From: a virus | Reading direction: 5' to 3' (one strand) | IMG/VR virus record: IMGVR_UViG_3300012954_000094 | Coordinates: 1-22,574 of that record | Length of the DNA stretch: 22,574 bases | Part shown: positions 1 to 22,574 of the stretch, one piece after another | Layout of the letters: each line of letters starts with the position of its first letter | Position numbering within the stretch: position 1 is the stretch's first letter | Position numbers and translations under genes: made by a program | Notes under the pieces: generated by a model | The model's database searches: none | Told to the model about the DNA's origin: nothing | What the model saw: the letters and a program-made list of their open reading frames with translations, nothing else

Positions 1-1112
1 CCGTTGAGGGTACCAGCGAAGGTGTTGCCGGTGTCATCCACGTTCATGTTGGAGGACAGGGCAGGGGTGTAGTCGAGTTGACCAGCAGCAGTCAGAGCAG
101 AAGCAACATCCGCAGAGCAGAGGATGATGTTGCCCTTCCCGCGACGAGTCCGTTGGGCGATGGCGTTAGCGTCACGCTCCAGTTGGAAGATCATACCCTT
201 GAACTTCTCAACCATCCAACGACCGTTGCTGTCGGTGTCAAGGTCGAACACGCCAGTGGTGGCAGTGTTGGTTTGTGCACCTGCTTCAGCAGACTTGTAG
301 ATGGTACGGATGATCTCGCGGTTGATCTCAGCAAGGATCTCAGTGCTGAGGATGTTGGCGAGTTCCGCTTCAGCATCCAGACCGTGGATCGCCTTCAGGT
401 CCTGAGCAAGCTCAAGGCTGTACTCTGCCTTCAGGGCACGAGACTTGGCAGTCACCGAGACTTTCTCGATGCTGAACGCCATCTCGCGGAAGTCGTTCGA
501 GGAGGCATCGCCCAGAGCTTCAGAAGCTTGGGTGCTGAAACCTTGTCCAACGTTATAAGCGTTAGCTGCACCACCGTTGAGGATCGAAGGGTTGGTGCCT
601 GCTTGAGCGGTTGTACCGAAACCGACAGAGGTGCCGCCGTCAGTTGCTCCGGTGTAGTCGCCTTGAGAAAGGGACGCAGCGGAGTTCTGAGCGGAGAACG
701 CAGAATCGGGCTCGTTGAAGAATGCCTCGGTGCCAGACTGGTTGTCATAGCGGGAGCGCATTGCGAAGATCAAACCGGTAGGACCGGACATCGGCTGCAC
801 ACCAGCGAGGTCATAAGCGACCAGGTTGGGCATGGAGCGACGGATCAGGCTGATCAGCACAGGGTCGAAACCTGCAACAGGACCAGCAGCGGCAGCGCCA
901 CCACTAAAACCGGCGGTGCCAGCAGAGGTGGGGTCAGTGTTGACGGTCGGAGGTGCTTCACTCAGGAATGCACGCTCTTCGCGAAGAAAACGTTCTTGGT
1001 TTTCGAGAAGTTGAGCGGTTACTGCTTTGCGGTGGTTGTCCTTGATTGCGTCAAGTCCTTCGGCCTCAAGCAGAGGTGCCCACTTCTTCTGGAGAGAGCC
1101 AGAATTGAACAT
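1..1112 (-). CDS. gp23: Major capsid protein gp23, N-terminal part (cut by window edge)
   Basis: Translation from the ATG at 1112 gives 370 codons open to the left edge. It begins MFNSGSLQKKWAPLLEAEGL and contains capsid-like blocks such as SRALKAEYSLELAQDLKAIH and ILAEINREIIRTIY, which I recognise as T4-type gp23. It forms the hexameric lattice of the head. Residues 48-53 read AFLSEA, a good match to the gp21 maturation site, with expected cleavage after Glu52 removing the N-terminal propeptide. It follows gp22 by 38 bases, the T4 order. The long open frame on the other strand (78-1133) is a codon-bias shadow. The C-terminal portion lies outside the window. Confidence 0.96.
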   Translation of the reverse strand, partial: MFNSGSLQKKWAPLLEAEGLDAIKDNHRKAVTAQLLENQERFLREERAFLSEAPPTVNTDPTSAGTAGFSGGAAAAGPVAGFDPVLISLIRRSMPNLVAYDLAGVQPMSGPTGLIFAMRSRYDNQSGTEAFFNEPDSAFSAQNSAASLSQGDYTGATDGGTSVGFGTTAQAGTNPSILNGGAANAYNVGQGFSTQASEALGDASSNDFREMAFSIEKVSVTAKSRALKAEYSLELAQDLKAIHGLDAEAELANILSTEILAEINREIIRTIYKSAEAGAQTNTATTGVFDLDTDSNGRWMVEKFKGMIFQLERDANAIAQRTRRGKGNIILCSADVASALTAAGQLDYTPALSSNMNVDDTGNTFAGTLN

Positions 1113-1150
1113 GGGGGTTACCTATACGTGTAAGGTGTTTTTTACTAATA

Positions 1151-2248
1151 CTATTGGAACTTAGTTAGAGCGTTGAGATAAGCACTCATTGCCGGAGAAT
1201 GATCTTCGACGATGCTCTCCTCGCTGCTAACTTCTTGGGACTCAACCACAGGCTTCGTGAAATACGATTCCTTCAGAGTTGAGAGTTTCTCCCGGTATTG
1301 TTCTTCACTTTCAAACTCAACACCTTTTGAGAGTTCCGAAAGCTTGTCCTTTTGGGACAGCGCCAGACCTTCACTTACTTCATCGAGGATGTTGTCAGAA
1401 ACAGATGCCGACAGTCGCTGAGTCAATGCGACATTGCTGTCGATCTGTTCGTTGAGTTTTGTCTCCATTTCATCAAGCTTGGAAGTCATTGCTTCCAAGA
1501 CATCATATTTATCTTCAGGGATTTCAACATAATGTTCTTCAAAGAGGGTCTTCAGACCCGACATGAAGGATTCCGAGAGTTCACCTCGGATTCCAGATTC
1601 GACCTGCAGCGCATTCTCGTTGATCCATTCGTTAGCAACGAACTCTAGGTATGAATCAACACGCTCGGTCATCTCAGTCTTGAAGGTTGCGACCTCTTGG
1701 TCGAACGCTTCGCTGAACTGAGCTTCCAGAGTGCTTGCCACCTGATCAATCTTGCTGCGGACAGCAGCTTCAAAGATCGTAGCGGTCTTTTCTTGGAACT
1801 CGGCAGAGAGTTCTTCTCCTTCGAGCAGAGCAGCAACGTCATCAGACACGTCGATAGCAATTGCTTCGACTTGCTCCTCTTCAGCAACAACTTCCTCTTC
1901 GGTAGCAGGAGCTTCGGCAACCACTTCCTCCTCGGATTCGGTTTCCTCGTTAGCACCCTTGCCATAACCGGTGCTCTTCAGAGCAGCAGGTCCGGGCAGT
2001 TGCACTTTGCCAGCAGCACCTTGACGACCAAAGTGAGGGTCGCCCGACTGGGCAAACGACGCGCCAGGTGTCTTCAGCTTGTTGCTGTCGTCATCTGGCT
2101 TGGAGTTAGTAGGAGTAGGTCCACCCAGATCTTCGATCGAGGCGTTGTCCGGCACGTAGTTGGGAGCCTTAGGCATAGGTTCCGCTTTAGACGCACCTTT
2201 AGTAACCTGGTTCTCCATTTCATCTAGTGGTTGTTTCGCTTCAGCCAT
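1151..2248 (-). CDS. gp22: Prohead core scaffold protein gp22
   Basis: A 365-residue acidic protein lying between the protease and capsid genes, as in T4. Residues about 100-130 are dominated by Glu and Ala, and 135-340 are predicted helical with heptad-like spacing, as expected of an assembly core that is later degraded by gp21. The N-terminal 100 residues are Pro/Gly-rich and look disordered. It is longer than T4 gp22 (269 residues). A late-promoter-like pair lies just upstream (2284-2300), so gp22-gp23 may be transcribed from its own start as well as by read-through. Identification rests on position, composition and the general cyanophage gp22 look. Confidence 0.9.
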   Translation of the reverse strand: MAEAKQPLDEMENQVTKGASKAEPMPKAPNYVPDNASIEDLGGPTPTNSKPDDDSNKLKTPGASFAQSGDPHFGRQGAAGKVQLPGPAALKSTGYGKGANEETESEEEVVAEAPATEEEVVAEEEQVEAIAIDVSDDVAALLEGEELSAEFQEKTATIFEAAVRSKIDQVASTLEAQFSEAFDQEVATFKTEMTERVDSYLEFVANEWINENALQVESGIRGELSESFMSGLKTLFEEHYVEIPEDKYDVLEAMTSKLDEMETKLNEQIDSNVALTQRLSASVSDNILDEVSEGLALSQKDKLSELSKGVEFESEEQYREKLSTLKESYFTKPVVESQEVSSEESIVEDHSPAMSAYLNALTKFQ

Positions 2249-2283
2249 CGGTTAGCTTCCGTAAGTCCTAGTTATTACTGTTA

Positions 2284-2300
2284 TTATTTAGAGATTTATA
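2284..2300 (-). promoter_or_regulatory. Tandem late-promoter-like octamers before gp22
   Basis: On the minus strand the sequence reads TATAAATC (2300-2293) then CTAAATAA (2291-2284). Both resemble the T4 late -10 octamer TATAAATA. The first overlaps the TAA stop of gp21 (2298-2296). They stand 35-50 bases upstream of the gp22 ATG. Function is inferred. Confidence 0.5.
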
Positions 2301-2943
2301 GATCTGATAGGAATTGTGCAAAAAGGCGCAACTTGTGTGCCTCAAGGACTCCTTGATCTACAGCGGTATTTATACTCTCTTCGATTGCCTTACAGGACTT
2401 CTCGCGGAGCATACCACCTTCCCAGACCCACTCCTTTCCTTCCATAATTCCGTCCACAAAAGCGTCAGGTGCAGAAGGATCGGCAACGATGTCAGCAGCA
2501 GTGGCGAGCATGAAGTCTTCGCCAACGTAGTTGATACCGTCACGCTGGGTGATTGACCCCATTCCTCGTGAGGAAACACCAAGTTTTACACCCTCACTGA
2601 TGAGGGACTCAGCGATCTTGCCCATGGGGGTAGACAAGATTTGTGCCTTACCAATGAAGTTATTACCTTCTTGAGTTAGAGACACAATCTTATGGGACAC
2701 GCGGTCTAGGTTGATCTGGGGACCATCGGGGTGACCCAGTTCACCAAGTGCACGACCTTTGCTGGTAAAGGCGTCGTTGTAACGAGCAACTTCCTTGACC
2801 ATGGTTCCGATGCCATAGCACCGCTTGTTCCGGTTGACAACCTCTGCTTGAAGGAAGGGTCCTTGAATGTACAGAGTCTTCTTACCGTCTTTTTCTTCGG
2901 TAAGAATGTCTACGGATTCAACTTCTTCTGAAATAAGCTTCAT
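2296..2943 (-). CDS. gp21: Prohead maturation protease gp21
   Basis: A 215-residue serine protease of the T4 gp21 (S78-like) family that cleaves gp23, destroys the scaffold and triggers head maturation. Visible motifs are GELGHPDGP with candidate catalytic His71, GVSSRGMGS with candidate Ser124/125, and AADIVADPS with an Asp at 151 or 155. T4 gp21 is 212 residues, so the length fits. I chose the ATG at 2943 because it overlaps the stop of the upstream gene in an ATGA arrangement; a longer frame exists to 2976 but would add 11 residues unlike the family. It lies immediately before gp22. Confidence 0.93.
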   Translation of the reverse strand: MKLISEEVESVDILTEEKDGKKTLYIQGPFLQAEVVNRNKRCYGIGTMVKEVARYNDAFTSKGRALGELGHPDGPQINLDRVSHKIVSLTQEGNNFIGKAQILSTPMGKIAESLISEGVKLGVSSRGMGSITQRDGINYVGEDFMLATAADIVADPSAPDAFVDGIMEGKEWVWEGGMLREKSCKAIEESINTAVDQGVLEAHKLRLFAQFLSDL

Positions 2944-3497
2944 GCCAGGTTGACCTCGTGAACGTGCATCGTGCAACCATCAGAGGTTTCCGGTGCCAGT
3001 CGAGCAATGACTGACTTAGAAATCTGAGCGGTACCGGTGAAGTCATCAAGAGACGACGTATCGGCATCGACCGTGATGGTCTTGGTATAAGCGTTATAAG
3101 ACTGGGGATCAGAGATAGCAGTCACTTCGACGTGTGCCACAGTGCTGTTATACGTGCCGACAGAAGACCCAGTCATGGTGATGTAGTCGCCCACTTGGAT
3201 TTTGGTATCCACGTGATCGATCGTCATGACCGTAGTTGCACCTTTGGTCACAGCAGTGACCTTGGCATGTGCCGGATGTCCATAGCGATAAAGGAAAGCA
3301 TTCCCTTTCTCTACGTGGAAGGATCCGATGCCAGCTTCTGCGACGGTGTTGCACACAGAGATGTGCCCACTCTTCTTCTCAGAACTACATGCCAGATAAA
3401 GCAGACCACTTTGAACTACAAAAGCACTTGATGCAGCGGTAGTAGCATTGTTGCTTGAAAGTTCACCATGGTCAGCTACAAGTTTCAGTGCTTGCAT
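2940..3497 (-). CDS. Unassigned protein at the gp68 position
   Basis: A 185-residue protein rich in Ser, Thr, Val and short beta-prone stretches. It sits between the gp67-like gene and gp21, where T4 has the prohead core protein gp68. It does not look like a helical acidic core protein: residues about 75-165 resemble the beta-domains found in phage decoration and tail proteins (for example VGDYITMTGSSVGTYNST). The ATG at 3497 overlaps the preceding stop as TGATG and has AGGAG eight bases upstream; a GTG at 3500 is less likely. Its stop overlaps the gp21 ATG. The location suggests a head role, perhaps capsid decoration, but function is not established. Confidence 0.8.
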   Translation of the reverse strand: MQALKLVADHGELSSNNATTAASSAFVVQSGLLYLACSSEKKSGHISVCNTVAEAGIGSFHVEKGNAFLYRYGHPAHAKVTAVTKGATTVMTIDHVDTKIQVGDYITMTGSSVGTYNSTVAHVEVTAISDPQSYNAYTKTITVDADTSSLDDFTGTAQISKSVIARLAPETSDGCTMHVHEVNLA

Positions 3498-3718
3498 CAC
3501 TCAGTCTCCTCTTCGGTTTCAGGTTCAGTCTCTACTTCGGTTTCAGCCGGAGCATCTTCACCTGAGGTGTCACCAAAGACACCTGCCGCAACAGCAGGAG
3601 TAACCTCCCCTACTTTCTCTGCTGCTTTTTGATGCAACAGGGTTTTGATGGCATCATGAATTTCACTAGGGGTGGATTCACTAGAACCCATCATGTCAAG
3701 AAGTTGATCAGTATCCAT
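3497..3718 (-). CDS. Small acidic gp67-like prohead core protein
   Basis: A 73-residue protein directly downstream of the portal gene, matching the place and size of T4 gp67 (80 residues), a prohead core component. The N-terminal 35 residues are probably helical (MDTDQLLDMMGSSES, then IHDAIKTLLHQKAAEKV). The last 25 residues are almost wholly Glu, Thr, Asp and Pro (ETEVETEPETEEETE). No sequence signature beyond this can be claimed, so the assignment is positional. A perfect TATAAATA late-promoter octamer lies 27 bases upstream, overlapping the gp20 stop codon. Confidence 0.72.
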   Translation of the reverse strand: MDTDQLLDMMGSSESTPSEIHDAIKTLLHQKAAEKVGEVTPAVAAGVFGDTSGEDAPAETEVETEPETEEETE

Positions 3719-3744
3719 TACGAAGTAGTAGAAACGCTAAAGGT

Positions 3745-3752
3745 TATTTATA
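3745..3752 (-). promoter_or_regulatory. Consensus T4-type late promoter octamer TATAAATA
   Basis: The minus strand reads TATAAATA, identical to the T4 late consensus. The TAA inside it is the stop codon of gp20 (3750-3748). It lies 27 bases before the gp67-like ATG and could drive gp67-like, the gp68-site gene and gp21. Confidence 0.7.
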
Positions 3753-5406
3753 TCTTCGCCTTCTTGATATTTAGAGTGGGAGCCTTGCTTTGCTCAGGAT
3801 CCTCGGGTACTTTGCCCATCGATCCATCTTTATTTGTGCCAATTTGACCGTTCTCAATCTGACCTTGCATGATCATATTTTGAGTTTCTAGCGGGACTCC
3901 GGTGCCTTCGGCATTCTCCTCTTCCATCTCCTGCTCCATCTCCAGAATCTCTTCGTCGGTCTGACGGAGGATCTTACGCTTCACATAATCGCGGGAGTAG
4001 TAAGTACCGATGTAGGGTTCGATCTGGACCATCAGGTTCAGACGCTCATTCATCAGTTCCGCTTCCTTCAGTTCAGCGAAGTGGTTGTCATACAAGTAGT
4101 CAAACTGGATGTGCTCTGACATCTTCTCCCAGTCTTCGGGAGTCACGATGTTCTTCAGGATCAACTGAGTCTTCAGCAGATCAAGAAACAGTGCAGAGAA
4201 ACGTTTGCGGAGACGACCCACGAACTTACTGAACATCAGTTCGTCACGCAGGATCTCGCTAGAGCGACCCATGTTGAAACCCTGGTCACCACCAATGCGG
4301 GACTCGGGAACGTTCAGTGAACGATACAGTTTCTTCTGGAAGTATTCAATGTCACTTAGTTCGCCCAGGTTCTGACCGCCAGGCAGAGTAGAGATCTCAG
4401 TGCCACGACCACCCTCACGACGAGGAAGCCAGAAGTCCTCCAGCATGGACATGAACTTCTTGTCGTCTTTGATCTCACCAGTGTTGGCGTCATACACCAA
4501 CTTGTTCCGGTAACGACTCATCACGTCACGCAGATACTGCTCTGCCTTGACCTTTGGTAGGTTGCCAACGTCGATGTAGAAGATACGACGCTCAGGTGCA
4601 CGCGACAGGCGGTAGATGACGAGGGAGTCCTCAATCATCCGGAGTTGGTTCAGACCCTTGATTGCCTTGTGGAGGTAGGAAAGGGTAAGTTTTTTGTTGC
4701 GGTCTACCAGACCAGAGGTGATGTGGCAGATGGAATCTTTAGCGATTCGCACGCCCTTGCCAGCAACAGAACCATACTTCTGTGCAACGCCCTGCGGGTA
4801 ATAGGTGTAGAACTCCTGAACCTTGGTGTCTTTGTTGACGTTGGTTGCAGAGTTGTCAGGCATAGGCATGTCAGGCACACCCTTACCCTTGTCATTGGGT
4901 TTGACCCTCATCAGTTTGATCTTGAGGGCGTCGATGTATCGAATCTCTTTGATACCTTCGTCCGGTTTTTGAACGTCGATTACCTTGTGGTAGTACAGTC
5001 GCCCGTCCACATACCAGTTGCGGAAGATTTCGTGCGACTTTTTATCAAACTCAAGCAGGTCCTTGACCGTCTTGAACTCATCTCTAATAATATTCTTGAG
5101 TGATTGACCCACCTGGAGATTATCGAGATCAATCTCGACAGGAGAATCGTTCAGGTCAGAGACAATTGCCTCATTGACCACGTGCTCTACAGCAGTGTCA
5201 CATTCTGGGTGCAGGGACATGTCCCTATAGCGTTTGATGATATCGAACTCGGTCCTGAAGACACCTTCAATATCAACATACTGCCCATAGAAACCCGAAG
5301 AAAGGTAGTAATCAGCACCGTCTTCCTTGTTAGGAGCGACAGGACTGATTACACCTTTCGACTTTTTTGATTCATCATCAATTGAAAAACCAAAAAGTTT
5401 GGTCAT
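3748..5406 (-). CDS. gp20: Portal protein gp20
   Basis: A 552-residue portal vertex protein. It forms the dodecameric ring through which DNA is packaged and to which the neck attaches. The sequence is typical of the cyanophage g20 marker gene, for example GFYGQYVDIEGVFRTEFDII near the N-terminus, ESRIGGDQGFNMGRSSEILR in the middle and LRQTDEEILEMEQEMEEENA near the end. T4 gp20 is 524 residues. The C-terminal about 60 residues are acidic then low-complexity and end KKAKI. A GATAAATA element 28 bases upstream overlaps the gp19 stop, suggesting separate late transcription of the head genes. Confidence 0.97.
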   Translation of the reverse strand: MTKLFGFSIDDESKKSKGVISPVAPNKEDGADYYLSSGFYGQYVDIEGVFRTEFDIIKRYRDMSLHPECDTAVEHVVNEAIVSDLNDSPVEIDLDNLQVGQSLKNIIRDEFKTVKDLLEFDKKSHEIFRNWYVDGRLYYHKVIDVQKPDEGIKEIRYIDALKIKLMRVKPNDKGKGVPDMPMPDNSATNVNKDTKVQEFYTYYPQGVAQKYGSVAGKGVRIAKDSICHITSGLVDRNKKLTLSYLHKAIKGLNQLRMIEDSLVIYRLSRAPERRIFYIDVGNLPKVKAEQYLRDVMSRYRNKLVYDANTGEIKDDKKFMSMLEDFWLPRREGGRGTEISTLPGGQNLGELSDIEYFQKKLYRSLNVPESRIGGDQGFNMGRSSEILRDELMFSKFVGRLRKRFSALFLDLLKTQLILKNIVTPEDWEKMSEHIQFDYLYDNHFAELKEAELMNERLNLMVQIEPYIGTYYSRDYVKRKILRQTDEEILEMEQEMEEENAEGTGVPLETQNMIMQGQIENGQIGTNKDGSMGKVPEDPEQSKAPTLNIKKAKI

Positions 5407-5434
5407 AATAATAGGGTACTGGGTCTAATCGATA

Positions 5435-5442
5435 TATTTATC
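5435..5442 (-). promoter_or_regulatory. Late-promoter-like octamer GATAAATA before gp20
   Basis: The minus strand reads GATAAATA, one base from the T4 late consensus. Its first two bases are the end of the gp19 TGA stop (5443-5441). It lies 28 bases before the gp20 ATG. Confidence 0.6.
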
Positions 5443-6076
5443 AGACCACAGAACCGCTGTTATTGCTATCGTAAGCAGCCCACCACTGAACCTGCAGGGT
5501 AACCTGGAATTCTTCGATGGTATCAGCGGAGTCATAAGACAGTTCAATACCACCAACAGCACTAGGCCAGCAACCCTTCATCTGGTAACGACGGAGCACA
5601 GGAAGTTGTGCGGGGTTGTCTTTGCCTTCAACTTCCAGTTGGGTGCTTGCACGACCCAGTTGGTTGACAGTCCAGTCAGCGTAATACTCACTGGGGTTGA
5701 TGGTGCCAGAACCGTCAGACACCTTGATGATGAAGTTCGCCCACCGCTCAAATGCTTCGCGGAGTTTGAAGTCACCATCGTTGATCACGGTGATGGTCCA
5801 GGGATCGAAACGACGATCACCAGCAACCTTGAGTTGACGACCCCGGAAGGGGACAATCACTTCCTGGATGTTGGAAGCAGGGAGCTGTGCTCCCTTGATC
5901 ATCATCCGGTGGGTGGTGTCATCAACTTCTTCGTCGAAGATACCAACACCTTGGGGGAAGTTCAGCTCAACCTCAAACAGATTAGGACGAGCACCGCCAC
6001 CCGTAAGCCGAGACTTGAACGAATCAATAGACCGTTCGTTGTTCGGTATGGAAAAAATGTTCCTATCTAAAGCCAT
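5441..6076 (-). CDS. gp19: Tail tube protein gp19
   Basis: A 211-residue tail tube subunit that polymerises into the inner tube of the contractile tail. Characteristic blocks include LPASNIQEVIVPFRGRQLKV, FDPWTITVINDGDFKLREAF and a C-terminal beta-rich part ending near QVTLQVQWWAAYDSN. T4 gp19 is 163 residues, so this is a longer version with extra loop or terminal sequence. It lies 19 bases downstream of the sheath gene and has AGGAG (minus strand, about 6083-6087) at good spacing to the ATG. It follows the T4 order 18-19-20. Confidence 0.95.
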   Translation of the reverse strand: MALDRNIFSIPNNERSIDSFKSRLTGGGARPNLFEVELNFPQGVGIFDEEVDDTTHRMMIKGAQLPASNIQEVIVPFRGRQLKVAGDRRFDPWTITVINDGDFKLREAFERWANFIIKVSDGSGTINPSEYYADWTVNQLGRASTQLEVEGKDNPAQLPVLRRYQMKGCWPSAVGGIELSYDSADTIEEFQVTLQVQWWAAYDSNNSGSVV

Positions 6077-6095
6077 TAGTTGGGTCTCCTATTGA

Positions 6096-8282
6096 TCAGA
6101 CGGTGCCGACGACTTCGCTGAAGCTAACGCCTGTGCGAGTAGCAACAAACGTCAGACCAATGAAGTTGATCGAGCGGGCGGGTTTGAGGAAGATGTCAGC
6201 AATGAACTCATTGCGGTCAATGACATCTGGGGTGTTGTTCGTCTCATCACAGACGAGCAGGAAGTCGGTCAGACCTCGCTTCGCTTGTACGTCGCGGAGG
6301 AAAGGTTCGACGATGTTGATGAAGTTGGAACGAGTTCCAGCGTCATTCAATTCAAACAGTTGAGACTTAGCAGCGTTCTCGATCGCCTTTTCCAAGGTGA
6401 TGAAGAGACGACGAACGTTGATGCGATCAAACGCACTCTCGAATGAAAGACCCGTCTTGTCTCCGAAGAGGATGATGCCGCCACCAGGTTGAGAGATGAC
6501 AGGGTTGATCCGGTTGGAGTAAAGTTGATCTCGTGAATCCTGACCAGGGTTGAAGGCCAGTTTGATAGCGAAGTTCAGACCACCACGTGCTTGTCCAGCA
6601 GGGGAGAACCAAGGGAAGTTATCCCGGTCAGTCCGTGCACAAAGTCCAGCAATATCTGAGGAGACCGGCATGTAAACGAACTGCTTATTGAAGCGGTCGT
6701 ATACGTACTGATAACCAGAATCGAAGACGGCGTACGAACTGGAGGTGAGAGGAGAGAAGAACTCAAGAGTGTTCTTCAATTTGTCCGCAGACTCAGTTAC
6801 GTTGACTTGAGACGAGCGGCAGGGAGAGATGAAAGCGATGCAGTCCTTGCGAAGTTCGCAAATCTGGATCATCTTGTTTGCTTTCGCTTGCTCTTCTTCC
6901 TTTGTTTTGAAGGCACCGCCCTGCAGGAGGAAGCGAATGTCGCTGTCTACAGGATCGGCAAACTTGTTATACGAGGTGAGAAGGTCACCCAGAGGTGCAT
7001 CGAAAACTCCAATACCGGTGTAGTCGAGACCACCCTTCAGGGTGTACTTGACGTTACCCACCAGGTTGAACTTGAGGTCCTTGGATTCTTGACCCCAGGC
7101 ACCAGCACCAGAAGTGACAGGTGTGAAACCAGAACTGAATCCAGAGGCAATCGGTGACGTGTTGTTGAAGTTGTCGGTACCGTTCACCAGCGAAACGCCT
7201 GCCCACAGGAAGGCAGAGTTCTCAGCGATGTAGTTCTTGTAGTAGATCTCACGACCACCACTGATCTCAGCGTCGCTGGACTTGGACAGGTTGCCGAACT
7301 TCTCCAGAACGGAACCCACGTCACCAGTCACCTGACCACCAGCGTCAACCACCACAATGTGAAGGGCATCGTTGTTGCCATCACGGTTGGAGGTGTAGTT
7401 GCTGGTCTGAGGACGGTTCAGAACAGAACGCCAAGGCAGGGTTACCAGATCAGTACCACCGTCAGCAACACTGGTCAGAATGTTCTGAGAGTTATACCAA
7501 TCAACACTGCTAGTCGTTTGACCCATGGCAACGGTGGAACCGCTGCTGTTCACAAAGTTGATAGGTGAACCAGTCTTGAACTCACGCTGGGAATTTTGCT
7601 GGTAATCAACAACGGTCTCAGTACCACCAATAACAGTGCTAACAACGCGAACTTCAACAGTTCCAGCGGTGTTATCTTTGGCGGTAACGATACCTTTGAG
7701 GATACCGGTTGCAGCAGTCACCGTACCCAGACCAATCGTTTGTCCTGTCAGGTGCTGGGTAACGCCCATACCAACAGTCACGTTGGATGCGATGCTACCA
7801 GTTTGGAGTGTAGGGGTAAGAATTTGGTCAGCGAAGTTATCGATGACAGCAACTTTCACATCGTTGGCCCAAGATCCGGGGTTCTTGGCAGCCCAGTACC
7901 AGTGCAGATCATCTGCCTGATTGTTATAATAATCGTCTTCGTTCTCAACCAGCAGGTTAGTGGTGTGAGCGTAACCGGCGGCGGCGTTTGCGTTTACAAG
8001 GTCTCCACCCTTACAACGCACCACGTCCAGTTTTCCTCCATAAGAGAGGAAGTGTGATGCGGAAAGGAAAACCTCATAGTGGTAATCAGACTTGCCGATA
8101 CCCGGTTGTCCGAAAACATCAACGAGTTCTTTCTCGTTATTGATCCGAGTAATTTCGTTTACGGGTCCTTTCCGAAAGGGACCGACAAAACCTGCTACGA
8201 CGTTGGTTGTAAAATCAACGCCACCACGAGTTAGGTCAACTTCCCGTATAGAAATACCCGGAGATGCTAATCGAAGTGCCAT
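6096..8282 (-). CDS. gp18: Contractile tail sheath protein gp18
   Basis: A 728-residue sheath subunit. The N-terminus MALRLASPGISIREVDLTRG and the following VVAGFVGPFRKGPVNEITRI are typical of T4-type sheaths. The conserved C-terminal core is also present, including WFSPAGQARGGLNFAIKLAF, NRINPVISQPGGGIILFGDK, RRLFITLEKAIENAA and the closing FIGLTFVATRTGVSFSEVVG. T4 gp18 is 659 residues; the extra length is in the central surface domains (about residues 100-420), which are rich in Thr, Val and Gly and normally variable. Two CTAAATA elements in the 64-base gap after gp17 probably give it its own late transcript. Confidence 0.97.
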   Translation of the reverse strand: MALRLASPGISIREVDLTRGGVDFTTNVVAGFVGPFRKGPVNEITRINNEKELVDVFGQPGIGKSDYHYEVFLSASHFLSYGGKLDVVRCKGGDLVNANAAAGYAHTTNLLVENEDDYYNNQADDLHWYWAAKNPGSWANDVKVAVIDNFADQILTPTLQTGSIASNVTVGMGVTQHLTGQTIGLGTVTAATGILKGIVTAKDNTAGTVEVRVVSTVIGGTETVVDYQQNSQREFKTGSPINFVNSSGSTVAMGQTTSSVDWYNSQNILTSVADGGTDLVTLPWRSVLNRPQTSNYTSNRDGNNDALHIVVVDAGGQVTGDVGSVLEKFGNLSKSSDAEISGGREIYYKNYIAENSAFLWAGVSLVNGTDNFNNTSPIASGFSSGFTPVTSGAGAWGQESKDLKFNLVGNVKYTLKGGLDYTGIGVFDAPLGDLLTSYNKFADPVDSDIRFLLQGGAFKTKEEEQAKANKMIQICELRKDCIAFISPCRSSQVNVTESADKLKNTLEFFSPLTSSSYAVFDSGYQYVYDRFNKQFVYMPVSSDIAGLCARTDRDNFPWFSPAGQARGGLNFAIKLAFNPGQDSRDQLYSNRINPVISQPGGGIILFGDKTGLSFESAFDRINVRRLFITLEKAIENAAKSQLFELNDAGTRSNFINIVEPFLRDVQAKRGLTDFLLVCDETNNTPDVIDRNEFIADIFLKPARSINFIGLTFVATRTGVSFSEVVGTV

Positions 8283-8315
8283 TCTAACTCCCTAGTGTCC
8301 CTACGATGACTAGAG

Positions 8316-8339
8316 ATATTTAGGAATTTGCTTATTTAG
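8316..8339 (-). promoter_or_regulatory. Tandem CTAAATA late-promoter-like motifs before gp18
   Basis: The minus strand reads CTAAATAA (8339-8332) and CTAAATAT (8323-8316) in the 64-base gp17-gp18 gap, 34-50 bases before the gp18 ATG. They match the CTAAATA motif at other gene junctions of this window. High sheath demand would fit a dedicated late promoter. Confidence 0.5.
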
Positions 8340-8346
8340 GGGGCAT

Positions 8347-10005
8347 TCAGGACATGTACTCCCACATGTAAGACCTGTCCCCGTATTCATCTGTCTTCCA
8401 AACAGTGCCATCAGACTCGATAGTTTCTCCTCCCATCTCGTCGAATCCATCACAGATAAACCCAAAGGGTGCCATGTCTTGTTCGATGGCATTCTTCTGC
8501 TCTTCGTATATTTTTCTACGGACATCCTGGTCCGTCATTTCTTTGAAGTAGTCCTGTGCAACTAACCAGGCAAAGATAACCAGACACATAGCAAGGTCAT
8601 CATTACAACCTTCCTCTGCCTCAAACGACTGCTTCTTTTGGATGAACGTTGTCAGTTCTGCAATGATGTTGTAGTCACAGAAGATTAGTTTGTCATCCTC
8701 AACCAGAGTCTTGAGGTTAGAACAACCCACCTTCTTGGTGACCTGACTCATCTTCACACCCAACTGAGTCTTGACGCCAGAGAACCCAGAACCAACTTGC
8801 TGACCTGCACGCCCACGCATTGCAACCATCAACAGGTTTTCGTACTCCAGGTCATAGAACAGGATGGATGCCACCTGGTCACCTATGTCATTGACCTCTG
8901 CCAAGACATGAGCATTGTTGTATGCCCTACCCACTTCCTCAATGATTGATGGAAAGATCATGGGTTTGATTTCGTTGTCTCGGTAAACTCCGACAACTTT
9001 GTATGGGTATTCTGTGATATCAAAAACACAGAACGTGCTATAGTCTTTGCCTACGCCACGTGCAACGTCAACTGTGATGACGTACTCATGATTTTCACGT
9101 GGAGTCTCATACAAAGATAACTTCCCATTTCTCTTCACTGGGTCTTCATAGACCAGTGCTTTGAGTTTTGATGCTGCAATCAGGGTGTCAACAGATCCAA
9201 GGAATTCGCACTCAAACTCGATCTTGAATTGTTGCTCTGATGTGTTGGCAATAGTTTGTTTCTTCCACTTGGCGTCTCTGCCTGGTACCTCTGACCAGTG
9301 CACCTCAGTGGCAACATACTCATTCTTTCCACGCTCAGCGTCATGCCACATCCTGTAGAAATGGTTCATGCCGTGAGGCGTAGACACGATGATCACCTTG
9401 GTGGACTTACCAGATGAAATCGTGGGATACACAGATGCAAAGAAGTCATCTGCCAGGTGGTTTGCAACGAACGCAAATTCGTCCAGGAAGATGATGTTGA
9501 AGGACATACCCCGAACAGCAGATGCTGAGGTGGATGCCGCGATGATCTTGGAACCGTTCTCCAGTTCCATAGATCCTTTGTTCCACGCTACGATACCTTG
9601 CTGCATCCAACGCGGCAGGTTCTCGTACGCCAACTGTAGTCTGCCGAGGAGATCTCTAGCAGTAGCCGCTTTGTTCGCAAGGATTCCGATATTGACGTTG
9701 TCGTTGAAGATTGCATAGTGGAGCAGGAACGATACAACAGTTGTTGATTTGCCCGTCTGCCTAGGCATTTTGCAGATATTGAATCTGTTTTTATGAAAAT
9801 TTTTGATAAGTTTCTTCTGAAACTTATACATGCTGAATGGAACGAGACCTTCGTCAACGTTTACAATTTTGATGTGCTTCTCTGTAAAGTAAACAGGGTC
9901 GTTCTTACATCGAACGAACTCGATGATGTTTTCTTCAGTAAATTCTTGCTGAGTGTTTGCCTTTTTTAGATTAGGATTACCAAGATATACGTCACTGCCA
10001 GGCAT
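8347..10005 (-). CDS. gp17: Terminase large subunit gp17
   Basis: A 552-residue packaging motor ATPase and headful nuclease. The ATPase domain has Walker A at residues 80-88 (MPRQTGKST), Walker B at 171-177 (IIFLDEF) and a VSTP coupling motif at 207-210. The RNase H-like nuclease domain has candidate catalytic residues Asp313 (VDVARG), Glu370 (LAEVND) and Asp470 (CNDDLAM), matching the D/E/D set of T4 gp17. T4 gp17 is 610 residues. The start at 10005 follows the preceding stop by 3 bases with GGGAG just upstream. It works with gp16 and docks on the gp20 portal. Confidence 0.97.
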   Translation of the reverse strand: MPGSDVYLGNPNLKKANTQQEFTEENIIEFVRCKNDPVYFTEKHIKIVNVDEGLVPFSMYKFQKKLIKNFHKNRFNICKMPRQTGKSTTVVSFLLHYAIFNDNVNIGILANKAATARDLLGRLQLAYENLPRWMQQGIVAWNKGSMELENGSKIIAASTSASAVRGMSFNIIFLDEFAFVANHLADDFFASVYPTISSGKSTKVIIVSTPHGMNHFYRMWHDAERGKNEYVATEVHWSEVPGRDAKWKKQTIANTSEQQFKIEFECEFLGSVDTLIAASKLKALVYEDPVKRNGKLSLYETPRENHEYVITVDVARGVGKDYSTFCVFDITEYPYKVVGVYRDNEIKPMIFPSIIEEVGRAYNNAHVLAEVNDIGDQVASILFYDLEYENLLMVAMRGRAGQQVGSGFSGVKTQLGVKMSQVTKKVGCSNLKTLVEDDKLIFCDYNIIAELTTFIQKKQSFEAEEGCNDDLAMCLVIFAWLVAQDYFKEMTDQDVRRKIYEEQKNAIEQDMAPFGFICDGFDEMGGETIESDGTVWKTDEYGDRSYMWEYMS

Positions 10006-10008
10006 AAA

Positions 10009-10788
10009 TTACACTCCCTTCGCTTCCGACATAAACTGTTTGAAGGTCTTCAATTCTGCAGATTCGGTCTTCCAACTAGACTTGCCAAAAGCAGCAGCAG
10101 TGTTTCCAATTGCGAATTTACCAATCTTTCCTGCAACCCCTGCGACCTTTCCAGCAACTCGTGCTGCCGCACCAACCTTGCCAGCAACTCGTTTCGCCTT
10201 GACATAATTTTTCTTTGCGGTGTAGTTAGTAGGACCACCAGTCTTTTTCTCAGGTGCTCTCCGGGCAAGTGCACCACCCTGGGCAACTCGGTCAGTGCCT
10301 GCACCAGAAGGAGGACGACGGTTGCCACCTGCTCCACCACCAGACAGTTTCTTTTGACCACCCGAAGAGGAGGAAGAAGAAGATGCACTAGGAAGTTTCT
10401 TCTGACCAGGAGTTACGTCCTGGACCTTCACCTTCTTCACGCCCATGTCTACTGCCTTACCTCCAGCAGAAGATACACGCTTGCTATCACCAGAGCCACC
10501 AACCTTATTAGACTGATTGCTCTGTGAATTGTTTTTGACAAGACCGCCGCGTTTGGCAATTGCACTGGTACCTACCTCTTTCTTTCCTGTTGGGGTGCTG
10601 GTAGTCGTGCTCTTAGTGGGTTGAGGAGAACCAGACTTCTTGGCAGCACGCTCTTGTGCCTGCTTACGGACTCTTGCTGCCTTTTGAGCAGCACCAGGAT
10701 TTTTCTTCTGGTAGTCGGCAAACTGGTCGTCCGACATCTTCGCGAACGCATCACCAGGTGCTTCGTATAGCGGTTTTTTGAACGACAT
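10009..10788 (-). CDS. Basic low-complexity protein with C-terminal capsid-targeting-like peptide
   Basis: A 259-residue protein of unknown function between gp16 and gp17. By hand count it has 51 Lys+Arg against 15 Asp+Glu. Residues 1-60 are Lys/Ala-rich. Residues 60-190 are Gly/Ser/Pro-rich and probably disordered, with a Ser-rich run near 134-142. Residues 200-235 repeat VAGKV-type units (VAGKVGAAARVAGKVAGVAG), giving a basic amphipathic stretch. The end, residues 246-256, reads LKTFKQFMSEA and resembles the T4 internal-protein targeting peptide MKTYQEFIAEA; FMSE|A also parallels the FLSE|A site in this phage's gp23. I infer a DNA-associated internal head protein. CTAAATAA lies 20 bases before the ATG. 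Confidence 0.82.
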   Translation of the reverse strand: MSFKKPLYEAPGDAFAKMSDDQFADYQKKNPGAAQKAARVRKQAQERAAKKSGSPQPTKSTTTSTPTGKKEVGTSAIAKRGGLVKNNSQSNQSNKVGGSGDSKRVSSAGGKAVDMGVKKVKVQDVTPGQKKLPSASSSSSSSGGQKKLSGGGAGGNRRPPSGAGTDRVAQGGALARRAPEKKTGGPTNYTAKKNYVKAKRVAGKVGAAARVAGKVAGVAGKIGKFAIGNTAAAFGKSSWKTESAELKTFKQFMSEAKGV

Positions 10789-10795
10789 AGTGATG

Positions 10796-11203
10796 CTACT
10801 TGTCCGTGTTATTTAGGAGACCCTTCTTGATCATCTTCTGCAGTTCACTTGTGCTGCCCACAAACAGAGCGTTGTTAGTAACGTTCTTAGGACCTTCTTC
10901 TGCGTTCAGATCTTTCATCTTTTTCTGGAGGTCAACGATCTTATCGGTGACATCACCAACGTGCTTGATCAATTGACCAGCAACTTCATATGCTCTAGGA
11001 TGTTGGGTATCCATGCAGACATCAAGGATACCGTTCACTGCTTCTTGTCCCTTCTCAACTAAGTTATAAAGTTGGGCACGAGAATACTCGTAATCTTTCT
11101 CTGGATCTTCTGGTCTAATTTGTCTGGAGATTGCTTTTGATTCTTTTACAATCTCCGATTTAGTTTCTAGTGCCTTATCAATAGCGTCGAAGTCTTGACT
11201 CAT
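10796..11203 (-). CDS. gp16: Terminase small subunit gp16
   Basis: A 135-residue small terminase that recognises or holds DNA and stimulates gp17. The central block from SRAQLYNLVEKGQEAVNGIL through HPRAYEVAGQLIKHVGDVTD to LQKKMKDL is the conserved helical region of T4-type gp16. T4 gp16 is 164 residues, so this is a compact form. The ATG overlaps the gp15 stop as ATGA, implying translational coupling. Near its 3' end the codons for Leu-Asn-Asn double as a CTAAATAA late-promoter-like motif for the next gene. Confidence 0.93.
   Translation of the reverse strand: MSQDFDAIDKALETKSEIVKESKAISRQIRPEDPEKDYEYSRAQLYNLVEKGQEAVNGILDVCMDTQHPRAYEVAGQLIKHVGDVTDKIVDLQKKMKDLNAEEGPKNVTNNALFVGSTSELQKMIKKGLLNNTDK
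10809..10816 (-). promoter_or_regulatory. CTAAATAA motif inside the end of gp16
   Basis: The minus strand reads CTAAATAA within the last codons of gp16, 20 bases before the ATG of the basic protein. This is the same octamer type found at other late gene starts here. Confidence 0.4.
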
Positions 11204-12246
11204 GTATCAGTACCAGTGGTTGGACTAAACGATTTGCCATCTGCATCAAAAAATGATCTAGATTCGCTAAAACCGAATGTATCCCCAAATTCAATTAGGT
11301 CATTATCTTGACTATTTACCAAATTGATCCTGTCACCACTTGCATGTTCACGGATAGCAGTGTTGAATGCACCCCGTTGAACAATCAAATTGTTGCCATC
11401 GATCTCCTTGATCCGCATGACTTCATTATTGATTTCAATGTAACCACCGACGCTATAGGTTGATCCGTTCGTTACTTTGAGAAGAGTTTTTATTCGATCG
11501 AGGGCGGCAGAAGTTGTTCCCGTTCTGTCCTCATTATAGTCTTTGACGGCTTGAGGAACAACGGTGTATCTCTGCTCCCTTGGAGCACGGATAGCGGTAG
11601 AATAATCCACCTGAACTTTTTTGATAATTCCATTTTCGTCCGTAGGTACTTCTTGGTAGAAATACGTCTTCGCTACGAAATCAAGATCATATTGAATGAA
11701 TCTGCGTGTTGAAAAATCACCCTCATACTCGTCTACAAACCCAACGTTCGTAAGGGTGAATGGAATGTCACGCTTCTCGTCCACTCCCTCCAGCATATTG
11801 ATGGTCACGCTGTAGGAAGGTTGGAAAAATGGTAGAATCTGCTCAATGATTTGTAGTGCATCGTCTTGCAGTTTTGCTGCAAAACTCAATCGGAATCCCA
11901 CATCATATGGGACAGGCATAAACATCTTCTTGACTTTAGTTTTGGCTGCTGGTGACAGCATCGTAAACTTCTGGACAGGAGATGCTTTCCGAGATGCGTC
12001 ATAGACGTATGATGTCAACTGAAACGACAGTCGAGGAAGACTGATAGCGACGTTATCATCAAAGTTCGGTTGCTGTTCAATCCGTGCAAGGAACCGTTGG
12101 ATAGGTCCATATGCAATGGGAACTTTGATTTGACTTATGCTCTTCCCATCGGTACCATATTTTTTGATAGTGATGTTATTGAACAGTGTACCGAAAGCAA
12201 TTACGGTCTTCCGAATTGTTTCATTGTAAAAGTAATTGCCAACCAT
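11200..12246 (-). CDS. gp15: Tail completion / proximal sheath stabiliser gp15
   Basis: A 348-residue gp15 that caps the tail and joins it to the neck. The first about 230 residues carry the family pattern (NYFYNETIRKTVIAFGTLFN, KVPIAYGPIQRFLARIEQQP, PFTLTNVGFVDEYEGDFSTR, RRFIQYDLDFVAKTYFY). T4 gp15 is 272 residues. The extra length is C-terminal: residues 253-310 form a beta-domain of the pattern G-x-I-x-I-x2-E-x-M...GN-x-L-x-V-x-RG...H-x2-G, a type I recognise from other phage structural proteins. It starts 1 base into the gp14 stop (TAATG) and ends overlapping gp16. Confidence 0.93.
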   Translation of the reverse strand: MVGNYFYNETIRKTVIAFGTLFNNITIKKYGTDGKSISQIKVPIAYGPIQRFLARIEQQPNFDDNVAISLPRLSFQLTSYVYDASRKASPVQKFTMLSPAAKTKVKKMFMPVPYDVGFRLSFAAKLQDDALQIIEQILPFFQPSYSVTINMLEGVDEKRDIPFTLTNVGFVDEYEGDFSTRRFIQYDLDFVAKTYFYQEVPTDENGIIKKVQVDYSTAIRAPREQRYTVVPQAVKDYNEDRTGTTSAALDRIKTLLKVTNGSTYSVGGYIEINNEVMRIKEIDGNNLIVQRGAFNTAIREHASGDRINLVNSQDNDLIEFGDTFGFSESRSFFDADGKSFSPTTGTDT

Positions 12247-13634
12247 TACACTTCACCAAATGGGTTTTTCTCTGTAAAGTCTAAGATGCTATCTGCTTCG
12301 CTTTGAATAGTATCTCCCGAGTTATAACTGGGAGCGAAGTCGTCATCATCATAATTCACAGTATTTAGACGATATGCACTTCCCTCGTTGTCAACGATAA
12401 GTTCACCCACCTGGAAGTCACCACTGAGGTTACGTGCTTTGAGGGTGAGAGACGGTGCATCCCAAGAGGTAACAAACGCAGTGCTGAGACTGGTCTGACC
12501 CTTGATAATTTCTCCGTAAGAGAACGTACCGATACCAATTGTGCCTGCTGCACCAACGGTGATGTTGGGAGTGGTACTGTATCCGACACCAGAGTCAGTA
12601 ATACGAACCTCTTTGACCCGACCAAATACGTCAAGGACAGCATGTGCTCTTGCAACATGTCCACCAGAAGGAGGATTCTCAATGACAATTTCTGGAGGCA
12701 CAATGTAGTCTGCACCTACGTTGTTGAGGGTGATAGCACCAATACCACTGGTGGTACTAATGGCGACATCCACCTTGGCACCACTACCCTTGCCGTCATC
12801 TGAGATGAACTGGACTGTGGGTGTCATGGTGTAACCAGTACCAGGATTGGTGATGTAGATCTCACTAATTCGAGTAGACCTCAACTGACTTGTTCCAGTT
12901 GACGTGGTGATTGCCACTGCCTTTGCAGTTGTTCCACCTGCCAGCGGAGGTGAAATCTTGATAGTTGGTGCAGCAGTCCATCCACTGCCACCATTGAGAA
13001 GTTTGATGTAACGGACACCAGTTGCACGGGAGGTCACTGCCTGTGCTGTGGTGCCAACGTCCATCAACTCAAATGTGGCGTTGTAACCAGCAGTCTTGAA
13101 GTCGTCATCAATCTCAGTGACTCCAGTCTGGATGACCTCATCCTCATACTCGAACGGTTCAACCGTCAGAGTGTACGTATAGTTTTTACGTAGTTGATAG
13201 AAGTTACTGACATCATCAACATATTTGATCTCCATCAAGAGATCTCTGTATGGGAAGTACAGAAGATCACCTTCATATGGACGTGTGGGTGCATTTGTCA
13301 ATCCACGTGCACCATCCATCAACGGTGTGATATAATTTAGATAGCGAGTTTGAGAGATGACAATCTTCATCTCTGCGTTGGTACGAACCCCAAACTTAGT
13401 CAGCAGGTTATATCCAGCATCAAACCCTTCGTAAGATTCGATATACCCCTCAATAGGGAAAGACTTAGTAAACTTTGAGGAAGATACCTCCCTCATAATA
13501 GTCTTTACGTTGACAAAAATACGAGGCATATATATGAACTCTACCCCGTACATCGCGATCTGTTCGTTTACCAGATCTTGTACGAGGTCCTGCTCATTAG
13601 AAGTACCTTGCTGAAAGAAAGGATTTAGTGCCAT
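12246..13634 (-). CDS. gp14: Neck protein gp14 with an inserted beta-repeat region
   Basis: A 462-residue head-completion neck protein. Residues 1-190 (for example FIYMPRIFVNVKTIMREV and SFPIEGYIESYEGFDAGYNL) and the C-terminal about 90 residues (DDFAPSYNSGDTIQSEADSI) are the gp14-like parts. T4 gp14 is 256 residues. The size difference is largely explained by residues about 205-362, which hold four copies of a beta-repeat with the pattern G-x-G-(Y/W)-x3-P-x-(I/V): SGWTAAPTIKI, TGYTMTPTVQF, ADYIVPPEIVI and VGYSTTPNITV. The insertion may project from the neck. It starts inside the gp13 stop (TAATG). Confidence 0.92.
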   Translation of the reverse strand: MALNPFFQQGTSNEQDLVQDLVNEQIAMYGVEFIYMPRIFVNVKTIMREVSSSKFTKSFPIEGYIESYEGFDAGYNLLTKFGVRTNAEMKIVISQTRYLNYITPLMDGARGLTNAPTRPYEGDLLYFPYRDLLMEIKYVDDVSNFYQLRKNYTYTLTVEPFEYEDEVIQTGVTEIDDDFKTAGYNATFELMDVGTTAQAVTSRATGVRYIKLLNGGSGWTAAPTIKISPPLAGGTTAKAVAITTSTGTSQLRSTRISEIYITNPGTGYTMTPTVQFISDDGKGSGAKVDVAISTTSGIGAITLNNVGADYIVPPEIVIENPPSGGHVARAHAVLDVFGRVKEVRITDSGVGYSTTPNITVGAAGTIGIGTFSYGEIIKGQTSLSTAFVTSWDAPSLTLKARNLSGDFQVGELIVDNEGSAYRLNTVNYDDDDFAPSYNSGDTIQSEADSILDFTEKNPFGEV

Positions 13635-14479
13635 TATCCAATAAGGTCAAGAGGAGGAAGTTCATACTCAAGCATCATTTTATCTTCAAGGTTTTGAATC
13701 TCCTGTATGGCGTCTTCATAGATCTGCCTTCCATTCAACTCAACACCACCAGGAAGTTTGACTCCCTGGAACTTGATAAGATTCTGACCCCACTGTTTCT
13801 TGACTAGTGCAGTAAAGTATCTCTTCAAGAAGATGTCGCTGTATACCTTGGGGTAATCATCGGGGTTCAAAACCCTGTAGCAGCGGATGATGATGTAGTC
13901 ATCTGCCTGCATGCTGTTACCATCAACATCCAGATAGAGTCGATTCTGTCTACGGTTGAATCGGATCTGTTTGTCAGGGTGGAGGATATGATCAAGGTCC
14001 TCAAGGTAACGCTTGGTCATTGTGTATCCCATCAGTTCCATTGAACTGAAGAAGTACACGTCATTCAGCATCAACTGGTAGTTGATGTTGAACATGTTTG
14101 TCGAGATGAGACGATTGTCCAGTTTGTATACTCTTTCGATCCCAATAACAGCGTCAGGAATCTGGATGAAATTCTGGTTCTCCTCATAACTAAAGGTGGT
14201 AGTGCCAATTCCAGTAATGTTTGCTGTAGCGGTACTGGTAGTGATACCAGTCGCTTTATCCTCAGCCCTAGCACGTGTCGCATCGAGAAAATCCTGGGTT
14301 ATCTTATGCTTCAGGTACATCAATTCAACGCCATCCATGTGGCGGTTTTGATAAATCTGAAGGGCATCATCCATCAGATCTTCAATTTGCTCATCAGCAA
14401 CATTGATTTCAAGAACCGGAGCACCAAGTTGACGCTTGGCGTAAGTAACTAACTCCTGTCTTGTAGATGGGTTTGCCAT
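13634..14479 (-). CDS. gp13: Neck protein gp13
   Basis: A 281-residue gp13 that with gp14 closes the packaged head for tail joining. Recognisable stretches are STRQELVTYAKRQLGAPVLE at the start, QIEDLMDDALQIYQNRHMDG, the LMGYTMTKRYLEDLDHI region, and a C-terminus (LEDKMMLEYELPPLDLIG) like other T4-type gp13. T4 gp13 is 309 residues. The 22-base gap upstream carries a seven-base A run on the coding strand and a CTAAATAG motif overlapping the preceding stop. No good Shine-Dalgarno is visible before the ATG. Confidence 0.94.
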   Translation of the reverse strand: MANPSTRQELVTYAKRQLGAPVLEINVADEQIEDLMDDALQIYQNRHMDGVELMYLKHKITQDFLDATRARAEDKATGITTSTATANITGIGTTTFSYEENQNFIQIPDAVIGIERVYKLDNRLISTNMFNINYQLMLNDVYFFSSMELMGYTMTKRYLEDLDHILHPDKQIRFNRRQNRLYLDVDGNSMQADDYIIIRCYRVLNPDDYPKVYSDIFLKRYFTALVKKQWGQNLIKFQGVKLPGGVELNGRQIYEDAIQEIQNLEDKMMLEYELPPLDLIG

Positions 14480-14497
14480 TTATTCAAGACTTTTTTT

Positions 14498-14505
14498 CTA
14501 TTTAG
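14498..14505 (-). promoter_or_regulatory. CTAAATAG late-promoter-like motif before gp13
   Basis: The minus strand reads CTAAATAG, with its TAA being the stop of the upstream fibre-like gene (14504-14502). It lies 18 bases before the gp13 ATG. Candidate late promoter for the gp13-gp16 set. Confidence 0.45.
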
Positions 14506-15668
14506 TTACGTCTCACAACGACATCGATCTCGTCACCTACAGTTGTGCCGTTGGTGAGAGTTATACTCACACTTCCAAATGTCCAATCTGACGCTGGTAG
14601 CAGAACACCATTCAAGAATATCTGAGCGTTTTTGGTATTGATGTTTGCGTCAGTCGGAACGAAGGCGGTCTGTCCCTGGGTAGCAGTGAAGTGATCTTCT
14701 GATTGATCACCACAGATATCAACCTCGTCTCCCACTTTGCATCCTGTCCCAAGGACAACAGATGCACCGCTACTGTAGTCTGTGGTTTTACGTAACTTTA
14801 CTCCATTCAAAAATACTTTGAAGTTTTTCGATGCAGTATAGTCACCTGAGATTGTGAATACTGTCTGACCTTGTGTTGCAGTGAATGATTCTTGCTCAAG
14901 CGTATGACCATAATGAACTTGGAGAGCTACCTCATCACCTACTGTGGCACCACTAGTCAGAGTTACTGTGCTTGTAGATGAGACACTGAAATCAGTATCT
15001 TTACGCTGACGAATACCGTTGATATATGCTTCTACAGTGAGTTGTGTGCTTCCGTCATTATGGGCATGGGGAGTGGAAAACGCTGTCTGTCCCTGAGTAG
15101 CAGTTGTGACTCCAGATGCAATAGATGTAGCAGCACCAACTTGGAGGTTAGTAAGACCAGATCCATCACCGATAAATGCATCAGCATTGATCGTGGTTAC
15201 TGTGGTAATACCAGTAACGTTTAGTTGGGAAACTGTTGCTTCGCCAGTGACCTTACCGAAACTACCAATACCAGCGTAGAGTTTGCCTATATTTGGGTTA
15301 TAGGTAAGACCGTTAGTCTTTATCTTTTGGAATCCAGTTCTATTATCAAGGAATCCAACGTGGTGCCACTGGTTACCAGAGTCAGACGCACTATCTACTT
15401 TTGCTCCACCACTAGAGATACCAACAATGGTGTTCTCTACAGTGAGACTAGTTGTTTCAAGTGTGGTGATCGTAGAGATCCCACTAAGAATCGTTTCGGT
15501 ACTTATTCCAACTTCACGTACTGTTACGCCTGCTCCAACACCAGCGGCAATGAAGACTTTGCCGTCTGCAGTGTTGATTGCAAACTCGCCTAATTCAAGA
15601 CTATTCGGGTAATGGGGGACCTTCCCAGCAATCGCTGAGCGTTTGATCCTGATATTCGGAGATGACAT
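14502..15668 (-). CDS. Fibre- or whisker-like virion protein with three tandem repeats
   Basis: A 388-residue protein probably exposed on the particle. Residues 5-40 have the fibre N-terminal pattern (IKRSAIAGKVPHYPNSLELG then EFAINTADGKVFI). Residues 50-165 are Thr/Ile/Val-rich with IGDGSGLTNL at 166-175, a motif common in marine phage fibres. Three about 60-residue repeats follow (189-253, 262-319, 328-386), each with TATQGQT(A/V)F, then (I/F)NG or FLNGV, then a (T/K)VGDE(V/I) closing strand. It lies upstream of gp13, next to the accessory island. It could be a neck fibre or tail accessory fibre; receptor and partner are unknown. Confidence 0.82.
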   Translation of the reverse strand: MSSPNIRIKRSAIAGKVPHYPNSLELGEFAINTADGKVFIAAGVGAGVTVREVGISTETILSGISTITTLETTSLTVENTIVGISSGGAKVDSASDSGNQWHHVGFLDNRTGFQKIKTNGLTYNPNIGKLYAGIGSFGKVTGEATVSQLNVTGITTVTTINADAFIGDGSGLTNLQVGAATSIASGVTTATQGQTAFSTPHAHNDGSTQLTVEAYINGIRQRKDTDFSVSSTSTVTLTSGATVGDEVALQVHYGHTLEQESFTATQGQTVFTISGDYTASKNFKVFLNGVKLRKTTDYSSGASVVLGTGCKVGDEVDICGDQSEDHFTATQGQTAFVPTDANINTKNAQIFLNGVLLPASDWTFGSVSITLTNGTTVGDEIDVVVRRN

Positions 15669-15676
15669 TCACTTAG

Positions 15677-15721
15677 TCGCTATGTAGCGATCATCTAATT
15701 TGACTGAGAGTATGTACTCTC
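15677..15721. promoter_or_regulatory. Two short palindromes sharing the core TATGTA
   Basis: TCGCTA-TG-TAGCGA (15677-15690) and GAGAGTA-TG-TACTCTC (15706-15721) are both perfect inverted repeats with a two-base centre, and their centres are 30 bp apart, near three helical turns. They lie between the divergent fibre-like gene and P-loop gene A. They may be operator sites for the plus-strand promoter or short hairpins in the leader of the minus-strand late transcript. No T run follows, so they are not intrinsic terminators. Confidence 0.5.
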
Positions 15722-15729
15722 GTATAGGA

Positions 15730-15737
15730 GTATTTAG
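15730..15737 (-). promoter_or_regulatory. CTAAATAC motif for the fibre-like gene
   Basis: The minus strand reads CTAAATAC, 61 bases before the ATG of the fibre-like gene. Transcription from it would start near or inside the 15706-15721 palindrome. It is back to back with the plus-strand -10 element at 15742. Confidence 0.4.
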
Positions 15738-15738
15738 C

Positions 15739-15747
15739 TGTTATAAT
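15739..15747 (+). promoter_or_regulatory. Extended -10 early promoter for P-loop gene A
   Basis: TGTTATAAT matches an extended -10 element (TGnTATAAT). No good -35 lies 17-18 bases upstream (TCTCGT), but the palindrome at 15706-15721 ends right there and could bind an activator. The predicted start near 15754 would leave a leader of only about 16 bases, beginning within GGGGAAGG, the likely ribosome-binding site (15752-15759). Confidence 0.55.
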
Positions 15748-15769
15748 TAGTGGGGAAGGTTCCTATACT

Positions 15770-16450
15770 ATGAAGACACTCGTTGTACTAACTGGACCTC
15801 AAGGATCGGGTAACCATCTGTGGTCAAAAATCTTCTCACTACACGAGGATGTCTTTGGGTGGAAGTCTCTGCTGAACAACTATTGGGAGGCACATAGATT
15901 CGCAGAACCTTTTGCGGAATACTGGAGAGACCCCAGTAAACTGCAAACTTTCGACTGGTCTCAATCGGAATATTACTTTACTTCTATTAGCGTCCCCCTC
16001 GGCATCAAAGAAAAAGGGACCCACTGGTGTCCAAACGTGTTGCAGTTTTGCAAGTCTGCCGAAAATATGGGGATCAAAACAAACATAGTAGTAATTGGTC
16101 GGGATCAAACGATCCTTCACAATCAACAAAAGCGGTTGAGGGGTGAACCTACATCCAGGTATTTCCTGGATCAAATGTCTAAATTCCCCAACCCAACCTT
16201 TCTCAGTTACGAACTCCTATATCTCTACAAACAGGAGTATCTAAAGCATCTGGATGTTGGAATCCCAGTTGCCTGGTATGACGAGCGTGTGAACGAGATT
16301 CTCAGGCGAGATGCTAATGAAAAATACATTAGATATGTTGAGCAAAACCCTTTGGACGACTGCAATAAAACAGGGTGTCCTGCACCACTAGATCCGTTCA
16401 CTGAAGGACCTACAGGTCCACAACCAGAAAAACCCATAAAGTGTTGTTGA
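15770..16450 (+). CDS. P-loop protein A, sulfotransferase-like
   Basis: A 226-residue protein of unknown function. It has a glycine-rich nucleotide-binding loop at residues 8-16 (TGPQGSGNH) directly after the first beta strand, followed by FSLH..V.GW.SL..NYW. An RDQ at 111-113 followed by QQKRLRGE occupies the place of the RDP...S 3'-phosphate-binding motif of sulfotransferases, so a divergent sulfotransferase or kinase fold is plausible. It is a clear paralogue of the protein at 20029-20664. Unlike that copy it ends in a Pro/Gly-rich tail closing KCC. It is the first gene of the plus-strand island, behind an early-type promoter and a strong Shine-Dalgarno. Confidence 0.85.
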   Translation: MKTLVVLTGPQGSGNHLWSKIFSLHEDVFGWKSLLNNYWEAHRFAEPFAEYWRDPSKLQTFDWSQSEYYFTSISVPLGIKEKGTHWCPNVLQFCKSAENMGIKTNIVVIGRDQTILHNQQKRLRGEPTSRYFLDQMSKFPNPTFLSYELLYLYKQEYLKHLDVGIPVAWYDERVNEILRRDANEKYIRYVEQNPLDDCNKTGCPAPLDPFTEGPTGPQPEKPIKCC

Positions 16451-16453
16451 GTC

Positions 16454-16483
16454 TTGACAGTAAGCATTTTTTACTCTTATAAT
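16454..16483 (+). promoter_or_regulatory. Sigma-70-type early promoter
   Basis: TTGACA (16454-16459) and TATAAT (16478-16483) are both consensus with an 18-base spacer, immediately after the stop of P-loop gene A. The -10 region shares the 10-mer TTATAATTAG with the promoter at 15739. It would give a leader of about 60 bases before the DUF2061 gene. Host RNA polymerase could read it without phage factors. Confidence 0.78.
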
Positions 16484-16487
16484 TAGG

Positions 16488-16509
16488 TTGTGGAACGACG
16501 CCGCCACAA
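16488..16509 (+). other. Leader hairpin before the DUF2061 gene
   Basis: TTGTGG and CCACAA form a 6-bp stem around a 10-base loop at the very start of the predicted transcript from the promoter at 16454. It may protect the 5' end of the message. No further support. Confidence 0.3.
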
Positions 16510-16521
16510 AAGATCGTCACT

Positions 16522-16529
16522 AATAAATA
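16522..16529 (+). promoter_or_regulatory. Late-promoter-like AATAAATA before the DUF2061 gene
   Basis: AATAAATA lies 22 bases before the ATG at 16552, a spacing similar to the late-type motifs on the other strand. Together with the sigma-70 promoter upstream it suggests both early and late expression. AT-richness makes a chance match possible. Confidence 0.35.
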
Positions 16530-16551
16530 AACCGAACATTTATTTTTCAAA

Positions 16552-16806
16552 ATGTCTTTTGCAAATCCCAAGTGGTTTGAGCGTTTTCCTCGAACCATCG
16601 CCAAGGCTGTTACCTGGCGTTCCTGGATGATGGTCACCAACTCTGTGATTGGTTGGATCGTTGCCGGTAACCCCTGGAAGGGCCTCACCATCGGTCTGAT
16701 GGCACTAGTCATCAACTCTACGCTTTATCTTCTGCACGAGCGACTCTGGAACCGTAACGACTGGAACCGCCGTCAGACGACTGCTACAGATCGAGTCGTC
16801 ATCTGA
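16552..16806 (+). CDS. DUF2061-family small membrane protein
   Basis: An 84-residue protein matching the DUF2061 pattern: RTIAKAVTWR at 14-23, GN at 39-40, and HERLWNR at 62-68. Two hydrophobic segments at about 24-39 and 44-61 should form a membrane hairpin, with basic flanks suggesting both ends on the cytoplasmic side. The molecular function of the family is unknown. It is the first gene after the consensus early promoter and is followed 62 bases later by the DctP-like gene, with no terminator between, so the two are probably co-expressed. No clear Shine-Dalgarno is visible. Confidence 0.85.
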   Translation: MSFANPKWFERFPRTIAKAVTWRSWMMVTNSVIGWIVAGNPWKGLTIGLMALVINSTLYLLHERLWNRNDWNRRQTTATDRVVI

Positions 16807-16828
16807 TAAGTATTATCAACCCCTCTGG

Positions 16829-16836
16829 CATAAATA
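16829..16836 (+). promoter_or_regulatory. Late-promoter-like CATAAATA before the DctP-like gene
   Basis: CATAAATA matches NATAAATA, 32 bases before the ATG at 16869. AGGAG (16853-16857) follows as the ribosome-binding site. Confidence 0.4.
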
Positions 16837-16868
16837 CAAGCGTGTATAGTTTAGGAGTAAAATAAGGT

Positions 16869-17840
16869 ATGAAAAAAGTACGTTGGGTGTTAGCACACGA
16901 ACCCATTGAACTTTTTCTTCGTGCTGCCCGTAAATTTGCTGCTCTTATGGAGCAACTTGTACCGGGTGAGCTCGATGTCGAAATTCTGACCCTTTCCGAG
17001 TATTCGGAGAAGTATAATGCTGGTGAACCGGTCACCAAGCACGATCTTCTTCGTCTGATGAAGGAAGGTAAGTGTGAAATGTCCCAAATGTATACGTCCA
17101 CTCTCGGACGTGCACATAACACGGACATGCGAGTTCTCGACATGCCTTTTTTATTTCGCGACCATGAACACGCTAAGTGGGTGCTTGAGGGTGAGATTGG
17201 CAACGAACTGCTGAAAGGTCTTGACGAAGAGTCCAAAGGATTCCGCACCGTCAAGGGTCTTGCATTCACCTACTCAGGTGGATTCCGCATGATTCCTGCC
17301 AATAAAGAGATTCACAAAATTGAAGATTTCCAAGGGCTTCCTCTCCGTTGTAACAACTCTGACATTGCCAAAGAAACTCTAAAGGCAGTCGGTGCTGTGC
17401 CTGTTCCCATCGAACTGGAGCAAATCAACGAAGGCGTGCAAAGCGGCGATATTGTGGGTGGAGAATCCACCTACCCTCGTTTCTTCGGTCTGAAGCAGAA
17501 CGAGCACATGAATACGATCAACGATGCGGAGCATTCCCTGTTCCTCACCACGATCATTATTCAGAAAGAGTTCTGGCGGGATCTCTCCAAGGAACTCAGA
17601 ACCTCAATCTGTAACGCTTCCCGTGAAGCAGCACGTGCTGAACGTGTCTGGTCCGTTGAGGACATTGACATCGTGAAGAGCAAGTGTGAAGAGGAAAACA
17701 TCAATGTCGTGACTATGTCCGACGCTGAGCGTGCTCGCTTCAAGGATGCAACTGCTTACTTGTATGACAAGTTTGCTGATACCCTACCTCCTGGTATGGT
17801 CGATCGTATTCGTAAGCATGGAACTCCTGAAGAGGACTGA
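16869..17840 (+). CDS. TRAP-transporter DctP-like solute-binding protein without signal peptide
   Basis: A 323-residue protein with the DctP (TRAP-T substrate-binding) fold signature: RWVLAHEP as first strand, MPFLFRDHEHAKWVLEGEIG at 92-111, GFRMIPANKEIHKIEDFQGL at 138-157, then PLR with the conserved carboxylate-binding Arg160, AVGAVPVPIELEQINEGVQS at 173-192 and VGGESTYPRF. In bacteria these proteins bind organic acids in the periplasm for a DctQM permease. Here the first strand begins at residue 4 and an in-frame TAA two codons upstream of the ATG excludes a longer form, so no export signal is present. No permease gene is in the window. It sits after the DUF2061 gene and before a strong terminator. 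Confidence 0.9.
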   Translation: MKKVRWVLAHEPIELFLRAARKFAALMEQLVPGELDVEILTLSEYSEKYNAGEPVTKHDLLRLMKEGKCEMSQMYTSTLGRAHNTDMRVLDMPFLFRDHEHAKWVLEGEIGNELLKGLDEESKGFRTVKGLAFTYSGGFRMIPANKEIHKIEDFQGLPLRCNNSDIAKETLKAVGAVPVPIELEQINEGVQSGDIVGGESTYPRFFGLKQNEHMNTINDAEHSLFLTTIIIQKEFWRDLSKELRTSICNASREAARAERVWSVEDIDIVKSKCEEENINVVTMSDAERARFKDATAYLYDKFADTLPPGMVDRIRKHGTPEED

Positions 17841-17863
17841 TTCCATCTTGACATAATAATACT

Positions 17864-17888
17864 GGCAGGCGTTATGCCTGCCTTTTTT
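17864..17888 (+). terminator. Intrinsic terminator after the DctP-like gene
   Basis: GGCAGGC (17864-17870), loop GTTAT, GCCTGCC (17876-17882), then six T. A textbook rho-independent terminator ending the early plus-strand unit 24 bases after the DctP-like stop. Confidence 0.93.
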
Positions 17889-17901
17889 ATTGAGTAGTCT
17901 T

Positions 17902-19029
17902 ATGGCACTAAATCAAAGTAGTAATAGTAAATTACATAAATTTGAGTGGGACTCGATTTATGCTGCTAGACAAGTATGCTTTGCAGCAAGTGATCCTAGA
18001 CGCAAATTATATTACTATGATGAAGAAAATTATCTGAACATGTATTTTTCTACTCGCATGATTTGCCGTGCGAAGAAAATACCAAACAAGAGAAATTATA
18101 AAATCTTTTCTCCCCTTCCTGATAATTTTCAGACATCCATGTCCTTCGGGGACTGTTGTGTAGATTCTGCTACAAGGATTCTTAGTAAGTTAGATAATAG
18201 AACTCTAAACTTGATGTGGTCTGGTGGTATTGATAGTACCGTTGTGTTTTGGGCACTCATCGGTACTGGACATCCTTTCCACATTCACTTTGATAACACG
18301 GCACAGATAGAGCACCCTGAGTTGTGGGAGCGTATTCATAACAACGAATTCAAACAGATTACTCTTTGCAATATTGAAGAGGGTGCCGGGATAATTCCTC
18401 GATCTCACAACCCAGAACATGTATTTGTCATGGGCGAACCTGGTGATAATATCCATGGTGCTGGTAGATGTTTTCTATTTGACAAAGAAGAAAGAAACAA
18501 ACCATATCAATACAATGCACCAGATTGGGTAGTCGCACATCTTGAACCATCAGTCAACGTGGTTCTCAATGACCCAAACTGCAATCTAAAGCAGTGGCAC
18601 TGGGCATGGAGTTTCATGTGTAAGTATCAATACTGCTGCATTCGTTCAGTCAAGCATTTCAATTTGTGTCCCTATCCTAGGTTTGATAGAGCACCAAATA
18701 TGATGCTGTTCTATGACACTCCAAACTTCAATAGGTGGTCCATCACTAATCAAACAGAAAACAGTTCCTGGCAAGAACTTCGTGAGTATAAAATGCCTGC
18801 CAAGGACTTTATTCTTGCTTCCGGCGATTCCCAACACTATCGCGATAACAAACTAAAGGTTCCCTCATCCAACAGAGAACGTCTCAACATGTTCGATAAA
18901 CCTATGCCTGGGTTTGAACCAGATCAATATTGGATGTTAGTTATCAAGAAGACCTTTGGTGGAACAGCACCTGATATCATGTTTGATGGGAAAAACGTTA
19001 CTTCAAAAGATTGTAAAGGTCTCCCCTAA
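17902..19029 (+). CDS. Asparagine-synthetase-like PP-loop ATP pyrophosphatase
   Basis: A 375-residue member of the adenine nucleotide alpha-hydrolase superfamily. The PP-loop SGGIDST is at 107-113, preceded by the strand LNLMW. MGEPGDNIHGAG at 177-188 resembles the SGDGGDELFGGY loop of asparagine synthetase, and DTPNFNRWSI plus YKMPAKDFI fit later parts of that domain. The N-terminal about 100 residues show no Cys2 glutaminase domain, so an ammonia source or other nucleophile must come from elsewhere. The reaction is expected to be adenylation of a carboxylate followed by amide formation; substrate unknown. I chose the ATG at 17902 over a TTG inside the terminator T-run region. Its stop overlaps the convergent sulfotransferase stop. 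Confidence 0.82.
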   Translation: MALNQSSNSKLHKFEWDSIYAARQVCFAASDPRRKLYYYDEENYLNMYFSTRMICRAKKIPNKRNYKIFSPLPDNFQTSMSFGDCCVDSATRILSKLDNRTLNLMWSGGIDSTVVFWALIGTGHPFHIHFDNTAQIEHPELWERIHNNEFKQITLCNIEEGAGIIPRSHNPEHVFVMGEPGDNIHGAGRCFLFDKEERNKPYQYNAPDWVVAHLEPSVNVVLNDPNCNLKQWHWAWSFMCKYQYCCIRSVKHFNLCPYPRFDRAPNMMLFYDTPNFNRWSITNQTENSSWQELREYKMPAKDFILASGDSQHYRDNKLKVPSSNRERLNMFDKPMPGFEPDQYWMLVIKKTFGGTAPDIMFDGKNVTSKDCKGLP

Positions 19030-20030
19030 TTTGAGAATCGATCCCAGAAGTAAGAATCAATATATTCAGTGCTGTATAGTCCTGGGTGATTAGTAAAGTC
19101 CACATATAATTTACCATCAACTTTACGGTAAGTCCCCTCCTTGATATTCTCTTCACGTATACCTGTTATGGGCAGTGAGCAGGTCTCTTCATAATTTACT
19201 GGGACTCCCCATTCTTCAACATTCCACCCCTCATAGTGGTCACTCATAATATCTTTGTACTCATAGTATTGTTTTTCGGTCATATTGAACTGATCTGATG
19301 ACCATTGATCTTTTTGATATTGATATCTGACTGCTTTGTTTCCTCTATCAGGATAATATAAGTTTGGAGCAAATTCAGTCTGTCCAAATAACTCATTCAG
19401 CAGTTGTGTTTTCCCTGCCCACACCTCCTCCATGATTAGGACGTGTACAGGACACACTTTTCTTGCATTTTCAATAACTTTATGATATGGTTGTAAGTTT
19501 GAAAATTTTATTTTAGCAACAGAGTAAATATCACTAAACTGTTTTACATCATCAAGTATCTTCGAGTAATTATTCCATCCATAATTCAACCAAGACCATG
19601 CTCTCCGTACAGGATCTCTACATATTATGAGAGCACTAACGTCAAATTCTTTGCTGAGTGCTCTGAGTAACCGCTGTGTAAAATCAGCGTCTAGTCTATA
19701 GTTACTGTTAGACCAATCAACTAATACGTCTCTACCATATCCCCTACTATCCCACAAATTTTTGTAGTAATCAACATATTTCTGTATAGACCAGTTACTA
19801 AAATCTGGGAAAGATGTTACAATTTCTCCAGAGTCAGAACCAAATTTCTGATACCAAAAAATCTTTGCTTTACATTTCTCTAGTTTCTTCTCATCACCAA
19901 GGTGTTGAGTAAAGTCTGCCAAATGATGTTCTTTTGCAACTCCACTCGTCACTCTATGACGAATCATTTTATATAATGGACTCGACGCTGAAAACGCTGT
20001 TCCTAAAAAAAATATAAATTTGGGTTTCAT
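19026..20030 (-). CDS. Sulfotransferase-family protein
   Basis: A 334-residue protein with the layout of PAPS-dependent sulfotransferases. The first strand and loop, FIFFLGTAFSASSPLYKM at 5-22, stand where the 5'-phosphosulfate loop lies, though it is not a classical GxxRSGT. The 3'-phosphate-binding motif is clear at 138-147, RDPVRRAWSW. A C-terminal part rich in Tyr, Trp and Asn is consistent with acceptor binding. The likely acceptor is a glycan or small molecule, not determinable here. The ATG at 20030 shares two bases with the ATG of the divergent gene B. The gene is AT-rich: 19501-19560 has 15 G/C in 60. Confidence 0.82.
   Translation of the reverse strand: MKPKFIFFLGTAFSASSPLYKMIRHRVTSGVAKEHHLADFTQHLGDEKKLEKCKAKIFWYQKFGSDSGEIVTSFPDFSNWSIQKYVDYYKNLWDSRGYGRDVLVDWSNSNYRLDADFTQRLLRALSKEFDVSALIICRDPVRRAWSWLNYGWNNYSKILDDVKQFSDIYSVAKIKFSNLQPYHKVIENARKVCPVHVLIMEEVWAGKTQLLNELFGQTEFAPNLYYPDRGNKAVRYQYQKDQWSSDQFNMTEKQYYEYKDIMSDHYEGWNVEEWGVPVNYEETCSLPITGIREENIKEGTYRKVDGKLYVDFTNHPGLYSTEYIDSYFWDRFSN
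20013..20020 (+). promoter_or_regulatory. TATAAATT element just before P-loop gene B
   Basis: TATAAATT differs from the late consensus TATAAATA at the last base and lies 8 bases before the ATG at 20029. Transcription from it would give a leaderless or nearly leaderless message, so it may be a chance match in AT-rich coding sequence of the opposite gene. Confidence 0.25.
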
Positions 20031-20664
20031 GAAAAGACTTCTTATCACCACTGGACCACAGGGGTCAGGAAATCATTTATTAGCTCGTGTATTTAGTCTG
20101 CACTCTGCCGTTGTGGGGTGGGAATCGCTGAAAACTAATTACTGGGTTCCTAGTGATCAAGAACCCTTTGCCAAATACTGGGTATATCCTGACCAACTAG
20201 AGTTTCCTGATGGTGAGTTCTTTCTCGCTAACGTCAGTGTCCCTTTCTTCTACGATGGTGTACGGCAGACACCAAAGATCGTAGAGGTGTGCCATCAGGC
20301 AATGCACATGGGGTATGAACCTGTCGTTGCAATTATCTGTAGAGATCAGAATATCAACGCTGTGCAACAACAAAGGGTCGGAGGGGAAGTGACCCTACCG
20401 ACCGCTAAGGAGTATTACAGATTGCTGTTAGATGATCCTTATATTGAAACTCACTTCCTATCCCATGAATCATTCTTTATGTGGAAAGAAGATTATATCA
20501 AATACATTGGGCACCAACTAAAGTTCCCTGTAACGACCGAAGGCATCGACCAGTTCATAACCGGCGATGCCAACGGAAAGTATGTAAGTCCCGTCGAAGA
20601 CCATTGGTTAGACGAGACTATTAGAGAAGGTCGTCAGACCTTCAAACAACGGCGAGGGGAGTAG
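20029..20664 (+). CDS. P-loop protein B, paralogue of gene A
   Basis: A 211-residue protein. It shares with gene A the start MK.L...TGPQGSGNHL, FSLH..V.GW.SL..NYW, EPFA.YW..P..L, an SVP, RDQ at 105-107, QQ.R.GGE.T-type sequence, LSHE/LSYE and DAN.KY, in the same order. The phosphate-binding loop is at residues 8-16. Function is unknown; a sulfotransferase- or kinase-like P-loop fold is likely. The ATG at 20029 gives the same N-terminus as gene A; a TTG at 20020 would add three residues. No Shine-Dalgarno is visible. Its last 23 bases overlap the end of the convergent ferritin-like gene. Confidence 0.85.
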   Translation: MKRLLITTGPQGSGNHLLARVFSLHSAVVGWESLKTNYWVPSDQEPFAKYWVYPDQLEFPDGEFFLANVSVPFFYDGVRQTPKIVEVCHQAMHMGYEPVVAIICRDQNINAVQQQRVGGEVTLPTAKEYYRLLLDDPYIETHFLSHESFFMWKEDYIKYIGHQLKFPVTTEGIDQFITGDANGKYVSPVEDHWLDETIREGRQTFKQRRGE

Positions 20665-21316
20665 AGGTGTTCTGACGGGAGATCTCCAGCAGGTCTTCAC
20701 GCATACGCTCAACCAGTGAGAGAACGCGGTCCTGCAGATCAGCACTACCTTCCACCAGGCGACTCAGGGTGCGACCACCCAGGTTGCTGTGGAATCCTTC
20801 ATCCTTAGCGATGGAGGCATAACGTGAAGAGATGAACTTGTCGTCAACGCACTCAGCCATTTCGTTCCAGACTGCTTCTGCACGACCTTCAGCAACGAGC
20901 TGATAGGCAGCGAGGGCAGCGGGATCTTCAGAAGCTTCATACTTCTCAAGCAGGGAAGCACCCTTTGCCTGAGGAGCGTCAGCTTCAGCAGCGAAAGCAG
21001 CAGCAACATCCAGTTCTTCACCGGTGATGTGCTCGATGACTTCCTTGACCATGCGGAAGTGCTTTGCTTCGTCGAGTGCTTGCTTGCTCAGCAGTTCCAG
21101 GTCACGCACGTCGGTGCTGGGGTCTGCAGAAGCAACTTGACCTGCGATGGCGTACATGTTCTGTGCTTCGTTGACCATACGGCCACGGAAGTGATCTACC
21201 AGGTACTCGTCGCTAGGGGATGAAGCGAAGAAACGACGGACGTTGCTACGGGAAGCCTCAAAAAGCTCCCTATTACCTTCCTTGATTTTCTTTACGAAAT
21301 CGGTTCCAGAAAGCAT
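20642..21316 (-). CDS. Ferritin-like di-iron protein
   Basis: A 224-residue, almost wholly helical protein with the spacing of a four-helix di-iron carboxylate centre: Glu50 (RMVNEAQ), Glu83-x-x-His86 (DEAKH), Glu143 or Glu147 (AEGRAEAVW) and Glu173-x-x-His176 (DEGFH). This E/ExxH/E/ExxH pattern is shared by ferritin-like oxidases and oxygenases, including the PaaA-like class. Substrate is unknown; iron storage, peroxide removal or an oxygenation step are all possible. I chose the ATG at 21316 because AAGGA stands about 9 bases upstream; in-frame starts to 21430 would run into the methyltransferase gene. GC content and codon use look like the structural genes rather than its AT-rich neighbours. 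Confidence 0.85.
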   Translation of the reverse strand: MLSGTDFVKKIKEGNRELFEASRSNVRRFFASSPSDEYLVDHFRGRMVNEAQNMYAIAGQVASADPSTDVRDLELLSKQALDEAKHFRMVKEVIEHITGEELDVAAAFAAEADAPQAKGASLLEKYEASEDPAALAAYQLVAEGRAEAVWNEMAECVDDKFISSRYASIAKDEGFHSNLGGRTLSRLVEGSADLQDRVLSLVERMREDLLEISRQNTSTPLAVV

Positions 21317-21335
21317 TGTTGATTTCCTTTCTACT

Positions 21336-21860
21336 TTAGTATTTAGCATAATGAAAAAAATACCTTTTATGTCCTTGAGAGGTATATTCCTCCTCAAGTG
21401 ACTTGATTTTATATCGGTATTCAATTGCAATTTTATTTATCTTCTCAATATTCCAATCATACCATTCAATATCCTTCCATTCATTACTCCAACTATGTTC
21501 TATGCCTGGATTGACTCTGAATATGCAGTCCTTCAAAAACAACTTATCCAGCATAGAAATCTGCTCATCGATATTTTTCTCAGATCCAAAATTTATGGAT
21601 CCAAGACACAATACAGTATCAGCAGGAGGAAACTCATACTGATAATATTCCTCTAAAGACATATGAAGATGTGCCTCAGAATTGTATGGATCAATTCCAA
21701 CTAATCCAGGTATAGCGTCTCTAAGGCGGTTGTAACCGCATCCCACGTCTAGAACACTAGAAGGGGATAACTTGTTTACATAGTCTATTAGAGCGTCTCC
21801 TGAGTGCTTTAGAAGACTAACATAGTCATCCTTCCATATACCACTAAAGTAAGACTCCAT
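21336..21860 (-). CDS. Class I SAM-dependent methyltransferase
   Basis: A 174-residue protein with methyltransferase motif I VLDVGCGYNR at 36-45, an acidic residue at the end of strand 2 (GIDPYN at 55-60), and DTVLCLGSIN at 81-90 as the motif IV strand. The family transfers methyl from S-adenosylmethionine; the compact size and lack of an RNA- or DNA-binding extension point to a small-molecule acceptor, but this is inference. It overlaps the preceding small gene by one base (TAATG) and ends 19 bases before the ferritin-like ATG. It is very AT-rich: 21421-21480 has 16 G/C in 60, unlike both neighbours. Confidence 0.85.
   Translation of the reverse strand: MESYFSGIWKDDYVSLLKHSGDALIDYVNKLSPSSVLDVGCGYNRLRDAIPGLVGIDPYNSEAHLHMSLEEYYQYEFPPADTVLCLGSINFGSEKNIDEQISMLDKLFLKDCIFRVNPGIEHSWSNEWKDIEWYDWNIEKINKIAIEYRYKIKSLEEEYTSQGHKRYFFHYAKY
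21339..21346 (-). promoter_or_regulatory. CTAAATAC motif before the ferritin-like gene
   Basis: The minus strand reads CTAAATAC inside the final codons of the methyltransferase gene (Ala-Lys-Tyr), 22 bases before the ferritin-like ATG. Same octamer type and spacing as at structural genes, suggesting late expression. Confidence 0.45.
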
Positions 21861-22084
21861 TATTTCTTAGCAGTTCTACCAGCACCTACCTTTGCAGGTT
21901 TCTCTGGCAAACCAAAATTACCACCATCAGCTGGTTGTTGTGCTTGTAGTTGTTTTACAGCAAGTTCTAACTGAGCATTCAATAAGTTGATACGTGCTTC
22001 ATATGCAACAGATCTGGCAATCTCGTCAGAAAGTCTCTTCATGTACACGTTCAGAATATTCTGAATTTCTTCTTCTTTAGACAT
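21860..22084 (-). CDS. Small helical protein with basic tail
   Basis: A 74-residue protein I do not recognise by function. Residues 3-50 are strongly helical with heptad-like hydrophobics (IQNILNVYMKRLSDEIARSV, LLNAQLELAVKQLQ), followed by a Gly/Pro-rich linker and a basic end GAGRTAKK. It begins just after an intrinsic terminator and its stop overlaps the methyltransferase ATG. It could be a small virion or assembly protein, because it lies directly downstream of a fibre-like gene. Confidence 0.7.
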   Translation of the reverse strand: MSKEEEIQNILNVYMKRLSDEIARSVAYEARINLLNAQLELAVKQLQAQQPADGGNFGLPEKPAKVGAGRTAKK

Positions 22085-22108
22085 AAAAAAAGGGGAGTCG
22101 CCTCCCCT
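22084..22108 (-). terminator. Intrinsic terminator after the right-edge structural gene
   Basis: On the minus strand AGGGGAG, loop GCGA, CTCCCCT, then a run of seven T (22090-22084). The stem is perfect. The T run reaches into the start codon region of the small helical gene. Confidence 0.9.
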
Positions 22109-22132
22109 ATATATCAGATTTTTATTTGTCTA

Positions 22133-22574
22133 TCAGAACGAACCACCGTCGATTGTGATGTTCTCCAGTGAGCGAGTCGTGCCGGAGCAGGAGATCACTT
22201 GAGATTGACCAGCACAATCATTCAGGAACAGGGAACCAACTTCCAAACCGCCGTAGGCGCTAGGAGTCATAACACCGGAGGTCTCAGAAGCTTCGCTTGC
22301 GAGGACGAAGCGAGCAGCAGAGTCATCCCAGTAGATTGCTGCCTTCTTGGCAGATCCACTGTAGTAGTTCATCACGATACCAACGTCTTTGTTGGTGTCG
22401 CCGCTCAGAGCACCGCCGTCAACCTTCTGCAGTTCAAGCAGAACGTCTTCGATGGTGGTGTTGGTGGTGTTGATCTGGGTAGTAGAACCTTCAACAACCA
22501 GGTCACCACTGACGGTCATGTTACCGGATGCAGTGATCGCACCCGTAACCGCGAGGGTAGAACCGTTGTAGGTC
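22133..22574 (-). CDS. C-terminal end of a fibre-like structural protein (cut by window edge)
   Basis: The frame is open from the right edge and ends at 22133, giving at least 147 residues; an internal Met at 22519 is not the start because the frame continues upstream in the same style (TYNGSTLAVTGAITASGN). The part VSGDLVVEGSTTQINTTNTT followed by IEDVLLELQ is a motif common to phage fibres and other long structural proteins, and the ending LENITIDGGSF is also of this type. Position beside the small helical gene and the terminator marks the end of a structural transcription unit. The N-terminal part and total length are unknown. Confidence 0.82.
   Translation of the reverse strand, partial: TYNGSTLAVTGAITASGNMTVSGDLVVEGSTTQINTTNTTIEDVLLELQKVDGGALSGDTNKDVGIVMNYYSGSAKKAAIYWDDSAARFVLASEASETSGVMTPSAYGGLEVGSLFLNDCAGQSQVISCSGTTRSLENITIDGGSF

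Follow-up and report, generated by a model that had tools for sequence, protein, structure and literature searches.

Foreign proteins are packed into phage T4 heads by means of the T4 capsid-targeting sequence, attached to their N-terminus. In the T4 record, the internal proteins IPII and IPIII both start with MKTYQEFIAEA and IPI with MKTFKEF; within this tag, targeting depends on residues 4 and 7, and processing on residues 8 and 10 (PMC9026906). Outside the case described here, all known examples of the tag stand at the N-terminus of their cargo, and the literature searched yielded no experimental test of such a sequence in C-terminal position. In cyanophages, an NMNAT-like enzyme was detected in virions by mass spectrometry in S-SM1 (PMC3037559), S-SCSM1 (PMC9602691), S-CREM2 (PMC10665884) and S-SZBM1 (PMC9146016). 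The isolate members of this NMNAT/cytidylyltransferase family (T4-GC190) carry the same motif at their N-termini (MKRFLQFLSEA, MKKFSAFLKEA, MKKFSAFLSEA, MKSFTSFFTEA, MKSFLQFLKEA and MKKFSAFLNEA), and their environmental relatives begin with VKxFxxFITEA or near variants (examples are L104:15737-16630, equivalent to G001 91737-92633, and the isolates L276-L281). Save for one T4 review that mentions both, the literature searched does not link the capsid-targeting sequence with cyanophage proteins. A T4-type tag on the NMNAT-like enzymes would give a simple and testable reason for their recurrent detection in virions, and the tag sequence would allow one to predict which proteins a cyanophage delivers together with its DNA.

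The window, by which we mean the whole stretch of 22,574 nucleotides analysed here (IMG/VR virus record IMGVR_UViG_3300012954_000094, positions 1 to 22,574), encodes on its minus strand a basic protein of 259 amino acids (10009-10788), here called pp. It is flanked by gp16, the terminase small subunit (10796-11203, minus strand; PF11053, phrog_445), and gp17, the terminase large subunit (8347-10005, minus strand; PF03237, PF17289), with gaps of 7 nt and 3 nt, so that the gene order is gp16-pp-gp17 with all three genes on the minus strand. For pp we propose the role of an internal head protein, carried as cargo in the prohead core of a marine T4-like phage, with a C-terminal targeting tag and trimming by gp21, and give this reading a probability of roughly 0.6; the presence of pp in the virion or head is a prediction from sequence. 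The head genes that such a protein would depend on are encoded in the same window, namely gp21, the prohead protease and expected processing enzyme (2296-2943, minus strand; PF03420), and gp22, the scaffold/core protein (1151-2248, minus strand; PF25623, phrog_237) and, to judge from T4, the presumed docking partner. The sequence-only reading had placed pp between gp16 and gp17, counted 51 basic against 15 acidic residues and seen that E255 is followed by A256; coordinates, strand, order and counts are all correct (51 K+R, 15 D+E, pI 10.6). The parallel that it had drawn between FMSE|A in pp and the maturation site of the window's gp23 also holds, as the gp23 sequence reads FLSE|APPT (FLSE|A, E52|A53, 954-968, minus strand; sequence and clade comparison). 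We obtained no match of pp in Pfam, PHROG or INPHARED, no homology to the T4 internal proteins by Pfam, PHROG or tblastn, and no homologue in isolates by tblastn against 50,697 phages, a search in which low-complexity filtering may hide weak ones. Elsewhere in the window, a DctP-type TRAP transporter solute-binding protein (16869-17840; PF03480, E 6e-46) lies amid the phage structural region, a paralogous ORF pair with 36% identity and TGPQGSGNH N-termini (15770-16450 and 20020-20664) lies among phage genes in plus orientation, and the protein encoded at 20642-21430 has a weak PaaA_PaaC match below the cut-off (E 6e-4).

The C-terminus of pp is LKTFKQFMSEAKGV, in which residues 246-256 (10021-10053, minus strand) read LKTFKQFMSE|A, and the closeness to the T4 tag that had been noticed from the letters was confirmed against the T4 record. 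A first matrix was trained solely on the N-termini of the cyanophage NMNAT/cytidylyltransferases (MKKFSAFLxEA) and set against a background of 149,342 positions from three related proteomes. The pp peptide KTFKQFMSEA scores 14.6 bits on it and T4's own tag 11.7, and among the 149,342 positions pp is exceeded only by two N-termini of the training family (GC190); the C-terminal peptide is closer than the background to a set of N-terminal tags that served as independent training data. On a second matrix, smoothed and with the T4 tag added, the C-termini of the four close clusters of the pp family score 20.0, 16.1, 11.6 and 11.0, and the best-scoring C-terminus among 539 proteome proteins is that of the pp homologue itself. 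In addition, the pattern [KR][TSK][FY]..F[LIM].E was scanned over the 192-kb contig of one relative (L007) and the 112-kb contig of another (L010), together 373 ORFs and 98,364 aa, where it occurs twice against 0.045 occurrences expected from shuffled proteins. One occurrence is the C-terminus of the pp homologue and the other the N-terminus of an NMNAT-like protein, a T4-GC190 homologue with a GTG start and the first residues MKKFSTFITEA. The loose FxxF core was rejected as evidence, since C-termini are not enriched in it (8 versus 6.5 expected), and thus the tag claim rests on the full motif. On these sequence statistics, the C-terminal peptide of pp is no chance match. It keeps all four key residue types of the T4 tag (F/Y249, F252, M253 and E255), as do the four close clusters, and its pN/pS is 0.25 versus 0.41 for the whole gene, on a small base of ten codons with near-saturated synonymous change. 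Cleavage after E255 (MSE|A, in homologues MIE|S and MIE|C) is possible, which makes this a candidate gp21 site.

IMG/VR yielded 15 relatives of pp, one of which (L001) is 97% identical, and rescanning with the alignment gave no further ones. The family is known solely from metagenomic contigs, with no virion proteome, and the relatives long enough to show their context have the same gp16-pp-gp17 order. Four clusters have a free C-terminus, reading LKTFKQFMSEAKGV, LKTFSQFMIESRGR, LKTFGQFMIESENGK and LKTYQEFMIECRHARK, the last of which has KTYQEF in common with T4. In the fifth cluster (L008-L010), the peptide GITFRQYLETA runs on into a DUF6321 domain (E 3e-24), which is absent from the window's pp and present only in these fused homologues. 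More distant proteins of the gp16-gp17 interval (hereafter, the slot), L017-L025, share with pp a C-terminal module, [AGSN][FY]Gx[ST]S[FW], which is AFGKSSW in pp (residues 233-239, 10072-10092, minus strand) and was found by a regex scan of all fetched loci to be common to divergent slot proteins. The tails of L017-L025 do not score as tags, and in L018 and L025 the tail is missing; these proteins were rejected as tag carriers by their matrix score. The conservation proposed as a check on the capsid-targeting idea is therefore found in the four close clusters and stops short of the distant slot proteins. The idea itself stands to the same extent: the match is very good, is kept in the close clusters and resembles the N-terminal tags of virion-associated cyanophage proteins, but it does not extend to L017-L025.

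The slot is also occupied by other proteins bearing the motif. About 50 distinct tag sequences score at least 9.5 bits among 575 distinct slot ORFs, whereas the three background proteomes have 9 such positions, a contrast that is biased upward as some of the loci were picked with a tagged query. Most of the slot tags are N-terminal, and a well-scoring C-terminal position is found in the window's family only. The phrog_1742 proteins (L365-L444; L364:6216-6533) begin with MK[SN]FKQF[ILM]SES and keep K2, F/Y4, F7, I/L/M8 and E10, the key residues of T4. Among them, SSCSM1_30, encoded in the slot of phage S-SCSM1, starts with MKTFKQFMSES and agrees with the window's C-terminus in 9/9 residues of KTFKQFMSE; at the DNA level, 26/33 nt of the tag are the same (manual count), and the TTG (Leu) of the window stands opposite the start ATG of SSCSM1_30. 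This protein is hypothetical by annotation and outside the listed virion proteins of S-SCSM1, and the tagged slot proteins S-SZBM1_191, 192 and 194 are missing from the published virion list. A DUF6321 protein from the S-SCSM1 slot does carry a virion-protein annotation. T4-GC119 (the DUF6321 slot proteins) was apparently detected in S-SM1 virions, as judged from the note in GenBank, "similar to Synechococcus phage S-SM1 protein", wording that is also attached to proteins named as detected in the S-SM1 paper.

The motif stands just before DUF6321 in 7 of 53 contexts (L232, L237, L412, L413, L446, L218 and L117; e.g., KTYDQFMIE|VAAW), five of them in the form F(M/I)xE|(V/G)AAW, as if gp21 could cut the DUF6321 domain free at the preceding motif. 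In one locus (L017:1490-1640), the tail of a slot ORF, ITFREWLDQLPVDEL, recurs almost unchanged at the beginning of the ORF that follows, MKFKEWLQTLPVEKIDEA, a tandem tag copy. Among the relatives, the motif is thus placed N-terminally, internally (before DUF6321) or C-terminally (the pp family only). Because of this range of positions, and because a fusion is still visible in L008-L010, the simplest history is that an ancestor of the pp family was fused to a downstream gene bearing the tag and that the body of this gene was then lost. More tentatively, and with a likelihood that we place somewhat short of even, T4-like marine phages would possess one head-targeting motif that works independently of position (N-terminal in enzymes and small proteins, internal before DUF6321, C-terminal in pp), and the gp16-gp17 interval would be a site at which tagged head cargo is exchanged.

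The same history could have left the C-terminal peptide of pp as a functionless remnant: pp would once have been fused to a downstream gene with an N-terminal tag (DUF6321 or phrog_1742 type), of which only the tag codons would be left. The join between pp and DUF6321 in L008-L010 lies exactly at the tag, ORFs with an N-terminal tag abound in the slot, and the Leu of the tag (TTG in the window) falls at the start-ATG position of these ORFs, all of which would agree with a remnant. It is nevertheless an unlikely explanation, as LKT[FY]x[QE]FMxE is kept in four diverged clusters at a pN/pS of 0.25, including both aromatic residues that T4 uses for targeting.

Most of the body of pp is predicted to be disordered. 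The AlphaFold2 model has a mean pLDDT of 47, and its sole confidently modelled part is a helical N-terminal block at residues 13-51 (10636-10752, minus strand; pLDDT 70-85). It is followed by a basic Ser/Gly/Lys-rich region at residues 52-190 (10219-10635, minus strand; pLDDT about 40) and, by sequence, an Ala/Val/Gly/Lys-rich stretch at residues 191-232 (10093-10218, minus strand). The latter contains the VAGKV repeats from which membrane activity had been supposed, a suggestion that we do not retain, given that its hydrophobic moment is attained by 9% of shuffled sequences, which misses the 5% level. The charge of pp is what points to DNA binding, and the abundance of lysine in the body suggests an internal protein associated with the DNA. 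A basic and disordered protein whose gene, wherever the context is visible, lies in a compact cluster with gp16 on one side and gp17 on the other could instead be a DNA-packaging accessory working with both terminase subunits, its C-terminal helix binding the terminase or the portal. We hold this to be slightly less probable still than a fusion remnant: the slot elsewhere holds fibre-like, DUF6321 or unrelated proteins, or nothing, and the tag recurs on NMNAT-like enzymes that are encoded elsewhere.

At the other end, pp begins with MSFKKPLYE|APGD, a feature overlooked in the sequence-only reading. Residues 1-9 (MSFKKPLYE, 10762-10788, minus strand) form a putative propeptide with the gp21-type site LYE|AP at its end, and (L/I)xE|AP is the form of the maturation site of the clade's gp23, which by clade comparison reads FLxE|[AST]P and would, by analogy with T4, be cut at FLxE|(A/S/T)P. 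The homologues have PIYE|AP or PIFE|AP at this position, and PIFE|DS in L006, P6 and E9 being the same in all; the confident AlphaFold2 block starts at residue 13, directly after the putative site. The form of the site, the invariant P6 and E9 and the start of the model block all argue for the N-terminus as the better gp21 site, while the C-terminus would be the better targeting peptide. A short N-terminal capsid-targeting propeptide like that of the T4 internal proteins is not found in pp, whose tag-like peptide is residues 246-256, and the N-terminus scores poorly as a tag on the second matrix (0.6 and -1.8). That the N-terminus (M(L/K)YTYKLPIFE|APGD) is the real targeting peptide and the C-terminal likeness secondary is improbable: in its favour, its TYxxxIxEA spacing is the same as in T4 TYQEFIAEA and its gp21-type site is conserved, but targeting position 7 holds a proline in place of Phe, and those two scores compare with 11 to 20 for the C-terminus.

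The protease of the window has a terminal peptide of its own. The C-terminus of gp21, KLRLFAQFLSDL, follows KLxLFx[DEN]F[LI]xNL, which is strongly conserved in the window and 84 related loci and is lacking in T4 gp21; it is possibly a tail that docks the protease on the core. We rejected it as the same docking peptide as in pp: it looks similar to the tag, most of all beside ITFKDYLNKL of L020/L022, yet it scores only 4.7 on the tag matrix.

If pp is an internal head cargo protein, it would be made late, from the gp16-pp-gp17 gene group, and its C-terminal LKTFKQFMSEA helix would dock it on the gp22 core ahead of shell closure. Processing by gp21 would then trim pp after LYE-9, and perhaps also after MSE-255. 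As a cut at E255 would take off only four residues and leave the tag on pp, release would come about through destruction of the core instead of the tag. The head would retain, along with the DNA, the lysine-rich and largely disordered body of pp, whose role would probably be that of a charge-neutralising filler or an ejected protein. Overall, the first observation of a T4-like peptide at the end of pp is confirmed, and its interpretation is partly supported and improved by the N-terminal site; pp probably belongs to the packaged proteins by way of an unusual tail-end tag. A natural C-terminal tag, if true, would mean that the position of the tag is not fixed, and cargo that needs a free N-terminus would become possible.

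Among the described systems, the T4 internal proteins IPI, IPII and IPIII are like pp in being basic, in the tag residues KT[FY]x[QE]F, in a site of the xE|A type and in a head gene set with gp21 and gp22. Their tag is N-terminal, however, whereas that of pp is C-terminal and would stay on after cutting; the bodies have no sequence relation, pp is about 1.3 to 2.7 times longer, and it is known here from sequence alone. Two-ended processing and C-terminal targeting would both have precedent, in T4 Alt and in the SPN3US protease, respectively. T4 Alt is processed by gp21 at both ends, after ITE-6 and LTE-619 (PMC5694885), and thus has sites at both ends as pp does, those of pp being candidates; unlike pp, it is an enzyme, and its C-terminal propeptide has 63 residues. 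For the SPN3US prohead protease gp245, the C-terminal propeptide was proposed to target the protease to the prohead (PMC7411985), which resembles pp in being C-terminal targeting within a T4-related assembly pathway, but this propeptide has 64 residues, sits on the protease itself and is cut at AXE. The cyanophage phrog_1742 proteins, such as SSCSM1_30, share with pp the gp16-gp17 slot and nearly the same peptide, which in their case is N-terminal and attached to an unrelated body. Finally, the virion-detected T4-GC190 enzymes share the tag pattern, MK[KSR]FxxF[LIF]xEA, and differ from pp in carrying it at the N-terminus, in being enzymes and in being encoded elsewhere in the genome.

Follow-up and report, generated by a model that had tools for sequence, protein, structure and literature searches.

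The dctP gene of a T4-like phage genome fragment encodes a protein that is a DctP solute-binding protein by fold, yet is not a part of a TRAP transporter. The protein begins without a signal peptide and is likely cytoplasmic. It belongs to a leaderless family that is clearly under purifying selection, is nearly absent from sequenced cells and deposited phages, and, as judged by alignment, very likely keeps the anion-binding site of the TRAP binding proteins. The gene is commonly, not universally, linked to a gene for a PP-loop ATP-pyrophosphatase. The most economical reading, which we put forward tentatively, is that the dctP product may be a cytosolic protein that carries a carboxylate-type ligand to the PP-loop enzyme.

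The dctP gene and its genomic setting

The analysed stretch of DNA (the window) is an IMG/VR virus record of 22,574 bases. Between base 3 and about base 14,480, genes of a T4-like structural block lie on the minus strand; they include those for the major head protein, head protease, portal, tail tube, tail sheath, large terminase, sheath stabiliser and neck proteins. The best deposited match of the portal protein is from Marine virus AG-345-D19 (82%), followed by Synechococcus phages (~66%); the window phage is therefore related to cyanomyoviruses. The SAG record AG-345-D19 begins too late to span the dctP site. The dctP gene lies on the plus strand just past the structural block, between a structural-region gene and a small gene island. 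The dctP module is flanked by the genes at 19026-20051 (minus strand), 15770-16450 (plus) and 20020-20664 (plus); two of their products are mutual paralogues, and the first is sulfotransferase-like, as judged by eye only. The product of 20645-21313 (minus) has a weak PaaA_PaaC match below the cut-off and is possibly ferritin-like.

The dctP gene (16869..17840, plus strand) has an ATG start and encodes 323 amino acids. Its product matches the DctP family PF03480 with 157.5 bits (cut-off 23.4, E 6e-46), scores over the cut-off of NF037995 and under that of NCBIfam TIGR00787 (130.1 bits, cut-off 175.05), and matches many solved TRAP solute-binding proteins. With a mean pLDDT of 72, the AlphaFold model reaches medium confidence. 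Its best PDB matches are TRAP binding proteins with E down to 1.7e-19, and Foldseek gives probability 1.0 and TM of 0.61-0.73 by query length for this medium-confidence model. The DctP fold claimed in the preliminary description is thus borne out.

The product starts at the first strand of the fold. A probable ribosome-binding site, AGGAG, is located at 16853..16857 (plus), and an in-frame stop TAA at 16863..16865 (plus), two codons before the start, as had been described. In 141 of 143 related loci a methionine stands 5-8 residues ahead of the WVLAH motif; for the first 52 loci the start position was aligned at the level of single residues, and the presence or absence of an export signal in the 143 loci was judged from the open frame and hydropathy. 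The two exceptions are Bacteriovorax loci with signal-like N-termini. Homologues with a conserved upstream signal had been named in advance as the observation that would speak against a leaderless, cytoplasmic protein: no export signal was found in the phage homologues, and among the relatives only the cellular ones from Bacteriovorax carry one. Pairwise dN/dS in the family is 0.06-0.19 wherever computable. The start shared by 141 of the 143 loci, together with these values, excludes chance and sequencing error, and a start lost by such an error is ruled out by the relatives with the same start.

No DctM or DctQ gene was found in the window, a 22.6-kb fragment of a virus genome, which agrees with the earlier statement that a DctQM permease is absent from it. 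Among 18 phage contigs searched, 17 have no DctM match, and the single DctM is part of a separate TAXI-type system. A TRAP uptake system was rejected on these grounds, and since both an export signal and a permease are missing, the dctP product is not assigned to a TRAP transporter.

Ligand pocket and distribution of the family

In TRAP binding proteins the ligand carboxylate is held by two arginines and one asparagine, and a histidine and a glutamate support one of the two arginines; the reference pocket residues in 4P47/OaIseP are R152, R173 and N213 (PMC11668362). In the alignment, R140 and R160 of the window protein correspond to the two arginines of the pocket, and E199 and H222 to the supporting pair. 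By analogy with 4P47/OaIseP, R140 (codon 17286..17288, plus strand) would be the first and R160 (codon 17346..17348, plus strand) the second anion-binding arginine. The earlier designation of R160 as a conserved substrate-binding residue is supported by its alignment with the carboxylate-binding arginine of TRAP binding proteins. All 19 diverse family members compared have R140, E199 and H222; 18 of them also have R160, the exception being a divergent paralogue, L152. The position of the usual pocket asparagine is occupied by Ser200 in the window protein, so the ligand is not readable from known TRAP complexes.

The family was found in 53 loci at 68-95% identity in a single-query scan of viral contigs and in 59 loci with a freshwater query; an alignment-based scan of viral contigs yielded 245 candidate relatives. 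The scan of prokaryote genomes gave five matches among 84,980. It was built on two short patterns, and cellular members are therefore possibly undercounted. Two of the cellular relatives, both in MAGs, are leaderless, and the flanks of both look bacterial; the explanation of the five matches as phage contigs in bins is not borne out for these two. In 50,697 deposited phage records the leaderless family has no match (a portal control found 2,527 records), and neither do the two PP-loop proteins tried or the DUF2061 protein described below. The DctP matches among deposited phages do not exceed 32% identity and resemble ordinary DctP. PHROG 31178 was matched and set aside, as it looks like an ordinary DctP with a longer N-terminus. 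Two fragments labelled as DctP are present in a viral-protein structure library, with 53% and 37% identity. No paper on a leaderless phage DctP family was found in literature searches, which returned mostly the nucleotide dCTP.

The link to cyanophages drawn in the preliminary description fails for deposited genomes: no deposited cyanophage carries the family, which occurs in freshwater, polar and marine phages and in two bacterial MAGs. Six of the large contigs encode a Gp23-type capsid. The psbA gene is present in 4 of 20 records, so some carriers are cyanophages. In the tree, the whole family is split from ordinary DctP with support of 100/100, and the Bacteriovorax sequence sits on a long branch inside a clade otherwise without signals. 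The Bacteriovorax flanks include ABC-transporter and MBOAT genes; in one such locus (L153:4198-11668), which resembles a Dlt-like system, genes for an AMP-binding protein, a carrier protein, MBOAT and an NMT1-type ABC transporter lie beside the signal-bearing DctP.

Several of the phage contigs also carry transport genes of other types. Near their terminase and sheath genes, polar-marine phage contigs (L042:4319-5662, minus; L029:9602-10567, minus) encode a permease of the DctM type and a TAXI binding protein whose N-terminus is apparently a signal sequence. On a large freshwater phage contig (L152:756-3728, minus; L152:5434-6537, plus), genes for a TctA permease and for two small proteins whose starts are signal-like adjoin a third, divergent leaderless DctP paralogue, the one without R160. 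A TctC-like protein with a signal-like start is often encoded just upstream of the leaderless DctP (L101:5028-5918, L109, L100, L107, L117).

The phage family thus has the fold of the DctP-type TRAP binding proteins (PF03480; SiaP, IseP and uronate-binding proteins) and keeps both arginines and the Glu/His network. It differs from them in having no signal peptide, usually no permease, serine in place of the pocket asparagine, and a location with PP-loop and DUF2061 genes. The TctC/Bug-like and TAXI proteins of related phages are organic-acid binding, like the leaderless DctP, but those seen have apparent signal starts, and the TAXI and TctA cases are near permeases. Cyanophages carry PstS and other auxiliary metabolic genes. 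PstS, a transport component, is likewise a phage-borne solute-binding protein, but it is exported, unlike the leaderless DctP.

PP-loop and DUF2061 neighbours and predicted regulation

The dctP gene is followed by a gene for a PP-loop ATP-pyrophosphatase of 375 amino acids (17902..19029, plus strand), assigned from alignment and model, with SGGIDS at residues 107-112. The motif SGGxDS is invariant in 30 aligned sequences. Like the asparagine synthetase and beta-lactam synthetase superfamily, the protein has this motif, the following GD-G motif and the C-terminal lysines. Its model (pLDDT 86.8) has asparagine synthetase as the best PDB match (E 2.3e-4), and its nearest folds are asparagine, beta-lactam and carbapenam synthetases, with only partial similarity (TM about 0.36). 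In contrast to asparagine synthetase, it scores below PF00733 and has no recognisable N-terminal glutaminase domain among its Pfam matches. Upstream of dctP, a gene at 16552..16806 (plus strand) encodes a small membrane protein of the DUF2061 family (PF09834, E 4e-13). No recognised signalling domain was found in either partner with Pfam.

Of 144 loci, 86 have a PP-loop profile match no more than 2.5 kb from dctP, 83 have DUF2061 within 1.5 kb, and 72 have both. Because the 144 loci were picked by dctP and are interrelated, counting by cluster is fairer: of 35 clusters at 90% identity, 17 have PP-loop genes, 13 DUF2061 and 10 both. The PP-loop share is lower by 60%- and 75%-identity clusters (2/7 and 7/13, respectively), and the profile may miss divergent PP-loops. 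A universal link was dropped because several clades lack a detected PP-loop neighbour; none was detected in the L102, L104 and L249 clusters, nor in L269 at the profile threshold.

The content of individual genomes varies as well. The contigs G008 and G011 (119 and 133 kb) yielded only two PP-loop genes, both directly beside dctP, and in G016 one of four PP-loop genes adjoins it. In G025 and G026 the PP-loop genes are far from dctP, and divergent dctP paralogues have no PP-loop neighbour. In a reciprocal PP-loop scan, all 21 viral loci at 41-95% identity to the window protein carry dctP, among the matches listed; the next matches listed fall to 33% identity and are mostly without dctP. DctP is absent within 3 kb from 55 of the 79 PP-loop loci listed, many of which are distant homologues at 24-33%. 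A PP-loop neighbour of dctP was also found in the two bacterial MAGs, and the pairing recurs in a distant phage lineage (L296, L297, L303), in two cases with DUF2061 too. The PP-loop gene is downstream of dctP in some lineages and upstream in others, and the strand is nearly always kept, which suggests repeated selection. The two genes overlap in the polar-marine lineage and are separated by 8-9 nt in freshwater lineages.

Other families were observed beside PP-loop genes. A 269-aa family without a Pfam match adjoins the PP-loop gene in a bacterial MAG (L144:8518-10556, plus) and lies beside a PP-loop gene in several freshwater phages. In another phage, a sodium:solute symporter match (PF00474; L300:4100-5413, plus) is next to a distant PP-loop gene; a similar protein in L298 has no Pfam match.

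ATAAATA is the core of the T4 late promoter. A scan of the window for this motif found seven copies against 1.5 expected, with only two on the plus strand: one (CATAAATA, 16829..16836) 40 nt before dctP and the other (16522..16529) 30 bases before the DUF2061 gene. Of 58 main-clade loci, 51 have the late-promoter motif in the 120 nt that precede dctP; in the few examples per clade with listed positions, the distance is mostly 31-45 nt. From this upstream motif, dctP is predicted to be a T4-like late gene. A perfect sigma-70 consensus promoter (12/12 matches; 16454..16483, plus) is located upstream of the DUF2061 gene; of 52 main-clade loci, only 3 have such a promoter and 7 a TTGAC variant, all belonging to the closest sublineage. 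An intrinsic terminator hairpin is predicted between dctP and the PP-loop gene (17864..17888, plus), and a hairpin of different sequence is found at the same place in the main marine lineages. Because of this terminator, expression of the two genes in the window would be at least uncoupled.

Possible roles of the leaderless DctP

We propose that, late in infection, the dctP product could bind a small carboxylate or a similar anion in the cytoplasm and present it to the PP-loop enzyme. Asparagine-synthetase-type enzymes adenylate carboxylates. The PP-loop enzyme would adenylate the ligand and join it to an amine or another acceptor, and the conjugation product could modify a virion or host molecule, perhaps during assembly; DUF2061 may place the carrier-enzyme complex at the membrane. 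This carrier role is drawn from guilt by association and the conserved pocket residues. The leaderless start, the kept pocket, the recurrent PP-loop and DUF2061 neighbours and the reciprocal scan are consistent with it. The AMP-binding, acyl-carrier and MBOAT neighbours, the L300 symporter and the TctA and TAXI systems of carriers weakly fit organic-acid handling. Counted against it are the clades without a PP-loop neighbour, the distant PP-loops without DctP, the terminator, Ser200, and the L152 paralogue without R160. A more specific version, possible but doubtful, is that a solute-binding protein has come to serve a cytosolic PP-loop ligase, anchored by DUF2061, as its substrate-loading subunit; such a two-component enzyme would make an amide or conjugate late in infection.

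The roles named in the preliminary description (sequestration, sensing, a virion part) remain candidates; it had overlooked the strongest clue, the DUF2061 and PP-loop partners. An unlikely alternative to the carrier is a cytosolic sponge that would sequester a host metabolite or an immune signal molecule, the PP-loop gene then being an independent member of the island. Sequestration would suit a ligand-binding fold that has an intact predicted anion site and no transporter, and in the window the late-promoter motif of dctP and the terminator could let the sponge be made in excess of the enzyme. The PP-loop and DUF2061 partners are not needed by a sponge, yet they recur, and two bacteria carry the same dctP-PP-loop pair. 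The late-promoter motifs speak against an early anti-defence role, though the sublineage of the window has the sigma-70 promoter.

The late-promoter motifs, and the location of dctP amid genes for the head, neck and tail of T4-like phages, are compatible with a virion protein, e.g. a decoration or injected protein that uses the DctP fold in the particle. We consider this quite unlikely: the position of dctP varies between genomes with no fixed gene order, the pocket residues, which a purely structural role does not require, are among the most conserved, and one copy lies in a region of a bacterial chromosome. Solute-binding folds serve as sensors elsewhere, and a small membrane protein, DUF2061, often adjoins dctP, so that a cytosolic sensor whose ligand binding regulates DUF2061 or the PP-loop enzyme could be imagined; it is made improbable by the lack of a recognised signalling domain in these partners.

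Some relatives occur in phages that encode a TAXI-type TRAP system or a TctA permease, and a role in uptake might be considered: the protein would get to the periplasm by a non-Sec route or upon lysis, or would cooperate with a permease of the phage or the host. Unlike the dctP product, the binding proteins encoded beside the permeases of those phages have apparent signal sequences at their start; with DctM missing from nearly all contigs searched, uptake is highly improbable. An artefact, i.e. a truncated or misassembled gene, might be suspected as ordinary DctP proteins carry a signal peptide, and is refuted by the loci from many metagenomes with the same start, upstream stops and purifying selection.

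Solute-binding proteins are usually regarded as parts of importers or as extracellular sensors. With automatic labels, the leaderless DctP risks being annotated as a TRAP transporter receptor, as two phage DctP fragments already are, and counted as a nutrient uptake gene. A leaderless DctP with a kept anion site that travels with an ATP-pyrophosphatase in many aquatic T4-like phages points to a new chemistry of phage infection.
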